Assembly: GCF_016019955.1 (NCBI RefSeq)
Contig: NZ_JAECRZ010000001.1
Span: forward strand, 186,001-250,000
DNA: 64,000 bases
Reading direction: 5' to 3'
Origin: Thiosulfatihalobacter marinus
GTDB taxonomy: Bacteria; Pseudomonadota; Alphaproteobacteria; Rhodobacterales; Rhodobacteraceae
A program made the position numbers and the translations under genes. The notes below the pieces were generated by a model. The model searched no databases. It worked only from the letters and a program-made list of their open reading frames with translations, and was not told the DNA's origin. Shown here one piece after another: positions 1 to 64,000 of this stretch (the first letter of the stretch is position 1; each line of letters opens with the position of its first letter).

Positions 1-601
1 CGGAAAAGCAGGTGCCCTGGCGCATCCCTTGCGGTGCGGCCCGGATGCCGCGTACGTCATCGGCCATGACGGGCGGGAAATTGATGTTGTAGAACAGCCG
101 GTATGCGCCGGGGTCGGCGGGCGCCGCCGCCAGCACCTTGCGTACCACATCGGCGCCGTATTGCGCCGCGGCATCGAACGGGTCTTCGGCGGTGGCATTC
201 GCGGGGCCGAGATATTGCGACAGCGCCATGGCCGGGATGCCCTGGAGCGCGCCTTCCATGGCGCCGCCCAGCGTGCCGGAATAGAGTGCGTTTTCGGCCG
301 AGTTGTTGCCCCGGTTCACACCCGACAGGATCAGGTCTGGCGGGGTGCCCTTCATCACGTCATGCACCCCGGCGAGCACACAATCGGCCGGGCTGCCCTC
401 GGCGGCAAAGCGGCGGTCGCCCATTCGGGCGATCATCGTGGGGTGGGTGTAGCTGATGCAGTGGGCGACGCCGGATTGTTCGAAGGCGGGCGCCACTGTC
501 CAGACTTCGCCATCCGGTCCGGCCACCTCGGCGGCGATCCTGGCCAGCACCGCGAGGCCCGGGGCATTGATGCCGTCGTCATTGGTGATCAGAATGCGCA
601 T
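1..601 (-). CDS. surE: 5'/3'-nucleotidase SurE (partial, C-terminus outside window)
   Basis: SurE is a metal-dependent phosphatase that removes phosphate from nucleoside 5'- and 3'-monophosphates, acting in the cytoplasm during stress and stationary phase. About 200 residues are visible. The protein opens with [11 protein letters not shown], whose Asp pair binds the metal, and continues with the family motifs around [12 protein letters not shown] and [10 protein letters not shown] and the later LFYNINFPP. The gene reads leftward and runs off the window start, so the last ~60 residues are missing. An SDR gene lies 66 bases upstream on the same strand. In many alphaproteobacteria surE is followed by pcm, which would lie outside the window. 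Family identification is confident. Confidence 0.93.
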
Positions 602-667
602 GGCCTGCCCCGCTTGTCGCCTTTGCCCTGTCTAGTGGAGCCTGTGACGGGGAGCAAGTGGGGCGGT

Positions 668-1312
668 TCAGAGCATGGCCAGAAGGCGGGCGGCCTCGTC
701 CAGCGGGCTGGTCAGCGCATCGCGGTCCTGGCCGGGATAGAAGCGGGCGCGCAGGCCGGTGGGCATCGGTTGCGGCGCGAGGATCGACACGCGTGGCCCG
801 ATCCGGGCATTTTCGGCCTGCCAGTTGCGCACAAGGGCGATCTGGCCGGTCTTGGTGGCGCCGTAGGAGCCGAAGAACTTTTCCCCGATATGGGTGTCTT
901 CGAAGAACACGGCGTGCCCGTCGTCGCCCAGCAGGGGGGTGAGGAAAGGGACCAGGCGGCCGGTGGCTTCGAGGTTGATGCGCACGGATTTGTCCCAGTC
1001 TTTCGGGTCGATATGTCCGGCGGGGGTGAGCGGGGCGCCGTGGATGGCGGTGTGCAGCCACAGATCGACCTTGCCCCAGCGGTCATGGATCGAGCGGCAG
1101 AGCTGGGCCATGGCATCGACATTGGTGATGTCCATCGGCGCCAGCGTGGCCTTGCCGCCCCTGGCCTGGATGCGGTCATCCAGTTCTTCCAGCGCGCCGG
1201 TGGTGCGGGCGACGGCAACGATGTGGTACTCTGGCGCGAGGGCTTCGGCCAATGCGGCGCCCAGGCCGCGCGATGCGCCGGTGATCAGCGCGATTTTCTC
1301 GGTGGTGCTCAT
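668..1312 (-). CDS. SDR-family NAD(P)-dependent oxidoreductase
   Basis: This 214-residue protein is a classical short-chain dehydrogenase/reductase. The Rossmann cofactor motif TGASRGLG lies at residues ~11-18 and the catalytic YGATK (Tyr-x3-Lys) near 150. The usual NNAG motif is replaced by LHTAIHG, so it is a divergent member, and it ends soon after the catalytic domain (family 240-280 residues). The substrate cannot be told from sequence. The gene is followed on the same strand by surE 66 bases downstream, suggesting co-transcription. A hairpin-rich repeat element separates it from the yeeE-like gene. Confidence 0.85.
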   Translation of the reverse strand: MSTTEKIALITGASRGLGAALAEALAPEYHIVAVARTTGALEELDDRIQARGGKATLAPMDITNVDAMAQLCRSIHDRWGKVDLWLHTAIHGAPLTPAGHIDPKDWDKSVRINLEATGRLVPFLTPLLGDDGHAVFFEDTHIGEKFFGSYGATKTGQIALVRNWQAENARIGPRVSILAPQPMPTGLRARFYPGQDRDALTSPLDEAARLLAML

Positions 1313-1348
1313 GGGGTGTCATGTGCGGTCTTTGGCGGGCTAGGTCAA

Positions 1349-1412
1349 GGGGGGCGCTGCCCCCATCGCCGCAAAGCGGCGATTCCCCCGGAGTATTTCG
1401 GGCAAAATGAAG
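1349..1412 (+). repeat. Composite GGAGTATTT intergenic element, copy 1
   Basis: Three parts in order: a GC palindrome GGGGGCGCTGCCCCC, a second hairpin with stem ATCGCCGC / GCGGCGAT, and a conserved tail CCCCCGGAGTATTTCGGGCAAAATGAAG split here as CCCCCGGAGTATTTC and GGGCAAAATGAAG. The same arrangement recurs inverted at 34943-35002, where the middle stem has changed on both sides. It lies between the 3' end of the yeeE-like gene and the 5' end of the SDR gene. Read on the minus strand, the two hairpins could end yeeE transcription. Confidence 0.75.
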
Positions 1413-1419
1413 ACGGGGG

Positions 1420-2484
1420 TCAGGCCGGGGCGGGCGCATTGCCGCGTTGATCGACGAGGAAATCCGTGGCGATGGCGCCCAGCCACATGGCAAGCAGCGC
1501 GAGCCAGGCGGTGGCGACGAAGATCGATCCGCCGGTGACGCCGTTGCCGATGGCGCAGCCGCCCGCGAGCATGGCGCCGAATCCCATCAGGACGGCGCCG
1601 AGGATGGCGCGGCGCATATTGGCTTCGTCCTCAAAGCCCTGAAACCGGAACTGTCCGGCCAACAGGGCCGAGAGGAAGGCGCCCAGCACCACCCCGGGCA
1701 CGAGGCCGATATCGAATTCCAGCACCGCGTTGCGATCCAGGAAAAACATCAGCGTGCGGGCCGAGGGGCCGGAGAAGGTGGCGCTTTCGATCTGGACCGG
1801 ATCGAAGGCGACCTGGGCCAGGCCAAAGGTGAGCACCCAGCCCAGTGCGACGGCGAAGCCGACGCCGGAGGCAAAGATCAGCCGTGCCGCGCCGATGCGG
1901 TTGTGCCGCGCGATCGTCAGCGCCACGAGCGCCATGGCCGCGCCCAAGGACAGGCCGGACAATTCGGGCAGGCCCAGCGCGGCGATCAGATCGACATTGC
2001 GCCCGCCCGAGGTGATCCACAGCCCGGCAAGCCGGTCGCGCAGGGGCGACAGCAGGCCGGAGAGGCTCATCTGGGCGACGACCGCGAAGATCAGGCCGGA
2101 CACGACCGAGCGCAGGTTGCCGGTGGCCGCCAGCACGAGCAGCCGTCCCGAGCATCCGCGCGCGAGCACCATGCCGACGCCGAAGATCAGCCCGCCCAGG
2201 ATCGCGCCTGACCAGCTTCCGGGGACGGCCATCATGCGGGCATCGGCGGCGCGCATCAGCCCAAGCGCCTGTGCGCCCTGCACCCAGACTATGGCGGTGG
2301 AGAGGGTCAGCAGCCACACCGCGACATTGTCGCCCAGCCGCCGGCGGGCGAATTCCACCGTGGCCGCGCGCAGGCAGAAGCGCGAGCGTTGCGCGGCGAC
2401 GCCGAAGACCAGCCCGGTCATCAGGCCGAGAACCGCCGCCGTGGGGGCTTCGCCAATGCTTTCGACAAGGGTCAGGATAGTCAT
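1420..2484 (-). CDS. YeeE/YedE family (TsuA-like) sulfur-compound transporter
   Basis: An integral membrane protein of 354 residues, the length of full two-domain YeeE/YedE proteins, which import thiosulfate or related reduced sulfur. The family cysteines are present in RSRFC (Cys37), RGCSG and AGGCAIGNG; in characterised members these carry the substrate through the membrane. Hydrophobic helices run along the whole length. I start it at ATG 2484 (MTILTLVESIG), which has an AGG 10 bases upstream; the longer frame back to 2577 lacks a ribosome site. It is divergent from an MFS gene across ~120 bases. The family is clear; the exact substrate is not. Confidence 0.85.
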   Translation of the reverse strand: MTILTLVESIGEAPTAAVLGLMTGLVFGVAAQRSRFCLRAATVEFARRRLGDNVAVWLLTLSTAIVWVQGAQALGLMRAADARMMAVPGSWSGAILGGLIFGVGMVLARGCSGRLLVLAATGNLRSVVSGLIFAVVAQMSLSGLLSPLRDRLAGLWITSGGRNVDLIAALGLPELSGLSLGAAMALVALTIARHNRIGAARLIFASGVGFAVALGWVLTFGLAQVAFDPVQIESATFSGPSARTLMFFLDRNAVLEFDIGLVPGVVLGAFLSALLAGQFRFQGFEDEANMRRAILGAVLMGFGAMLAGGCAIGNGVTGGSIFVATAWLALLAMWLGAIATDFLVDQRGNAPAPA

Positions 2485-2603
2485 GAGCAAACCTATATTG
2501 AAATGCGAATGTGTATATGTATTGAGTGCGGACACCGGATGTGCATTGATCCAGATCAGACCTGCATCAATTTGCACTCGCCTTTCGCCGTCCGGAGGCG
2601 TAT
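2485..2603. promoter_or_regulatory. Divergent promoter region between yeeE-like and MFS genes
   Basis: About 120 bases, distinctly AT-rich from 2490 to 2525 compared with the surroundings, between two divergent transporters. A loose repeat TATATTGA / TGTATTGA occurs here. A shared sulfur-responsive operator is possible, but I find no exact ATTC-N8-GAAT site of the SqrR type. A GGAGG at 2593-2597 serves the rightward gene. Confidence 0.4.
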
Positions 2604-3845
2604 TTGCACCGCATGTTAAGCAAAATGACTCTTGATGATGCGGCGCATCTGCCGGTGTGGCGGCGGCCGGTCACGCTGTTGCTGCTGATGGCGCTGGCGA
2701 TGCCGATCGCGTTCAATACCTGGTCGGCGCTGCTCAACAATTTCGTGATCGAAGTGGCGCAGTTTGACGGGGCTGATATTGGCCTGCTGCACACGGTGCG
2801 CGAGATCCCGGGATTTCTGGCGGTCGGGGTGATTGCCGTGCTGTTGTTCATGCGCGAGCAGGTGCTGGGGCTGGTGGCGCTGATCCTGTTGGGGGTGGCA
2901 ACGGCGGTGACGGCGTGGTTTCCGTCGCTGGCCGGGATTCTGACGATCACGATGTTGAGTTCGATCGGGTTTCATTACTATGAAACGGTGAACCAGTCAT
3001 TGCAGTTGCAATGGCTGGACAAGGCGCGCGCGCCCAGGGTGCTGGGGTGGCTGCTGGCGGCGGGATCGGCGGCGACGCTGGTGGCCTATGGGGCCATCGT
3101 TCTGACCTGGGAGCGGTTCGGGCTGAGCTATAGTTTTGTTTACCTGCTGAGCGGCGGGCTGACCGCGCTGATTGCGATCTATTGCATGCTGGTCTTTCCG
3201 CAATTCGAGAGCCGCACGCCGCAGCTGCGCAAGATGGTGCTGAAGCGGCGCTATTGGCTGTATTACGCGTTGCAGTTCATGGCCGGGGCGCGGCGGCAGA
3301 TCTTTGTGGTGTTTGCCGGGTTCATGATGGTGGAGCGGTTTGGGTTCCAGGTGCATGAGATCACGGCGCTGTATCTGATCAACCTGGTGATCAATATGGC
3401 GGCGGCACCGCTGTTCGGGGTGGCGGTTGCGCGGTTTGGCGAGCGGCGCACGCTGATGTTCGAATATGCCGGGCTGACGATTGTATTCCTGGCCTATGGC
3501 GGTATCTATTTCTTTGGCTGGGGCGTGGTGCTGGCGGCGGTGCTGTATGTGGTGGACCATATTCTGTTCGCGCTGGCGCTGGCGCTGAAGACCTATTTTC
3601 AGAAGATCGCCGATCCCGAGGATATCGCGCCCACCGCGGCGGTGGCCTTTACCATCAATCATATCGCGGCTGTATTCCTGCCGGTCCTGCTGGGCCTGAT
3701 GTGGCTGTTGTCGCCGGGGGCGGTGTTTGCGCTGGCGGCGGCCATGGCGGCGGTGTCGCTGGCGCTGGCCACGCTGATCCCGCGCCACCCGGAAAAGGGC
3801 AACGAAACGCGGTTGGCGCGCCCTGTGCCGGCCCGGGCGGCATAA
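2604..3845 (+). CDS. MFS transporter
   Basis: A membrane protein of ~413 residues with about 12 hydrophobic helices, matching a major facilitator. A cytoplasmic loop after helix 6 carries basic residues (LRKMVLKRRYW), and the C-terminal half opens with another transporter-like repeat. I choose the TTG at 2604 as start because GGAGG ends six bases before it; ATG 2613 and ATG 2625 are in frame but too far from that site. The MATE gene begins three bases after the stop, so the two exporters probably form one operon. The substrate is unknown. The protein does not resemble the Tet-type MFS encoded at 33.6-34.9 kb. Confidence 0.8.
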   Translation: MHRMLSKMTLDDAAHLPVWRRPVTLLLLMALAMPIAFNTWSALLNNFVIEVAQFDGADIGLLHTVREIPGFLAVGVIAVLLFMREQVLGLVALILLGVATAVTAWFPSLAGILTITMLSSIGFHYYETVNQSLQLQWLDKARAPRVLGWLLAAGSAATLVAYGAIVLTWERFGLSYSFVYLLSGGLTALIAIYCMLVFPQFESRTPQLRKMVLKRRYWLYYALQFMAGARRQIFVVFAGFMMVERFGFQVHEITALYLINLVINMAAAPLFGVAVARFGERRTLMFEYAGLTIVFLAYGGIYFFGWGVVLAAVLYVVDHILFALALALKTYFQKIADPEDIAPTAAVAFTINHIAAVFLPVLLGLMWLLSPGAVFALAAAMAAVSLALATLIPRHPEKGNETRLARPVPARAA

Positions 3846-3848
3846 CGC

Positions 3849-5183
3849 ATGGCCCAGCGGCGTGCGCGGTTCCTGGAAGGATCGACCATGGGGCATGTGG
3901 TGCGCATGACCCTGACCGGGGCGGCGGGCATCACCTTTGTTTTCCTGGTCGATCTGGCCAACCTGTTCTGGATCGCCTGGCTGGGGGATCAGCGGCTGGT
4001 GGCGGCGATCGGTTTTGCCTTTGCCATTCAGTTCTTTGCGGTGTCGATCGGCGTGGGGTTGATGATCGCGGGCACGGCGGTGGTGTCGCGCCGGATCGGC
4101 ATGGGGGATTTCGAGCGCGCCCGGCACGAGGCAAGTTCGGCGCTGATCCTCACGGCGCTGGTGCAGGGGGGGGTGGCGCTGGGCGTGGTGACGTTGCGCG
4201 AGCCGATGCTGCGGCTGGCCGGGGCCGAGGGGGACACGCTGGCGTTGGCGTCGCGCTATATCCTGATTTCGATGCCGTCGCTGTTCATCATGGCGTTCGG
4301 GCTGGCCGGGCAGGCCAGTTTGCGGGCCGAGGGCGACGGGCGGCGGTCGATGTATGTCACGCTGACCAGTGGCACGGTGGCGATGATTGTCGATCCGTTC
4401 CTGATCCTTGGGCTTGGGCTGGGGCTGGACGGGGCGGCGCTGGGCGTGATCCTGTCGCGGTTCGTGATGGCGGGCATGGCGCTGCGCTTTGCGATCGGGG
4501 TGCATGACCTGTTCGCGCGCCCGGCGCTGTGGGCGGTGCGGCGCTGTATCGGGCCGTTTGCGCGGGTGGCGCTGCCGGCGATCCTGACCCAGATGGCAAC
4601 GCCGTTTGGCAATTACCTGCTGACCGGGGTTATCGCCGGGTTCGGCGACAATGCGGTGGCGGCCTGGGCGGTGGTGAACCGGCTGACGGTGGTGGCCTTT
4701 GGCGGCATCTTTTCGCTGTCGGGCGCGATTGGCGGCATATTTGGCCAGAACTACGGGGCGGAACTTTTTGACCGGTTGCGGCAGACATTCCGCGACGCGC
4801 TGGTGTTTTGCACGGGGTATACGCTGTTGGCCTGGGCGCTGTTGGCGGGGACGGCGCAATATGTGATTGCGGGGTTCGGGCTGATCGGGGACGGGGTGTT
4901 GGTGTACGAGGCCTTTGCCTATGTGGGGGCGGGGGCATTTGTGTTCATCGGGGCGTTGTTTGTATCGAACGCGACTTTCAACAACCTGGACAGGCCGGCC
5001 CGGTCGACGGCGCTGAACTGGATGCGGGACGGGGTGTTGATCCTGCCGGTGGCCTGGTGGATGGCGGCGCTGTTCCAGGCGCCGGGCGTGATTTACGCGC
5101 AATCCGGAGTGGGCGGCGCGGTGGGCGTGCTGGCGGCGCTGTGGAGTTGGCGGTTCCTGCGCGGGATCGGGCCGCGCGCCTGA
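3849..5183 (+). CDS. MATE-family efflux transporter
   Basis: This 444-residue multi-helix membrane protein belongs to the multidrug and toxic compound extrusion family, which expels cationic drugs or metabolites by Na+ or H+ antiport. Two internally similar halves are seen (the first near WIAWLGDQRLVAAIG, the second near NAVAAWAVVNRLTV), typical of MatE domains. The start directly follows the stop of the MFS gene (3-base gap); ATG 3888 is an in-frame alternative (MGHVVRMTLTG) and matches better where the first helix should begin. The pair is likely co-transcribed. Substrate unknown. Confidence 0.88.
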   Translation: MAQRRARFLEGSTMGHVVRMTLTGAAGITFVFLVDLANLFWIAWLGDQRLVAAIGFAFAIQFFAVSIGVGLMIAGTAVVSRRIGMGDFERARHEASSALILTALVQGGVALGVVTLREPMLRLAGAEGDTLALASRYILISMPSLFIMAFGLAGQASLRAEGDGRRSMYVTLTSGTVAMIVDPFLILGLGLGLDGAALGVILSRFVMAGMALRFAIGVHDLFARPALWAVRRCIGPFARVALPAILTQMATPFGNYLLTGVIAGFGDNAVAAWAVVNRLTVVAFGGIFSLSGAIGGIFGQNYGAELFDRLRQTFRDALVFCTGYTLLAWALLAGTAQYVIAGFGLIGDGVLVYEAFAYVGAGAFVFIGALFVSNATFNNLDRPARSTALNWMRDGVLILPVAWWMAALFQAPGVIYAQSGVGGAVGVLAALWSWRFLRGIGPRA

Positions 5184-5267
5184 GGGGCGCGTGCGTCGGC
5201 AAATCGGCTGGCTTGACCTTGGGCGCCGGGGCGACTAGGCCCGCAGCACCCTTCTGGAGATCACATC

Positions 5268-6137
5268 ATGCCGACATTCACCGCCTTCACCACCCTGGAA
5301 ACCAAGGCCCGGGCCGGGGCGCTTGGCGACGCGATGGAGCGGTTGCGCCCGGAGCCTACCGGCGTGGGCGTGTTCGAGATCGAGGACGGTTCGGGCCTGT
5401 GGGAAGTGGGCGGCTATTTCACCGAGAGCCCGGACGAGGCCGGGCTGGCGGTGTTGGCGGCGGCGTTCGGCGCCAGGCCCTTTGCGGTCAGCGAATTGCC
5501 GGAAACCGACTGGGTGGCCAAGGTAAGGCGCGAATTGGCGCCGGTGGTGGCCGGGCGGTTCTTTGTCCATGGCAGCCATGATGCGGACAAGGTGCCCGCG
5601 ACCGCCGAGCCGTTGTTGATCGAGGCGGCGATGGCGTTTGGCACCGGGCATCACGGCACCACGCTGGGCTGTCTGAGCGCGCTGGACCGGCTGGCAAGCG
5701 GGGGGTTTGTCGGGCGCAACGTGGCCGATATCGGCTGTGGCACCGCCGTTCTGGCGATGGGCGCGGCGCGGATCTGGCCGGGCACTGTTCTGGCCAGCGA
5801 TATCGACGAGGTGGCGGTGGACGTGGCCGAGGCCAATGTAAAGGCCAACGGGCTGGAGGGGCGGGTGATCTGCCTTGAGGCGGCGGGGTTCGGACATCCC
5901 GATCTGGCGGCCAGGGCACCCTATGACCTGGTGTTTGCAAATATCCTGAAAGCGCCGCTGGTGGACCTGGCCCCGGACATGGGCGCCAGTATTGCGCCGG
6001 GGGGCCATGCGATCCTGTCCGGTATCCTGAATGAACAGGCCGACGAGGTGGTCGCGGCCTATGACGCCGCCGGGTTCGATATCCATACGCGAGAAGAGAT
6101 CGGCGAGTGGACGACGCTGACTCTGACCCGGCGCTGA
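5268..6137 (+). CDS. prmA: Ribosomal protein L11 methyltransferase PrmA
   Basis: PrmA uses S-adenosylmethionine to trimethylate lysines and the N-terminus of ribosomal protein L11. The 289-residue protein has the family's N-terminal substrate-recognition domain, then AMAFGTGHHGTT (the PrmA signature, residues ~124-135), the SAM-binding motif DIGCGTAVLAM, and FANILKAPL, equivalent to the NPPF-like motif IV. Length is normal for alphaproteobacteria. ATG 5268 is preceded by TGGAGA. It stands alone, ~85 bases after the MATE gene. Confidence 0.95.
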   Translation: MPTFTAFTTLETKARAGALGDAMERLRPEPTGVGVFEIEDGSGLWEVGGYFTESPDEAGLAVLAAAFGARPFAVSELPETDWVAKVRRELAPVVAGRFFVHGSHDADKVPATAEPLLIEAAMAFGTGHHGTTLGCLSALDRLASGGFVGRNVADIGCGTAVLAMGAARIWPGTVLASDIDEVAVDVAEANVKANGLEGRVICLEAAGFGHPDLAARAPYDLVFANILKAPLVDLAPDMGASIAPGGHAILSGILNEQADEVVAAYDAAGFDIHTREEIGEWTTLTLTRR

Positions 6138-6280
6138 GGCTGGCGAACCGGGGTCGAATCGGGCGGTTCGGAGGCCGCCCTTCTGGGGGGCCATTTATGT
6201 GGCGCCGTTCCAGTTTCCTGAACAATATGAACAGCATGTGCGCATTGTTTCCAGGGAGACGGATCAAATCGGGCAGGTCT

Positions 6281-6361
6281 GCCCCATTTGTCCAAAATTC
6301 GCCGCATTTCCCCGGTTGCGCCACATTTTCGCCACATTTGAAATCCACTTTGGCCATGTTT
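6281..6361 (+). promoter_or_regulatory. Phased array of GCC(A/C)CATTT-like motifs
   Basis: Upstream of the small membrane protein the motif NCCNCATTT recurs about every helical turn: GCCCCATTT at 6281, a weak TCCAAAATT at 6291, GCCGCATTT at 6301, GCCACATTT at 6320 and 6331, TCCACTTT at 6344 and GCCATGTTT at 6353. Tandem half-sites spaced 10-11 bp are typical of OmpR/PhoB-family regulators. A similar array precedes the OmpA-like gene at 60033 and a shorter one the DUF1127 gene. Confidence 0.5.
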
Positions 6362-6389
6362 GGTGGGGGCCGAACATGAGTATGTTGCC

Positions 6390-6734
6390 ATGAGTGAATC
6401 GCAAGCCGAATTTCACGACCGCCTGGCCAAAATCTATCGCAAAGAGGCCAGGGGACGTAGATCCCGCCAAAGGGTTGTCATCAATCGGGACGGATATGTC
6501 ATCGTGCGTGGTGCCGGGCGCCGGCGCGGGATCCCGTGGACCGGTCTGGTAATGCTGGCCGTCGCGTTTTTTGGCCTGAAGGGCGCGATCATCGCCCAGT
6601 TTGGCCCCGATTTCTATTCGCAGCGCGTGGCGCGGCTGGACGGCGGCAATGTCGTCGAGAAGGCCGCCGCCTGGACCATGCAGCCCGACCCGGTATCGCG
6701 TTGGGTGTCGGTGCAGATCAAGACGCTGAAATAA
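6390..6734 (+). CDS. Small single-pass membrane protein, Rhodobacteraceae-type hypothetical
   Basis: A 114-residue protein of unknown function. It has an N-terminal basic segment (residues 11-46, rich in Arg and Lys), one transmembrane helix at ~50-69 (PWTGLVMLAVAFFGLKGAII), and a ~45-residue C-terminal tail, presumably periplasmic, containing a conserved-looking QPDPVSRW. I start at ATG 6390 (MSESQAEF); an upstream in-frame ATG at 6360 lies within the motif array and is less likely. A strong terminator follows at 6763. Its regulatory array suggests it responds to the same signal as the OmpA-like gene at 60 kb. Confidence 0.7.
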   Translation: MSESQAEFHDRLAKIYRKEARGRRSRQRVVINRDGYVIVRGAGRRRGIPWTGLVMLAVAFFGLKGAIIAQFGPDFYSQRVARLDGGNVVEKAAAWTMQPDPVSRWVSVQIKTLK

Positions 6735-6762
6735 TTCGCTGACCCTCCAATTCAGCTCTGGT

Positions 6763-6796
6763 CAAAGGCCCTGCGTTTCTCTCCGCAGGGCCTTTG
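6763..6796 (+). terminator. Rho-independent terminator after the 6390 gene
   Basis: A perfect stem CAAAGGCCCTGCG / CGCAGGGCCTTTG with an eight-base loop. Read on the plus strand the downstream arm ends in CTTTGG rather than a long T run, so termination may be bidirectional. Confidence 0.75.
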
Positions 6797-6833
6797 GTCC
6801 GTTATGTGGTTGGATGCTGCCAAATGGGCAAGG

Positions 6834-6861
6834 AAAAACCGCGCATCCGGGGGATGCGCGG
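6834..6861 (-). terminator. Rho-independent terminator of the DUF1127 gene
   Basis: On the minus strand the stem CCGCGCATCC / GGATGCGCGG is followed directly by TTTTT. It lies ~50 bases past the stop codon of the DUF1127 gene. Confidence 0.85.
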
Positions 6862-6909
6862 TCTACCGACCCAAAGGTCTGAAAACCGTGTCATGGCGCG
6901 GCAGGCGCT

Positions 6910-7098
6910 TTAGATGAAGCTTTCGATGTCGCCGCGCGACAGGCCGATATCGTCCAGTTCGCGATCCGAAAGGCCGCGCAGCGCATTGCGTGTCATGCGG
7001 CGGTCGTTCCAGCTTGTGAACGTGGCCAGCAGGGCGGCAAAGGTCTGACCGAAGCGGCCGGAAAAGGTGGGGGCATAGACGGAGTCGTAAGAGGCCAT
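6910..7098 (-). CDS. DUF1127 domain small protein
   Basis: A 62-residue protein. The C-terminal half carries the DUF1127 signature: RMTRNALRGLSDRELDDIGL followed by SRGDIE. Such proteins are abundant in alphaproteobacteria; some bind RNA and affect carbon and phosphate metabolism or sRNA maturation. The N-terminus (MASYDSVYAPTF) is polar. The start at 7098 is set by GAAGGAAGA just upstream. It is monocistronic, with its own terminator at 6834-6861 and a long promoter region shared with divergent ruvC. Confidence 0.88.
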   Translation of the reverse strand: MASYDSVYAPTFSGRFGQTFAALLATFTSWNDRRMTRNALRGLSDRELDDIGLSRGDIESFI

Positions 7099-7434
7099 GT
7101 CAGTCTTCCTTCTGTTTGGTTGTGGATGATGGTCCGTTTTCGTCTGGCGGCACCTAAGAGCGCCCGGGACAGAAGACAAGCGCCAAAAATGGCATAGGTG
7201 GCATGCGTTTTCTGCATTCCTTGGACCCGGTGGAAACGCCAATGAAACAAGGGCTGAAAGCGACGTTTGGCGTGTCGTTTTCCGACCGTTCCTGCGGACG
7301 GTTGGGTGGCGGGTGTCGTGTCCGTGAGTTGCGATGCCGCGAATGGGCATCGGTGTATTCCGCTTGGTCTTTGTTCCCGTTTCGTGCTAGTGCTACAAAA
7401 AAGCAACAAATAACGGGCGGCAGCGGCGACAAAG
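7099..7434. promoter_or_regulatory. Divergent promoter region DUF1127 / ruvC
   Basis: A 336-base stretch without a convincing gene; open frames here have codon use unlike the neighbours. On the minus strand GCCACCTAT (7202-7194) abuts GCCATTTTTGGC (7193-7182), about 85-105 bases before the DUF1127 start, resembling the arrays at 6281 and 59863. No clear sigma-70 promoter stands out for ruvC. Confidence 0.4.
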
Positions 7435-7941
7435 ATGCGGGTTTTGGGAATTGACCCCGGTTTGCGAAACATGGGGTGGGGCGTGATCGATGCTCAGGGC
7501 AGCCGACTCAGCCATGTTGCGAACGGAATCTGCCATTCGGTCGGGCAGGATCTGGCGGCACGGCTGTTGTCGCTGCACGAACAGTTGAGCGCAGTCGTGG
7601 CGCGGTTTGGCCCCGACGAGGCGGCGATCGAGCAGACATTCGTGAACAAAGACGGCGCTGGCACGCTGAAGCTGGGCCAGGCGCGCGGGATCGCGTTGCT
7701 GGTGCCTGCGCAGGCCGGGTTGCCGGTGGGGGAATATGCCCCCAACAAGGTCAAGAAGACGATTGTGGGCGCGGGCCATGCCGAGAAACAGCAGGTGGAA
7801 TACATGGTAAAGCTGCAATTGCCGGGGGTCGTGATCCATGGTGCGGATGCGGCGGATGCGCTGGCCATAGCCATGTGCCACGCCCATTACGCGCGGGCCG
7901 GGGCCGGTTACGCGGCGGCGGTGCGGAGGGCGCGGGCATGA
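7435..7941 (+). CDS. ruvC: Holliday junction resolvase RuvC
   Basis: RuvC cuts Holliday junctions symmetrically, working with the RuvAB branch-migration motor during recombinational repair. At 168 residues it has normal length. The four acidic catalytic residues are identifiable: Asp7 in GIDPG, Glu66 in AAIEQTF, and the Asp pair in HGADAADA near residue 140. Its stop overlaps the ruvA start by four bases (ATGA), so ruvC-ruvA-ruvB are translationally coupled. Confidence 0.97.
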
Positions 7942-8666
7942 TCGGCAAGCTGAGCGGGCGGATCGGATACCGGGCCAGCGATCACGTGCTGATCGAGGTC
8001 GGCGGCGTGGGCTATGTGGTGTATTGCTCGGACCGGACGCTGGCGGCGTTGCCGGGACCGGGGGAGGCGGCGGCGGTCTATACCGATCTTCTGGTGCGCG
8101 AGGATCTGTTGCAGTTGTTCGGGTTCTCGTCGCTGCTGGAAAAGGAATGGCACCGGTTGCTGATGAGCGTACAGGGGATCGGGGCGAAGGCGTCATTGGC
8201 AATCCTGGGCGCGTTGGGAGCGGACGGGGTGAGCCGGGCGGTGGCGCTGGGAGATGTGACGGCGATCAAGGCGGCCAAGGGCGTGGGGCCAAAGACGGCG
8301 CAGCGCGTGGTGATCGAGTTGAAGGACAAGGCGCCGGCGGTGATGGCGCTGGGGGCGAGTCTGGGCGAGACACTGGGCGGGACGCCGGGCGAGAAACCGG
8401 GCGAGGAGACAGTCGGCGGGGCGCCGGCGTTGGACGAGGCGCTGGTGGAGGTGGAACGCGCGCCGGCGCCGGGCCAGGTGGCGCCCGTGGCCAGCGGGGC
8501 CGGCGCGGCGCAGGTCCAGGCGGATGCGCTTTCGGCTCTGGGCAACCTGGGATATGCGCCTTCGGAGGCCGCGGGCGCGGTGGCGCAGGCGTCGGGAGAA
8601 GACCCGGCGGCGGATGTGGCCGGGCTGATCCGGGCGGCGCTCAAGCTGTTGGCACCGAAGGGATAA
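7938..8666 (+). CDS. ruvA: Holliday junction branch-migration protein RuvA
   Basis: RuvA binds the four-way junction as a tetramer and recruits RuvB. Starting at ATG 7938 it has 242 residues. Domain I ([12 protein letters not shown]) and domain II with helix-hairpin-helix motifs ([26 protein letters not shown]) are intact, and the C-terminal domain III ([16 protein letters not shown]) that contacts RuvB is present. The linker between II and III, residues ~135-190, is unusually long and rich in Gly, Pro, Glu and Ala; most RuvA proteins have ~200 residues. ruvB follows three bases after the stop. Confidence 0.97.
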
Positions 8667-8669
8667 TTC

Positions 8670-9695
8670 ATGGAACAGCCGGACCCGACATTGCGCCCTG
8701 AGCCGCGCCCGGAGGATGCCGACCGCGCGCTGCGCCCGCAGACGCTGGACGCCTTCATCGGGCAGGCCGAGGCGCGGGCCAATCTGAAGGTGTTCATCGA
8801 GAGCGCGAAGCAGCGCGGCGAGGCGATGGACCACACGTTGTTTCATGGCCCGCCCGGATTGGGCAAGACCACGTTGGCGCAGATCATGGCGCGCGAGTTG
8901 GGGGTGAGTTTCCGCATGACCTCGGGGCCGGTTTTGGCCAAGGCGGGAGATCTGGCGGCGATCCTGACCAACCTGGAAGCGCGGGATGTGCTTTTTATTG
9001 ATGAAATTCATAGGCTTAATCCGGCAGTTGAGGAGGTTCTCTATCCCGCGATGGAGGATTTCGAGCTGGATCTGGTGATTGGCGAGGGACCGGCCGCGCG
9101 TACGGTGCGCATTGAATTGCAGCCTTTCACGCTGGTGGGGGCGACAACGCGGCTGGGGCTGTTGACCACGCCGCTGCGCGACCGGTTCGGAATTCCGACG
9201 CGGTTGCAGTTTTACACCGAGGACGAATTGCATGAGATCGTCACGCGCAATGCCCGCAAGCTGAACGTGCCGGCCGCTGACGGGGGCGCGCGCGAGATTG
9301 CGCGGCGGTCGCGCGGAACGCCCCGGATTGCGGGCCGCCTGTTGCGGCGGGTGGTGGATTTCGCGCTGGTCGAGGGGGATGGCCGGATCTCGAAAACCCT
9401 TGCGGACGGGGCACTTACCCGGTTGGGGGTGGATCATCTGGGGCTGGATGGGGCGGATCGGCGCTATTTGCGCTTTATTGCCGAGAACTATGCCGGGGGG
9501 CCGGTGGGGATCGATACGATCAGCGCGGCGCTGAGCGAGGCGCGCGACGCGATCGAAGAGGTGATCGAGCCGTTCCTGCTGCAACAGGGATTGATCCAGC
9601 GCACGCCGCGCGGGCGGATGCTGGCGCAGAAGGCGTGGACGCATCTGGGGCTGGCGGCGCCGCAGGGGCGCGACCAGGGGCAGCTGTTTGAATAG
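8670..9695 (+). CDS. ruvB: Holliday junction branch-migration ATPase RuvB
   Basis: RuvB is the AAA+ hexameric motor that drives branch migration. The 341-residue protein has Walker [10 protein letters not shown], Walker B FIDEIHRL, sensor 1 GATTRLG with the arginine finger in LRDRFG, and a C-terminal winged helix ([10 protein letters not shown]). Length and motifs are standard. It is the last gene of the ruvCAB operon; a degenerate GGAGTATTT element begins 12 bases past the stop. Confidence 0.97.
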
Positions 9696-9707
9696 GCCTG
9701 GCGGTGG

Positions 9708-9733
9708 GATGAGTATTTGGGGAACATTGAAAG
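9708..9733 (+). repeat. Degenerate GGAGTATTT element after ruvB
   Basis: GATGAGTATTTGGGGAACATTGAAAG split as GATGAGTATTTGG and GGAACATTGAAAG. It matches the tail of the family seen at 41167, in sense orientation just past a stop codon, without the GC hairpins. Confidence 0.5.
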
Positions 9734-9974
9734 GTTAACCGGATTTTGCCGGTGCGGGCGCGTTGCGCGGTTGGCGGGGGTGCGAATCGGGCTTTCCGGC
9801 CTTGGTTAACGGGGCAATCCGGGATCGGCGGAGCGTCGGCAACACGTCGGTATCGTGTCGGTATGGAGTGGCGGATCTGCGTGGTAAACGCGCCGTGCGT
9901 TGCGCGGGTGCTCTTGCGCGTGGCGCGGCGGGCGGGCATGAAGCGGCGGGTTTGGCTTTGCTGGAGGCGTGACG

Positions 9975-10613
9975 ATGGCGCGACTGACACCGGAAGAGAT
10001 TGAAGCACTGTTCCTGCGCGCGGACGGGCGGTACGGGTTTGCACGCTGGGGGCGGCCGATCGCGCCGGTGGTGTTCGGGGTGGAGGACGCGACCCTGGCT
10101 GTTGTGAAGGGGGCGCTGGAGGCGGTGTGCACCCTGGCCGGGCACCGGATGGCCGAGACCGACCCCGAGCTGGGCGCCAATCTGATGGTGTTTTTCTTTC
10201 GGGAATGGGAGGAGTTGCTGGAGGTGCCCGACCTTGGGCGGCTGATTCCGGAGCTTGACTCGCTGGTGGCGCGGTTGCGATTGGCGGAGGCCACGCAGTA
10301 TCGGGCGTTCCGGTTTGACGGGGACGGGGCGATTCAGGCGGCGTTTGTGTTTGTGCGCATGACCGCAGAGATGGCGCGGCTTCCGGCGGAGACGCTGGCA
10401 TTGGCCCAGGCGGTGCAGGTGATCGTGACCTGGGGGGAGCGGGCCTTTGCCGGGACTTCGCCGCTGGCGGTGTTGCCGGAGAGCGGCGCGACGGTGTTGC
10501 GCCCCGAGATTGCCGGGGTGATCGTTGCCGCCTATGATCGGATGATGCCGGTGGCGGCGCAGGATGCGAGCCACGCGCTGCGCCTGTATGCGCGGCTTCA
10601 GGGGGATGCGTGA
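9975..10613 (+). CDS. Conserved hypothetical protein
   Basis: A soluble, mostly helical protein of 212 residues that I do not recognise. It has no signal peptide or membrane helix and only one cysteine. The N-terminus reads MARLTPEEIEALFLRADGR. The start is ATG 9975, with GGAG at 9963-9966; a GTG at 9969 is less well placed. About 280 bases separate it from ruvB, containing only a degenerate repeat and a short duplicated GTCGGTAT motif near 9846-9868. Its stop touches the ATG of the following methyltransferase, so the two form a unit leading into ybgC-tol. Confidence 0.7.
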   Translation: MARLTPEEIEALFLRADGRYGFARWGRPIAPVVFGVEDATLAVVKGALEAVCTLAGHRMAETDPELGANLMVFFFREWEELLEVPDLGRLIPELDSLVARLRLAEATQYRAFRFDGDGAIQAAFVFVRMTAEMARLPAETLALAQAVQVIVTWGERAFAGTSPLAVLPESGATVLRPEIAGVIVAAYDRMMPVAAQDASHALRLYARLQGDA

Positions 10614-11213
10614 ATGAGCGGTGCGGCGGACCATTGGGACAAGGTTTATGCGGCCGGCCCGCGCGAGGGGCTGAGCTGGTACGAGCCGGATGGCGGGGTT
10701 TCGGCCCGGCTTATCGCGGAGCACGCCGCGCCCGGGGCGCCGGTTGTCATGGTGGGCGCGGGGCGAAGCCGGTTGCCGGGGGCATTGCGGACGTCCGGGT
10801 TTGGCGATGTGACCGCGCTGGATCTGTCGGACGCGGCGCTTGAGGCCCTGGCGGCGGAAGCTGCCTGGGTGCGCTGCATCCGCGCGGATGTGACCCGGTG
10901 GGTGCCGGAGCGCCGTTACGGTGTTTGGCAGGATCGGGCGGTGTTTCATTTCCTGACCACGCCGGAAGCGCAGGCGGCCTATCGCCGGGTGATGGTGCAG
11001 GCGCTGGCGCCGGGGGGGATTGCGGTGATCGGCACCTTTGACGAGGACGGGCCGGAGCGGTGCTCGGGATTGCCGGTGCAGCGTTGGAGCGGTGCCGGGC
11101 TGGAACAATGGGCCGGGGCGGACTTCGTGCCGCGCGCGCGGTTGCGGCAGGTGCATGTGACACCGCAGGGGCGCGAACAGCCGTTTGTTTTTGTGGTGTT
11201 AGAGCGGGTTTGA
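10614..11213 (+). CDS. Class I SAM-dependent methyltransferase
   Basis: A 199-residue protein. It begins with DHWDKVYAAGPREGLSWYE, a pattern of small cytosolic methyltransferases annotated as UbiE/thiopurine-type, followed by a glycine motif VVMVGAGRS standing in for motif I and LDLSDAAL as motif II. The canonical DxGxGxG is reduced to MVGAGRS, a small deviation. The substrate is unknown. It starts immediately after the preceding stop codon with GGGGG upstream. Confidence 0.8.
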   Translation: MSGAADHWDKVYAAGPREGLSWYEPDGGVSARLIAEHAAPGAPVVMVGAGRSRLPGALRTSGFGDVTALDLSDAALEALAAEAAWVRCIRADVTRWVPERRYGVWQDRAVFHFLTTPEAQAAYRRVMVQALAPGGIAVIGTFDEDGPERCSGLPVQRWSGAGLEQWAGADFVPRARLRQVHVTPQGREQPFVFVVLERV

Positions 11214-11236
11214 CGCGGTGGTTGACGCGGTGGTTG
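11210..11236 (+). repeat. 12-bp tandem repeat upstream of ybgC
   Basis: TTGACGCGGTGG occurs twice in exact tandem (11210-11221 and 11222-11233), followed by a third TTGA. It overlaps the methyltransferase stop codon. Each unit offers a TTGAC -35-like hexamer 60-85 bases before ybgC, so it may be part of the tol promoter, but no matching -10 is clear. Confidence 0.5.
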
Positions 11237-11295
11237 AATTGCGGGCGCCAGGCGCGTAGGCATTTCCGTGGAAAACGGGAAAGCGAGTGTGCGCC

Positions 11296-11682
11296 ATGAT
11301 CTACAGATTGCCGATCCGTGTGTATTACGAAGATACCGACATGGGCGGGATCGTGTATTACGCCAATTACCTGAAATTCATCGAGCGCGGGCGCAGCGAG
11401 TGGGTGCGCGAGATCGGACTGGATCAGCACGAGATGAAGGCCGATGGCGTGGTGTTCGCGGTGCGCCGGGTGGAGGCGGATTACCTGGGATCGGCCCGGC
11501 TGGATGACGAGCTTGTGGTGGAAACGCGGGTGGCCAATGTGACGGCGGCGCGGCTGGTGATGGAGCAATGGGTGAAGCGGGGCGAAGAGGTGCTGTTTCA
11601 TGCCATGGTGACGGCGGTGTGCATGAACGAGGCGGGCCAGCCGGTACGGCTTCCGGCGCTGGTGCGGCGGCTGATGCATTGA
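11296..11682 (+). CDS. ybgC: Tol-Pal system-associated acyl-CoA thioesterase YbgC
   Basis: A hot-dog-fold thioesterase that hydrolyses short acyl-CoA and is linked to phospholipid synthesis and the Tol-Pal complex. The 128-residue protein shows the YbgC signature YYEDTDMGGIVYYANY, with Asp15 as catalytic residue. Two starts are possible: GTG 11287, closer to the purine-rich GGGAAAG, and ATG 11296, which matches the family N-terminus. It is the first gene of the tol cluster, 200 bases before tolQ. Confidence 0.93.
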   Translation: MIYRLPIRVYYEDTDMGGIVYYANYLKFIERGRSEWVREIGLDQHEMKADGVVFAVRRVEADYLGSARLDDELVVETRVANVTAARLVMEQWVKRGEEVLFHAMVTAVCMNEAGQPVRLPALVRRLMH

Positions 11683-11881
11683 GGCTGCCCCGCGCGGGCG
11701 GGCGGCGCTGTTCGATTGTGGCTGTGCGGGGCGTTCGGCAAGAGTGCCGGGGCGGCGCAGGGGGCGGGACGTGCGCGAAAATCCGCGCCTGACGCCAATT
11801 TGATGGTATTCCCCGTGGAACTGCGCTAATTTTGCTGCAAAACAAGGCCCGGAGATGGGGCCACAGAGCAGAGCAGGCAGA

Positions 11882-12556
11882 ATGGAAGCAGCAGTCGACT
11901 TTTCCATGTGGGCGCTTTTCGCGCGCGCAACCCTGACCGTGAAACTGGTGATGTTGCTGTTGGTGGTGGCGTCGTTCTGGTCATGGTCGGTGATCATTCA
12001 GAAAACCGTTCTGTTTCGGACGGCCCGCCGGGAGGCGCGGAAGTTTGACCGGGCGTTCTGGTCCGGCGAGCCGCTGGATCAGCTGTTCGAGGAGCTGGGG
12101 CCGGAACCGAAGGGGCGTTCGGAGCGGATTTTCGCGGCCGGCATGGTGGAGTGGCAGCGCAGCCACCGGCAGGATGGCGGGCTGATCGCGAATGCCACAA
12201 GCCGGATCGACCGGTCCATGGATGTGGCCATCGTGAAGGAGGCCGAGGTGTTGCAGAAAGGGTTGCCGGTGCTGGCGACGGTGGGGTCGACCGCGCCGTT
12301 CGTGGGGCTGTTCGGCACGGTCTGGGGCATCATGAACGCCTTTATCGAGATCGCGGCGCAGCAGAACACCAACCTGGCCGTGGTGGCGCCGGGCATCGCC
12401 GAGGCGCTGCTGGCCACGGGGCTGGGGCTTTTGGCGGCGATTCCGGCGGTGATCTTCTATAACAAGCTGAGTTCGGACAGCGACCGGATCGTGGCCGGGT
12501 ACGAAGCCTTTGCCGACGAGTTCGCCACTATCCTGTCGCGCCAGCTGGACGCCTGA
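11882..12556 (+). CDS. tolQ: Tol-Pal system protein TolQ
   Basis: TolQ is the inner-membrane motor subunit, homologous to ExbB, that with TolR uses proton motive force to energise TolA during outer-membrane constriction. Starting at ATG 11882 (MEAAVDFSMW, AGG just upstream) it has 224 residues. It has an N-terminal transmembrane helix (~20-40), a cytoplasmic loop, and two helices beginning near GSTAPFVGLFGTVWGI and GLGLLAAIPAVI. tolR starts three bases after its stop. Confidence 0.95.
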   Translation: MEAAVDFSMWALFARATLTVKLVMLLLVVASFWSWSVIIQKTVLFRTARREARKFDRAFWSGEPLDQLFEELGPEPKGRSERIFAAGMVEWQRSHRQDGGLIANATSRIDRSMDVAIVKEAEVLQKGLPVLATVGSTAPFVGLFGTVWGIMNAFIEIAAQQNTNLAVVAPGIAEALLATGLGLLAAIPAVIFYNKLSSDSDRIVAGYEAFADEFATILSRQLDA

Positions 12557-12559
12557 GCC

Positions 12560-13039
12560 ATGGGGGCCGGGGTCATGCAATCGGGCGGGGGGGGTGGCAA
12601 GCGGCGGCGCAGGTCGCGGCGCCGCTCTGCGCCGATGTCCGAGATCAACGTCACCCCTTTTGTGGATGTGATGCTGGTGCTGTTGATCATTTTCATGGTG
12701 GCGGCGCCGCTGTTGACGGTGGGGGTGCCGGTGGAATTGCCCAAGACGGCGGCCAACCCGCTGCCCGGCGAGCAGGAAGAGCCGCTGACGGTGACGATCG
12801 GCCCGGATCTGGGCATCACCATCCAGACCACGCAGGTGACGGCGCAGGACCTGGTGCCCAAGCTGCGCGCGATCGCCGTCGAGCGGGAGTCGGACCGGGT
12901 GTATCTGCGCGCGGATGGCAGCATTCCCTACGAGGCGGTGGTGCAGGTGATGGGCGCGCTGAATGCCGGGGGGTTTGCCAATATCGGGCTGGTCACGGAT
13001 ATCGGGGGGCCGTCGATGGATGGCAGCCCGGAAAACTGA
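12560..13039 (+). CDS. tolR: Tol-Pal system protein TolR
   Basis: TolR (ExbD-like) forms the proton-conducting complex with TolQ. The 159-residue protein has a basic cytoplasmic N-terminus (GGGKRRRRSRRRSA), then MSEINVTPFVDVMLVLLIIF, whose membrane Asp is the proton carrier, followed by a periplasmic domain. Alternative start codons exist inside the basic stretch. It follows tolQ at three bases. Confidence 0.95.
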   Translation: MGAGVMQSGGGGGKRRRRSRRRSAPMSEINVTPFVDVMLVLLIIFMVAAPLLTVGVPVELPKTAANPLPGEQEEPLTVTIGPDLGITIQTTQVTAQDLVPKLRAIAVERESDRVYLRADGSIPYEAVVQVMGALNAGGFANIGLVTDIGGPSMDGSPEN

Positions 13040-13048
13040 GGCGCGCGG

Positions 13049-14131
13049 TTGCATATCGGGCATTATATCTCGGGCGCGGCACATGCCGGGCTGATCGGCT
13101 GGGTGCTGGTGGGCGACGTGTTCCGCGCCGACCCGCCGCCGCTTGAGGTGACCGATGTGGCGGTGATCTCGACCGAGGAATTCGCGGCCTTGCAGCGTGC
13201 GCAGCAGGCGCCGGTGACGGAAACCGAGGTGGCGGTGCCGGTGATCCCGGAGGCCGAGGTGGAGACCCCCGAAGTGGCGACGCCCGAGGATGCGCCGGTG
13301 GATGTGCCCACGCCCGAGGCGGCGGCCGCGGCAGAGCCGGACACGACGCCGGACCTGAGCGACATGGCGGCGCCCGAACCGCAGGACGTGACCGACGCCG
13401 CGCCGGTGCTGATCACGCCCGAGGTGGACACGGCGGCGGTGGTGCCCGAGCGCGCGCCGCGTCCGGTGGTGCGCCCGGCGCCGCGGGTGGCGCCCGAGCC
13501 GGTGGCGCAACCCGAGCCGGACACGACCATCGCCGACGAGGTGCAGGAGGCCACCCGGCCCGACGCGCGCGGCGAAGCGGCCGAGAAGCCCAAAGAAGAG
13601 ACCGCCCCCGAGGCCGCCAGCACCGAGATCGCCACCGAGCCCAAGGCCGAACCCGAGGAAAAGGCCGCCAGCGCGGCGCCAAGCCGGTCGGTGCGCCCGC
13701 GCACGCGCCCGGTGGCGCGCCCGGATCCGGCGCCCGCCAGGGAGGCGGCGGTGGCGGCGGCGCTGAAAGAGGCCAGCGACCAGCAGGCCCCGGCGGCGCG
13801 GCCGCCCGGCGGACCACCTTTGACCAGAGGGGAGAAGGACGGGTTGCGTGTGGCGGTTCAGAATTGCTGGGTGGTGGATGTCGGCTCGCGCGCGGCGGAT
13901 GTGACGGTAACGGTAGGCTTTTCGCTGGACAAGAGCGGAAAGGTCCAGGGCGATATCCGCATGATCGGCGCATCGGGCGGGGACGAGGCCGCTGCCACCT
14001 CCGCGTTCCAGGCGGCGCGTCGGGCGGTGTTGCGTTGTCAGAAAAGCGGTTATGATTTGCCAATAGAGAAATATGACAATTGGCGTGACGTGGAAATTAC
14101 TTTCAATCCCGAGAACATGAGGCGGAAATGA
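13049..14131 (+). CDS. tolA: TolA-like protein (TonB/TolA C-terminal domain)
   Basis: TolA spans from the inner membrane to the outer membrane and transmits motor force to TolB/Pal. The 360-residue protein has a short N-terminal anchor ([19 protein letters not shown]), a long low-complexity periplasmic stalk (~40-260) rich in Glu, Pro, Ala and Val, and a C-terminal TolA/TonB-like domain ([12 protein letters not shown] ... [13 protein letters not shown]) with two cysteines that could pair. The start is TTG 13049, nine bases after tolR. The stop overlaps tolB by four bases (ATGA). Confidence 0.9.
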
Positions 14132-15459
14132 CCAGAGTCTTCGCAAACTTTCTAATGGGGCTGATTCTGCTCGGGGCGGCGACGGCCGGCGGCGTGGCAC
14201 AGGCGCAAAACGGCCCGCTCCGGATCGAGATCACCGAGGGCGTGATCGAGCCTTTGCCCTTTGCCGTGCCCGATTTCGTGGCCGAGACACCCGGATCCAA
14301 CCAGATTTCCAAGGATATCAGCCGCGTCATTGCCGAAGACCTGAGCGGCACCGGGCTGTTCCGGGAAATCCCGGCCCAGGCGCATATCTCGACCATCACG
14401 AATTTCGCCAGCCCGGTGCAGTTCGCCGACTGGAAGGCGATCAATGCCCAGGCGCTGATCACCGGGGGTGTCAGCGTGAGCGGCAACCAGCTTGAGGTGA
14501 AATTCCGCGTGTGGGACGTGTTCGCCGGGCAGGAGCTGGGCAATGGCCTGCGCTTCAAGGGTACCACCGATGGCTGGCGGCGCATGGCGCACAAGGTGGC
14601 GGATGCCGTCTATAGCCGGATCACGGGCGAGGGCGGATATTTCGACAGCCGCGTCGTGTTCGTGAGCGAAACCGGCCCCAAGAACGACCGCAAGAAGCGG
14701 CTGGGGATCATGGATTATGACGGAGCCAACCTGCAATATCTGACCGACAGCAGCGCCATTGTGCTGGCACCGCGGTTTTCGCCCACGGGCAAGGAGGTCT
14801 TGTACACCAGCTATGAAACCGGCTTTCCGCAGGTCTATCTGATGGATGTGGCCTCGGTGCGCCGCAAGGTGATGTCGGACGAGGTGGGCACGATGAGCTT
14901 TGCGCCGCGGTTCTCGCCCGATGGCAAGAGCGTGGTGATGTCCGTCACCGAGGGGGGCAATACCGATCTGTACCGGATGGATGTTGCCAGCGGACAGCGC
15001 ACGCGGCTGACCAATGGACCGGCGATTGAAACCGCGCCCAGCTTCAGCCCGGACGGTACCAGGATCGTGTTCGAAAGCGACCGGTCGGGATCACAGCAGC
15101 TTTATGTGATGGCCGCGTCGGGCGGCGAGGCGACCCGGATCAGTTCCGGTCAAGGGCGCTATGGCACGCCGGTCTGGAGCCCGCGCGGCGATCTGATCGC
15201 GTTCACCAAGCAGAACAAGGGCCGGTTCCATATCGGCGTGATGCGCACCGATGGCAGCGAAGAGCGGCTGTTGACGGCATCGTTCCTGGATGAGGGTCCG
15301 ACCTGGGCGCCCAACGGACGGGTGATCATGTTCACCCGTGAAACGCGCGGTGCGGATGGGGTGTCGGCGCTGTATTCGGTGGATGTGTCGGGACGCAATC
15401 TGAAGCGGGTCAGGATGAACGGCGGCGGATCCGATCCCAGCTGGTCGCCGCTGCAATAG
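14128..15459 (+). CDS. tolB: Tol-Pal translocation protein TolB
   Basis: TolB is a periplasmic protein with an N-terminal domain and a six-bladed beta-propeller that binds Pal and TolA. The 443-residue protein has a cleavable signal peptide ([21 protein letters not shown], cut after AQA) and repeated propeller blades with motifs such as [36 protein letters not shown] and PTWAPNG. Length is normal. Coupled to tolA by overlap. Confidence 0.97.
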
Positions 15460-15533
15460 GGGCCGTTTCAAAGGCCGGAGCGTTATGGTATGAAATCCCT
15501 CAAAGACAAGGGCAAAGAGGCGAGGCAGAAAAG

Positions 15534-16037
15534 ATGAGACATGTGACGAAGGCGGCATTGCTGGTGGCGGGTCTGACATTGGCGGCTTGCGCCAACAGCG
15601 ATCTGTATTCCGGCACCGACGGGCCGGGCAGCCAGAGCGGCGCGACGGCGGGCAGCGTGGACGATCCGACATCGATCGCCCATTTCCAGCAGGTGGTTGG
15701 CGACAGGGTGTTGTTTGCGGTGGACCAGTCCACGCTGAGCGACGAGGGGCGGCTGACGGTGCTGGCCCAGGCGAACTGGTTGTTGGACAACCCGGAATAT
15801 ACCGCCGTGGTCGAGGGCCATGCCGACGAGCAGGGCACACGCGAATATAACCTGGCGCTGGGCGCGCGGCGCGCCAGCGCGGTGCGCCAGTTGCTGGTGG
15901 CGCAGGGCGTTTCGGCCAACCGCATCCGAACGGTGAGCTATGGCAAGGAGCGCCCGATCGAACTGTGTTCGGCCGAAAGCTGTTATGCGCAGAATCGCCG
16001 CGCGGTGACGGTTCTGGCCGCGGGTGCAACGGGGTAA
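15534..16037 (+). CDS. pal: Peptidoglycan-associated lipoprotein Pal
   Basis: Pal anchors the outer membrane to peptidoglycan and is the outer partner of TolB. The 167-residue precursor has a lipobox LAAC (Cys19) after a short signal peptide, and a C-terminal OmpA-like domain with the peptidoglycan-binding motif VVEGHADEQGTREYNLALG and RRA near the end. Start and spacing are typical. cpoB follows after six bases. Confidence 0.97.
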   Translation: MRHVTKAALLVAGLTLAACANSDLYSGTDGPGSQSGATAGSVDDPTSIAHFQQVVGDRVLFAVDQSTLSDEGRLTVLAQANWLLDNPEYTAVVEGHADEQGTREYNLALGARRASAVRQLLVAQGVSANRIRTVSYGKERPIELCSAESCYAQNRRAVTVLAAGATG

Positions 16038-16043
16038 GTCACG

Positions 16044-16892
16044 ATGAGGACACGTCAGGTTCTGGTCCTGGCCCTGATCTCGGCCCTGGGCGCGGCGGTG
16101 GTGCTGGCACCGGTGGCGGGGCGGGCACAGTCGCGCTCGGAAACGCTGGCCGATATCCGCCAGCAGCTTTCGGTGCTGTATGTGGAAATCCAACGGCTGA
16201 AACGCGAGCTGAACACCACCGGCGCCCCGGGTTCCGTTCCGGCGGGGGGCACCACGCTGGAGCGGCTGGACGCGATCGAGGCACAGCTGCAATCGCTGAC
16301 CGGCAAGACCGAACAGCTGCAATTCCGGGTGGAGCGGATCGTCGAGGATGGCACCAACCGGATCGGCGATCTGGAGTTCCGGCTGGTCGAGCTGGAGGGC
16401 GGCGATCTGAGCCAGCTGGGCGAGACCAGCACCCTGGGCGGGGACATGGGCGACCTGCCGCCCGCCGGAGGGGACGAGCGGGCCGGCAATGACGCCGCGA
16501 GCGAACTGGCGGTGGGCGAGAGCGCGGATTTCGAGCGCGCCCGCGCGGCGCTGGAGGCGGGCGAATACGGCGCCGCCGCCGATCAGTTCACCGGCTTTGT
16601 CGACACCTATCCGGGCAGCCCGCTGGAAGCCGAGGCGCATTTGCGGCGCGGTCAGGCTTATGAGGGGCTGGGCGAGAACACGCGCGCGGCGCGGGCCTTT
16701 CTGGAAGCCTATTCCGGGGCGCCGCAGGGCAGCGTGGCAGCGGAGGCGCTGTTCAATCTGGGCCGCTCTCTGGGCAAACTTGAGCAGACCAACGAGGCCT
16801 GTGTGACGCTCAACGAAGTTGGTGTGCGCTATCCGGGCGCGCCCGAAGTGGCGCAGGCCCGCGCCGAGATGGCACGGCTTCAGTGCCAGTGA
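16044..16892 (+). CDS. cpoB: Cell division coordinator CpoB (YbgF)
   Basis: CpoB is a periplasmic TPR protein that coordinates peptidoglycan synthesis with Tol-Pal during constriction. The 282-residue protein has a signal peptide ending near AGRAQS, an N-terminal coiled coil (~30-110) and C-terminal TPR repeats beginning at FERARAALEAGEYGAAADQF. Its end overlaps the tilS start by ten bases. Confidence 0.93.
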   Translation: MRTRQVLVLALISALGAAVVLAPVAGRAQSRSETLADIRQQLSVLYVEIQRLKRELNTTGAPGSVPAGGTTLERLDAIEAQLQSLTGKTEQLQFRVERIVEDGTNRIGDLEFRLVELEGGDLSQLGETSTLGGDMGDLPPAGGDERAGNDAASELAVGESADFERARAALEAGEYGAAADQFTGFVDTYPGSPLEAEAHLRRGQAYEGLGENTRAARAFLEAYSGAPQGSVAAEALFNLGRSLGKLEQTNEACVTLNEVGVRYPGAPEVAQARAEMARLQCQ

Positions 16893-18148
16893 GCCTGCAA
16901 ACCCGGCTGGCCGAGGCGCTGGCCGGGATGTTGCCCGGCGATGACACACCCGAAGGGGAACGGCTCCGAACCTGGCCCCGGATTGGGGTGGCGGTGTCGG
17001 GCGGCGGCGATTCGCTGGCGCTGCTGGACCTGTTGCACGAGGCGGGAGTGGCGCTGGCGGTGGCGAGCGTGGATCACGGGCTGCGACCGCAGGCGCGCGA
17101 CGAGATGGCGCTGGTGGCGCGGTATTGCGCCGCGCGGGGGCTGGATCACGCGATCTTGACCTGGCGCTGGGACGGGCACGGCAATGTGCAGGACGCAGCC
17201 CGGCAAGGGCGCGGTGCAGCGATTGCGCAATGGGCGCAGGGCTGCGGGATCGGTCACGTGGCGCTGGGCCACACGGCGGATGACCAAGCGGAAACGGTAC
17301 TGATGCGGCTGGCGCGCGGATCGGGCGTGGACGGGCTGGCGGCGATGGCACCGGTGGCCCGGCGGGAGGGCATCACCTGGCTGCGGCCCTTGCTGGAGGT
17401 GCGGCGCGCCGAGCTGCGCGATTACTTGCGTGCCCAGGGGCTGCGCTGGGCGGAGGATCCGAGCAACGAGGATACGGGGTATGCGCGGGTGCGGGTGCGC
17501 CAGGCGATTGCCGCGCTGGATCTGGATGTGGCGCGGCTGACGCGCACGGCGGCGCATATGGCGCGGGCGCGGGCCGCGCTGGAATACGGTATGGCCGCGC
17601 TGGCGCGGACAGTTGTGACTTTGGAGGCGGGCGACGTGGTGATCGAGGCCGCGCCGTTCGATGCGGCCCCGGACGAGCTGCGCGCCCGTCTTCTGGCCGA
17701 GGCATTGTGCTGGGTCTCGGGGCAGAGCTATCGGCCACGCCATGACGCGCTGGTCGGGGCGCTGGAAGCCGCGCGGCCGGTGGCGCTGCATGGCTGTCTG
17801 GTGATCCGCAAGGGGGGGCGGATGCGTATCCTGCGGGAATGGAAGGCCGTCGCGGCGGTGTCCTGTGCCTTGGGAGAGCCGTGGGACGGGCGCTGGCGGC
17901 TGATTGGACCTGGAGGAAAAGGTATGAAAATCAGGGCGTTGGGCGAGGACGGTTTGCGTGAGTGCCCGGGCTGGCGGGACGGCGGGCTGCCGCGCCAGAG
18001 CGTGATCTCCAGCCCGGCGGTTTGGCGCGACGCAGTGTTGGTGGCGGCGCCTTTCGCCGGGCTGGCACGGGGCTGGCGCGCGGTGATGGAACCGGAACGG
18101 GCGGATTTCCCCGGTCTGGGACGGGATCAGGGACAATTATCGCATTGA
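16883..18148 (+). CDS. tilS: tRNA(Ile)-lysidine synthetase TilS
   Basis: TilS converts C34 of the CAU anticodon of a minor tRNA(Ile) to lysidine, an essential modification for AUA decoding. The 421-residue protein carries the PP-loop ATP motif VAVSGGGDSLALL (~residues 35-47), the HTADDQAETVLMRLARGSG motif and a C-terminal TilS domain. Starts GTG 16883 and GTG 16889 are both possible inside the cpoB end. tilS between the tol cluster and ftsH is a common arrangement in this group. Confidence 0.93.
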   Translation: MPVSLQTRLAEALAGMLPGDDTPEGERLRTWPRIGVAVSGGGDSLALLDLLHEAGVALAVASVDHGLRPQARDEMALVARYCAARGLDHAILTWRWDGHGNVQDAARQGRGAAIAQWAQGCGIGHVALGHTADDQAETVLMRLARGSGVDGLAAMAPVARREGITWLRPLLEVRRAELRDYLRAQGLRWAEDPSNEDTGYARVRVRQAIAALDLDVARLTRTAAHMARARAALEYGMAALARTVVTLEAGDVVIEAAPFDAAPDELRARLLAEALCWVSGQSYRPRHDALVGALEAARPVALHGCLVIRKGGRMRILREWKAVAAVSCALGEPWDGRWRLIGPGGKGMKIRALGEDGLRECPGWRDGGLPRQSVISSPAVWRDAVLVAAPFAGLARGWRAVMEPERADFPGLGRDQGQLSH

Positions 18149-18172
18149 ACCTGCTGGCGTGATGTCTATTTA
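18145..18172 (+). promoter_or_regulatory. Possible sigma-70-like promoter of ftsH
   Basis: TTGAAC (18145-18150), 16 bases, then TATTTA (18167-18172), about 55 bases upstream of the ftsH start and beginning inside the last codons of tilS. The -35 also resembles a heat-shock sigma-32 hexamer, but the -10 does not. Confidence 0.35.
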
Positions 18173-18227
18173 ACTGTAACACCCGCTGTGATAGGGACAG
18201 CGCCGGTCTAACCTTGGGAGATTTGCC

Positions 18228-20147
18228 TTGGGCAACGCACGCAATATTGCATTTTGGGTCGTTCTTTTTCTGCTGATCCTGGCTCTGTTCAATTTGTTCA
18301 GCGGTGATGGCACGACATTGCAAAGCCGTGAGAACAGCTATTCGGATTTCGTGGCCGCCGTGGAAAACGATCAGGTGGCCAGTGTCACGCTGGATGGAGA
18401 GAAGGTGCGGTATTCCACCAAGGACGGCACCAGCTATGTCACGATCAAGCCAACCGATGCCGAAGTGACGAACCTGCTGATCGACAAGAACATCCCGGTG
18501 CGCGCCGAGAGCCAGGAGCAGAGCGGGTTCCAGGCGTTCCTGCTGAGCCTGCTGCCGTTCCTGTTGCTGATCGGCGTGTGGATCTATTTCATGAACCGGA
18601 TGCAGGGCGGCGGCAAGGGGGGGGCCATGGGCTTTGGCAAGTCCAAGGCCAAGATGCTGACCGAGAAACATGGCCGCGTGACGTTTGACGACGTGGCGGG
18701 GATCGACGAGGCCAAGGAAGAGCTGGAAGAGATCGTGGAATTCCTGCGCAACCCGCAGAAATTCAGCCGTCTGGGCGGCAAGATCCCCAAGGGCGCGCTG
18801 CTGGTGGGCCCTCCGGGCACCGGCAAGACGCTTTTGGCGCGCGCGATCGCGGGCGAGGCGGGCGTGCCGTTCTTTACCATCTCCGGCTCGGATTTCGTGG
18901 AGATGTTCGTGGGTGTGGGCGCGTCCCGTGTGCGTGACATGTTCGAACAGGCCAAGAAGAACGCGCCCTGTATCGTGTTCATCGACGAGATCGACGCCGT
19001 GGGCCGCCATCGTGGCGCCGGCTATGGTGGTGGCAATGACGAGCGCGAACAGACGCTGAACCAGCTTCTGGTGGAAATGGACGGGTTCGAGGCCAATGAG
19101 GGTGTGATCATCCTGGCGGCCACGAACCGCAAGGATGTGCTGGACCCGGCGCTGTTGCGTCCGGGCCGGTTCGACCGGAACGTGACCGTGGGTAACCCCG
19201 ATATCAAGGGGCGCGAGAAGATCCTGGCGGTGCATGCCCGCAAGACTCCGCTGGGCCCGGATGTGGATCTGCGCATCATCGCGCGCGGCACGCCCGGGTT
19301 TTCGGGCGCGGACCTGGCCAACCTGGTGAACGAGGCCGCGTTGATGGCGGCGCGTGTGGGGCGGCGTTTCGTGACCATGGAAGATTTCGAGAACGCCAAG
19401 GACAAGGTGATGATGGGGGCGGAGCGCCGCAGCATGGTGCTGACCGCCGATCAGAAGGAAAAGACCGCCTATCACGAGGCCGGGCACGCGGTTGTGGGTC
19501 TGAAGCTGCCGGAATGCGATCCGGTCTACAAGGCGACGATCATTCCGCGCGGTGGGGCGCTGGGGATGGTGGTGAGTTTGCCGGAAATGGACCGGCTGAA
19601 CTGGCATCGCGACGAATGTGAGCAAAAGCTGGCCATGACCATGGCGGGCAAGGCCGCCGAGGTGATCAAATACGGCGAGGATCACGTGTCCAACGGGCCG
19701 GCTGGCGATATCCAGCAGGCCAGCCAGCTGGCACGCGCGATGGTGATGCGCTGGGGCATGTCCGACAAGGTGGGCAATATCGATTATGCCGAGGCGCATG
19801 AAGGCTATAGCGGCAATACCGCCGGGTTCTCGGTTTCGGCCCATACCAAGGAACTGATCGAGGAAGAGGTGAAGCGGTTCATCCAGCGCGGCTATGAGCG
19901 GGCGCATGAGATCCTTGTGGAGCACAAGGACGAATGGGAACGGCTGGCCGAAGGGTTGCTGGAATACGAGACCCTGACCGGCGACGAGATCAAGCGCGTC
20001 ATGAAGGGCGAACCGCCTCATACGGGCGGGGATAATGATGACGAGCCGGATCAGGGCAACGCGCCCAGCATTACGGCGGTGCCCAAGACCAAACCGCGCA
20101 AGAAACCAAGCGGCGAAGGCGGGATGGAGCCGGAACCGACAGCTTGA
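18228..20147 (+). CDS. ftsH: ATP-dependent zinc metalloprotease FtsH
   Basis: FtsH is the membrane-bound AAA+ protease that degrades misfolded membrane proteins and regulators such as sigma-32 and LpxC. The 639-residue protein has two N-terminal transmembrane helices (~9-27 and ~104-122) around a periplasmic domain, Walker A GPPGTGKT, Walker B IVFIDEID, the second region of homology, and the zinc site HEAGH. The start is TTG 18228 with GGGAG seven bases upstream. A strong terminator follows at 20159. Confidence 0.97.
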
Positions 20148-20158
20148 GACATATCACA

Positions 20159-20183
20159 GGGCCGGGGAATACCCCGGCCCTTT
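20159..20183 (+). terminator. Rho-independent terminator of ftsH
   Basis: Stem GGGCCGGGG / CCCCGGCCC with a four-base loop AATA followed by TTT, eleven bases past the ftsH stop. Confidence 0.85.
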
Positions 20184-20249
20184 CGCATGGGCGGTTGCGG
20201 AATTCGCCACGAATTCCGGTGCCGGGCGGATCGAGGGGCGCGCGAAATA

Positions 20250-21017
20250 ATGGCGGACTGGAACCCGGCGCAATACGAGGCTTTCGCCGACCAGCGGCTG
20301 CAACCGGCGCTGGACCTGCTGGCGCGGGTGGGATCGGTGCCCGAAGGCGACGTGATCGACCTTGGCTGTGGCAATGGCCCCGTTGGCCCGGCGCTGGCTG
20401 CGCGGTTTGGCACGCGGAGGTTGATCGGCATGGACAATTCACCGGCGATGCTGGCGCGCGCGGCGGAGCGGGGTGTCTATGCGGCGCTGGAAGAGGCGGA
20501 TATCGCGGGCTGGGCGCCGGAAGGTGCGCCGGCGGTGATCTATTCCAACGCGGCCCTGCAATGGCTGGGGGATCACGATACACTGATCCCGGCGCTGGCC
20601 CGGAGGCTGGCGCCGGGGGGTATGCTCGCCGTGCAGATGCCGGCGCAGAATGCCGCGCCGTCCCATGCGGGATGGAGCAGGGCCTGGCGCGCGGTGTTTG
20701 CGGATCGGCCTGTTGCCACAAGCTCGCAAATCCTGACCGGCGCACAATATCATGACCTGCTGTCTCCGCTGGGCGAGATGCGGGTGTGGCAGACCGAATA
20801 TCTGCAACATCTGGCGCCGGTTGGCGCGGGTCATCCGGTACGGCAGTTCACGCAAGCCACCTTTGGCCGTCCGTTTCTGGCGGGGCTGGACAGGCGCGCG
20901 CGGGACCGGCTGATCGCGGCCTATGAGGCAGAGTTGCGCGCGGCCTATCCGCCGCGTCAGGATGGGTCGGTCCTGTTTCCATTCCGGCGATTGTTCTTTA
21001 CGCTGCGCCGGAGGTGA
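20250..21017 (+). CDS. tam: Trans-aconitate 2-methyltransferase
   Basis: Tam methylates trans-aconitate, an inhibitor of aconitase formed spontaneously from cis-aconitate. The 255-residue length equals the family norm. It begins MADWNPAQYEAFADQRLQPA, characteristic of Tam, followed by the SAM motif VIDLGCGNGPVGPAL, GMDNSPAML and VIYSNAALQWLGDH. The start is ATG 20250; upstream in-frame codons overlap the terminator region. The end overlaps or abuts the MOSC gene. Confidence 0.9.
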   Translation: MADWNPAQYEAFADQRLQPALDLLARVGSVPEGDVIDLGCGNGPVGPALAARFGTRRLIGMDNSPAMLARAAERGVYAALEEADIAGWAPEGAPAVIYSNAALQWLGDHDTLIPALARRLAPGGMLAVQMPAQNAAPSHAGWSRAWRAVFADRPVATSSQILTGAQYHDLLSPLGEMRVWQTEYLQHLAPVGAGHPVRQFTQATFGRPFLAGLDRRARDRLIAAYEAELRAAYPPRQDGSVLFPFRRLFFTLRRR

Positions 21018-21040
21018 CGGGAATTGGAGGCGCGGGGCGG

Positions 21041-21640
21041 ATGCCGGCTTTGAAAACAACGCAGTTTCGCGGAGAAATCGTCTGGCTGGGCCGGGTGGCG
21101 GATTCGGAGGCGGATCTGCGCGCCGCGCCGATGGATGCGCTGGAGCTGAAACTGGGTGGGGCGGTGGGCGAGCACCATGGCGGGATCACGCGCCCGTCTT
21201 GCAGCCGGGTTCTGGCGCTGCATCCGCGCGGGACGGAGATCGCCAATACGCGCCAGCTTTCGGTGGTTGCGGCCGAGGATCTGGCGGCGATCGCCGCGGC
21301 GATCGGGCTGGGGGTGCTGGATCCGGCCATGCTGGGCGCGTCGATGGTGTTGCGGGGTCTGCCGGACCTGAGCCACCTGCCGCCATCCTCGCGGTTGCAG
21401 GCCGACAGCGGTGCCACGCTGGTGGTGGACATGGAAAACCGCCCCTGCGTGTTGCCGGGCAAGGTGATCGAGGCGGCGCATCCGGGCGCGGGCAGGACAT
21501 TCAAGGCCGCCGCCGCGGGGCGGCGCGGGGTGACGGCCTGGGTGGAGCGGCCCGGCGCGGTAAAGCTGGGCGATGTGCTGCGCCTGTTCATCCCGGATCA
21601 GCCTGTCTGGCACCACCTGGAGGCGGCGCGCGCGCCGTAG
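21041..21640 (+). CDS. MOSC domain-containing protein
   Basis: MOSC domains bind sulfur carriers and act in molybdenum cofactor sulfuration or in reduction of N-hydroxylated compounds. In this 199-residue protein the domain spans nearly all; GEHHGGITRPSCSRVLAL corresponds to the conserved region, followed by NTRQLSVVAAEDL and a cysteine in NRPCVLPG, the typical catalytic position. I choose ATG 21041, with GGAGG at 21026-21030, over GTG 21014. It probably shares a transcript with tam. Confidence 0.85.
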   Translation: MPALKTTQFRGEIVWLGRVADSEADLRAAPMDALELKLGGAVGEHHGGITRPSCSRVLALHPRGTEIANTRQLSVVAAEDLAAIAAAIGLGVLDPAMLGASMVLRGLPDLSHLPPSSRLQADSGATLVVDMENRPCVLPGKVIEAAHPGAGRTFKAAAAGRRGVTAWVERPGAVKLGDVLRLFIPDQPVWHHLEAARAP

Positions 21641-21802
21641 CGCCCGGCGCGCCGATGGGGTGCAGCCGTTTCCAAAAAGAAACCGCCGCCGCCGATCCCG
21701 ACGCAAGCAGCGCGGAAAATGTCGGAAATGCCGACCTGCGTGGGGGCGGTGCAGGCTAGTGTTCCGGGCAGATGCAACAATATCGCTGCAACAGGGACTG
21801 AC

Positions 21803-23479
21803 ATGACCTTCAAAACCGATATCGAGATTGCCCGCGAGGCAAAGAAACGCCCCATCCAGGAGATCGGGGCCAAGCTGGGCATTGGCAGCGACGATCTGCT
21901 GCCTTATGGCCATGACAAGGCCAAGGTGAGCCAGGAGTTCATCAACTCGGTTCAGGGGCGCGAGAATGGCAAGCTGATCCTTGTCACCGCGATCAACCCG
22001 ACCCCGGCAGGCGAGGGAAAGACCACCACAACGGTGGGGCTGGGCGACGGGCTGTGTGCGATCGGAAAGAAGGCGGCGATCTGTATTCGCGAAGCCTCGC
22101 TTGGGCCGAATTTCGGCATGAAGGGCGGCGCCGCGGGGGGCGGGTATGCGCAGATCGTGCCGATGGAGGAGATGAACCTGCATTTCACCGGCGATTTCCA
22201 TGCGATCACGGCGGCGCATAACCTGTTGAGCGCGATGATCGACAACCATATCTACTGGGGCAACGAGCTGGAGATTGACGAGCGCCGCGTGACCTGGCGC
22301 CGGGTGCTGGACATGAACGACCGCGCGTTGCGGGACATGGTGACAAGCCTGGGCGGGGTGGCCAACGGGTTCCCGCGCCAGACCGGGTTTGACATCACGG
22401 TGGCGTCGGAGGTGATGGCGATCCTGTGTCTTGCCAATGATCTGAACGATCTGCAAAAGCGGCTGGGCGACATGATCGTGGCCTATCGCCGGGACCGTTC
22501 GCCGATTTATGCGCGCGATATCAAGGCCGATGGCGCGATGACGGTTCTGCTCAGGGATGCGATGCAGCCCAATCTGGTGCAGACGCTGGAGAATAACCCG
22601 GCCTTTGTGCATGGCGGGCCGTTTGCCAATATCGCGCATGGGTGCAATTCGGTGATTGCCACCACAACGGCGCTCAAGGTGGCGGATTACGTGGTGACGG
22701 AAGCCGGGTTCGGCGCCGATCTTGGGGCCGAGAAATTCATGAACATCAAGTGCCGCAAGGCCGGGCTGGCGCCCGACTGTGTGGTGCTGGTGGCGACGAT
22801 CCGCGCGATGAAGATGAATGGCGGCGTGGCCAAGGCCGATCTGGGGCCCGAAAACGTGGCGGCCGTGAAAGAGGGCTGTGCCAACCTGGGCCGCCATATC
22901 GGCAACCTCAAGCAATTCGGTGTTCCGGTGGTGGTGGCGATAAACCATTTTGTCACCGATACCGACGCGGAGGTTCAGGCGGTCAGGGACTATGTGGCCG
23001 GTCAGGGCGCCGAAGCGATCCTGTGCCAGCATTGGGAAAAGGGCTCGGAAGGGACGAAGGAACTGGCCAGGCGTGTGGCCGAGATCGCCGATGCGGGGGT
23101 GAGCCAGTTCGCGCCGCTTTACAACGACGAAATGAGCCTGTTCGGAAAGATAGAGCGGGTGGCGACGGCGATCTATCGCGCCGACGAGGTGTTGGCGGAC
23201 AAGAAGATTCGCGACCAGCTGCGGACCTGGGAGGAGGCCGGGTACGGACATCTGCCGGTCTGCATGGCCAAGACGCAGTATTCGTTTTCCACCGATCCCA
23301 ACCTGCGCGGCGCCCCGACCGGGCATTCGGTGCCGATCCGCGAGGTGCGGCTGAGTGCGGGGGCCGGGTTTGTCGTGGTGATCTGCGGCGAGATCATGAC
23401 CATGCCGGGCCTGCCGCGCAAGCCGGCCGCCGAGACTATCCGGATCAACGACGAAGGATTGGTTGAAGGATTGTTCTGA
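21803..23479 (+). CDS. fhs: Formate-tetrahydrofolate ligase
   Basis: Fhs joins formate to tetrahydrofolate at the cost of ATP, giving 10-formyl-THF; in roseobacters it serves C1 oxidation of methylated compounds together with FolD. The 558-residue protein is of normal length and contains the ATP-binding loop [14 protein letters not shown] and the strongly conserved [21 protein letters not shown] region. The start is ATG 21803 ([10 protein letters not shown]) with AGGGA upstream. folD lies 146 bases downstream, with a GGAGTATTT element between them. Confidence 0.97.
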
Positions 23480-23520
23480 GCGGGGCGAGGCGCGGGCCCG
23501 GCATCGAGCCGGCCCCGCGC

Positions 23521-23558
23521 CTGGTGCCTCCGGCGGGAGTATTTCCGGCAAAATGAAG
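23521..23558 (+). repeat. GGAGTATTT element after fhs
   Basis: CTGGTGCCTCCGGCGGGAGTATTTCCGGCAAAATGAAG, here given as GCCTCCGGCGGGAGTATTTC and CGGCAAAATGAAG. Sense orientation, ~40 bases past the fhs stop. CCTCCGGCGGGAG can fold as a short hairpin replacing the longer GC hairpins of copies 1 and 34943. Confidence 0.65.
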
Positions 23559-23625
23559 GCGCGCGTGGGGTTGCATCGGAATGTGCGATGATGGACACCG
23601 GGGCGTGATCTGACGAGGAAGAAAA

Positions 23626-24528
23626 ATGGCGGCGACACGTATTGACGGCAAGGCCTTTGCGGCCAGGGTGCGCGAGAAGGTGGCGGAGCATGTGGCCCGG
23701 CTGAAGGCGGAAAACGGAATCACGCCGGGATTGGCGGTGGTGCTGGTGGGGGAAGATCCGGCGAGCCAGGTCTATGTGCGGTCCAAGGGCAAGCAGACTG
23801 TTGAAGTGGGTATGAATTCCTATGAACACAAGCTGGAAGCCGATACGGGCGAGGCCGATCTGCTGGCGCTGATCGCGCGGTTGAACGCGGATCCGGCGGT
23901 GCATGGCATTCTGGTGCAGTTGCCGTTGCCGGGCCATCTGAACGAAGATCTGGTGATCAACGCGATTGCCCCGGAAAAGGATGTGGACGGGTTCCATATT
24001 TCCAATGTCGGGCTTTTGGGTACGGGGCAGAAGAGCATGGTGCCCTGCACGCCGCTGGGCTGTCTGATGATGTTGCGTGACCATCACGGGAGCCTTTCGG
24101 GGCTGGATGCGGTGGTTGTGGGGCGCTCCAACATCGTGGGCAAGCCGATGGCGCAATTGTTGCTGGGTGACAGTTGTACCGTGACGATCGCGCATTCGCG
24201 GACCCGGGATTTGCCGGATGTGGTGCGCCGCGCCGATATCGTGGTGGCGGCCGTGGGACGGCCCGAGATGGTGCCGGGCGACTGGATCAAGCCGGGCGCG
24301 ACGGTGATCGACGTTGGCATCAACCGTATCGACGCGCCGGAAAAGGGCGAAGGCAAGACGCGGCTGGTGGGGGATGTGCATTTCGAGAGCGCCGCCGCGG
24401 TGGCCGGAGCGATCACGCCGGTGCCGGGCGGGGTGGGGCCAATGACGATTGCCTGCCTTTTGGCCAACACGGTCACGGCCTGTTGCCGGGCCAACGGGCT
24501 TGCCGAGCCGGAAGGGCTGACGGCCTGA
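23626..24528 (+). CDS. folD: Methylenetetrahydrofolate dehydrogenase/cyclohydrolase FolD
   Basis: FolD interconverts 5,10-methylene-, 5,10-methenyl- and 10-formyl-THF using NADP+. The 300-residue protein contains the catalytic [14 protein letters not shown] region (Tyr and Lys), the PLPGHLNE motif, the cofactor site [18 protein letters not shown], and the C-terminal [16 protein letters not shown]. The start has GAGGAAGAAAA upstream. Works with Fhs. Confidence 0.97.
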
Positions 24529-24576
24529 CGGGCGGACATTTCCGAGGAACAATGACGGGCCGGGCCGGGAACCGCC

Positions 24577-25008
24577 TTAGCCTTTGGGCAGGATCGGGAC
24601 CATGGTGCCGGTCATCAGCGCGATTTGCGTGCGGGTGGCGCCGGTGATGGCGAAGACCTCGGCCTGAACGATCACCAGGCGGCGGCCGGGTTTGATCACG
24701 CGGCCTGTGGCCTGGATCAGGTCGCCCCGTGCGGGGGCAAGCAGGTGGATATTCATCTCGCTGGTGAGCACTTCGGACTGTTCCGGCATGACCGAGAGGG
24801 CGGCGTAGCCCGCCGCCGAATCGCCCAGTCCAAACGTATGGGCGGCATGGGCGTAGCCATGTTGCTGGCGGCAGTTTTCGGGGATCGTGGCGGTGATTGT
24901 CACGGCGCCGGGGGAAATTTCCGCCAGCTGCGCGCCGAATGTGGCCATCATCGACTGGGCGGCAAAGCTGGTTTCGATCTTGTTCACGATTTCAGGAGAC
25001 AAGTGCAC
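24577..25008 (-). CDS. PaaI-family (hot-dog) thioesterase
   Basis: A 143-residue hot-dog-fold protein like PaaI, which hydrolyses acyl- or phenylacetyl-CoA esters. The family motif CRQQHGYAHAAHTFGLGDSAAG carries the conserved Gly and His and the Asp of the active site, shown here in two parts CRQQHGYAHAA and HTFGLGDSAAG. The start is GTG 25008, with AGGGG seven bases upstream; a longer frame to 25065 has no such site. The substrate is unknown. It is convergent with folD and divergent from the LytTR gene. Confidence 0.85.
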   Translation of the reverse strand: MHLSPEIVNKIETSFAAQSMMATFGAQLAEISPGAVTITATIPENCRQQHGYAHAAHTFGLGDSAAGYAALSVMPEQSEVLTSEMNIHLLAPARGDLIQATGRVIKPGRRLVIVQAEVFAITGATRTQIALMTGTMVPILPKG

Positions 25009-25088
25009 CGGTTTTCCCCTTATGCGTATTGTCGGGTGACGGGATAATTGGCAGAAGAAAGGCAATTGAGACGGAAGGCAAGCGGCCA

Positions 25089-25108
25089 GTCCGGCGGGGA
25101 GTATTTTT
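25089..25108 (+). repeat. Truncated GGAGTATTT element
   Basis: GTCCGGCGGGGAGTATTTTT matches the front of the element at 23521 but then departs into coding sequence. It supplies both the GGGGAG ribosome site and part of the TTG start of the LytTR gene. Confidence 0.45.
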
Positions 25109-25895
25109 GACCGAGATCCCGGGTAAGAGATTGAAGAAGATAGAAATTGTTTTTCGCATGGTGTTCGGGGCGATGTTCACCCCGCGCATATTGGCGATCT
25201 GGATCATCCTGTGTGTCGTTGCGGTTGCCGCCAGCCCGTTCGGGACGTTCACGTCGATGCGGTTCAGCCAGCGGCTGATCTATTGGGTCAGCGTGGTGAC
25301 GATGTCCTTTGTTCTGGGATTTGGCGGGCATGGGTTGGCCGTGATTGTCGGGCCGCGCCGGGATGCGGCGGGGCGGTTTTTCCTGGAGGGTTTGTTTGCC
25401 GCGCTGTTGATTTCGACGGCGGTGTGGGGCATTGGGCGGATCCCGTATTTTGCGGCCGCCGGTGCCAATCTTTCGTACCGGCTGGCGCTGGCCTATGTGC
25501 TGCTTGTGACCATTGCGGTGGTCGGCATCCGTGCCATTGTGGTTCAGGCCTTTGGCGCGCCGTCGCGGGCGGCAATGCGATTTCAGCCGCGCCTGGCGGA
25601 GCGTTTGTCAGAGGGGATGGGATCGCGGATCCTGTCGTTGAGCGTGACGGATCATTCGGTTTGTGTGAGTACGGACAGGGGGCAGGAGGTGATCAGGATG
25701 CGCCTGACCGATGCGATTGGCGAGATGGAGGGTGTGGAGGGGTTCCGGGTGCACCGCTCGCACTGGGTGGCGCGGGATGCGATCAGGGGGCATGACGCGG
25801 CGCAGGGGCGCGTGTTCCTGGAATTGGTCAACGGCGCGCGTGTTCCGGTCAGCCGGACCTATCGGGGCGCGTTGGAGGAAGCCGGTATTATTTAG
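25107..25895 (+). CDS. Membrane-anchored LytTR-type DNA-binding regulator
   Basis: A regulator with four predicted N-terminal transmembrane helices (residues ~20-160: LAIWIILCVVAVAAS, LIYWVSVVTMSFVLGF, FLEGLFAALLISTAVW, LALAYVLLVTIAVVGI) and a C-terminal LytTR DNA-binding domain (~165-262; ILSLSVTDHSVCVSTD, GFRVHRSHWVARDAI, LVNGARVPVSRTYR). LytTR factors bind direct repeats. Starts TTG 25107 (262 residues, GGGGAG five bases upstream) and ATG 25158 are both possible. Signal and targets unknown. Confidence 0.8.
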   Translation: MTEIPGKRLKKIEIVFRMVFGAMFTPRILAIWIILCVVAVAASPFGTFTSMRFSQRLIYWVSVVTMSFVLGFGGHGLAVIVGPRRDAAGRFFLEGLFAALLISTAVWGIGRIPYFAAAGANLSYRLALAYVLLVTIAVVGIRAIVVQAFGAPSRAAMRFQPRLAERLSEGMGSRILSLSVTDHSVCVSTDRGQEVIRMRLTDAIGEMEGVEGFRVHRSHWVARDAIRGHDAAQGRVFLELVNGARVPVSRTYRGALEEAGII

Positions 25896-25921
25896 TGATT
25901 ACAGGGGCGTGCGTCGGTTGT

Positions 25922-26584
25922 TTAACGTGGCATGGGGATCATGCGCGGGGTCTGGCCGGTGAGGATGGCACGGGCTTCGGGGCGCATGAGGGTGCTGAGC
26001 ACGTCATCCGTGCTGCGCAGCCCGCCGGTATAGGTGCCAAAGGCGGGCAGGATCACGCGGTCGCTGTCAAACAGAAAGGCCGGGCGGGAGATCGCGCGCA
26101 GCCGGGTTTGCACACGAACTTTGGGGTGGTAATGGCCTGAAATCTCGCCACTTTGACCGGCCTGCGCGATATGGCGGAAGACCAGCGGCGGGCGCGGCAA
26201 TTCGGCCAGGTGGGTGCCGCCCAGATCCATCGGCCCGGGGTCGTGGTTGCCCTCGATCCAGACCCAGCGCCGCCCGGCCTGAAGGCGGTTGATCCACAGC
26301 CGGTCGGATTCGGCCAGGGTGCGGGCGGCTTCGGGATCGTCGAAACTGTCGCCCAGACACACGACAGTGCCCGCATTGGTCATGCGCAGATCGTTTTCCA
26401 GCCGGATCAGCGTGTCGCGGGTTTCGTAGGGCGGCAGAGCGGCGCCGCCCTGGCGCAGGACGCGGCCAGCCTTGCCCAGATGCAGATCGGAGACCACCAG
26501 CAGGCGCTGATCGGCCCACCAAAGGCCGCCGGAGCCAAGCGCGGTGAGGGCCGCGCCGGCCAGGGAAAACTGTACGCCGTTCAT
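25922..26584 (-). CDS. pdeM: Ligase-associated DNA damage response endonuclease PdeM
   Basis: A calcineurin-like metallophosphoesterase of 220 residues. The metal ligands are in VVSDLHLGKAG, VCLGDSFDD, IEGNHDPG and ISGHYHPK, the standard order D-x-H, G-D, G-N-H-D, G-H-x-H. This type accompanies an Lhr-like helicase, an exonuclease and an ATP-dependent DNA ligase in a bacterial repair module. Here it follows the helicase by 101 bases on the same strand; ligase and exonuclease are not in the window. Confidence 0.9.
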   Translation of the reverse strand: MNGVQFSLAGAALTALGSGGLWWADQRLLVVSDLHLGKAGRVLRQGGAALPPYETRDTLIRLENDLRMTNAGTVVCLGDSFDDPEAARTLAESDRLWINRLQAGRRWVWIEGNHDPGPMDLGGTHLAELPRPPLVFRHIAQAGQSGEISGHYHPKVRVQTRLRAISRPAFLFDSDRVILPAFGTYTGGLRSTDDVLSTLMRPEARAILTGQTPRMIPMPR

Positions 26585-26685
26585 GGTGAATTGCTAGACG
26601 GCGGGCGGCGCCGGTGCAAGCGTGATGCGCCCGGGCCTGCTTGATTCCGGCAATAAGCCCGCCATCGGGCCATCGCGGCGCGGGG

Positions 26686-29106
26686 CTACATGGCGGACAG
26701 GCCGCTTTGGCGCATCAGCGCGTCGGTTTCTTCGGCAAGCAGCCGCTCTTCGGCGCTGCCGCTTTGCACCGAGACCTTGCCCATTTCCAGGAACAAAGGC
26801 GCGGAAAAGGGGGTGACATGCGGCGTGCGGACAAGATCGATGCGGGTGCCAACGCGGGAAAGCAGGTCTTGGATCCGGCCAAAATCCACCAGCCCGCGCA
26901 ACGCCTCTTGACGGGTGATCTGCATCAGCAGGTGGTCGGGATCGTATTTCCGAAGCGTGTCGTAGAGGATGTCCGAGGAAAACGTGGCCTGGCGCCCGGA
27001 TTTCCGCTTGCCGGGGCTGTTGCGTTCGATCAGCCCGGCAATGGTGGCGGCGCCGCGAAAGCTGCGTTTCATCAGCGCATTGCCCGCCAGCCAGCCATCA
27101 AGACCGTCGCGCATCCCGTTGAGATCAAACAGGGGTTTGGGATCGCTCACGGCATCCAGCCCCCAGATCAGGGTGGCATAGTCGGTGGAGACAAAGCCCA
27201 TGGGTGCGAGGCCGGTTTCCTCCATCCGCTTGGTCAGGATCAGCCCCAGTGTTTGTTGTGCATTGCGCCCGGCAAAACCGTAGATGCACAGGTTTTCGCG
27301 CCCGTCATGGGGGAAACTTTCGATCAGGAGCCGGTCCGGTTCCGGCAGGCGCGACATCTGGCGTTGCAGGCTTAGCCAGGCGAGGGTGTGGGCGGGCAGT
27401 TCGGGCCAGTCATTGCGTTGGAGATTGCGCAGGATACGCTGAGAGAGCTGGGTGGATGTGGCGAATTTCGTGCCGGAAAACACGGCGATACGCGGCTTTC
27501 TTGAAGCATTGCGCGAGACTTCGACAGTCAGTTCCCGCAAGCCTTCATACCGCACGATCCGGCCACCGATCAGGAATGTATCCCCGGCCGACAGCGTGGC
27601 GGCAAAGCTCTCTTCCACCTCGCCCAGCGGCTTGCCGCCGCGCGCGCGGCGCAGCCGTACCTTGAGCCGGTCGCTGTCCTGGATGGTGCCCGCGTTCATG
27701 CGGATCGAGGCGGCGGCGCGCGGATCGCGCAGGTGCCAGCGCCCGTCCGGGCGGCGTTGCAGGCGTTGCCAGCGGTCATAGGCGCGCAGGGCATAGCCGC
27801 CGGTGGCGCAGAAATCGAGGCAGGCCTCGAATTCGGCGCGCGACAGATCGGCAAAGGCGCCAACCGTGCGGACTTCGCGCAACAGATCGTCGGCATCGAA
27901 CGGCCCGGCGGCGGCGGTCAGCAGGATATGCTGGCACAGCACGTCGCGCGGGCCGGGGCCGCGGGGATCGCCGTCCAGATCATGGTCGCGCACCGCCTGG
28001 AGCGCGGCGACGCATTCCACGATTTCCCAGCGGTTGGCGGGCACCAGAAGCGCCTTGGAGGGAGCATTGTAGCGGTGATTGGCGCGCCCGATGCGTTGCA
28101 CCAGGCGTTTCACGTTCTTGGGGGCGCCGACCTGGATCACCAGATCGACATCGCCCCAGTCCAGCCCGAGATCCAGCGAGCCGGTGCAGACAATGGCGCG
28201 CAAGTCGCCGCGCACCATGGCGGATTCGACCCGGTGGCGCTGCTCGCGGTCCAGCGAGCCGTGGTGGATGCCGATCGGCAGGCTTTCGTCATTGGCCAGC
28301 CACAGGTTGCGAAAGAAGATCTCGGCCTGCGCGCGGGTGTTGTGAAAGATCAGCGTGGTCTTGTGTTGCTTGACCTGTTCCAGAACCGCAGGGATCGCAT
28401 AGGCCGCCCCACCCCCCGACCAGGGCGGGGGGGTATCCGTTTCCAGCATGGAAATATCGGGGTCCGGGCCGGGATCGGCGGTGATGATCTCGCAGGGGTC
28501 GGGATGGCGGGCCAGCAGGGCGGCGATGTCGTCGGGGCGGTCGATCGTGGCCGACAGGCCGACCCGGCGCAGATCCGGGCACAGGGTTTGCAGCCGGGCC
28601 AGCGCCAGGAACAGCTGATCGCCGCGTTTGCTTTCGGCAAGGGCGTGCACCTCGTCCACGATCACCCGTTTCAGCCCGGCAAAGATGCGGGGCGCGTCCG
28701 GGTAGGAGGTGAGCAGCGCAAGGCTTTCGGGGGTGGTGAGCAGGATGTGGGGCGGATCGGCGCGCTGGCGTTTCCTGACGGTGTTGGACGTGTCGCCGGT
28801 CCGGTCTTCGATGCGGATGGGCAGGCCGATTTCGTCCACCGGGGTGCGCAGGTTGCGCTTGATATCGGCGGCCAGCGCCTTGAGCGGGCTGACATAAAGC
28901 GTGTGCAGCCCGGCATGAGGCGCGCGGGCCAGATCGGCGAGCGTGGGCAGAAAACCGGCCATTGTCTTGCCGCCGCCGGTGGGGGCGATCAGCAGCACGC
29001 AGGGCGCATTGGCCCTGTCGAGCATGGCGCGCTGATGCGGGTGCGGCTGCCAGCCGCGCCGGGCGAACCAGGTTTCAAGCTCTGGTGGCAGGGCCGGTTG
29101 GGCCAA
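26686..29106 (-). CDS. Ligase-associated Lhr-like DEXH helicase
   Basis: An 806-residue superfamily 2 helicase. Motif I is APTGGGKTM (~residues 41-49), motif II DEVH, motif III SATID, then a second RecA domain with HHGSLDREQRHRVESA and QRIGRANHR, and a C-terminal Lhr-specific region (~570-800). This length matches the short Lhr-like class found next to pdeM, shorter than canonical Lhr (>1400). It probably moves 3'-5' on DNA during repair. It is 6 bases downstream of the ArsR-type gene, so it is likely co-transcribed with it. Confidence 0.9.
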   Translation of the reverse strand: MAQPALPPELETWFARRGWQPHPHQRAMLDRANAPCVLLIAPTGGGKTMAGFLPTLADLARAPHAGLHTLYVSPLKALAADIKRNLRTPVDEIGLPIRIEDRTGDTSNTVRKRQRADPPHILLTTPESLALLTSYPDAPRIFAGLKRVIVDEVHALAESKRGDQLFLALARLQTLCPDLRRVGLSATIDRPDDIAALLARHPDPCEIITADPGPDPDISMLETDTPPPWSGGGAAYAIPAVLEQVKQHKTTLIFHNTRAQAEIFFRNLWLANDESLPIGIHHGSLDREQRHRVESAMVRGDLRAIVCTGSLDLGLDWGDVDLVIQVGAPKNVKRLVQRIGRANHRYNAPSKALLVPANRWEIVECVAALQAVRDHDLDGDPRGPGPRDVLCQHILLTAAAGPFDADDLLREVRTVGAFADLSRAEFEACLDFCATGGYALRAYDRWQRLQRRPDGRWHLRDPRAAASIRMNAGTIQDSDRLKVRLRRARGGKPLGEVEESFAATLSAGDTFLIGGRIVRYEGLRELTVEVSRNASRKPRIAVFSGTKFATSTQLSQRILRNLQRNDWPELPAHTLAWLSLQRQMSRLPEPDRLLIESFPHDGRENLCIYGFAGRNAQQTLGLILTKRMEETGLAPMGFVSTDYATLIWGLDAVSDPKPLFDLNGMRDGLDGWLAGNALMKRSFRGAATIAGLIERNSPGKRKSGRQATFSSDILYDTLRKYDPDHLLMQITRQEALRGLVDFGRIQDLLSRVGTRIDLVRTPHVTPFSAPLFLEMGKVSVQSGSAEERLLAEETDALMRQSGLSAM

Positions 29107-29112
29107 TGGGGA

Positions 29113-29439
29113 TCAGTCCTGATCGGGGCCGCAGAACAGGCGATACAGCATGCCGATCACTTCGGCGGTGTTCTGGTCGGCCAGGCTGTAATAGATCGTC
29201 TTGCCGTCGCGCCGGGTGGAGACCAGCCCCTCTTCGCGCAGGCGGGCGAGCATCTGGCTGACGGCGGCCTGGCGGATTTCCAGCAGGTTTTCCAGTTCGC
29301 CCACGGATTTCTCGCCCGATCCCAGGTGGCACAGGATCATCAGGCGGCCTTCGTGGGCCAATGTCTTGAGATAGGCGGCGGCCGCGGCGGCGCTGTGGGC
29401 CATTTCCGAAGGGGGGGCAGGGGGCGATTGCATGTTCAT
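29113..29439 (-). CDS. ArsR/SmtB-family repressor, SqrR/BigR-type persulfide sensor
   Basis: A 108-residue winged-helix repressor. The DNA-recognition helix is in LLEIRQAAVSQMLARL and the wing in VSTRRDGKTIYYSL. Only two cysteines are present, Cys37 in LMILCHL and Cys103 in RLFCGPD. Their 66-residue spacing equals that of Cys41 and Cys107 of SqrR, which sense persulfide by forming a tetrasulfide bridge; no metal-binding CxC motif is present. The start is ATG 29439 with AAGGA upstream. The gene heads a run with the Lhr-like helicase. A yeeE-like sulfur transporter lies 27 kb away. Confidence 0.8.
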   Translation of the reverse strand: MNMQSPPAPPSEMAHSAAAAAAYLKTLAHEGRLMILCHLGSGEKSVGELENLLEIRQAAVSQMLARLREEGLVSTRRDGKTIYYSLADQNTAEVIGMLYRLFCGPDQD

Positions 29440-29594
29440 GTCGGCGCATCCTTGGAACTTTTGCTTGATATAGCATGGCTCTGGCCGCAATGCGAGATTG
29501 TGGCGCTATTGGGCCGCCGGGCGCGTGGCAAGCTGGGCGTGCCGCCAGGCCTGCGCGCAATACGCCCGGACGAAAACCCGGGTGTATCCGGGCG

Positions 29595-30827
29595 CTATTG
29601 GGTGACGGGTGGCGCGCCGCCCTGAAAATTGTTGCCAAGCCGGTAGTCGCAGGGGGCATCCTGCATTTCCAGGTGCAGCCCGTCACCGGTATAGGGGTGG
29701 GCGCGGGCCAGGTCTTCGTCCAGCTCGATGCCAAGGCCGGGGCCGGAGGGCAGGCGGATATAGCCGTCTTCGACGCGAAAGGCGTTCTTGATCAGGGCAT
29801 AGTGGAAATCGGTCTCGATGCTTTCCACCAGCAGGCAGTTGGGGATCGAGAATCCAAGCTGGAGATTGGCGGCCCATTCGACCGGTCCGGCATAGAGATG
29901 CGGCGCCATCTGGGCGTTGTGGGCCTCGGCGATGGCGGCGACTTTCTTCATTTCCCAGATTCCGCCGGCGCGCCCCAGGGCGGGTTGCAGGATGCTGGCG
30001 GCACCCTGGCGCAGCACTTCGGCAAACTCGGCCTTGGTGGTCAGCCGTTCGCCGGTGGCGACAGGGGTGGTGACGGCCTGTGCCACGCGGGCCATTTCGG
30101 CGATATTGTCGGGCGGGATCGGTTCTTCGAACCACAGCGGCGCATAGGGTTCGAGCGCGGTGCCAAGCCGGATCGCCCCGGCGGTGGAGAACTGGCCATG
30201 GGTGCCGAACAGCAGGTCGGCGCGGTCGCCCACGGCCTTGCGGATGGCGGCGCAGAAGGCGACGGATTTGGTGATGTCGTTCATGGCCGGCATGTGCCCG
30301 CCGCGCATTGTATAGGGGCCGGCGGGATCGAATTTCACCGCCGTATAGCCCTTGTCCACCATGGCGAGGGCAGATTCGGCAGCCATGTCGGGCGAGGACC
30401 AGAACCTGTTCAGATCGTGATGGGGCAGGGGGTAGAGGTAGGTATAGGCGCGCAGCCTGTCATTCATGCGCCCGCCGATCAGGGCGTGCACGGGGCGGTC
30501 GCGATCCTTGCCCAGGATGTCCCAGCAGGCGATTTCAAGCCCCGAGAAGGCGCCCATCACGGTCAGGTCGGGGCGTTGGGTGAAGCCCGAGGAATAGCAG
30601 CGGCGGAACAGGCGCTCGATATTTTCGGGGTTTTCGTCAAGGAAATACCGCGTGAACAGATCGGTGATGACATGGGTCATCGCGTCCGGTCCGATCGTCG
30701 AGGCATAACATTCGCCCCAGCCGGTGATCCCGGTATCGGTGGTGAGTTTCACCAGAATCCAGTAGCGTCCGCCCCAGCCGGGGGCCGGAGGGGCGGTGAC
30801 GATGATGTCGAGATCTTGCAGGCGCAT
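29595..30827 (-). CDS. Mandelate racemase/muconate lactonizing enzyme family protein (sugar acid dehydratase-like)
   Basis: A 410-residue member of the enolase superfamily. The capping domain is N-terminal (MRLQDLDIIVT, YWILVKLTTDTGITGWGE) and the barrel contains the Lys motif GYTAVKFDP, the metal ligands around LFGTHGQF, WFEEPIP and TGERL, and the His region APHLYAGPVEW. This resembles acid-sugar dehydratases (galactonate or related) more than racemases. GGGAG precedes ATG 30827. The gene stands alone; no sugar transporter adjoins. The specific substrate cannot be given. Confidence 0.85.
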   Translation of the reverse strand: MRLQDLDIIVTAPPAPGWGGRYWILVKLTTDTGITGWGECYASTIGPDAMTHVITDLFTRYFLDENPENIERLFRRCYSSGFTQRPDLTVMGAFSGLEIACWDILGKDRDRPVHALIGGRMNDRLRAYTYLYPLPHHDLNRFWSSPDMAAESALAMVDKGYTAVKFDPAGPYTMRGGHMPAMNDITKSVAFCAAIRKAVGDRADLLFGTHGQFSTAGAIRLGTALEPYAPLWFEEPIPPDNIAEMARVAQAVTTPVATGERLTTKAEFAEVLRQGAASILQPALGRAGGIWEMKKVAAIAEAHNAQMAPHLYAGPVEWAANLQLGFSIPNCLLVESIETDFHYALIKNAFRVEDGYIRLPSGPGLGIELDEDLARAHPYTGDGLHLEMQDAPCDYRLGNNFQGGAPPVTQ

Positions 30828-30989
30828 CCGGGTCTCCCTTTGGCCAGCAGGGTGGCGGTGCGGGCGAAGTGGCGCAAGCCAAAAAGCGACGGCGGCGCGT
30901 CGGAGCCGGGGGTGTAACGTCAAGTCAGCCGTGACAGCATGCACGGGACGCGGCAAGTTTGACGCCAGGGGAGAACGGGGAGACAAGAG

Positions 30990-32435
30990 ATGCTGAAATG
31001 GAGTTTGCGCGGGCTGGGGTTCGCGGTGTTGGTGCTGATCGCGGTGATCGCGGTGCGCACCGGGCAGTACCGCCCGGCACCCGTGGCCGAAAACGAGCCG
31101 TTTGCATTTGGCGCCGATCTGGACAAGGCGGTGCGGGATCTGAGCGCGGCCGTCACCTTTCGGACGGTCTCGACCGACATGACCCGCCCGGATTTCCGCG
31201 CCTTTCTGGGCTGGATGGAAACCACATGGCCGCAGGTGTTTGCCACGATGGAACGCGTGGTGCTGGACCCGGCGACGCCGCTTTACATATGGCAGGGCCG
31301 CGATGACACGCTGCCGCCGATCCTGTTGGCAGCGCATTACGACGTGGTGCCGGTGGCGCCTGTGGCGCTGGATCAATGGGCGTATCCGCCCTATGCGGGC
31401 GTGGTGGCGGATGGCTTTGTCTGGGGGCGTGGTACGCTGGACAACAAGGGCGCGCTGGTGGCGATCATGACGGCGGCCGAACAGCTGATCGGCGAGGGGT
31501 TCACGCCGCAACGCACGATTTACCTGAGCTTTGGGGGCGACGAGGAAACCGGCGGCACCGGGGCGCAGGCCGTGGCCGACTTTCTGACGGCAAGGAGCCA
31601 ACGGCTGGGCTGGGCGCTGGACGAGGGCTCTTTCGTGCTCGACAGGATCATCCCCGGGCTGGACGTGCCGGTGGCCAGCATCAACATCGCCGAAAAGGGC
31701 TATGTCACGATGACGCTGGTGGCGACGGGCGCGGGCGGGCACAGCTCGATGCCGCCGCGTGAAACGGCGGTGGGCAAGCTGGCCACGGCGGTGGCCAAGT
31801 TGCAGGCCACACCGGTGCCGGGCGGGCTGACCGGTGTTTCGGAAGAGTTCTTTGACGCGCTGGGGCGGTATTTCAGCATCGAGAAACGGGCGATTTTCGC
31901 CAATCGCTGGCTGTTTGAACCGCTGCTCGAAGGCATTCTTGCAGGCGCACCATCCACGGACGCGATGCTGCGCACGACCACGGCGCCGACCATGCTGTCA
32001 GGCTCGCCCAAGGAGAACGTTCTGGCGCAGCGGGCCACGGCAACGATCAATTTCCGCATTCATCCACGCGATTCCATTGACGATATCGTGGCCCATGTGC
32101 GCGACACGATCGACGACGACAGTATCGAAATCGAAATGAATCGCGATTTCGCCTCGCCAGCCTCGCCGGTGTCTGACAGCAGCGGGCCGGGGTACCTTGC
32201 CATCGAAGCCTCGATCCGCGCCACCTTTGGCCCGATCGCCTCTGTGCCGGGGCTGACCATTGCGGCCACGGACGCCCGACATTATGCCACGGCGGCGGAC
32301 GCGGCCTATCGCATCAATCCGTTTCGGATCACGGCGGATGACCTGACCCGCTTTCATGGGGTGAACGAACGGTTGTCGGTCGAGAATCTTGAAAAGGGGA
32401 TCACTTTCTACGGGTCGCTGATGTCGGGGTTGTGA
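30990..32435 (+). CDS. M20 family metallopeptidase, membrane-anchored (PM20D1-like)
   Basis: A 481-residue dizinc peptidase. After an N-terminal helix (~7-22, uncleaved anchor or signal), the M20 motifs appear: AAHYDVVPV, GRGTLDNKG, GGDEETGG (catalytic Glu pair), a dimerisation domain starting at AEKGYVTMTLVATGAGGHSS and a C-terminal His in RFHGVNERL. Similarity is to the carboxypeptidase PM20D1/CPS1 group that cleaves N-acyl amino acids. ATG 30990 has GGGGAGA upstream. Likely periplasmic. Confidence 0.88.
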   Translation: MLKWSLRGLGFAVLVLIAVIAVRTGQYRPAPVAENEPFAFGADLDKAVRDLSAAVTFRTVSTDMTRPDFRAFLGWMETTWPQVFATMERVVLDPATPLYIWQGRDDTLPPILLAAHYDVVPVAPVALDQWAYPPYAGVVADGFVWGRGTLDNKGALVAIMTAAEQLIGEGFTPQRTIYLSFGGDEETGGTGAQAVADFLTARSQRLGWALDEGSFVLDRIIPGLDVPVASINIAEKGYVTMTLVATGAGGHSSMPPRETAVGKLATAVAKLQATPVPGGLTGVSEEFFDALGRYFSIEKRAIFANRWLFEPLLEGILAGAPSTDAMLRTTTAPTMLSGSPKENVLAQRATATINFRIHPRDSIDDIVAHVRDTIDDDSIEIEMNRDFASPASPVSDSSGPGYLAIEASIRATFGPIASVPGLTIAATDARHYATAADAAYRINPFRITADDLTRFHGVNERLSVENLEKGITFYGSLMSGL

Positions 32436-32474
32436 GGGGCCAGGGCTGGATTCCCCAGCCCATGCCACCCTGTC

Positions 32475-33560
32475 CTAGCTGAACAGGATCACATTGCGCC
32501 TGGCCGATCCCGTCCTGGTATCGGCGATGGCCTCGTTGATCTGGTCCAGCGTCCAGCGCCCCGAGATCAGTTCGTCCAGTTTCAGGCGGCCCTGGTGATA
32601 AAGATCGACCATCCAGGGAATGTCGCGCTGGATCACCACATCGCCCATCTTGGAGCCGATCATGCCCTGACCGACAGCGGCCAGGATCACCGGTTCGTAG
32701 GTGGATGTTGCGCCCGAATGGGGCATCCCGACCATGATCACCCTGCCGCCCCGGCCCAGATAGCGCGGCGCGTCGTCATAGGCGGGAATGGCGCCGACCG
32801 TGACAATCACCGCATCCGCGCCGCGCCCCATGGCGCGCATGGCGGCGATCCACGGCTTGCGCCCGGTGGCCAGGATACCGTCGGTCGCGCCGAATTGTTT
32901 GGCGATGTCCAGCTTTTCCTGCGACATGTCCACGGCCACGATGCGCCGCGCCCCGGCGATGCGCGCGCCCTGAATGGCATTCAGCCCAACGCCGCCCGCA
33001 CCGATCACAACCACGTCCTGTCCGGCGCGCAGTTCAGCGGCATTGACCACCGCGCCAACCCCGGTGATGACCCCGCAGGCCACCAGCGCGGCGCAATCCA
33101 TGGGCATGTCATCGTTGATCTTCACCACCTGGCGGTGGCTGACCACCACCTTTTCGGCAAAGGCACCACAGGCCATGGCCTGATGCAACGGGCCACCCGC
33201 GGCGGTTCGCAGCGGATGGCTGTCGCCGTCCACCGGGGTCTCGCAGATCGTCGGCTTGCCGCCGGCGCAGGACGGGCAGGCACCGCAGGCGCGGATCAGG
33301 GTCACGATGACAGGATCGCCCGGCGCCAGCCCGCTCACGCCGGGGCCGATCGCGGTAATGTGCCCGGCGGCCTCGTGCCCATAGACGGCGGGCAGCGTGC
33401 CGCCCCAGCCGCCTTCGGCAAAGGAGATGTCGGAATGGCAGATGGCCACGGCCTTCAGCGTGACCTCGATTTCGCCCATCCCGGGCGCGGCCAGCTGGAT
33501 GTCCTCGATCACCAGCGGCTGGCCGAATTCATGGCACACGGCGGCCTTGATGGTTTGCAT
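32475..33560 (-). CDS. Zinc-dependent alcohol dehydrogenase
   Basis: A 361-residue medium-chain dehydrogenase. Catalytic zinc ligands are Cys in VAICHSD, His-Glu in GHEAAG and Cys in MACGAFAEKV/ACGVITG. The structural zinc site is the four-Cys lobe CGACPSCAGGKPTIC. The NAD-binding motif is VIGAGGVGLNAIQGA with an acidic residue in VAVDMS favouring NAD. Close in type to class III-like or benzyl/aryl alcohol dehydrogenases; substrate unknown. GGGAG is upstream of ATG 33560. Stands alone. Confidence 0.9.
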   Translation of the reverse strand: MQTIKAAVCHEFGQPLVIEDIQLAAPGMGEIEVTLKAVAICHSDISFAEGGWGGTLPAVYGHEAAGHITAIGPGVSGLAPGDPVIVTLIRACGACPSCAGGKPTICETPVDGDSHPLRTAAGGPLHQAMACGAFAEKVVVSHRQVVKINDDMPMDCAALVACGVITGVGAVVNAAELRAGQDVVVIGAGGVGLNAIQGARIAGARRIVAVDMSQEKLDIAKQFGATDGILATGRKPWIAAMRAMGRGADAVIVTVGAIPAYDDAPRYLGRGGRVIMVGMPHSGATSTYEPVILAAVGQGMIGSKMGDVVIQRDIPWMVDLYHQGRLKLDELISGRWTLDQINEAIADTRTGSARRNVILFS

Positions 33561-33647
33561 GGCGCTCTCCCTTGTTGTTCCGGATCAGAATTGAAGCTGA
33601 GGCAGGCAAAGGCGAGTCAAAAAACACGGCCCACCGATGATGTGACC

Positions 33648-34850
33648 CTACGTCGGTTTGCGTGACGGCAGAAAGACGATGATCGCCAGCCCCATCAGGG
33701 CCGCCGAAAGCAGGAAGGGCGCGCCGGGCAGATAGATCGGGGCATCCGCGCCCGAGAAGGTGGCGAAAACCTGTGTCATCACCAGCGGCGCCAGGATCGT
33801 GGCCAGCGAGGTAAGCGAAGACAACAGCCCCTGCAACTCGCCCTGGCTGTCATCGGGCACCCGGCGCGACAGGATGCCCTGCAACGCGGGCAGCCCGACC
33901 GCGCCAAAGGCAAAGACCGGCACCATCGCCAGCAACAGCGTGCCCGAGGCGACAAAGCCCAGGAACACAAACGAGGCCAGTTCGATGACAAGGCCGATAA
34001 TCACCGTGCGGCGGTTGCCGAATATGCGGATCGTGGGGGCGATCAGCGCGCCCTGCACAATGGCGAAACCCACCCCGTAAGCAGCAAGGGACAGGCCGAT
34101 CATTCCCGGCGACCAGCCAAAACGCTGGACAGTGAAATAGGGCCAGATCACCGGATATACGGCGGTGGCCACCTGGTACAGAAAGAACACGATCAACAAC
34201 TTGCCCACCGCCGGCAGCCGCCCCAGCGCGGCCAGCGATCCAAGCGGATTGGCGCGTTTCCAGGCAAAGGCGCGGCGGGTGGCGTCGGTCACGGTTTCCT
34301 TCAGCACCACCAAGCCCAACAGCGCGTTCATCCCCGCCAGCGCTGCCGCCGCCCAGAACGGCGCGCGGGTGCCGAACTCGGCCAGCACCCCGCCCAGGAC
34401 CGGGCCCAGCACAAATCCGATCCCGAACCCGGCGCCGATCACACCAAAGGCGCGGGCCTTTTCCTGCGGCGTGGAAATATCGGCCATATAGGCCAGCGCC
34501 GTGGCATAGGTGGCCGCCGTCACCCCGGCGATGATACGCCCCAGAACCAAGAGCCAGATCGTCTGCGCCAACGCCATCACCACATAATCGGCGGCCATCA
34601 CCGCCAGCGACACAAGCAGGACCGGGCGCCGCCCGAACCGGTCGGACAGGCTGCCAAGAAACGGGCCGCACAGGAACTGCATCACCGCGAACACCGTCGA
34701 CAGGATCCCACCCCAGATCGCGGCCTGGGCAAGGTCGCCACCGGTCACGTCGCGAATCAGATCGGGCATCACCGGCAGGATCAGACCGAAGCCCATGGCG
34801 TCGATCACTGCCGTTGCAAGGATCACGAGAACGGGCAGGCGGGTGAACAT
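33648..34850 (-). CDS. MFS transporter, TetA-like (TCR/Tet family)
   Basis: A 400-residue, 12-helix drug:H+ antiporter-type MFS. Motif A is present as GSLSDRFGRRPVLL after helix 2, and the helix 5 region GPVLGGVLAEFG resembles antiporter motif C. The start is ATG 34850 (MFTRLPVLV), preceded by GGAGG; the in-frame ATG at 34883 is not. TetA-like proteins of marine alphaproteobacteria rarely confer tetracycline resistance; the substrate is unknown. A GGAGTATTT element separates it from pcaB. Confidence 0.88.
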   Translation of the reverse strand: MFTRLPVLVILATAVIDAMGFGLILPVMPDLIRDVTGGDLAQAAIWGGILSTVFAVMQFLCGPFLGSLSDRFGRRPVLLVSLAVMAADYVVMALAQTIWLLVLGRIIAGVTAATYATALAYMADISTPQEKARAFGVIGAGFGIGFVLGPVLGGVLAEFGTRAPFWAAAALAGMNALLGLVVLKETVTDATRRAFAWKRANPLGSLAALGRLPAVGKLLIVFFLYQVATAVYPVIWPYFTVQRFGWSPGMIGLSLAAYGVGFAIVQGALIAPTIRIFGNRRTVIIGLVIELASFVFLGFVASGTLLLAMVPVFAFGAVGLPALQGILSRRVPDDSQGELQGLLSSLTSLATILAPLVMTQVFATFSGADAPIYLPGAPFLLSAALMGLAIIVFLPSRKPT

Positions 34851-34942
34851 GAAACCTCCGGGAGACCGCGCGAAATGAGCCACGAAACGGGGCGGGCGTC
34901 AACGCTCTTGCCACCACCTGACACGCGGAACTCACCCCCGGT

Positions 34943-35002
34943 CTTCATTTTGCCGGAAATACTCCGGGGGAGTCGCCGCAAGGCGACGGGGGCGGCGCCC
35001 CC
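34943..35002 (-). repeat. Composite GGAGTATTT intergenic element, inverted copy
   Basis: On the minus strand: GGGGGCGCCGCCCCC, then a hairpin GTCGCC-TTGC-GGCGAC, then CTCCCCCGGAGTATTTCC and GGCAAAATGAAG. Compared with the copy at 1349 the middle hairpin differs but keeps pairing (outer A-T becomes G-C, shorter stem). It starts seven bases past the pcaB stop, in sense orientation. Confidence 0.8.
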
Positions 35003-35009
35003 TCCTTGC

Positions 35010-36338
35010 CTAAAGCCCGGCCACCCGCGCCGCAAAACCGCGCGCCAGCGCCGGGGCCTGCCCCATCTGCGTGCCCGGATCAAACACCGATGACAGATCC
35101 AGGCCCGGATGGGCACGATGCGCCAGCAACGCCAGCGCCTGGCCGGTTGCGCGCGCCTCCCCGCACAGTGATTTCACCGCCGCCTGCGCCTCGGGGCGGG
35201 GCATCCGCGCGGCGAGGGCAAAACTCAGCGCCTCGGCATGGATCAGGCCCAGCGGGTCGGCGCCGGCCGCCATCATGGCCACCGGATCCGGCACCAGCCC
35301 GTCACAGGCCGTCCGTGCAATGGTCAGCGCCGAAGCCGCCCCCAGGCACAGCTGCGGCAGGGCCAGCCACTCGGCAAACCACGCCGCCCCGTCCCGCTGG
35401 TGGGCGTGCATGGCGCCGTCCTGAAGCGTGGCCATCAGCCCGCCCGACTGGCGCGCCAGCGCCACAAGCGCCGAAGCCGCCACCGGATTCCGCTTCTGCG
35501 GCATGGTCGAGGAGGCCCCGGCAGGGCCGATCGAGACCTCTGCGATCCCCGATTGCGCCAGCGCCACCAGGTCGGTTCCCAGCTTGCCCAGCGCGGCAGT
35601 CACCCGCGCCAGCCAGGCGGCGATGCGCAACACCGGGCCGCGATCCGTGTGCCAGCTGCGGCCCGGATCGGCCAGGGACAGCGCGCGGGCCAGCGCGGCG
35701 CGGGTTTCGCCCGCCTTCTCGCCCAGCGCGCCCGCCGTGCCCGCGGCGCCCGACAGCGACACCCAAAGCGCGCCATCGCGCAGCGCGGGCAACTCCTCAA
35801 GCAGGTCGGTCAGCGGGTTGCCCCATTCGGCGCATTGCGCACCAAAGCTGGTGAGCGTGGCGTGCTGCCCCCAGCTGCGCCCGGCCATCGGCGTGTCTGC
35901 GTGGGCCAGGGCCTGCGTGCCAAGCGTCGCCAGGATCGCGCGCAGATCGGTTTCGCACAGGGTCAGCAACTGGCGCAGCCGCAACATCAGGCCGGTGTCG
36001 ATAATATCCTGCGACGTGGCGCCCCAGTGGATATACTGGCTGTGCCCTGGGGCCTCCATCGCCTTGGCAAACGCGGCCACCAGCCCCGGCACGCTGACGC
36101 CGTTCTGCCCTGTCGCCCCGGCCAGCCCGGCCGGATCGATCTGCACCTCCATCGCACTGCGCTGTATGAAAAAGGCGCTGTCCTGCGGGATGATGCCCTG
36201 CTCGCCCTGCACCTTGGCGAGCATTCCCTCGACCAGCAGCATGGCGCGCAGTTCGGCGCTGTCGGTGAACAGGCGCCCGGCCTCGCCAGTGGGAAAGAGC
36301 CGCGCGAATATCGGGCTGTCGAAGACGGATCCGGCCAT
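35010..36338 (-). CDS. pcaB: 3-carboxy-cis,cis-muconate cycloisomerase
   Basis: PcaB lactonises 3-carboxymuconate in the protocatechuate branch of the beta-ketoadipate pathway. The 442-residue protein belongs to the fumarase/aspartase superfamily with the signature GASSTMPQKRNPV (~280-292), the catalytic loop, and HWGATSQDIIDTG (~105-117). Its length suits bacterial PcaB. It is the third gene of a leftward operon after pcaD and an alpha/beta hydrolase, with a 4-base gap. Confidence 0.9.
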   Translation of the reverse strand: MAGSVFDSPIFARLFPTGEAGRLFTDSAELRAMLLVEGMLAKVQGEQGIIPQDSAFFIQRSAMEVQIDPAGLAGATGQNGVSVPGLVAAFAKAMEAPGHSQYIHWGATSQDIIDTGLMLRLRQLLTLCETDLRAILATLGTQALAHADTPMAGRSWGQHATLTSFGAQCAEWGNPLTDLLEELPALRDGALWVSLSGAAGTAGALGEKAGETRAALARALSLADPGRSWHTDRGPVLRIAAWLARVTAALGKLGTDLVALAQSGIAEVSIGPAGASSTMPQKRNPVAASALVALARQSGGLMATLQDGAMHAHQRDGAAWFAEWLALPQLCLGAASALTIARTACDGLVPDPVAMMAAGADPLGLIHAEALSFALAARMPRPEAQAAVKSLCGEARATGQALALLAHRAHPGLDLSSVFDPGTQMGQAPALARGFAARVAGL

Positions 36339-36342
36339 TGTG

Positions 36343-37053
36343 TCAGTCCTTGAGGATATGGTCGATCAGACGGGCCAGCCCCTGTGGGTCGGCAAAGAAG
36401 GGCGAGTGGCCCGTGGCGATTTCATGCACGTCTTCGGGCGGCCAGTCAGCGGTCATCGTGACCTGAAATTCGGGCGGGATGGTGCGGTCATCCATGCAGC
36501 GGATATAGGTCTTCGGCGTGCCCGCCTGACCGGCGCCCAGCCGGATCGGGGTTTCCTGGGGCGCGATGGCCTGGGGGCAGAGCCGCATATTGGCGAATTC
36601 GGCGGTGCCGGGGGGGCAATCGTGATAAAACACCGCCTGGGTTTGCAGCGGATCGATGGTAAAGCTTTGCCCGTCAGGCGCGCGCAGCACGGCGTGCATC
36701 AGCGGCTGGTAGGGCGCCGTGCGGCGCATGTTGGCCAGCGAATACCCGTCCCACGGCGCATAGGCGCAAAGATAGATCAGCCGCGCGATGCGCCCCGGCG
36801 CCAGATCGGCGGCGCGGGTGGCGGGAAAGCCGCCCCAGCTATGGGCCAGGACCACGGTGTTTTCGCGCAGCCCGTCCACCACCGCCTGTGCGCAGCTGTC
36901 CAGCGTGACCGCGCCGACCGGGGTGGGATCGGCGCCGTGGCCGGGCATGTCGATGCTGCGCGCGGAGTGGCCCAGCGCCTCCAGTGCCGGTTCCAGATCA
37001 CGCCAGCACCAGGCGCCGTGACAGGATCCATGCACCAGCAGGATGTCAGACAT
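36343..37053 (-). CDS. Alpha/beta hydrolase (plant esterase/hydroxynitrile lyase-like)
   Basis: A 236-residue alpha/beta hydrolase beginning MSDILLVHGSCHGAWCW, the pattern of the methylesterase/hydroxynitrile-lyase type. The nucleophile elbow is LAHSWGG (Ser), the catalytic His is in ATGHSPFF, and the acid is probably the Asp in CMDDRT. It overlaps the end of pcaD by eight bases and precedes pcaB, so it is co-translated with pathway enzymes, yet it is not one of the known pca genes. It could hydrolyse an aromatic ester feeding the pathway. Confidence 0.8.
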   Translation of the reverse strand: MSDILLVHGSCHGAWCWRDLEPALEALGHSARSIDMPGHGADPTPVGAVTLDSCAQAVVDGLRENTVVLAHSWGGFPATRAADLAPGRIARLIYLCAYAPWDGYSLANMRRTAPYQPLMHAVLRAPDGQSFTIDPLQTQAVFYHDCPPGTAEFANMRLCPQAIAPQETPIRLGAGQAGTPKTYIRCMDDRTIPPEFQVTMTADWPPEDVHEIATGHSPFFADPQGLARLIDHILKD

Positions 37054-37834
37054 GGCCGGTTTCCCGAAGGAATCCGGTCAGCAGCGCGGCATAGGTTTCG
37101 GGGACTTCGACACAGGGCAGATGCCCGGCGCGCCGGATCAGTTCAAAGCGCGATCCGGGGATCAGACCAACGGTTTCGCGCACCAGATCGGGCGGTGTGC
37201 CGCCGTCTTCGGACCCGGCGATGCCCAGCGTGGGCAGGCGCAGCCCTGCGGTGGGCGTATAGAAATCCGTACCCTGGATCGCCGCCGAACAGCCGGTGAA
37301 GCCCTCAAGCGGCGTGCGTTCGAACATGTTGCGCCAAAGCGCCAGTTCCGGGCGCGACAGGAACGGCTTGGAGAACCAGCGTTCCATGGTCCCGTCCGCC
37401 AGGGCGGCCACGCCGTTTTCGCGCGCCATGGCGATCCGCTGGTCCCAGATCTCGCGCGTGCCGATCTTGGCGCCGGTATTGGACAGCACCAGCGCACGCA
37501 CCAGATCCAGCCGTTTCGCGGCCAGCCCCTGTGCGATCATGCCGCCAACCGAAAGCCCAACCACCAGCGCCTCGCGCACGTCGAGCATATCCAGCAATTG
37601 TTCGGCGTCGCGCACCAGCGTACCCATGGCATAGGGCGCGGGTGGACAATCCGACAGGCCGTGACCGCGCTTGTCATAGCGGATGAGGCGCAGGCCGTCG
37701 GGCAGGTGCGGCAGGATCGGATCCCAGAGCCGCAGATCGGTGCCCAGCGAATTGATGAACAGGACCGGCGCGCCCGCAGGGTCGCCGTCGATGCGGTAAT
37801 GCAGGCGGGTGCCGTCAAGATCGGCGATTTGCAT
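37046..37834 (-). CDS. pcaD: 3-oxoadipate enol-lactonase
   Basis: PcaD hydrolyses beta-ketoadipate enol-lactone to beta-ketoadipate. The 262-residue alpha/beta hydrolase has INSLGTDLRLWD near the oxyanion hole, RYDKRGHGLSD, the nucleophile elbow GLSVGGM, NTGAKIGT and GHLPCVE around the catalytic His, all typical for PcaD. ATG 37834 is chosen because GGGAG sits seven bases before it; ATG 37840 touches that site. First gene of the pcaD-hydrolase-pcaB run. Confidence 0.9.
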   Translation of the reverse strand: MQIADLDGTRLHYRIDGDPAGAPVLFINSLGTDLRLWDPILPHLPDGLRLIRYDKRGHGLSDCPPAPYAMGTLVRDAEQLLDMLDVREALVVGLSVGGMIAQGLAAKRLDLVRALVLSNTGAKIGTREIWDQRIAMARENGVAALADGTMERWFSKPFLSRPELALWRNMFERTPLEGFTGCSAAIQGTDFYTPTAGLRLPTLGIAGSEDGGTPPDLVRETVGLIPGSRFELIRRAGHLPCVEVPETYAALLTGFLRETGHV

Positions 37835-37969
37835 GGTCATTCTCCCGGTTTCAAATGCGCCCGGAACGGGCTGTGACGTTTGGCTTGTCGGTCATCGGGC
37901 GGTGCGGCCCGGTATGCCATTGTGGTTTCCGATGGTGAAGGGGCGCGATGTCGGGGCGTGGCGGCATGT

Positions 37970-38944
37970 CTAATCGTATCGTGTGACGGCCGCGGCAAAC
38001 ACATCCGCATCCACATTGCCACCGGTACAAACCGCCACGACCGCCTCGCCCTGAATGTCTTGCCCGTGAAACAGCGCCGCCGCCAGCGCCACGGCGCCGC
38101 CGGGTTCCACCACGATCTTGAGCCGTTTGAAGGCCAGCGCCATGGCGCGCAGCGCCTGTTCCTCGGTCACGACAAGGCCGGGGCCGCAGAGCCGCGCCAT
38201 GATCGGAAAGGTGATCTCGCCCGGCGCCGGCGTGATGATGGCGTCGCACAGGCTGCCGGACTGGCGGGAATTGGTTTGGATTCGCCCCGAGATCAGCGAA
38301 CGGGCGGTATCGTCAAACCCTTCCGGTTCGCAGGGGCGCGCGCGCAGTCCCGGCGCCTCGGCCTCCAGCGCCAGCGCGATCCCCGAGGTCAGCCCGCCGC
38401 CGCCGCAACAGACCAGCACATCGCCCGCCTCAACCCCTTCGGCATGCGCCTGTGCGGCGATTTCCAAACCGGTGGTGCCCTGGCCCGCGATCACCTGGGG
38501 TTCGTCATAGGGACGGATCAGGGTAAGATCGCGTCCGGCGGCGATTGCATTGCCCACGTCCTCGCGGCTTTCGCCGCCGGCGCGGTCGTACAGCACCACC
38601 TCGGCCCCAAGCGCGCGGGTGTTTTCGATCTTGAGCCGGGGCGCGTCGGTGGGCATGACGATCACCGACGGGATGCCGTGCCGGGCGGCGGCAAGGGCCA
38701 CGCCCTGCGCATGATTGCCCGAGGAATAGGCGATGACGCCGCGTTTGCGGGTTTCGGGATCAAGCGCGGAGACCGCCGACCAGCCGCCGCGAAACTTGAA
38801 CGAGCCGGTATGTTGCAGGCATTCCGGCTTGACCAGCACGCGTCGTCCGGCGATGTCGTCAAGAAACGGCGAGGTGAGAAGCGGCGTACGCCGGGCGTGG
38901 CCGTTGAGCCGCTTGGCGGCGGCGCGGATCATATCGATATTCAT
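37970..38944 (-). CDS. PLP-dependent threonine/serine dehydratase-like enzyme
   Basis: A 324-residue fold type II PLP enzyme. The cofactor lysine is in GSFKFRGG (~residues 47-54), the substrate loop is SSGNHAQG and the phosphate loop CCGGGGL. Length and lack of an ACT regulatory domain suggest a catabolic threonine/serine dehydratase, a serine racemase or a 3-hydroxyaspartate-type eliminase. Its start overlaps the stop of the alpha/beta hydrolase gene (ATGA), so the three genes HAD-hydrolase-dehydratase are translationally coupled. Confidence 0.85.
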   Translation of the reverse strand: MNIDMIRAAAKRLNGHARRTPLLTSPFLDDIAGRRVLVKPECLQHTGSFKFRGGWSAVSALDPETRKRGVIAYSSGNHAQGVALAAARHGIPSVIVMPTDAPRLKIENTRALGAEVVLYDRAGGESREDVGNAIAAGRDLTLIRPYDEPQVIAGQGTTGLEIAAQAHAEGVEAGDVLVCCGGGGLTSGIALALEAEAPGLRARPCEPEGFDDTARSLISGRIQTNSRQSGSLCDAIITPAPGEITFPIMARLCGPGLVVTEEQALRAMALAFKRLKIVVEPGGAVALAAALFHGQDIQGEAVVAVCTGGNVDADVFAAAVTRYD

Positions 38945-39786
38945 GAAGTTTCCTGTTGGCGCAGCGCGTCGATCCAGCGGCTCAAGACCGACACGCTCTC
39001 TGGTTCGTCAAGAAAAGGTACATGGCCGCGATCCGCGACCTGTGCAGCGATCATCGGCAGGCGACTTTGCATTTCCGCAAAGGTTTCGGGGCTGAGAATG
39101 TCAGAGTTGACCCCGCGCAACCCGGCCACCGGAAGACCCGCCAGCGCGTCGAACAGCGGCCAGAGGTCGGGCGGATCGGCCTTGGGGTCAAAGGCGGCCA
39201 GGGTGGCGTCGCGCAGTTTCGGATCGTAATTGATGCGCAGGCCCCCGGGTGTTTCGATGAAGTGCCGTTCCACTTCTTCACGCCAGCGCGATGCGGGTAC
39301 ATTTGCAAAGCCGGCCATGCGGCTGCCGAACACGGCGGCGGCCTGGTCATGGGTTTTCCAGACCGGATCGCGGCCCAGGAAATCCAGCACCACCGCCAAT
39401 CCGTCGGGATCGATCACCGGGCCGACATCGTTGAAACAGACCCCCGTCAGCCGGTCGCGCGCCATGGCCGCAAGCGTCAGCGCGATCAGCCCGCCGCGCG
39501 ACGTGCCGAGAATGCCCGCCGAGGGCAGATCGAGGTGATCGAGCAATTCCAGCGCATCCTGGGCCTCGCGCGGGATAGTGTAGGTGGTAAAATCTTCGGC
39601 CCAGTCGGACTTGCCGCGCCCGCGATAATCCATGCGGATCACGCGCGCGCCGGCAAGCGCCGGAATGGCATAGTCGAAATCGGTACTGTTTCGGGTCAGG
39701 CCGGAGAGACAAAGCACGACCGGACCGGCGCCGCCGGTGTCGTCATAGTAGAGCGAGAGGCCATCGGAACTGGTGAAACGAGGCAT
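38941..39786 (-). CDS. Alpha/beta hydrolase
   Basis: A 281-residue alpha/beta hydrolase. LCLSGLTRNSTDF forms the oxyanion region, the nucleophile elbow is LGTSRGG (Ser ~103), and the catalytic His is probably in VADRGHVPF. Similarity is to epoxide hydrolase/dehalogenase-like or lipase-like members, but the Ser nucleophile argues for esterase activity. The ATG at 39786 shares one base with the stop of the upstream HAD gene, and its own stop overlaps the dehydratase start. Confidence 0.85.
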   Translation of the reverse strand: MPRFTSSDGLSLYYDDTGGAGPVVLCLSGLTRNSTDFDYAIPALAGARVIRMDYRGRGKSDWAEDFTTYTIPREAQDALELLDHLDLPSAGILGTSRGGLIALTLAAMARDRLTGVCFNDVGPVIDPDGLAVVLDFLGRDPVWKTHDQAAAVFGSRMAGFANVPASRWREEVERHFIETPGGLRINYDPKLRDATLAAFDPKADPPDLWPLFDALAGLPVAGLRGVNSDILSPETFAEMQSRLPMIAAQVADRGHVPFLDEPESVSVLSRWIDALRQQETS

Positions 39787-40472
39787 CAGCGGTGGGTCTC
39801 CTGCGGGATTCCGGTCAGATCGTTGAGCACGAGTTGCGGGGTCCAGGGCAGGCGGTCGATCGGTTCGCCGGCGCGGTTGACCCAGGCGGTGGTGAAGCCG
39901 AAACCGGTGGCACAAGCGGCATCCCAGCCGTTCGAGCTGACAAAGAGCACGTTCTCGGGCGCGCAGTTGAAACGCTTCAGGACCAGATCATAGACCGCGG
40001 CGGCGGGTTTGAAGATGCCCACGCTTTCGACCGACAGCACGTCATCCAGCAACGCGCCAATTCCGGCCGACCGGACCGCGCCATCGAGCATGTCCGGCGA
40101 GCCGTTCGAAAGGATCGCGGTATTCATGCCCTGGTCCTTGAGTTCGGCCAGCATGTGCGGCACTTCGGGGTAGGCGGAGAGTTCCCAGTAAAGCTGTAGC
40201 AGGCGTTCGCGCAGCTCCGGGTCGCGGTCCAGCCCGGCATTTTCCAGCGCCCAGTCAAGGCCATTGCGAGTGACCTCCCAGAAATCGGTATGGGCACCGG
40301 CGACGGCGCGCAGCCAGGTATATTGCAACTGCTTCAGGCGCCAGTCGGTGGCCACGCGCGGCCAATGTTCGCCAAAGGCTTCGCGGCCCGGCTCGGCGGC
40401 AGCCTCGCGCGCGGCGGCGGCAACGTCGAACAAGGTGCCGTAAGCGTCGAAGATGCAGGTGGTGATAGGCAT
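39786..40472 (-). CDS. Haloacid dehalogenase, type II
   Basis: A 228-residue L-2-haloacid dehalogenase. The nucleophile Asp is in FDAYGTLFD (~residue 8), SNGS supplies the Ser/Asn pair, the Lys is in VGIFKPA, and VSSNGWDAACA gives the Ser-Asn-Asp set specific to haloacid dehalogenases rather than phosphatases. It would hydrolyse short 2-haloacids with inversion. AGGGAGGATCCC precedes ATG 40472. First gene of a three-gene overlapping operon. Confidence 0.88.
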   Translation of the reverse strand: MPITTCIFDAYGTLFDVAAAAREAAAEPGREAFGEHWPRVATDWRLKQLQYTWLRAVAGAHTDFWEVTRNGLDWALENAGLDRDPELRERLLQLYWELSAYPEVPHMLAELKDQGMNTAILSNGSPDMLDGAVRSAGIGALLDDVLSVESVGIFKPAAAVYDLVLKRFNCAPENVLFVSSNGWDAACATGFGFTTAWVNRAGEPIDRLPWTPQLVLNDLTGIPQETHR

Positions 40473-40647
40473 GGGATCCTCCCTGATTTTGGGGATGGTG
40501 GCAGGAAATGCGCGCGGGGAAAAGGGGCGTTTGGCTGGGGGTGGCAGAAGCCGGGCGACCTGTTTGTGATTCGGGGCAGGGGTGACTAGGGTGCCCGCGT
40601 CAAGCCGCGCGTCATGCGCGGAGAAACGCAGAAAGTAAGGATATTTC

Positions 40648-41076
40648 ATGACAGCCGCAAAATCGGGCGATACGGTACGCATCCACTATACGGGAACGCT
40701 GAACGACGGCTCCGTCTTCGACAGTTCACAAGGGCGCGAGCCGCTGGAATTCACGCTGGGCGCGGGGCAGGTGATTCCCGGGTTCGATGCGGCGGTGGAC
40801 GGTATGGCCGTCGGCGACAGGAAAGTGGCCGAGATCCCGGCTGACGAGGCCTATGGCCCGCGCCATGACCAGGCGGTGCAGGACGTTCCGCGCGCCGACA
40901 TCCCGGCCGAGATCCCGCTGGAAGTGGGGCTGCAATTGCAGATGCAGTCGCCCACGGGGCAGGTGATGCCGGTAACAGTGACGGCAATCACCGACGATGC
41001 CGTGACACTGGATGCCAATCACATGCTGGCGGGCAAGGATCTGACATTTGCCATCGAACTGGTGTCGATCGGATAA
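40648..41076 (+). CDS. FKBP-type (SlyD-like) peptidyl-prolyl isomerase
   Basis: A 142-residue FKBP. The N-terminal lobe reads VRIHYTGTLNDGSVFDSSQG, typical of SlyD, followed by an insert-in-flap chaperone domain (EAYGPRHDQAVQDVPR ...) and return to the FKBP fold at the C-terminus. It lacks the His/Cys-rich metal-binding tail of E. coli SlyD. Probably a cytoplasmic folding catalyst. AAGTAAGGA lies upstream of ATG 40648. Its 3' end carries one of the paired GGAGTATTT elements. Confidence 0.93.
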   Translation: MTAAKSGDTVRIHYTGTLNDGSVFDSSQGREPLEFTLGAGQVIPGFDAAVDGMAVGDRKVAEIPADEAYGPRHDQAVQDVPRADIPAEIPLEVGLQLQMQSPTGQVMPVTVTAITDDAVTLDANHMLAGKDLTFAIELVSIG

Positions 41077-41166
41077 GCGACCGCAAACCCGAAAGAGGCA
41101 AAAGCCCGCTCGGCGCCGGCAGGTTTTTTCCTTTTCGACCTGCACTCGCGCGGCAGGTGTCAGCGC

Positions 41167-41192
41167 CGTGAGTATTTCGGGAACAATGAAAG
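41167..41192 (+). repeat. GGAGTATTT-type element, sense copy after the FKBP gene
   Basis: CCGTGAGTATTTCGGG followed by AACAATGAAAG, the variant with AACAATGAAAG instead of CAAAATGAAG. It pairs with the inverted copy 20 bases further on. Confidence 0.6.
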
Positions 41193-41208
41193 CGGGGGTA
41201 GGGGCCGT

Positions 41209-41256
41209 CTTTCATTGTTCCGACAATACTCCGGGGGTTTGGGGGCAGCGCCCCCA
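41209..41256 (-). repeat. GGAGTATTT-type element, inverted copy after fabI
   Basis: On the minus strand: GGGGGCGCTGCCCCC, AAAC, CCCCGGAGTATTGTCGG, AACAATGAAAG. It follows the fabI stop by eight bases in sense orientation, lacks the middle hairpin of the long copies, and is complementary over ~20 bases to the copy at 41167. Confidence 0.65.
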
Positions 41257-41263
41257 TGCCGCG

Positions 41264-42055
41264 CTAGAGGTTTTCGGGCTGGGGCATTCCCAGCACGTGG
41301 TAGCCGCCATCGACACGGATGATCTCGCCCGTGGTGCAGATCCCGGCATCCGAAGCCAGGTAGACGGCGGTGCCGCCGATCGCCGCCAGTGTGGCATTGG
41401 CGCGCATCGGGGCGTTGGCACCGGTATGTTTGAACGTGGCGCGCGCGCCGCCGATCACGGCGCCGGCCAGGGTTTTCATCGGGCCGGGCGAGATCGCGTT
41501 GACGCGGATGCCATCGGGGCCCAGATCGTTGGCCAGGTAGCGCGTGGCGCTTTCCAGCGCCGCCTTGGCCACACCCATGACGTTGTAATACGGGGTCACG
41601 CGATTGGAGCCCTGGTAGGTCATGGTCAGGATCGTGCCGCCGTTTTCGGCCATCATCGGGTGCGCGCGGCGGGCGACTTCGATCAGCGAGTAGCAGGAAA
41701 TATCAAGCGAATTCTTGAAGTTGTCGCGGGTTGTATCGACAAACCGTCCGGTCAGCTCGTTCTTGTCGGAATAGGCGATGGCGTGCACGACGAAATCGAT
41801 GGTGGGCCATCTGGCCGAAAGCTCTTCGAAGGCACGATCCAGCGAGGCGTCGTCGGTCACGTCGACATCGACAAGAAACTCGCTGCCCAGACTGGCAACC
41901 AGCGGAGTGACACGTTTGCCGAAGGCCTCGCCCTGATAGGTAAATGCCAGTTCGGCCCCGGCTTCGTGCATGGCTTTGGCGATGCCCCAGGCGATGGAGC
42001 GTTCATTGGCGACGCCCATGATCAGGCCGCGCTTGCCCTTGAGAATATCCGACAT
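41264..42055 (-). CDS. fabI: Enoyl-[acyl-carrier-protein] reductase (NADH) FabI
   Basis: FabI reduces trans-2-enoyl-ACP in the last step of fatty acid elongation. The 263-residue protein has the FabI cofactor segment GLIMGVANERSIAWGIA and the catalytic YYNVMGVAKAALE (Tyr-x6-Lys type). It is eight bases downstream of fabB, so the two are one unit. FabI is the triclosan target. Confidence 0.95.
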   Translation of the reverse strand: MSDILKGKRGLIMGVANERSIAWGIAKAMHEAGAELAFTYQGEAFGKRVTPLVASLGSEFLVDVDVTDDASLDRAFEELSARWPTIDFVVHAIAYSDKNELTGRFVDTTRDNFKNSLDISCYSLIEVARRAHPMMAENGGTILTMTYQGSNRVTPYYNVMGVAKAALESATRYLANDLGPDGIRVNAISPGPMKTLAGAVIGGARATFKHTGANAPMRANATLAAIGGTAVYLASDAGICTTGEIIRVDGGYHVLGMPQPENL

Positions 42056-42063
42056 CGTTTTCG

Positions 42064-43293
42064 TTATCCCTTGAATTTCGACAGCAGCATGGACCCGTTG
42101 GTTCCGCCAAATCCGAAGCTGTTCGTCATCACCGTATCGAGGCCGGCGTTTTCGATTGTTTTTGTGGCAATTTCGTCCGGGTTGATTGCCGGATCAAGCG
42201 TGTCGACATTGATCGACGGCGTAATGAAATCATTCTTGAGCATCAGCAGGCAGAAAATCGCCTCCAATGCCCCGGCCGCGCCCTGGGCATGGCCGGTCAT
42301 CGACTTGGTCGAGGAGATCGGCGGCTGGGCTTGTCCGGCAAAGACGCGGCGCACGGCCTCGACTTCGCCCACATCGCCCACCGGGGTCGATGTGCCGTGG
42401 GCGTTGATGTAATCCACCTTGCGCCCCTGGGGCAGGGTTTGCAGGGCCAGGCGCATGGCGCGTTCGCCGCCTTCACCGGAGGGGGCCACCATGTCATGGC
42501 CGTCCGAGGTGGCGGCAATTCCGGTGACTTCGGCATAGATCTGCGCGCCGCGCGCAAGAGCGTGGTCCAGGTCTTCCAGCACCACAATACCGCCGCCGCC
42601 CGAGATCACGAAGCCGTCGCGATCCGCGTCAAAGGCGCGGGATGCCCTTTCGGGCGTGTCATTGTATTTCGAGGACATGGCGCCCATCGCGTCAAACAGG
42701 CAGGACAGCGTCCAGTCCAGTTCCTCGCCCCCGCCGGCAAACATCACGTCCTGTTTGCCCATCATGATCTGTTCGGCGGCGTTGCCGATGCAATGCAGCG
42801 ACGTGGAACAGGCCGAGGTGATGGAATAGTTGATGCCTTTGATCCTGAACGCGGTCGCCAGGTTGGCCGAGATCGTCGAGGACATGCATTTGGGAACGGC
42901 GAAAGGGCCGATGCGTTTGGTCGCGCCGGATTTCAGCACGGTCTGGTGGGCGGCGAGCATGGCCGAGGTGGACGGCCCGCCGGACCCCGCGACAAGGCCG
43001 GTGCGTTCGTTGACCACGTGATCCTCGGTCAGCCCGGCATCGGCGATGGCCTGACCCATGGCAATATGGGCATAGGCGGCGCCCGGCCCCATGAACCGCA
43101 GGGTGCGTTTGTCGACGAACTCTTTCACGTCGATCTTCAGGGCGCCCGCGATGCGGCTGCGAAAGCCGTGCATTTCCATTTCGGGGCTGGCCACGATGCC
43201 GGAGGTGCCCGCCTTGAGCGAAGCGGTGACTTCTTCGGCGTTGTTTCCGATGGACGAGACGATGCCCAGTCCGGTGACGACGACGCGACGCAT
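42064..43293 (-). CDS. fabB: Beta-ketoacyl-ACP synthase I FabB
   Basis: FabB condenses malonyl-ACP with acyl-ACP and, with FabA, is needed to make unsaturated fatty acids. The 409-residue thiolase-fold enzyme has the active-site Cys in TSACSTSLHCIG (~163), His in NAHGTSTPVGD and His in KSMTGHAQGAAG. AAGGGAG precedes ATG 43293. Its usual upstream partner fabA is 12 kb away, with the idr island between; the preceding gene on this strand is now DUF2478. Confidence 0.96.
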   Translation of the reverse strand: MRRVVVTGLGIVSSIGNNAEEVTASLKAGTSGIVASPEMEMHGFRSRIAGALKIDVKEFVDKRTLRFMGPGAAYAHIAMGQAIADAGLTEDHVVNERTGLVAGSGGPSTSAMLAAHQTVLKSGATKRIGPFAVPKCMSSTISANLATAFRIKGINYSITSACSTSLHCIGNAAEQIMMGKQDVMFAGGGEELDWTLSCLFDAMGAMSSKYNDTPERASRAFDADRDGFVISGGGGIVVLEDLDHALARGAQIYAEVTGIAATSDGHDMVAPSGEGGERAMRLALQTLPQGRKVDYINAHGTSTPVGDVGEVEAVRRVFAGQAQPPISSTKSMTGHAQGAAGALEAIFCLLMLKNDFITPSINVDTLDPAINPDEIATKTIENAGLDTVMTNSFGFGGTNGSMLLSKFKG

Positions 43294-43320
43294 ACGTGCA
43301 CTCCCTTGTTTGCTTAAGCC

Positions 43321-43349
43321 TTACTAGGCGTTGCGCGGGAGCGGTGCAA
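43321..43349 (-). promoter_or_regulatory. Possible promoter of fabB-fabI
   Basis: On the minus strand TTGCAC (43349-43344), 17 bases, TAGTAA (43326-43321), about 30 bases before the fabB start. Each hexamer matches the sigma-70 consensus at only three positions. It lies in the 161-base gap left of the island, which holds nothing else recognisable. Confidence 0.3.
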
Positions 43350-43454
43350 GGTGGGTTGGAAGGGCAGGATGCGTTTCACGCAAGATCAGACCGGCGCCCG
43401 GCCGCGCGGGCAATGCGGGCCTTTGCGCGGCCATTCAAAAGTGGATTGCGCCGC

Positions 43455-43973
43455 TCAGGCCGCATCGCTTTGCGTTGCCGGATCGCGCAGCCAGGCCGCT
43501 ATGTCATGTGTGGTTGGTGCGACACAGGTTGCCAGCCCCTGGGTATATTCGAGAAACGCTTCGAGGTTCCGCGCGCTTACGCCCAGGATGACCGGAACGC
43601 CCCCGGCGACCGCTTCGGCGATCAATCCCCGAAAACCGCGCCCTTCGGCCTCGTGCTTGCCGAATTTGTTGACGATCAGGACATCCGCGGCCCTGGCGAG
43701 CTGGTGCTGGGAGGCCGCTACGGCCTGTTCCAGCGCCGACGGGTTCAGGCGGCAGCCGCGCGCGCCGGGGCCAAGCGACTGGGAAATCCGGATCGTGGGT
43801 CCGTCGGGCAGAATCTTGAGATCCATGTCGCAACGGTGGTCCTTGCCGGTTCGGAGATTGGTCTGGACGACACCGCAGGTGCGCCAGCCGGAGGCGTCCA
43901 GATCCCTGGCCACCCGGGCCAGAAGGCCGTCGTCGCGAGCAGGTCCGGCTGAGGTTACATAGGCGATTTTCAT
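43455..43973 (-). CDS. DUF2478 protein (molybdenum-associated)
   Basis: A 172-residue protein of the DUF2478 family, often encoded near molybdate transport or molybdoenzyme genes; its biochemical role is not known to me. It starts MKIAYVTSAG (ATG 43973), has DHRCDMDLKILPDGPTIRIS and SLGPGARGCRLNP, and VLIVNKFGKHEAEGRGF, all family landmarks and suggestive of nucleotide or oxyanion handling. Four cysteines are present. It is the last gene of the idr operon, 19 bases after the HEAT-repeat gene, and probably serves cofactor supply to the IdrA-like enzyme. Confidence 0.8.
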   Translation of the reverse strand: MKIAYVTSAGPARDDGLLARVARDLDASGWRTCGVVQTNLRTGKDHRCDMDLKILPDGPTIRISQSLGPGARGCRLNPSALEQAVAASQHQLARAADVLIVNKFGKHEAEGRGFRGLIAEAVAGGVPVILGVSARNLEAFLEYTQGLATCVAPTTHDIAAWLRDPATQSDAA

Positions 43974-43992
43974 ACGGTCCCGTCCCTTCTGT

Positions 43993-46131
43993 CTATCCGG
44001 CCTGCGCCCGGGCGAATGCCTCCAGCAAGACAAGGGCATTGCGCGCCGGCATGGCGGATGTCAGCACCCGCGCGGCATGTTCCCCGGCAATCGGGGAACG
44101 CGAAAGCAGCTCCGACAGGGTTGCGATGTGGTCGGATTGCAGCAACCTGTCGACGGCGGCGATGACCGTGGGTCCGTCGGGTGCCTTCAGCACATTGCCA
44201 AGGGCGGATTCGCGCACGGCAGAGGCTTGATCGGTGACATGATCCAGCGCCGCGCCCGGGGGCAGCATGGCCACGGCGGCGGCCCTGATCAGGGCGTCTT
44301 CATCCACCAGGGCCCGGGCCTGGATATCCGCGGTGGCGCCATGTGCGCACAGGATGCGAAACGCGGCGAAGCGAATGACCGGATCGGTCTCCTCCAGCGC
44401 GGACAGGGCCGCGGTGCGGGCTTGCGGGCCTGCGCGCCCGTCCTCGGCCAGGCGGGCCAGCTGTTCCCATGCGGTGGTGCGCAGGCCGTTATCCGTATCG
44501 TCGAGCCGGGAGAGAATGGCCGTTTCGAGCCGTGCATCCGGCAGGTCGGCGGCAATCGTCATGGCCACGCGCGACAGATCGTCGGCTACCGTTTCCGGGC
44601 CTTCGACGGCGCGGCGTTTGCGCTTTTTTCCGCTTTGCCCGTCCGGGGCGGCCTTGTCCTGAGCCGGGGAAACAGGCGGGTCCGCCGACAATTCGGACTG
44701 GATGGAGGCGACTGTCGAGGAAGCGGTGTCCGCCGCTTCGGCGGTATCGGGGACGATGTCGCCATCGGCGGTGATCCGAACCCGATTGGCGCGCGCGCGA
44801 TCCTCTTCGTCTCTGGGCGCCGTCAGATCCGCCGCCTCTTCGGGCGGGCGTTTCTGGAGCCGGTCCCGGGGCGGCAGAACCGAGCCGGCAATGGCCTGGG
44901 CAAGGATTCCGATTGCTTCGCCATCGCCGTCGTCGGCCATGCTCCTGAGACCGTGCAGGGCCGCGACGCGGACCTGTTGGGCGGCGCTGGACAGCAAGGC
45001 CGTCAGGTGCGTCAATCTGTTCGGGACGTGGCGATGCGCCAGCGCCCGAACGGCGGCGACACGCAGGTCCAGCGGGCGGTGCGGGTTCGCGGCCAACTCG
45101 ATCAGGGGCGTTTCGCAACGATCCGGAGCAAGCATTGGCAGAAGTGCGGCCGCAGCCCCCGCAAGATCTGTATTGGCGGATTGCAGCCATGCCAGGGCGT
45201 TGTCGACAAGGGGAGCGTGCAGGTTGGCGGGGACCGGCAGGTCAAGACAGGCCAGGGCGGTGGCTTGCACCTGCGGGCTGTTATCTGCCAGGGCCTGATG
45301 GACGAGGGACGGGTGATCCCCGGCCAGGCGCATGAGAGCCGCGGATCGAATGGCCGGATCGGTGTCCTGGAACAGGGCGGACAAGCGCGTGTCCGTGTCG
45401 GGCAATACAGACATGCCCAGGAGCCTGATCTGCGTGTCGGCAGAGCTCACGATGACATCCGCATATTCCAGGATTGCATCGGGCGCGACCCGAACAAGCG
45501 CCTGCGCCGCGCGTTTGCGCGACAGGGCGTCGCCCACTTCGATCTGGGCGAGCAACCACGGCACGCCGTCGCTGCCCATGTCCGCGAGCGCGGCGAATAC
45601 CTGGGTATCCAGATTTTGCCCGAATTCATCGGCCATGGCCGCGAACATGTCATCGATCGCTTCGGTTGCGCCCATCTTGCCAAGCGCCTGGATGCAGGCT
45701 GTCTGAATGTCCAGCCAGTCTTCCCAATCGCCCAGCTGGTCTTCCCAATGAACGCGGCCCTCGCAACGCGATTGCATCAGGTCGCGCAGCAACCGGGCAG
45801 AGGTGTCGTCCTTGAGGTTTGCCAATGTATGGATCGCGGCCAGTTTCACTTCGCGGACCGGATCCCCTTCCAGCGAGGCCCGCAGATCGGGCGCATCGCC
45901 GGGCAGGGCGTGCGCCGCGAGTGCTTCCATCGCGTCGCTGCGGACATCCGGGTCTTCATCCAGAATGGCCTTGAGCAACGCCTCCCGTATCCCGGTGCCT
46001 TGCGCATCCTGCGCGGCAAGCGCGCGAATGGCGGCGCAGCGCAGAACGTCATTGTCATGGCTGCAAAAGGGCAGGATCGCGGATACGGCGTCGATCTTCT
46101 GGGTTGCGGGGTGGGGAATGTCGGCGATCAT
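43993..46131 (-). CDS. HEAT-repeat protein
   Basis: A 712-residue protein built of alpha-helical HEAT/PBS-lyase-type repeats. Repeat units such as VLRCAAIRALAAQD, DVRSDAMEALAAHA, VREVKLAAIHTLANL, IRSAALMRLAGD, LRVAAVRALAHR and VRVAALHGLRSM run from ~30 to ~410. A polar, basic, disordered linker (~430-525, with GKKRKRRAV) is followed by more repeats to the end. No signal peptide, so it should be cytoplasmic, unlike the exported Rieske and peroxidases. HEAT proteins scaffold or deliver partners; position between idrA and DUF2478 suggests maturation of the molybdoenzyme. Function is inferred from context only. Confidence 0.85.
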   Translation of the reverse strand: MIADIPHPATQKIDAVSAILPFCSHDNDVLRCAAIRALAAQDAQGTGIREALLKAILDEDPDVRSDAMEALAAHALPGDAPDLRASLEGDPVREVKLAAIHTLANLKDDTSARLLRDLMQSRCEGRVHWEDQLGDWEDWLDIQTACIQALGKMGATEAIDDMFAAMADEFGQNLDTQVFAALADMGSDGVPWLLAQIEVGDALSRKRAAQALVRVAPDAILEYADVIVSSADTQIRLLGMSVLPDTDTRLSALFQDTDPAIRSAALMRLAGDHPSLVHQALADNSPQVQATALACLDLPVPANLHAPLVDNALAWLQSANTDLAGAAAALLPMLAPDRCETPLIELAANPHRPLDLRVAAVRALAHRHVPNRLTHLTALLSSAAQQVRVAALHGLRSMADDGDGEAIGILAQAIAGSVLPPRDRLQKRPPEEAADLTAPRDEEDRARANRVRITADGDIVPDTAEAADTASSTVASIQSELSADPPVSPAQDKAAPDGQSGKKRKRRAVEGPETVADDLSRVAMTIAADLPDARLETAILSRLDDTDNGLRTTAWEQLARLAEDGRAGPQARTAALSALEETDPVIRFAAFRILCAHGATADIQARALVDEDALIRAAAVAMLPPGAALDHVTDQASAVRESALGNVLKAPDGPTVIAAVDRLLQSDHIATLSELLSRSPIAGEHAARVLTSAMPARNALVLLEAFARAQAG

Positions 46132-46156
46132 GGGAGCCCTCTCTTGAGCAAAAGGA

Positions 46157-46188
46157 GCCGCCCGGCACGTGGATCTGCGCCGGGCGGC
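46157..46188 (-). terminator. Hairpin between idrA-like and HEAT-repeat genes
   Basis: Perfect ten-base stem GCCGCCCGGC / GCCGGGCGGC with a 12-base loop, followed on the minus strand by TCCTTTT. It may partly terminate or stabilise the mRNA after idrA, lowering expression of the two downstream genes. Confidence 0.55.
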
Positions 46189-46200
46189 GTTGTCAGGCCG

Positions 46201-48876
46201 TTACGCGATATCGCGGCGGGCAAAGGACATCGAGCGGAACTGCGATTTATAGGGGCTTTCACCCATCTTGCGCACCTTGCCGACACCCATCTTGTAGTTG
46301 TAGTTGCCGCTGATCCAGTCGACCACGCGACCGGACAGGGCGTTTGCCGGCTGAGCGGTATGCAGGAAGTCCATGTACCCCACGTTTTGCTTTACCGCGG
46401 GCGTGACGATGGCGACGGCGGTGATCGAGGCCTTGGTCAGTTCGATATGGCCGTTCTTCATCAGCGATGTGAATTCGAAATCATCGCCTTCGACACCGAC
46501 GATGGTGTCTTTCTGCACCGGGATGCGATCGGAATAGACCTGGACGTAATCGCCGCTTTCGATGCCACGGGCGGCGGCGATGTCCGGGTGGATCTCGATC
46601 CAGTTCTCGGGCCAGCGCTGTACGATATACGGGCGGCGGCGGTCATCATATCCCGATTGCCAACGCTCGTTGATCCGGCCGGACGTGATCCAGATCTCGT
46701 CTTCACGCGGCTTGAGCCACTCCCAGTAGCCCGCGAACAGATCCCAGGGCGCCTTCTGGATGTTGCATTTGCCGGTCTGGCTGTTGAAATGGGTCAGTTT
46801 CTTGTTGAAGACGTTCTTGCCCACCGGGCCTTCTTCGGGCAGCACGCGATTGACATCATGCAGGCGCTTGGTGCCTTCGAGCGAGCCGTCTTCCAGCATC
46901 AGGACAGGCCCCTGGATACCGTTAGTGCCGAATTCGCCCATCTTTTCATGCAGGGTCTTGCCCTCGCGCTTGGCAACGACATTGACCATGTTGAAGTCCT
47001 TGCGAGACCCGCGCGAATAGCGCGCCCCTTCTTCCAGCACGTCATTGGAGGTTTGCCAGTCGAAACCTTCAAAGCCCATTTTCCTGGCCAGCTGGGCGAT
47101 GATCCACCAGTCCGACTTGGATTCGCCCGGCGCGTCGTAGAACTTGGGGTACAGGCGCAGGCGCCGTTCGCCATTGGCGCGGGTGAACGTGTCTTCGCCC
47201 CAGCCCGAGGCCGGAAACACGATGTCGGCATAGCGCGCGCCAATCGGATCGACCAGATAGATATCCTGGTTCCACACCACCATGCCGCCGCTGTCGGCGC
47301 GCCGCTTCAGCGTGTCGATGATGTCCTGTTTTTCAAAGCTCTGCACCTGATGCGGATTGCGCGTGGTCAGCTCGTCGAACTTGGCTTGCAGGCTTTGCGA
47401 GCCGCACATGGCCTGGACCCAGGTTGTTCCGATCACATGCGCCAGCCTTGTGTGGCCGCTCATCAGGTACCGGTCGGTATCCATGGCGCGGCGACGGCGG
47501 CCGGGAAGTTTTTCGGGTGACTTGTTGCGGGGATACCCGCCGCCCCGCAGCCCGCCGCGCTGGTGGCCGCCGGCGCGACCGATCATCTGGCCGGGGCGCC
47601 CGCCGGCCCCGACGACAATGCCAAGCGCCGAAATCGCCTGGGTGTTGCCGGTGTTGTTGGACCAGTAGAACCCCTTTTCAATCATGATCGAGGTCTTGGG
47701 CCGGGTGCCGTCGGACCTGGGCTTGGCCATCCATTCGGCGGCGGTATAGATCTTCTGCACGTCGATCTGGGCGATCTCGGCGGCTTTTTCCGGCTCGGCA
47801 TAGTCCTGGGCCAGCAGCCATTCCTTCCAGTCGTCAAAGCCGCTGGTCTGAAACTTGCCCCAGGTCGTGCGCCATTGCCAGGGCGTGTTCCGGGTGCCCT
47901 GGCCGAAGCCCGAGGAGCTTTCCCATTTGTTGTTGACCCAGTTCTTGATCCATTCGTCGTCCTGCCAGCCGTTTTCGACGATAACACGGGCGATCGCCAG
48001 GACAACGGGCAGGTCCGTGCCGGGCTGGATGTCCAGCAACAGGCCGCCGTTCTTTTCCGCGAATGCCACACCGGCGGTGCGGCGCGGCACCATGAAGATC
48101 GCCTTCTGCCCGCCCTGGATCGCGGGCATGATGTAGTCGGTAAACAGGATGGTCTTGGTTTCGTAGGGATCGGTGCCGCAGATCAGCAAGGTATCGGCGG
48201 CGGCCCAGTCTTCGTAGCTGGGGCCGAAATTGTCGAACCCGGCATCGCGGAAGCCCGGTGTCGAGGTGACATCCGATGGCGTGTCGTGGAAGGTGAAATT
48301 CGCGGTGCGGACATTGCGCAGCGCATATTTCGTGATCGCGTAGGTGTTCTCCATGAAGCCATAAGAGAATGTCCTGACGCCATAGGCATTGGTCCCGTGC
48401 TTTTCCAGCACGTGGTTGCCGACCTCTGCCGCGATATCCAGCGCGAAATCCCAGGTCACGGGCATCAGCACGCCGAACATGCGCACCATCGGGCTTTTCA
48501 GCCGGTCGCGGGTCGGGGTTTGCGGGTTGTAGACCTTTTGCGCCAGAGCGCCGCCGCGGATCGACGAGTTGCCGGAATAATTGACGAATTCGGCGTCCTT
48601 GTCGGGGATGATCACCACATGATGCGGTTCGCCGTTATGCAGCACGATGTTGTGCTGGTTCGGCGCCACCCAGGCGCCAAGCGGCGCGACCGGGAAATCT
48701 TCGCCAAAGGCGTTCTGGTCGGCGGCGGGACCGCCATTGCGGTTGCCCGCGACCGGCCAGCGGTAGACCTTGTAGCCGCAGGCGACAACGCAATAGTCAC
48801 AGGCTGTCGGGATCACCTCGGCATCTGGCGGCGGCAGGGGGATGGACTGTTCGGGCACGTAATATGGTGTGGACAT
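46201..48876 (-). CDS. idrA: Molybdopterin oxidoreductase, iodate reductase catalytic subunit IdrA-like (AioA clade)
   Basis: An 891-residue DMSO-reductase-family enzyme of the arsenite-oxidase-like branch. The [3Fe-4S] site C-x2-C-x3-C-x70-S is exact: Cys26, Cys29, Cys33 and Ser104. Other shared landmarks are SGNSSIRGG, GTDPYET, AGGHQRGG, NGERRLRLYPKF and the ending MSFARRDIA. It has no signal peptide; AioA-type subunits are carried out with the Tat-tagged Rieske subunit. What argues for iodate rather than arsenite is the operon: two di-haem peroxidases plus Rieske, the idrABP1P2 set described in Pseudomonas sp. SCT and Denitromonas. It is transcribed after the Rieske gene (12-base gap). Arsenite oxidase remains the alternative, but no aio sensor or cytochrome gene is near. 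Confidence 0.82.
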   Translation of the reverse strand: MSTPYYVPEQSIPLPPPDAEVIPTACDYCVVACGYKVYRWPVAGNRNGGPAADQNAFGEDFPVAPLGAWVAPNQHNIVLHNGEPHHVVIIPDKDAEFVNYSGNSSIRGGALAQKVYNPQTPTRDRLKSPMVRMFGVLMPVTWDFALDIAAEVGNHVLEKHGTNAYGVRTFSYGFMENTYAITKYALRNVRTANFTFHDTPSDVTSTPGFRDAGFDNFGPSYEDWAAADTLLICGTDPYETKTILFTDYIMPAIQGGQKAIFMVPRRTAGVAFAEKNGGLLLDIQPGTDLPVVLAIARVIVENGWQDDEWIKNWVNNKWESSSGFGQGTRNTPWQWRTTWGKFQTSGFDDWKEWLLAQDYAEPEKAAEIAQIDVQKIYTAAEWMAKPRSDGTRPKTSIMIEKGFYWSNNTGNTQAISALGIVVGAGGRPGQMIGRAGGHQRGGLRGGGYPRNKSPEKLPGRRRRAMDTDRYLMSGHTRLAHVIGTTWVQAMCGSQSLQAKFDELTTRNPHQVQSFEKQDIIDTLKRRADSGGMVVWNQDIYLVDPIGARYADIVFPASGWGEDTFTRANGERRLRLYPKFYDAPGESKSDWWIIAQLARKMGFEGFDWQTSNDVLEEGARYSRGSRKDFNMVNVVAKREGKTLHEKMGEFGTNGIQGPVLMLEDGSLEGTKRLHDVNRVLPEEGPVGKNVFNKKLTHFNSQTGKCNIQKAPWDLFAGYWEWLKPREDEIWITSGRINERWQSGYDDRRRPYIVQRWPENWIEIHPDIAAARGIESGDYVQVYSDRIPVQKDTIVGVEGDDFEFTSLMKNGHIELTKASITAVAIVTPAVKQNVGYMDFLHTAQPANALSGRVVDWISGNYNYKMGVGKVRKMGESPYKSQFRSMSFARRDIA

Positions 48877-48888
48877 GGGGGTTCCTCC

Positions 48889-49476
48889 TCAGCCCTGAAG
48901 ATTGTCAAAGCGGCCGTAGATCAGGCCGAACATGCCGACGGCGTAGATGTCGTCGCCGTCGAGTTCGAGCAGCACCTGGGGCAGCGATTGATACGCCTGG
49001 CCCGAGATGAAGATGCCGTGGCGCGTCAGATCGAATGTGGTCAGGTGCAGCGGGCACGGTCCCAGCGCCTTGTCGGCAGCCTGGTAGGTGCCCTGCAACG
49101 GCCCGCCCTGGTGGGTGCAGGTGTAATTGAAGGCAACCACGTCCTTGTCCGGCCCAAGGCCGCCTCCGGCCAGTTTGCCCAGTTTCACAAGAATGGATTC
49201 GGCATATTGTCCTTCGTCGGGGTATTCGAAATCGAAGGGTTCATCGACCTTGAGGTCGCTGAGCCTGGCAATGAACTTGCGCGGATAGGTCGAGATCACC
49301 GCCGGAGTCTGGGCCTGGGGCATTCCGGGGATGCCAACCATGACAACCGTTGTGGCGATGCCGCCGGTCAGGAGAAACTGCCGCCTGTTCATAAGGCATT
49401 TGCGTGTGCCTGCCTCGGCGGCCTCGCCGTTTTCGCCGTTGATGGCGGCAACAATCTTGGGATCGAGCTTGGTCAT
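48889..49476 (-). CDS. idrB: Rieske [2Fe-2S] subunit, IdrB-like, Tat-exported
   Basis: A 195-residue Rieske protein. Residues ~29-57 form a Tat signal: NRRQFLLTGG then a hydrophobic stretch ending GMPQA. The cluster motif is C-x-H-x18-C-x2-H (YTCTHQGG ... GPCPLH). The extra cysteines that form a disulfide in bc1-type Rieske proteins are absent (Gly and Leu instead). It would pass electrons to or from the Mo subunit and help export it. A 28-residue extension precedes the Tat motif (start ATG 49476); ATG 49392 at the signal is an alternative. Confidence 0.85.
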   Translation of the reverse strand: MTKLDPKIVAAINGENGEAAEAGTRKCLMNRRQFLLTGGIATTVVMVGIPGMPQAQTPAVISTYPRKFIARLSDLKVDEPFDFEYPDEGQYAESILVKLGKLAGGGLGPDKDVVAFNYTCTHQGGPLQGTYQAADKALGPCPLHLTTFDLTRHGIFISGQAYQSLPQVLLELDGDDIYAVGMFGLIYGRFDNLQG

Positions 49477-49490
49477 TTGGGCTCTCCTTT

Positions 49491-50612
49491 TCAGTTCTGC
49501 GCCACGGGCAGGGGTTGCATTTCGGGGATCTCGGGCTGTTGCGGCAGGATCTCGTCGCCGCTCAGGCTTTCGAGGAAGGCCACGAGATCGTCGATTTCAC
49601 CGTCGTTCAGCCCCAGGGGCTGGATGAGATCGCTCTTGGTGTCCGCAAACTCGTTGGTGCCGCCACCTTCGTTGTAGAACACCACCACGTCGCGCAGCGT
49701 TTCCAGCATCCCGTTATGCATGTAGGGGTAGGTGTATTTCGTATAGCGCAGGCTGGGGACGCGGAACTTTCCCTTGTCGGCGGTCTGCTTGGTGCGGAAA
49801 TACAGCCCCGGATCGTCCTTGGTGGAGCGGTACATCTTTTCGGTCGATCCCTTGGCCAGCAGTTCGAAGCGGAAGGTGATCTGGGCAACCGGATCGGTTT
49901 CCCAGCCGTCGAAAGGTGGCACGCCGATATTGTAGTAGGCCTCGTTGGTCAGCAGCGCGCCGTTGTGGCAGGTGGCGCAGCTGGCCTTGCCGGTAAACAG
50001 ATCCAGCCCGCGTTTCTGCTGCGCGCTCAGCGCGTCGTCATCGCCTCGCATGTACTCGTCGAACGGCGTGTCGGTCTGGACCAAGGTGCGCTCGTAAGCT
50101 GCGATGGCCATGTAGGCATTGCGCACCAGCGGCCAGTCGTCGCCGAACACTTGCTTGAACGCGGCACGGTATTCCGGGACGAAGGCCAGACGCGCCTCCA
50201 TCATGTCGTCCTCGCCATTCCCCGCGACGCCGCCGCGCGCGGCGGACCGGGCCTGACCTTCGAGCGACTTGGACGCGCCCGCCCAGAACAGCTTGCCGTA
50301 ATAGGCCGAGTTGATGATGGTCTGGCTGTTGCGCCAGTGGGTCGTTCCCGGATAGCCGAAGCTGATCTTGTCCTGCACGGCCCAGCCCGCTTCGGGCAGG
50401 TGGCAGGACGCGCAGGAGATGCCGTAATTGCCCGACAGGATCGGATCAAAGAACAGCTTTTCGCCCAGCGCGATCTTTTCCGGGGTCATCGGGTTGTCCG
50501 CCGGGATGGGCGGCGGGCCGAGGGGCGCCAGGTTTTCCGGGCGATCCTGTGCAGTGACAGTCGAGGCCAGCCCGAGGGCGACTCCGGCGGCAATGAGTGT
50601 TGTGCGTTTCAT
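49491..50612 (-). CDS. Di-haem cytochrome c peroxidase (IdrP-like), second in operon
   Basis: A 373-residue periplasmic protein of the MauG/CcpA family. It has a signal peptide (MKRTTLIAAGVALGL ... TVTA), and two haem c motifs, CASCH (Cys67-His71) and CATCH (Cys212-His216). YMHNGML near the C-terminus matches the family. The start is ATG 50612 with GGAGGG upstream. In the iodate system such proteins are proposed to remove H2O2 formed during reduction. I cannot tell whether it corresponds to IdrP1 or IdrP2. 14 bases separate it from the Rieske gene. Confidence 0.85.
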   Translation of the reverse strand: MKRTTLIAAGVALGLASTVTAQDRPENLAPLGPPPIPADNPMTPEKIALGEKLFFDPILSGNYGISCASCHLPEAGWAVQDKISFGYPGTTHWRNSQTIINSAYYGKLFWAGASKSLEGQARSAARGGVAGNGEDDMMEARLAFVPEYRAAFKQVFGDDWPLVRNAYMAIAAYERTLVQTDTPFDEYMRGDDDALSAQQKRGLDLFTGKASCATCHNGALLTNEAYYNIGVPPFDGWETDPVAQITFRFELLAKGSTEKMYRSTKDDPGLYFRTKQTADKGKFRVPSLRYTKYTYPYMHNGMLETLRDVVVFYNEGGGTNEFADTKSDLIQPLGLNDGEIDDLVAFLESLSGDEILPQQPEIPEMQPLPVAQN

Positions 50613-50626
50613 AATTCCGCCCTCCA

Positions 50627-51703
50627 TCAATTCGGCACGTCGCGCCAGTTTTCGATCAGTTGGTAATCGTAGTCGTCTTCGCGCCAGACATAGGCGTCGG
50701 TGTCGAAACTCTCGCCCGAGAGGCTTTCGAGGAACGCCACCAGATCCGCCTTTTCGCTGGGCACAAGCCCCAGGGGCTTCAACCGGCTGTCCTTGAGCGG
50801 GTCCGCCCCGCCGCCGGCGTCGTAGAAATCGACCACCTCTTCCAGCGTTGCCATGATGCCGTTGTGCATATAGGGCGCGGTATAGGTCAGCTCGCGCAAT
50901 GTCGGCGTCAGGAACGTGCGGCGCTTGTCCTGTTGGTGGGTGCGAATGTAGGCGCCCAGATCCTCGCGCAGGTTCATGTAATCCTCGACGCCCATGAACT
51001 TGGCATAGGTCACGAAGGCCGAATGCCGTTGAGGATCGGACCAGATGTCCGGGTTGTTGGCCACACCGGTATTGTAGGGCTGGTCATCGGTGAACCGGGA
51101 GCCGGAATGGCACGACGCGCAGTTGGCCTTGCCTTCGAAAATGACCTGGCCGCGCTGGGCGGCGGCCGAAAGCGTGCCGGTATCGATCGGGGCATTGCGC
51201 GATTGAATGGTCTGCTGGAAGGCTTGCAGCGCATTGCGCGCGCCGCCATTGGATGGCTCTCCCAGACCGGCTGCCGCGAACATCTCGACATATACCGGAT
51301 CCTGCTTCAGCCGGTCCTGCATGATGCGCATGTCCATGTTCATCAGGTAGGTCTCGGTGATCATCTCGCGGGTCACGTCGTTCAGGTTGGTGCCCAGCCG
51401 GCCATCGTGCAGCCAGGCGTCGCGATAGCCGGTATTGGCCAGCGTTGGCGTATTGCGGAAATGGGCGGCGCCGGTATAGGCGTCGCTCAATGCCTGGCCA
51501 TCGGTAAAGGCCTTGCCGGGTTGGTGGCAGCTTGCACAGGCCAGCGAGGCGTCGCCGGACAGGCGGGTGTCGTAGAACAACCGCTTGCCCAGTTCGGCGC
51601 GTGCCGGATTGACATCAAGCGGTGGCTCCGGTGTTACGGCCTCTTGGGCCAGGGCGCTGCTTCCCATTAACAGCGCCGTTAGTGCCAGGGTTCTCATGAT
51701 CAT
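50627..51703 (-). CDS. Di-haem cytochrome c peroxidase (IdrP-like), first in operon
   Basis: A 358-residue MauG/CcpA-type peroxidase with signal peptide (MRTLALTALLMGSSALAQ), haem motifs CASCH (~Cys54) and CASCH in GKANCASCHSG (~190), HFRNTPTLANTGYRDAWLHDGR between them, and YMHNGIM. It ends VPN, 14 bases before the second peroxidase. Start is ATG 51703 (GGAG seven bases upstream) or ATG 51697. ATG 51703 overlaps the preceding small ORF by four bases. The two peroxidases are paralogous but clearly diverged, so this is not a recent duplication. Confidence 0.85.
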   Translation of the reverse strand: MIMRTLALTALLMGSSALAQEAVTPEPPLDVNPARAELGKRLFYDTRLSGDASLACASCHQPGKAFTDGQALSDAYTGAAHFRNTPTLANTGYRDAWLHDGRLGTNLNDVTREMITETYLMNMDMRIMQDRLKQDPVYVEMFAAAGLGEPSNGGARNALQAFQQTIQSRNAPIDTGTLSAAAQRGQVIFEGKANCASCHSGSRFTDDQPYNTGVANNPDIWSDPQRHSAFVTYAKFMGVEDYMNLREDLGAYIRTHQQDKRRTFLTPTLRELTYTAPYMHNGIMATLEEVVDFYDAGGGADPLKDSRLKPLGLVPSEKADLVAFLESLSGESFDTDAYVWREDDYDYQLIENWRDVPN

Positions 51704-52044
51704 GCGCTATCTCCTTTCACGACCGTTCGGGCCGGGTTATGTGCGCCGACACGGTTTTGCGGCGAATTCTGAATATGAGCGTGGCGGGGGGATGCCGGCC
51801 TGTGGTCCGGCGCCCGGACCGAAGACAGGGCCGCGGCGATCTTGCCGGCGGCCTCGGGCAGCCATTCCGGGGTGTCCGCCGCCGCCGGATCTGAAGGGTT
51901 TGCGCAGAACGCGATCACGTTCGCGCCGGCAAAATCATTGCTGTCCTGTCTGGCCACGATGCCCCCCTGGCACGTTGGAGTCGTGTTCGGGGGCAATCCT
52001 GCACGCGGCGTCCGCACCCGAGAATACACGTCGGTCTTCGACAT
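51700..52044 (-). CDS. Small ORF translationally coupled to the first peroxidase
   Basis: A predicted 114-residue product I do not recognise. Its stop overlaps the peroxidase ATG (ATGA), and the GAAAGGAGATAG that serves the peroxidase lies inside its last codons. The third codon position is strongly G/C over residues ~25-75, as in real genes here. The segment DFAGANVIAFCANPSDP is the most protein-like; the C-terminal third looks unconstrained. Two cysteines, no signal peptide. A leader ORF coupling translation of the idr operon is an alternative. Confidence 0.45.
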   Translation of the reverse strand: MSKTDVYSRVRTPRAGLPPNTTPTCQGGIVARQDSNDFAGANVIAFCANPSDPAAADTPEWLPEAAGKIAAALSSVRAPDHRPASPRHAHIQNSPQNRVGAHNPARTVVKGDSA

Positions 52045-52088
52045 GAGCCTAGCGTCCCGGTGCGGCGGTGTTGTTGCGGGCAGGGTTA

Positions 52089-52118
52089 TGAAATGTGATT
52101 TTTTGTGACGAAATGTTG
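52089..52118. promoter_or_regulatory. Three 10-bp direct repeats at the idr operon head
   Basis: TGAAATGTGA, TTTTTTGTGA and CGAAATGTTG follow each other with exact 10-bp periodicity; GAAATGT at 52090 and 52110 is identical, two helical turns apart. Located ~45 bases upstream of the small ORF and idr genes on the minus strand. Tandem 10-bp sites fit binding by an OmpR-family regulator such as the one at 54419. Confidence 0.5.
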
Positions 52119-52146
52119 CGGTGCGTTCAACGTCCGCGCACCCTGG

Positions 52147-54351
52147 TCAGGCATCGAGCAGGTTGCGAATCCGGTGGGCCAGCTGGACCGGATCGACGGG
52201 TTTGCGCATCAGAATCGGGCCGGTATCGTCTTCATTGGCGGAGTCGGGATAGTAGGCGCTGCAAAAAATCACCGGCAGTGTCGGGCGCATCTGGCGAATG
52301 TGCGCGACAAGGTCTTCGCCGCTCATGCCGGGCATCACCATGTCCGAGATGACCAGATCGTAGCGTTGCGGCTTGGCGCGGAACCGCTCCAGCGCCACCA
52401 GCGGAGATGTGAACGCCTCGACCCGGTATCCAAGCCGAAGCAACACCCGCCGGAATGTTCCGGCGATCTCGGCCTCGTCATCAATGACCATGATCACCTC
52501 GTGCCCGCCCTGCGGCGCCGCGGCGGCCATGGCCACCGATTGCGCCGACAGGCTGGTGGCCGGAATATCGACCGTGAAGCAACTGCCCTGGCCCGGGGTG
52601 CTTTCGACGGAGATGTGCCCGTGCATTTCGTCGACAAGCCCGAACACGACGGACAATCCCAGCCCCGATCCCTTGCCCAGAGGTTTGGTGGTAAAGAAGG
52701 GTTCAAAGAGATGCGCCCTGGTCTGGGCCGACATTCCCGGCCCATCGTCCGAAACGCTTAGACGTACCCAGCCATCGGCGCGCAATTCGCAATTGTCCAG
52801 CCGGTCGTGATGGTCCAGGTTTACCCGGATTGTGCCTTCGTCGCCCCCCAGGGCCTCGGCGGCGTTTCGGCACAGGTTCATCACCACCTGGTGCAGATGG
52901 GTCGGATCGCCCAGCACGGCGGTATTCCCCGACGCCGTGGCCACTTCCAGCGCCACCGTCGGCGGTATGGATGCGCGCAGCAGATTGACGACCTCATCAA
53001 CGATTTGCGACAGGATCACCGGCTGGAGCCTGCCCGGTTCGCGGCGCGCGAATGTCAGCAGCTCCTGGACCAGGCTTTGCGCGCGCCGCGCCGCAATCGC
53101 GATTTGTCCGATCTCTTTTCCAAGATCGCTGTCGGGTTCGGCATCCAGCGCGGCAAGATGCGCAGCGCCGACGATCGTGGTCAGGATATTGTTGAAATCA
53201 TGGGCGACACCCCCGGCCAGCTGCCCCACGGCCTCCAGTTTCTGGGCCCGGACGATCTGTTCGCGTACCTGCCGCTTTTCGGTGATGTCTTCTCCGAAGC
53301 CGATATAGTTGGTGATTTCGCCCGCCGGGTTCACCAGGGGAAGAATGGTGGTTTCGGCCCAGTAGCTGGAGCCGTCCCGACATCGGTTGCGGAACACGCC
53401 ATGCCAGGTTTCACCCCTTGACAGTGTTTTGCGAAGCTCCGAATAGAGGCCGGGCGCGGCATCGCCCGATTGCAGGAACGCCGGCGTTCTGCCGATGATT
53501 TCCGGCAGCGTCCAGCCGGTCATGTCCTGGAATTTCCGGTTCACATACTGGATGCGGGCGTCGGTATCCGTCATCACGATCGTGGCCGGGCTTTGTTCGA
53601 CCGCGGCGGCCAGACGGCTTTGCGCGCGTTCAAGGCGCCGTCTTTCCACGAGTTCGGCCTCGAGACGGGCCACCGCGCCGCGCAGATTGCGCACCAGAAT
53701 CACCAGCAATGTTCCGATGACAGAGGCTGCGAGAACCAGCGCGAACAGCGACAGAAACCCGATCCAGATGAGTTGCCGGCCCTGCCGGACCGCGGCCTCG
53801 ATCCGCGCCGAGCTGCGGCTTTGATGATCGTGCCAGATGCTTTCCAGCTCTGCCAGCGCCCTGATCGCGCCGCTGTCGTCCACCCGAACCAGCGCGTCGG
53901 TCCGGGCCGGCGCCCAGCCCTCCCGGGCCGCGCGGGCCGCAATCGGAATCTTTGCTTCGTAGGCGGCAATCGTCCGTGCGATCCTGTCAAGGGCGTCGGC
54001 CTCGCCCGGCAGCAGGTCGGAGGCGAGAAAATCCGACATGACCGCGTTGAACCGGGCGACCTGGGCGCGGGTCGCCTTCAGATAGGCCGGGTCCTGGCGC
54101 AACACGAAATTCTTGAAATTGTGAATGATCCCGCCATACCCGAGATGTCCGCGAATCGTGCTGATCCAGATGCCTTTTTTCTCGGAGACATTGGCATATT
54201 GCGACCAGCTGGCCTCGACCTCTTCAAACTGTGCGCGGGTTTGAAAACCCAGGGTCAGACCCAGCGCGACAGTGACCAGCAGAAGGGTTGCGGCGGCGGA
54301 GGCAATGGCCAGAAAACGGCGAATCGAAAGTTCCGGTACTTGCGGTGTCAT
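52147..54351 (-). CDS. Hybrid sensor histidine kinase
   Basis: A 734-residue membrane kinase. TM1 at ~13-36, a ~155-residue periplasmic helical sensor region, TM2 at ~192-217, a PAS domain (~250-360; ATIVMTDTDARIQYVN), HisKA with phosphoacceptor His in GGVAHDFNN (~384), an ATPase domain (LCRNAAEAL, SDDGPGM, GLGLSVVFG) and a C-terminal receiver (VIDDEAE, Asp in VISDMVMPG, Lys in MRKP). Start ATG 54351 has AAGGGG upstream. It is divergent from an OmpR-type regulator and upstream of the idr genes on the same strand. Inferred role: sensing iodate or redox state. Not of the AioS type. Confidence 0.88.
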   Translation of the reverse strand: MTPQVPELSIRRFLAIASAAATLLLVTVALGLTLGFQTRAQFEEVEASWSQYANVSEKKGIWISTIRGHLGYGGIIHNFKNFVLRQDPAYLKATRAQVARFNAVMSDFLASDLLPGEADALDRIARTIAAYEAKIPIAARAAREGWAPARTDALVRVDDSGAIRALAELESIWHDHQSRSSARIEAAVRQGRQLIWIGFLSLFALVLAASVIGTLLVILVRNLRGAVARLEAELVERRRLERAQSRLAAAVEQSPATIVMTDTDARIQYVNRKFQDMTGWTLPEIIGRTPAFLQSGDAAPGLYSELRKTLSRGETWHGVFRNRCRDGSSYWAETTILPLVNPAGEITNYIGFGEDITEKRQVREQIVRAQKLEAVGQLAGGVAHDFNNILTTIVGAAHLAALDAEPDSDLGKEIGQIAIAARRAQSLVQELLTFARREPGRLQPVILSQIVDEVVNLLRASIPPTVALEVATASGNTAVLGDPTHLHQVVMNLCRNAAEALGGDEGTIRVNLDHHDRLDNCELRADGWVRLSVSDDGPGMSAQTRAHLFEPFFTTKPLGKGSGLGLSVVFGLVDEMHGHISVESTPGQGSCFTVDIPATSLSAQSVAMAAAAPQGGHEVIMVIDDEAEIAGTFRRVLLRLGYRVEAFTSPLVALERFRAKPQRYDLVISDMVMPGMSGEDLVAHIRQMRPTLPVIFCSAYYPDSANEDDTGPILMRKPVDPVQLAHRIRNLLDA

Positions 54352-54418
54352 TCTCGGCCCCTTCAATTGCGCCGCGAAAGTCGCGAATCTATAACGCATC
54401 ATAGGGGGCCGGTTAATC
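54352..54418. promoter_or_regulatory. Divergent promoter of the kinase and regulator genes
   Basis: A 67-base AT-richer gap containing CGCGAAAGTCGCG, a dyad with a three-base centre at ~54372-54384. Autoregulation here is plausible. Confidence 0.35.
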
Positions 54419-55135
54419 ATGCAACACAGCATTCTAATTGTTGATGACGATCAACAGCTTACGTCGTTTCTTGGGCGATTCTTCGCAAAGCACGGCTATC
54501 AGGCGACAACGGTTGGAACCGCGGCGCAGACCTTTGCCGCGCTTGAAAATGGCGCGTTCGATCTGGTGATCCTGGACTTGATCCTGCCTGATGAGGATGG
54601 GTTGGAAGTGGCCAAGACCTTGCGCAAGACCACCGGGATCCCGATCATCATGCTGACTGCCCGCGACGACATTTATGATCGGATCGTGGGGCTGGAACTG
54701 GGGGCGGATGACTATGTCACCAAACCCTATGAGCCGCGCGAATTGCTGGCGCGGGTGCGCACCGTGTTGCGCCGGACCGCGAAGCATGAGACCGGCGAAA
54801 CGCCCGAGCGGAATTCGCAGCGCGTGATGTGTTTTGACGATTTCGAGCTGGATACCCTGAAGGCATCGGTGTCGCGCCGGTCCGACGGGCAGGTTCTGGA
54901 TCTTACAAGTACGGAATTCGCGCTGCTTCGGGTCCTGTCGGAGGCCGGTGGGGATGTACTTCGCCGCGAAGAGATCCTTGACGCGGTTTATGGCAATGCC
55001 ATCACGATCACGGATCGGGCGATCGACGCCCATGTTGCGCGCCTGCGCAAGAAGCTGTCCGCCGCCGATGCGCGCAGTGACATAATTCGCACCATTCACG
55101 GTGTCGGTTACAAGCTGACAGCGCAAGTCGAATAG
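54419..55135 (+). CDS. OmpR/PhoB-family response regulator
   Basis: A 238-residue two-domain regulator. Receiver: acidic patch VDDDQQ, phosphoacceptor Asp53 in ILDLILPDEDG, Thr in MLTARDD, Lys in VTKPYEP. C-terminal winged helix: LDLTSTEFALLRVL, ITDRAIDAHVARLRKKL and IHGVGYKL. Divergent from the hybrid kinase, with 67 bases between them. Probably phosphorylated by that kinase and binding the 10-bp repeats at 52089. Confidence 0.92.
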   Translation: MQHSILIVDDDQQLTSFLGRFFAKHGYQATTVGTAAQTFAALENGAFDLVILDLILPDEDGLEVAKTLRKTTGIPIIMLTARDDIYDRIVGLELGADDYVTKPYEPRELLARVRTVLRRTAKHETGETPERNSQRVMCFDDFELDTLKASVSRRSDGQVLDLTSTEFALLRVLSEAGGDVLRREEILDAVYGNAITITDRAIDAHVARLRKKLSAADARSDIIRTIHGVGYKLTAQVE

Positions 55136-55222
55136 GCGCCGCCCTGCGCGGACAGGGCCGCGGGACGGTTCTGCGCACGGACGCGGCGCACCGGATGGGA
55201 CAAGTCTGTGTGGCGGGCGCGT

Positions 55223-55250
55223 GAAACAGGCGCCAGAAGGCCCCTGTTTC
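55223..55250. terminator. Hairpin between regulator and fabA 3' ends
   Basis: GAAACAGG / CCTGTTTC stem with a long 12-base loop, between convergent genes. No T run in either direction. The rest of 55136-55285 shows nothing recognisable and contains the right-hand island boundary. Confidence 0.4.
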
Positions 55251-55285
55251 CGGTCACGTACCGGTCAGGCGATGTACAGGCAGCC

Positions 55286-55795
55286 TCAGCTTTCGCTGAG
55301 CGCCACGCGCATGTTCTTGACTTCGTAGATCACTTCGCCATCCGCTTCGACGATGCCGTCGGCGACGCCCATGGTCAGGCGGCGGGTCTGGATCGCCTTG
55401 GTGAAGTCGATCTTGTAGGTCAGCATCTTGCGGTCGGGGCGCACCATGCCTTTGAGCTTGACTTCGCCCACGCCCAGCGCATAGCCGCGCCCGGTCCAGC
55501 CACGCCAGCCCAGATTGAAGCCGGTCAGCTGCCAAAGGCCGTCCAGGCCAAGGCAACCGGGCATGATCGGGTTGCCGGGGAAGTGGCAGTCAAAGAACCA
55601 CAGGTCGGGCGTAATGTCGAATTCCGCAAGGATGTGGCCCTTGCCATGGGCGCCGCCATCGGCCGACACCTCGGTGATCCGGTCCATCATCAGCATCGGC
55701 GGGGCGGGCAGCTGGGCATTGCCGGGGCCAAAGAGTTCGCCGCGGGCGCATTTCAGCAGGTCCGCTTTGTCGAAGCTGGTGGGATAGTCGGCCAT
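55286..55795 (-). CDS. fabA: 3-hydroxydecanoyl-ACP dehydratase/isomerase FabA
   Basis: FabA introduces the cis double bond at the C10 stage in anaerobic-type unsaturated fatty acid synthesis. The 169-residue hot-dog protein has the active-site His in [12 protein letters not shown] and the Asp in [10 protein letters not shown]. Length is standard. It is divergent from irr. Its usual downstream partners fabB and fabI lie 12 kb further on, past the idr island. Confidence 0.96.
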
Positions 55796-55891
55796 GCGGT
55801 TGGGTTCCCTGTCATGTCAGTGGTCAGTCCTGCCCCCTCTAGCACCGTGCCAAGCGGTCCTGCAAGGCGAGTGTGGTCGCAGCCGTCAAGT

Positions 55892-55912
55892 TGCAACTCA
55901 TTTTCATTTGAA
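55892..55912. promoter_or_regulatory. Candidate Fur-family box between fabA and irr
   Basis: A near-palindrome TGCAACTCATTTTCATTTGAA in an AT-rich stretch, written in halves TGCAACTCATT and TTCATTTGAA. The outer TGCAA / TTTGA arms resemble Fur-type boxes. It lies 44 bases before the irr start and ~100 before fabA. Confidence 0.4.
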
Positions 55913-55955
55913 AAACCTGCTCCGGACGGGTTATATGATCAGTCAGGGAACCGAT

Positions 55956-56381
55956 ATGACGCGCATGACTACCCAGGTAAACGACAATGGAACACGGTGG
56001 CTGGCCAGCAAGGGGCTTCGCCCGACACGGCAGCGCGTGGCGCTGGCGTCGCTTCTGGTGGGGGATGGTCAGGACCGGCACGTGACGGCCGAGAGCCTGT
56101 TTGCCGCCGTGCGTGAAGCGGGCGAGAGCGTTTCTCTGGCCACGGTCTACAACACGCTGCGGGCCTTTTGCGAGGCCGGTTTGATGCAGGAAATCACGGT
56201 GGACGGATCCAAGAGCTATTTTGACACCAATACCGGGGACCATCCGCATTTCTTCTGGGAAGACGACCGGGTGCTGACCGATGCGCCGGCGCAGGATTTG
56301 CAGATCACGCGCTTGCCGCAGGCGCCCGAGGGGGCGGAGATTTCCAAGATTGACGTGGTGATCCGGCTGCGCCGGAGCTGA
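55956..56381 (+). CDS. irr: Iron response regulator Irr (Fur family)
   Basis: Irr is a haem-sensing Fur-family repressor that controls iron and haem genes in alphaproteobacteria. The 141-residue protein has the DNA-binding helix LATVYNTLRAFCEAGLMQEI, given here as ATVYNTLRAF and EAGLMQEI, and the HxH-containing DHPHFFWED segment. It lacks the C-terminal CxxC zinc site of Fur, as Irr does. The start is ATG 55956 with AGGGAA seven bases upstream; ATG 55935 is in frame. Divergent from fabA, the common order in this class. Confidence 0.92.
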   Translation: MTRMTTQVNDNGTRWLASKGLRPTRQRVALASLLVGDGQDRHVTAESLFAAVREAGESVSLATVYNTLRAFCEAGLMQEITVDGSKSYFDTNTGDHPHFFWEDDRVLTDAPAQDLQITRLPQAPEGAEISKIDVVIRLRRS

Positions 56382-56438
56382 TTGCCTGCGCCTGTGGCTT
56401 GTGTCAGCATGGGCCGCGAGAGTGAGCGGGAGGATTTC

Positions 56439-57425
56439 ATGAAAGCTGTGACCTGGCGCGCCTTTGGCGCGGCGCGGGATGTATTGCGCATCCAAGAGAT
56501 GGAAACACCGGTGCCCGGTATCGGCGAAGTGGCGGTGCGGGTGGCATTTTCCGGGGTGAACCCGTCGGATGTGAAGGCGCGCGGCGGGGCAAGGCCCGGC
56601 GTGACCAAGCCGCCCTTTGAGGTGATCGTGCCCCATAGCGACGGGGCCGGCGTGATCGCGGCGGTGGGCGCGGGGGTGGATCCGGGGCGCGTGGGCGAAC
56701 GTGTGTGGATCTGGAACGGCCAGTGGCAGCGGCCCTTCGGCACCTGTGCCGAGGTGATCTGTCTGCCCGAAGCGCAGGCGGTGGCATTGCCCGAGGGGGT
56801 ATCGCTGGAAACCGGCGCGGTGCTGGGCATTCCCGGGCTGACGGCTTGTCACTGTGTGTTCGGGGCCGGCGAGGTGGCCGGCAAGACGGTGCTGGTGTCG
56901 GGCGGGGCTGGCTCGGTCGGGTTTCTGGCGGTGCAGCTGGCCAAATGGGGCGGGGCGCGGGTGTTGGCGACCTGCGGCGCGCGCGATATCGCGCGGGTGC
57001 GTGATGCCGGGGCGGACGCGGTGTTTGCCTATGATGACCCGGATCTGGCGCAAAAGATCATGGCGGCAACCGGCGGGCATGGCGTGGATCTGGGTGTTGA
57101 GGTGGAGTTTGGCGCCAATGCCGGTTTGCTGGGCGAGGTGATGGCGCCTTGTGGCCATGTGTCGATCTATGGCTCTGCCCGGGACATGGCGCCGACATTG
57201 CCGTTCGGGCCGATGCTGTTCAAGGCGCTGACGCTGGATATCGTGCTGATCTACATCCTGCCCGCGCCCGAGCGCGCGGCGGCGATCGGCCGATTGCACG
57301 CGGCGCTGAGGGACGGGGCGCTGGTTCTGCCCGCGCCGAACGTCTTTGACATGCAGGCGGCGGCGCAGGCCCATGAGATGGTGGAGCGGGGCGGGCGCAC
57401 GGGGGCGGTGCTGGTCAGGATGTGA
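56439..57425 (+). CDS. NADPH:quinone reductase-like zinc-independent MDR enzyme
   Basis: A 328-residue medium-chain dehydrogenase without zinc ligands, of the quinone oxidoreductase group. SGVNPSDVKARGG, VSGGAGSVGFLAVQLAKW (NADPH motif) and the C-terminal GRTGAVLV are typical. The start is ATG 56439 with GGGAGGA upstream. It follows irr by 57 bases on the same strand and may be co-transcribed. Substrate likely a quinone or enone. Confidence 0.9.
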   Translation: MKAVTWRAFGAARDVLRIQEMETPVPGIGEVAVRVAFSGVNPSDVKARGGARPGVTKPPFEVIVPHSDGAGVIAAVGAGVDPGRVGERVWIWNGQWQRPFGTCAEVICLPEAQAVALPEGVSLETGAVLGIPGLTACHCVFGAGEVAGKTVLVSGGAGSVGFLAVQLAKWGGARVLATCGARDIARVRDAGADAVFAYDDPDLAQKIMAATGGHGVDLGVEVEFGANAGLLGEVMAPCGHVSIYGSARDMAPTLPFGPMLFKALTLDIVLIYILPAPERAAAIGRLHAALRDGALVLPAPNVFDMQAAAQAHEMVERGGRTGAVLVRM

Positions 57426-57494
57426 GGCGCGCGGCGCAAGCGGAGTCCAATCCGTTTGGCACAGGGCGTTTTCTGACGCCGTGTGCCGGGTATC

Positions 57495-58364
57495 TCAGAA
57501 CCATTGCCCCGGTTCCATCAGCCCGAGATCGAGCAATTGGCGCGAGTGCCATTCGAATGGCACGGAATTGTGCCATTTGAAATCGTGGACTTCGAAAGTG
57601 CTGCCCGGATTGGCCTTGAGCGCCTTGGCGGTGCGAAAGGAACAGACTGCCGCCGTCAGGTTGTTGTGCCAGGGGCAGGCATAGGTGTTGTATTCTTCGT
57701 CGCTGAAGGTGAAGCCGGTGCGCAGGCGCAGTCCAGCCTTGGCGCGAAAGATCGAGATGCGGTCTATCTTGCGGCGGGATTGGGGAATGTGTTCCTCGAA
57801 CCGCCAGCGCAGGCCACCGAAAAAATCGAGCTGACGTTCCCTGGGATGGTTGTGATTGTCCGCGTCTGCGCGGGCCAGCGCGTAATAGCCGGTCCGGTCC
57901 ATCTGGGCATCTTCCAGAGAGACCGCGTTGGGCACCGCCGCCAGATCCGGCGCATAGAGATCGATCACATAGGTCAGCATTGCGTCGCGCCGTTCCTCGG
58001 TGTGGAAGGTCAGCATCTCGCCGATCGTGCGGGTCTCGCAGAACGGATAGAACAGGTATTCTGCGTTGAAACAGTAATAGAACCACAATCCCGGCGCGGC
58101 CCCGGCCACGGCGGTGACGGCATCCAGCATGGTCTGACCACGCGGATGATCCATGTGGACGCGCGGGCATCGCTCGGCCAGGTCCGGCGCGATGGAGAAG
58201 GCATCGGGCAGAAAGGCGATGACCGATTTGAAGCCGAGATCCAGATGATGCCGCAGGGTGGTGTCAATCTCGACATCATCCTCGACAAAGATCAGCGCCA
58301 CCGGCCCCTTGGCCAGATGGCTTTTGCCCGCCCGCAGAAAGTGGGAAACGGATGTATACTGCAT
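57495..58364 (-). CDS. Hypothetical protein, possible glycosyltransferase-like
   Basis: A 289-residue cytoplasmic protein conserved, as far as I recall, in roseobacters. It begins MQYTSVSHFLRAGKSHLAKG, then VALIFVEDDVEIDTTLRHHL, GFKSVIAFLP, and FYYCFNAEYLFYPFCETR; YACPWHNNLT near the C-terminus. The VALIFVEDD start and overall pattern recall family 2-type glycosyltransferases but no clear DxD donor site is seen. Standalone, divergent from miaB across 111 bases. Confidence 0.65.
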   Translation of the reverse strand: MQYTSVSHFLRAGKSHLAKGPVALIFVEDDVEIDTTLRHHLDLGFKSVIAFLPDAFSIAPDLAERCPRVHMDHPRGQTMLDAVTAVAGAAPGLWFYYCFNAEYLFYPFCETRTIGEMLTFHTEERRDAMLTYVIDLYAPDLAAVPNAVSLEDAQMDRTGYYALARADADNHNHPRERQLDFFGGLRWRFEEHIPQSRRKIDRISIFRAKAGLRLRTGFTFSDEEYNTYACPWHNNLTAAVCSFRTAKALKANPGSTFEVHDFKWHNSVPFEWHSRQLLDLGLMEPGQWF

Positions 58365-58475
58365 ACCCGTCCTCGCCGTTGTTTTGCCGCCAGATTCGGC
58401 TAATTCGGGGTGCATTGCAAGCCGCCCCTGTTTTGATGTAGGCAGGCGCCCTGAAACCGCGACGGGACCGAAACC

Positions 58476-59801
58476 ATGGCCGATACCAAAAAGCTGTATA
58501 TCAAGACATATGGCTGTCAGATGAATGTCTATGACAGCGAGCGCATGGCCGAGGCGATGGGCGGGGCGGGCTATGAGACGACCGACAGGCCGGACGACGC
58601 GGACATGATCCTGCTGAACACCTGCCATATCCGCGAAAAGGCGGCCGAAAAGGTGTATTCCGAACTGGGTCGGTTCAAGGGGCTGAAGGCCGGGAAGCCG
58701 GATCTGAAGATCGGCGTGGCGGGGTGCGTGGCGCAGGCCGAGGGCGAAGAGATCATGCGGCGTCAGCCGCTGGTGGATCTGGTGGTGGGGCCGCAGGCCT
58801 ATCACCGCCTGCCCGAGATGGAGGCCAGAACACAGGCCGGGCAAAAGGCGCTGGACACGGATTTCCCGGAAGAAGACAAGTTTGAAAAGCTGAAAAGCCG
58901 CCCCAAGGCCAAGCGCGGGCCGACGGCATTCCTGACCGTGCAGGAGGGATGTGACAAGTTTTGCGCCTTTTGCGTGGTGCCCTATACGCGCGGGGCCGAG
59001 GTGAGCCGCCCGGTGGACCGCATCCTGACCGAGGCGCGCGACCTGGTAGAGCGCGGCGTGCGCGAAATCACATTGCTGGGGCAGAACGTGAATGCCTATC
59101 ACGGGGCCGGGCCGCACGGCGACATGACGTTGGCCGGGCTGATCCGGGAACTGGACAAGGTGGACGGGCTGGCGCGCATCCGGTTCACCACCAGCCATCC
59201 CAACGACATGATGGACGACCTGATCGAGGCGCATGGTACCTGCGAGAAACTGATGCCCTATCTGCATTTGCCGGTGCAATCGGGCAGCAACAAGATCCTG
59301 AAGCGCATGAACCGCAGCCACGACCGCGACAGCTATTTGCGGCTGGTCGAGCGCATTCGCGCCGCGCGCCCCGATATCCTGTTGTCGGGTGACTTCATTG
59401 TCGGGTTTCCCGAAGAGACCGAGGCGGATTTTCAGGACACGATGGACCTGATCGAAGAGGTGAAGTACGGGCAGGCATTCAGCTTCAAGTATTCGCCGCG
59501 CCCCGGCACGCCGGCTGCGGAACGTGCGATGGTGGAAGACGGCGAAGCGTCGGACCGGCTGTATCGTTTGCAGGCGCTGATCACGAAGCAACAGCGCGAG
59601 ATCCAGGATTCCATGATCGGGCGCGAGGTGAACGTGCTGTTCGAGAAACCCGGCCGCCTGGCCGGGCAGATGGTGGGCAAGTCTGAATATCTGCACGCCG
59701 TGCATGTTGCGGAGTGTGACGCGGAAATCGGTGAAATCGCGCAGGTCAGAATCGTTGAGAGCGGCGCCAATTCCCTGGCCGGACAGCTGTTGCGCGATTG
59801 A
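58476..59801 (+). CDS. miaB: tRNA-2-methylthio-N6-isopentenyladenosine synthase MiaB
   Basis: MiaB methylthiolates position 37 of tRNAs reading UNN codons. The 441-residue radical-SAM protein has three N-terminal cysteines for the auxiliary cluster ([23 protein letters not shown]), the radical-SAM motif CDKFCAFC, and a C-terminal TRAM domain. Length is standard. In related genomes phoH and ybeY follow; here two small envelope genes intervene. Confidence 0.97.
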
Positions 59802-59862
59802 TCTCGCAGGGGAAACAATGCCCGGCAATCCGAGAAATTGGTGAATGCCGAAAGCGGGGCCT

Positions 59863-59896
59863 GCCCCATTTGTGCCATGTTTTTGCCATTTTTTTT
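59863..59896 (+). promoter_or_regulatory. Phased GCC-motif array upstream of OmpA-like gene
   Basis: GCCCCATTTGT (59863), GCCATGTTTTT (59874) and GCCATTTTTTTT (59885) have exact 11-bp spacing. It is preceded by CTGCCCC as at 6281. It ends ~135 bases before the OmpA-like start. Confidence 0.5.
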
Positions 59897-60032
59897 CCCG
59901 GTCACGAATAGTTGGCTGGATTAATCCTTCACAAGTGGGCCAATTCCGCTAAGCTGTTCGAATTAGTGAAGGTCTTGATTTCGAAAACGATTCACGGGAT
60001 CGGCTTTCGGGGGATATTGAGAGGATCAAGCT

Positions 60033-60608
60033 GTGGCGGACAATTCGAGAAAGACGATCCGGGCCATACTGGGAGGGATCGCCGCTGTTTGCATGGCAAT
60101 TGTGGCAACCCTGCAACCGGCCTCTGCTCAGAACAAGCGCACCGTTCTGGGGCAGGAATACGTGCCAACGATCTGGGTGGACCCGGACGGGTGCGAACAT
60201 TGGGTCATGGATGACGGCGCCGAGGGGTACATGACCCCGCATGTCAACCGGCAGGGCATTCCGGTCTGTCGACGGGGCAACGTGTGCGGGGTAATGAACT
60301 CGGATCAGTTCTTTGCCACCGACAAGTACAATATCAACTCGGCCAACAAAAAGCGCCTGATGGAATTCTTTCAGAATTCCACTGCCTCGGCATTTATCAT
60401 TGCCGGGCATACCGACAGCCGCGCCAGCGACGAATACAACATGCGCCTGAGCTATAACCGCGCCAACGCGGTGGCCAAGGTGGCCAAGCAGACCGGCGCG
60501 CGGATCGCCGATGTGCGCGGATATGGCGAGCGGATGCCGCGTGCGACGAACAAGACGGCGGCCGGCATGGCCCAGAACCGTCGCGTCGAAATCATCTGTT
60601 TGCGCTGA
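60033..60608 (+). CDS. OmpA-family protein with N-terminal WVDPxGC domain
   Basis: A 191-residue secreted protein. Signal peptide ~1-32 (ending QPASA), a short domain ~45-80 (IWVDPDGCEHWVMDD ... GIPVC), then a C-terminal OmpA-like peptidoglycan-binding domain (FIIAGHTDSRASDEYNMRLS, RRVEIICL). Start is GTG 60033 with GAGG upstream. The short domain is found again in the next gene. No lipobox, so it is periplasmic and bound to peptidoglycan. Confidence 0.85.
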   Translation: MADNSRKTIRAILGGIAAVCMAIVATLQPASAQNKRTVLGQEYVPTIWVDPDGCEHWVMDDGAEGYMTPHVNRQGIPVCRRGNVCGVMNSDQFFATDKYNINSANKKRLMEFFQNSTASAFIIAGHTDSRASDEYNMRLSYNRANAVAKVAKQTGARIADVRGYGERMPRATNKTAAGMAQNRRVEIICLR

Positions 60609-60619
60609 GGAGGGACGAC

Positions 60620-60916
60620 ATGAAACTGAAAATGGGTACGCTCCTTCTGGCGCTGGGCGTCTTGGTGGCGGCATGTGACAACAAGGTCGACAAGACAGTG
60701 GACCGCGGCTGGGACAGCAAGCATCTGAGCACGCTGAAGGCCGGAATCTGGGTCGATCCGAACGGGTGCGACCACTGGATCATCGATGACGGGTTCGAAG
60801 GTTACCTGTCGCAGCGGCTGGACCCGTATGGCAAACCGGTCTGCTCGGGGGCAGCCCCTCCGGGTGTGGCGACAGGGCCGTTCAAGAAAGGCTCGCCGGT
60901 CAAGGATCAGATCTGA
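60620..60916 (+). CDS. Small lipoprotein with WVDPxGC domain
   Basis: A 98-residue lipoprotein. Lipobox LVAAC (Cys19) after a signal peptide, then the domain IWVDPNGCDHWIIDD ... GKPVC (~43-77), closely similar to that of the preceding OmpA-like protein, and a short polar tail. 11 bases after the upstream stop, with GAGGAGGGACG in between; followed by a strong terminator. Probably a membrane-tethered partner of the OmpA-like protein. Function unknown. Confidence 0.82.
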   Translation: MKLKMGTLLLALGVLVAACDNKVDKTVDRGWDSKHLSTLKAGIWVDPNGCDHWIIDDGFEGYLSQRLDPYGKPVCSGAAPPGVATGPFKKGSPVKDQI

Positions 60917-60936
60917 TCCGGCCCACAGGACAAGAG

Positions 60937-60964
60937 ACCGCGCCTCAACCGGCGCGGTTTTTTT
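60937..60964 (+). terminator. Rho-independent terminator
   Basis: Stem ACCGCGCC / GGCGCGGT with a six-base loop followed by TTTTTT, 20 bases after the lipoprotein stop. Confidence 0.9.
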
Positions 60965-61073
60965 GTGCGGTTTCTGCGCGGTCATGGAAAATTCACCAAG
61001 CCGGTGCTTGCGTGTGGCAACGCATCTTGGCACGATCAGGGTACAACGACTCTCTTAAACCCAGGAGATATGC

Positions 61074-62114
61074 TTGGCCATTGGCGCGATGACCCCACCG
61101 CCCGCATCCGAAGCGACCACAGAAACGCTGGTTGAATTCCCGGATAATCGTTTGCTGATAGACCTTTGCGGTGAATATGATCGTAATCTGGCCGATATAG
61201 AGCAGAAGGTGGGTGTTCAGATACTGCGCCGCGGCAACCAGTTGGCCATTCATGGCGAAGAGGCCGCGCGGGCCGAGGCGCAAGACGTGCTGGCGGCGCT
61301 GTACGCGCGGCTGGAAACCGGAAAATCCGTGGAAAGCGGAGATATCGACCGCGAGATTCGCATGGGCGGTTCGGAAACCGGCACCGGCGCGCGGGATGGC
61401 GATCAGCTGGAGATGTTCCGCGGCGGGACGGTCGAGATCAAGACGCGCAAGAAGCTGGTCGAGCCGCGCACCGAGGCGCAAAAAGCCTATGTGCTGTCGC
61501 TGTTCAACAATGAACTGGCCTTTGGCATCGGTCCGGCTGGCACGGGCAAGACCTATCTGGCCGTGGCTGTTGGCGTGTCGATGTTCATCCAGGGCCACGT
61601 GGATCGCATCATCCTGTCGCGCCCCGCCGTCGAGGCCGGGGAAAAGCTGGGCTATCTGCCGGGCGACATGAAGGACAAGGTCGATCCTTACATGCAGCCG
61701 CTTTATGATGCGCTGAACGATTTCCTGCCGGGCAAGCAACTGGCCAAGCTGATCGAGGAAAAACGCATCGAGATCGCGCCGCTGGCCTTCATGCGCGGGC
61801 GCACGCTGGCCAATGCCTTCGTGGTGCTCGACGAGGCGCAGAACGCGACCACGATGCAGATGAAAATGTTCCTGACCCGTCTGGGCGAAGGCAGCCGCAT
61901 GGTGATCACCGGTGATCGCAGCCAGATCGACCTGCCACGCGGCGTGCCTTCGGGGCTGCGCGATGCCGAACGGCTTTTGGGCAAGGTCGGCGGTATCAGC
62001 TTCAACTATTTCACCGCCAGGGACGTGGTGCGCCATCCGCTGGTGGCGGCGATCATCGAAGCCTATGACGCGGATGCCCAACGCGCCATGGCCGACAGGT
62101 CCAAGGGCGCCTGA
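61074..62114 (+). CDS. PhoH-like ATPase
   Basis: A 346-residue PhoH-family P-loop protein, proposed to act with YbeY in RNA metabolism. A KH-like N-terminal region (~25-90) precedes the ATPase with Walker A GPAGTGKTYL and Walker B VVLDEAQNAT. Start is TTG 61074, with AGGAG six bases upstream; ATG 61089 is the alternative. In most relatives ybeY follows directly; here a hairpin and two genes on the other strand intervene. Confidence 0.93.
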   Translation: MAIGAMTPPPASEATTETLVEFPDNRLLIDLCGEYDRNLADIEQKVGVQILRRGNQLAIHGEEAARAEAQDVLAALYARLETGKSVESGDIDREIRMGGSETGTGARDGDQLEMFRGGTVEIKTRKKLVEPRTEAQKAYVLSLFNNELAFGIGPAGTGKTYLAVAVGVSMFIQGHVDRIILSRPAVEAGEKLGYLPGDMKDKVDPYMQPLYDALNDFLPGKQLAKLIEEKRIEIAPLAFMRGRTLANAFVVLDEAQNATTMQMKMFLTRLGEGSRMVITGDRSQIDLPRGVPSGLRDAERLLGKVGGISFNYFTARDVVRHPLVAAIIEAYDADAQRAMADRSKGA

Positions 62115-62147
62115 GCCTTCTTTTGGCCCCAAATATCCCGGGGGGGG

Positions 62148-62174
62148 CCTTGAAAATCCACAAGATTTTCAAGG
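62148..62174. terminator. Inverted repeat between phoH and piuC (bidirectional terminator candidate)
   Basis: CCTTGAAAATC / GATTTTCAAGG, a perfect 11-base stem with a five-base loop, flanked by G and C runs, between convergent genes. The upstream CAAATATCCCGGGG is a further intergenic motif I associate with roseobacters. Confidence 0.6.
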
Positions 62175-62201
62175 CGGGGGGCTGGCCCCCCGCCACTACG
62201 C

Positions 62202-62849
62202 TCAACCGGCCCACATGCGGATCAGGTTGGAACGGGACTTTGACAACAACCGGCGCGGGTCCGGATCTTCTGTTGCATCGATCGCGCGCCACAGATCGAA
62301 CAGGATCTCGCGCCGGGCCGGATCGCGCACCCAGCTTTGGAACCAGCCGATCACCACCAGCCGCTCGCCGCGCGTGACCGGGTTGACCCGGTGCAGCGTG
62401 GTGGACGGATAGACGATCGCCTCGCCTTGCGGCAGCTTGAAGGGCCGATCCTCGATCCGGTCGCCGATCACCAGTTCGCCACCCGCATAGCTGCCCGGGT
62501 CGGACAGGAAAAGGGTAAACGACACATCGGCCCGCGCCCCCGCGATCAGCGCATTGTCGACATGATCGCCGTATTGCCCGCCCCCCGCCGTTCGGCTGAC
62601 GATCAGGCGGGCCGCGACGCGCGGATAGGCCACGGCCCGGAAACCGGGATGAGCCAGGAGCGTGGCTTGCACCTTGTCCAGCACGGCGCGGGTCCGGGCG
62701 CTGTCGGCGGCCTGTTCGTTGTCCTTGACGGTCCGCGCGACGGTGCCCGCGGTGCGGCTGCCATCCTCGAACGGCAGATCGGCAGCGGCGGCGGACAGGA
62801 CCGCCACCTCTGCCTGACTCAGCAGGTCACTGAGGACGATAGGCATCAC
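62202..62849 (-). CDS. Fe(II)/2-oxoglutarate-dependent dioxygenase, PiuC/PKHD type
   Basis: A 215-residue PKHD-type hydroxylase. The iron ligands are His and Asp in YGDHVDN and His in TTLHRVNP, with Arg in TRGERLVV for 2-oxoglutarate. PiuC proteins are usually found beside TonB-dependent iron receptors and are iron-regulated. Here the partner is a secreted protein whose stop overlaps its start (ATGA). The pair interrupts phoH-ybeY. Confidence 0.88.
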   Translation of the reverse strand: MMPIVLSDLLSQAEVAVLSAAAADLPFEDGSRTAGTVARTVKDNEQAADSARTRAVLDKVQATLLAHPGFRAVAYPRVAARLIVSRTAGGGQYGDHVDNALIAGARADVSFTLFLSDPGSYAGGELVIGDRIEDRPFKLPQGEAIVYPSTTLHRVNPVTRGERLVVIGWFQSWVRDPARREILFDLWRAIDATEDPDPRRLLSKSRSNLIRMWAG

Positions 62850-63664
62850 ACCCCCTGCCGCAGGGCGATGATCTCGATCCAGCCGGTGGCCACCGACAGT
62901 TGCGAGGCGTCTGTGGCAGCCGTGTCGGAGGCAAGGCCGGGATAAAGCGCCTCCAGCCCGTCAAGCTGCTCCAGCACGTCGCGCCCGGCCTGTTCCCCGG
63001 CATCGGCCAGCGCCTGTGCGCGGGCGCGGGCAACGTTGTAAAAGCCCCAGCTGTCGCGGTATTCGATGGCGATGTCGACCGCTCCGTCCCCGGCAACACC
63101 TCCCGCGTAATCCGCCGCTGCCAGCGCCACCATGTCCTTGATGGACATGAGCCGGTCCCGCAGGCTTGCCCCCGGGGCGGCGGCGTTCCGGGCCAGCGCG
63201 GTCAACAATGCCTCGAACGCGGCACGCAGCTCGGCATCCTCGGCCCCGTCGCGCACGGCGGCGACAAAGGCGGCATCCTCGGCCCGAAAGCCGGGGGCAT
63301 CATAGCCGGCCAGCGCCGCTTCGATGTCTTCGTAGAACGCGTGATGGCTTTCTTCCATATGGGCGCGGGCGAGATCTCTTTCGCCGTCCAGGTACAGCTG
63401 GGCAATGATGCGGTAGGTGCCTTCGAAATAGCCCAGCTGCGTCAGGAACGCGGACGGGCCTTCGGACAGTTCGACGCCGGCCTCGCCGGATTCACCGGCC
63501 TCTCCGCCCTCGCTGGCATGGGCCGCGCTGCCGGGCAGGGTGCTGGCGACGCTGACGGCGCCGACAACAACGGGATGAGCCGCGGCCAGGGCGGTTGCGG
63601 CCACGGTGCCGGCCAGGGTCCATCGGCGGGGGGTGACGTTACGGAGGGTTTTGGGTGAGGTCAT
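62846..63664 (-). CDS. Secreted helical protein of unknown function
   Basis: A 272-residue protein. N-terminus has PRRWTLAGTVAATALAAA, a Tat-like or Sec signal; a Gly/Glu-rich stretch (~50-65) follows, then a helical domain with conserved-looking HMEESHHAFYEDIE (~110-123) which could bind metal. Not recognised with certainty; coupling to PiuC suggests iron handling in the periplasm, similar in outline to imelysin/EfeO-type helical proteins, but I cannot confirm this. Confidence 0.7.
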   Translation of the reverse strand: MTSPKTLRNVTPRRWTLAGTVAATALAAAHPVVVGAVSVASTLPGSAAHASEGGEAGESGEAGVELSEGPSAFLTQLGYFEGTYRIIAQLYLDGERDLARAHMEESHHAFYEDIEAALAGYDAPGFRAEDAAFVAAVRDGAEDAELRAAFEALLTALARNAAAPGASLRDRLMSIKDMVALAAADYAGGVAGDGAVDIAIEYRDSWGFYNVARARAQALADAGEQAGRDVLEQLDGLEALYPGLASDTAATDASQLSVATGWIEIIALRQGV

Positions 63665-63698
63665 TGGATGATTCCTTCAATAACTGAGTATTTTTGTA

Positions 63699-63727
63699 GG
63701 AATAAAATCGAGTTCCTGGGCTGTCAA
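63699..63727 (-). promoter_or_regulatory. Sigma-70-like promoter of the secreted protein-piuC pair
   Basis: On the minus strand TTGACA (63727-63722), 17 bases, TATTCC (63704-63699). It lies ~35 bases before the start codon in an AT-rich segment. The -35 is a perfect consensus. Confidence 0.55.
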
Positions 63728-63773
63728 CGGGTTTTGCCCTGTCGCCGGGGATTTTCCCGCGCTAAAGAAGGGC

Positions 63774-64000
63774 ATGACCATGGATATCGTGTTGGAAGAT
63801 GAACGGTGGGCGGCGCTGGATCTGGCGGCGCTGGCGCAACAGGCCGAAGCCGGTGTCTGCGCCGCTTTCGGCCTGTCCCCCGAGGGGTTCGAGATTGCGC
63901 TTCTGGCCTGTGACGACGCGCGGATCGCGGCGCTGAACGGGGATTTTCGCGACAAGCCCCAGCCGACGAATGTATTGAGCTGGCCCAGCGACGCGCGCGG
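63774..64000 (+). CDS. ybeY: Endoribonuclease YbeY (partial, N-terminus only)
   Basis: YbeY is a zinc-dependent endoribonuclease for 16S rRNA maturation and ribosome quality control. 75 residues are visible: MDIVLEDERWAAL at the N-terminus and ARIAALNGDFRDKPQPTNVLSW, here as ARIAALNGDFR and PTNVLSW, the family motif before the zinc-binding His triad, which lies outside the window. AAGAAGGGC is upstream of ATG 63774; ATG 63780 is in frame. Confidence 0.92.
   Translation, partial: MTMDIVLEDERWAALDLAALAQQAEAGVCAAFGLSPEGFEIALLACDDARIAALNGDFRDKPQPTNVLSWPSDAR

Follow-up and report, generated by a model that had tools for sequence, protein, structure and literature searches.

A probable iodate reductase island of the marine alphaproteobacterial type with a predicted two-component switch and a candidate maturation partner of IdrA

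The window analyzed here, a stretch of 64,000 nucleotides from Thiosulfatihalobacter marinus, carries on its minus strand between positions 46201 and 51703 four genes in the order idrP2-P1-B-A. The first gene of the transcript, idrP2 (50627..51703), and its neighbor idrP1 (49491..50630) encode members of the di-haem cytochrome c peroxidase family, each with a CCP_MauG domain and two CxxCH motifs. They are followed by idrB (48889..49476, 195 residues) for the Rieske subunit, with the Rieske motif C120-x-H-x18-C-x2-H and the leader motif RRQFL, and by idrA (46201..48876, 891 residues) for the catalytic molybdopterin subunit with its [3Fe-4S] domain, in which the Fe-S motif reads C26-x2-C-x3-C-x70-S104. 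Both the Tat-type leader of IdrB and the lack of a leader on IdrA were judged by eye. Pfam assigns Rieske_3, Molybdopterin and Molydop_binding to the Mo subunit and Rieske to IdrB, and the NCBIfam arsenite oxidase models TIGR02693 (425.7 bits, cut-off 359.05) and TIGR02694 (119.5 bits, cut-off 95.65; on IdrB) match.

Open reading frames, Pfam and NCBIfam agree on these four genes, and the first-pass annotation was right about their coordinates and domains: an AioA-like Mo subunit with C-x2-C-x3-C-x70-S, a Rieske protein with a Tat export signal and two di-haem c peroxidases. The gaps of 12-14 bases that it gave hold for two of the junctions (12 and 14 bases), whereas the peroxidase reading frames overlap by up to 4 bases. 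The gene order was also given correctly but is no peculiarity of this locus, as idrP2,P1,B,A is called the characteristic order in the literature (PMC10989891). The interval proposed for the gene set, 43455..52044, ends with a doubtful reading frame and omits the kinase/regulator pair at 52147-55135. This reading frame (51700-52044, minus strand, 114 residues) has no Pfam or NCBIfam family, and a tblastn search of 80 idr loci (E ≤ 1e-5) returned no match; it is probably not a gene.

The idr loci of relatives were scanned on the contigs of the best 80 of 116 relatives. Wherever at least 3.3 kb of upstream sequence was available idrP2 was found (62/62 loci), and idrP1 was found in 64 of the 65 loci with 2 kb upstream. 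The sole miss, L085, possesses both P1 and the Rieske gene, which appear absent from the neighborhood count because its IdrA match is split. A second AioA or IdrA does not occur in the own genome, where the next match scores 42.7 bits. On contig C60 of this genome we observed a separate NapA-like molybdoenzyme of about 833 residues (by eye).

The four genes are part of an idr island of 12.0 kb (43294..55285) located between fabB (42064-43293) and fabA (55286-55795); FabA, FabB and Irr were identified by NCBIfam. In relatives the spacing between fabA and fabB amounts to 38 bp (G231), 47 bp (G075), 640 bp (G294) or 935 bp (G055), and in G210, a member of the same genus without an IdrA match, to 2.6 kb. 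In G231, which contains an IdrA of 92% identity, idr and fabB share a contig but are far apart. An idr cluster that lies between fabA and fabB here and at a distance in G231, together with a tight junction elsewhere, fits an island that moves. According to Reyes-Umana et al, 145 genomes possess idr, and its surroundings are poorly conserved (PMC8692401). The fabA/fabB junction of several relatives (L106, L107, L108) holds differing inserts of 0.6 to 2.6 kb and is a possible insertion hotspot. At the fabB side of the island a DUF2478 protein is encoded (43455..44039, minus strand, Pfam 176.1 bits). We regard it as a poorly conserved accessory and rejected it as a core part, since it is present in only 10 of the 44 alpha-type loci with 5.5 kb downstream.

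Downstream of idrA lies a gene for a HEAT-repeat protein (43993..46131, minus strand, 712 residues, Pfam HEAT_2, no leader by eye), which we consider a candidate maturation partner of IdrA. Its distribution was determined in 394 genomes of the family (E ≤ 1e-5) and 385 genomes of the class by scoring the two best candidates per genome, so that weak paralogs could be missed; for the own genome scoring was extended to all 18 candidates and led to a single match. In the family sample 18 genomes contain an IdrA of at least 69% identity. HEAT occurs in 17 genomes, all among those 18, and adjoins idrA in 17/17; in the one without a HEAT match (G095) idrA is cut by the contig end. It is absent from the 4 family genomes with an IdrA of 48-53% and from the 28 with AioA-like matches only. 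The class sample gives a similar picture: IdrA of at least 57% identity in 12 genomes, HEAT in 11, all among those 12, and adjoining idrA in 9 of the 11. In G681 the gene lies 13.6 kb from idrA on the same contig, in G675 on a different contig with idrA at a contig end, and in the twelfth genome, G455, which has no HEAT match, idrA is again cut by the contig end. If both samples are joined (G000 is part of both), all 27 distinct genomes with HEAT possess IdrA, and HEAT is found in 27 of the 29 genomes with an IdrA of at least 57% identity, the two others being those with a truncated idrA.

At the level of loci, HEAT follows idrA in 58 out of 59 alpha-type loci (IdrA of at least 71% identity, at least 1 kb downstream); in the exception, L056 with 1.9 kb downstream, it is missing beside idrA and from the rest of the genome. 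Below 71% identity it is found downstream in 1 out of 12 loci, and none stands beside the 51% IdrA of Azonexus. HEAT is therefore no universal need, and IdrA evidently matures without it in other lineages. Two gammaproteobacterial loci (L058:3166-5574 and L060:3208-5595) carry HEAT protein genes divergently upstream of idrP2 with profile E-values of 1e-60 and 3e-59, respectively, although such profiles may also pick up HEAT proteins that are unrelated. In G728 the HEAT sequence beside an IdrA of 87% identity matches in two pieces with one internal stop, which may be a broken gene or a sequencing error.

In its structure model (mean pLDDT 89.1) the HEAT protein forms a helical solenoid of two parts, with a linker that is disordered. 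Across 46 sequences eight residues never vary (D60, D62, R64, D90, P91, R236, D256 and T473). Only HEAT-repeat type models of Pfam and NCBIfam match the protein and no TorD/NarJ-type chaperone family model does; it may nevertheless act like such a chaperone without belonging to that family. A cytoplasmic partner of a Tat-exported molybdoenzyme would most simply be a maturation factor, and with moderate confidence we favor this role. The HEAT protein would then be a dedicated partner which holds IdrA through its maturation, before Tat export. It could also be argued that it serves regulation or the repair of oxidant damage instead, as HEAT solenoids are general binding scaffolds and the reactions of the pathway yield reactive iodine species in the published model. 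This we consider unlikely: the gene occurs both with and without the kinase pair, and a protein lacking a leader (by eye) would not be at the site of oxidant formation. Somewhat less likely still is a gene that travels as a passenger of the island, unrelated to IdrA. In agreement with a passenger, the fold search returned generic solenoids only (importins, the PP2A scaffold, the spliceosome), and the protein diverges fast, its counterparts in 45 relatives being 18-44% identical to that of the window. However, HEAT is retained in G681 despite its distance from idrA, it occurs in 0 sampled genomes without IdrA at the threshold used, and DUF2478 on the same islands reaches only 10/44 compared to 58/59 for HEAT. 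The main texts on iodate and idr that were searched give no account of a HEAT gene at idr; their supplements and figures may show one.

Beyond idrP2 the island contains a hybrid sensor histidine kinase (52147..54432, minus strand) and, divergent from it, a response regulator of the OmpR family (54419..55135, plus strand, Response_reg and Trans_reg_C). The kinase, whose true start is probably near 54351, has two predicted membrane helices, a periplasmic helical domain, and PAS, HisKA, HATPase and receiver domains (Pfam); it ends in the receiver, and the Pfam scan finds no HPt domain. The nearest paralog of the regulator in the own genome is 45% identical, and the periplasmic domain of the kinase has no paralog there. 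This domain is helical in the model and contains a nearly invariant LGYGGIIH-x-FKNYVLR in 26 kinases. It has no fold match at E ≤ 0.001 (the best is the Adeh_2942 sensor domain, E 3.7e-3) and thus gives no clue to the ligand. Of the 49 alpha-type loci with at least 6 kb of upstream sequence, 25 contain both the kinase and the regulator and 24 contain neither; a single one of the two was never seen.

Just past the kinase gene we found tandem direct repeats of 10 bp (52081..52120, minus strand) that comprise three units (52091-52120) and a fourth, weak one (52081-52090), which we propose as the site of the regulator. Their distance from idrP2 is 387 bases in the window, at the upper limit of the distances observed. 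All 26 loci with the pair, the window among them, served to build a weight matrix, which was used to scan within 450 bases of idrP2. It finds the box in 24 of the 26 with 18.8-39.3 bits (window 39.2) and in 0 of the 37 loci without the pair, where the best control scores 14.5 bits. The box of L078 lies beyond 450 bases (28.8 bits), raising the number of pair-bearing loci with a box to 25 out of 26; L021 possesses the pair and a weak box of 10.9 bits. In leave-one-out tests 24/26 loci score higher than any of 20 shuffles. A matrix trained on 18 loci, with training sites that had been chosen using the full matrix, gives 20.5-25.7 for six distant loci compared to a control maximum of 7.9. Without any matrix, pairs of TNACA at a lag of 10 are present in 16/25 loci versus 1/37, and any other lag from 6 to 15 is seen in at most one locus. 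Allowing one mismatch, the degenerate box pattern occurs once in the 4.16-Mb genome, namely here, and 0 times in the backward control, from which we predict that the regulator has one main target.

Taken together, these observations make it quite likely that pair and box represent a dedicated switch of the island. In the periplasm the kinase would sense iodate or one of its products, and the OmpR-type regulator could bind the tandem 10-bp repeats and switch on idrP2-P1-B-A-HEAT. A resemblance exists to TorSR, where a kinase with a receiver and an OmpR-family regulator act on a molybdoenzyme operon that has several 10-bp sites (PMC9239176). The pair differs from it in that the TorR model (188.4 of 275) and the TorS model (108.4 of 676.5) both stay below their NCBIfam cut-offs, and the published tor boxes differ in sequence from the box found here (CGTCACAttt against CTGTTCATAT). 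Since the site is predicted from the sequence, and pair and box adjoin and are inherited together, one might suppose that the repeats bind another regulator or mark another function, and that the pair controls something else. This is improbable in our view: the repeats are alike while their flanking DNA is not, no further site exists in the genome at one mismatch, and direct repeats of 10 bp fit OmpR-family sites such as the tor boxes (PMC9239176). The main texts on iodate and idr that were searched describe neither an OmpR-type pair at idr nor such repeats before idrP2; their supplements and figures may do so.

Other arrangements were observed upstream of idrP2. L024 (5202-5921) and L041 (5115-5834) carry a divergent Crp/Fnr-type regulator in place of the kinase pair, which suggests an exchanged switch. 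In L068 (3698-5965) and L072 (3532-5811), both alpha-type and without the pair, a c-type cytochrome with an EB_dh (ethylbenzene dehydrogenase haem) domain lies directly upstream of idrP2; it is a possible electron donor to IdrAB.

To place the catalytic subunit we computed a tree in which the window was combined with 79 loci and 3 rows served as outgroup; 89 loci possess an IdrA or AioA relative, and 10 partial ones were omitted. The first-pass annotation had proposed a phylogeny of the 46201-48876 product with AioA as a check, and this product groups among 74 IdrA-type rows, apart from 6 AioA rows, with an SH-aLRT of 100 on the IdrA branch (length 2.11) and 84 on the AioA branch, although the method was a quick one and, according to a warning of the program, branches in the outgroup and AioA rows are long. 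The IdrA clade is named from gene neighborhood because the rows hold no experimentally tested IdrA (those of SCT, IR-12, DN11, TC-10 and R. azorensis are not among them), and the genus Aliiroseovarius is sampled by one genome (G352). The Fe-S motif, which had been taken as evidence for idr, is common to AioA and does not separate the two: its three Cys are present in 6/6 AioA rows, and the Ser conserved in all 80 aligned rows corresponds to S105 of the window, one past the x70 position (S104).

The residues around the active site are more telling. Eight second-sphere pocket residues are listed for the arsenite oxidase of NT-26 (PMC10448176). The window retains four of them (H199, K413, R447 and H451 in NT-26 numbering) and replaces D169, R201, E207 and E453 by S171, T199, S205 and R440, respectively. 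At these four positions the AioA residue occurs in 0/74 IdrA-type rows compared to 6/6 AioA rows. The position of E207 is occupied by S (65 rows), D (7) or A (2) in the IdrA-type rows and that of E453 by R (73) or C (1). In comparison with the AioAB of NT-26 and Alcaligenes faecalis, the locus thus shares the fold, the cofactor domains, the Fe-S and Rieske subunits and half of the eight pocket residues, and differs in the other half, the tree position, the peroxidases and the regulators.

As the tree split, the four changed pocket residues and the constant presence of idrP2 indicate, the core is very probably an iodate reductase, as the first-pass annotation had concluded. Pocket identity does not name a substrate, and our support comes from sequence; an enzyme acting on another oxyanion such as bromate or chlorate, with iodate incidental, is nonetheless very unlikely, given that idr is reported to be induced by 0.1 μM iodate in Roseovarius azorensis (PMC11445184) and that an idrA deletion in Denitromonas is reported to abolish growth on iodate (PMC8692401), both with the same gene set as here. 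An arsenite oxidase standing beside two peroxidases by chance would explain the scores of TIGR02693 and TIGR02694, the AioA structures as closest solved ones by sequence and the retained pocket residues, but we reject it on the basis of the tree and the replaced residues, and AioA loci show a CCP match in 0/6 cases (four of them with only about 1.4 kb upstream). The two NCBIfam models do not tell Idr from Aio, and annotation based on their cut-offs will mislead; for IdrA itself an HMM with a score threshold of 640 has been published (PMC8692401). We read the locus, with a probability of roughly 0.8, as an idr core together with its switch on an island of the marine alphaproteobacterial type.

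The core is already of a known type. The four genes and their order are alike in the idrABP1P2 clusters described for Pseudomonas sp. SCT, Denitromonas sp. IR-12, Azoarcus sp. DN11 and Aromatoleum TC-10 (PMC10149662, PMC8692401, PMC10989891), as are the Fe-S, Rieske and haem motifs and a Tat leader on IdrB only. Differences arise in the surroundings. DN11 is reported to carry a sigma-54 regulator and its kinase upstream (PMC10149662), and islands of the TC-10 type may carry a two-component system, already proposed as an iodate sensor, a c551-like cytochrome and moaA (PMC8801600), whereas in the window a hybrid kinase is paired with a regulator of the OmpR type, and idrA is followed by a HEAT gene. 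Further counterparts are R. azorensis and Aliiroseovarius sediminilitoris (both Rhodobacteraceae-type) and Notoacmeibacter marinus, marine alphaproteobacteria with idrABP1P2 (PMC11445184), whose clusters probably represent the same kind of island. The main text of that report makes no mention of a HEAT gene or regulators in the three strains; its supplements may show them. Among the relatives scanned, the culturable Litoreibacter ascidiaceicola (L061) and Zongyanglinia marina (L063) possess the same island as the window. Among the more distant loci, a plasmid of Azonexus hydrophilus (L091) bears an idr-like cluster, annotated as arsenate reductase (azurin), with a sigma-54 regulator, a c-type cytochrome and moaA in the vicinity of TnsA-like and IS21 genes, and the 1.7-Mb replicon of Vibrio sp. 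THAF190c (L090) contains an idr locus with an IdrA of 66% identity in a record without annotation.

With regard to physiology, iodate reduction by Rhodobacteraceae with idr and the induction by iodate were published in 2024. Kine et al report that R. azorensis, A. sediminilitoris and N. marinus reduce iodate under oxygen limitation and that these three aerobic alphaproteobacteria do not grow anaerobically on it, and they show that iodate induces idr in R. azorensis (PMC11445184). The term dissimilatory used in the first-pass annotation is therefore not established for this locus. According to the published model, IdrAB would receive electrons from cytochrome c in the periplasm and reduce iodate to hypoiodous acid, which would disproportionate to iodide, while IdrP1 and IdrP2 would remove oxidants. 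As the tested strains reduce iodate at limited oxygen, the island likely provides an electron sink at low oxygen rather than a growth-supporting respiration.

Iodide in surface seawater reacts with ozone. In one strain examined, sub-micromolar iodate is sufficient to induce idr (PMC11445184). For other lineages a sensor was already suggested (PMC8801600), but for the alphaproteobacterial type the texts searched name neither a sensor site nor a maturation factor. The linked HEAT gene, the pair and the repeats represent testable leads on iodate sensing and on the production of IdrA, and they would help to distinguish idr from the arsenite oxidase label given by annotation models. We tentatively propose, at not quite even odds, that marine alphaproteobacterial IdrA relies on an unrecognized HEAT maturation factor which is absent from the sampled alphaproteobacterial genomes without IdrA, and that about half of the islands carry their own iodate-sensing pair with one genomic target. 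If this is true, the HEAT gene and the 10-bp box would be markers of iodate-inducible reduction in the ocean.
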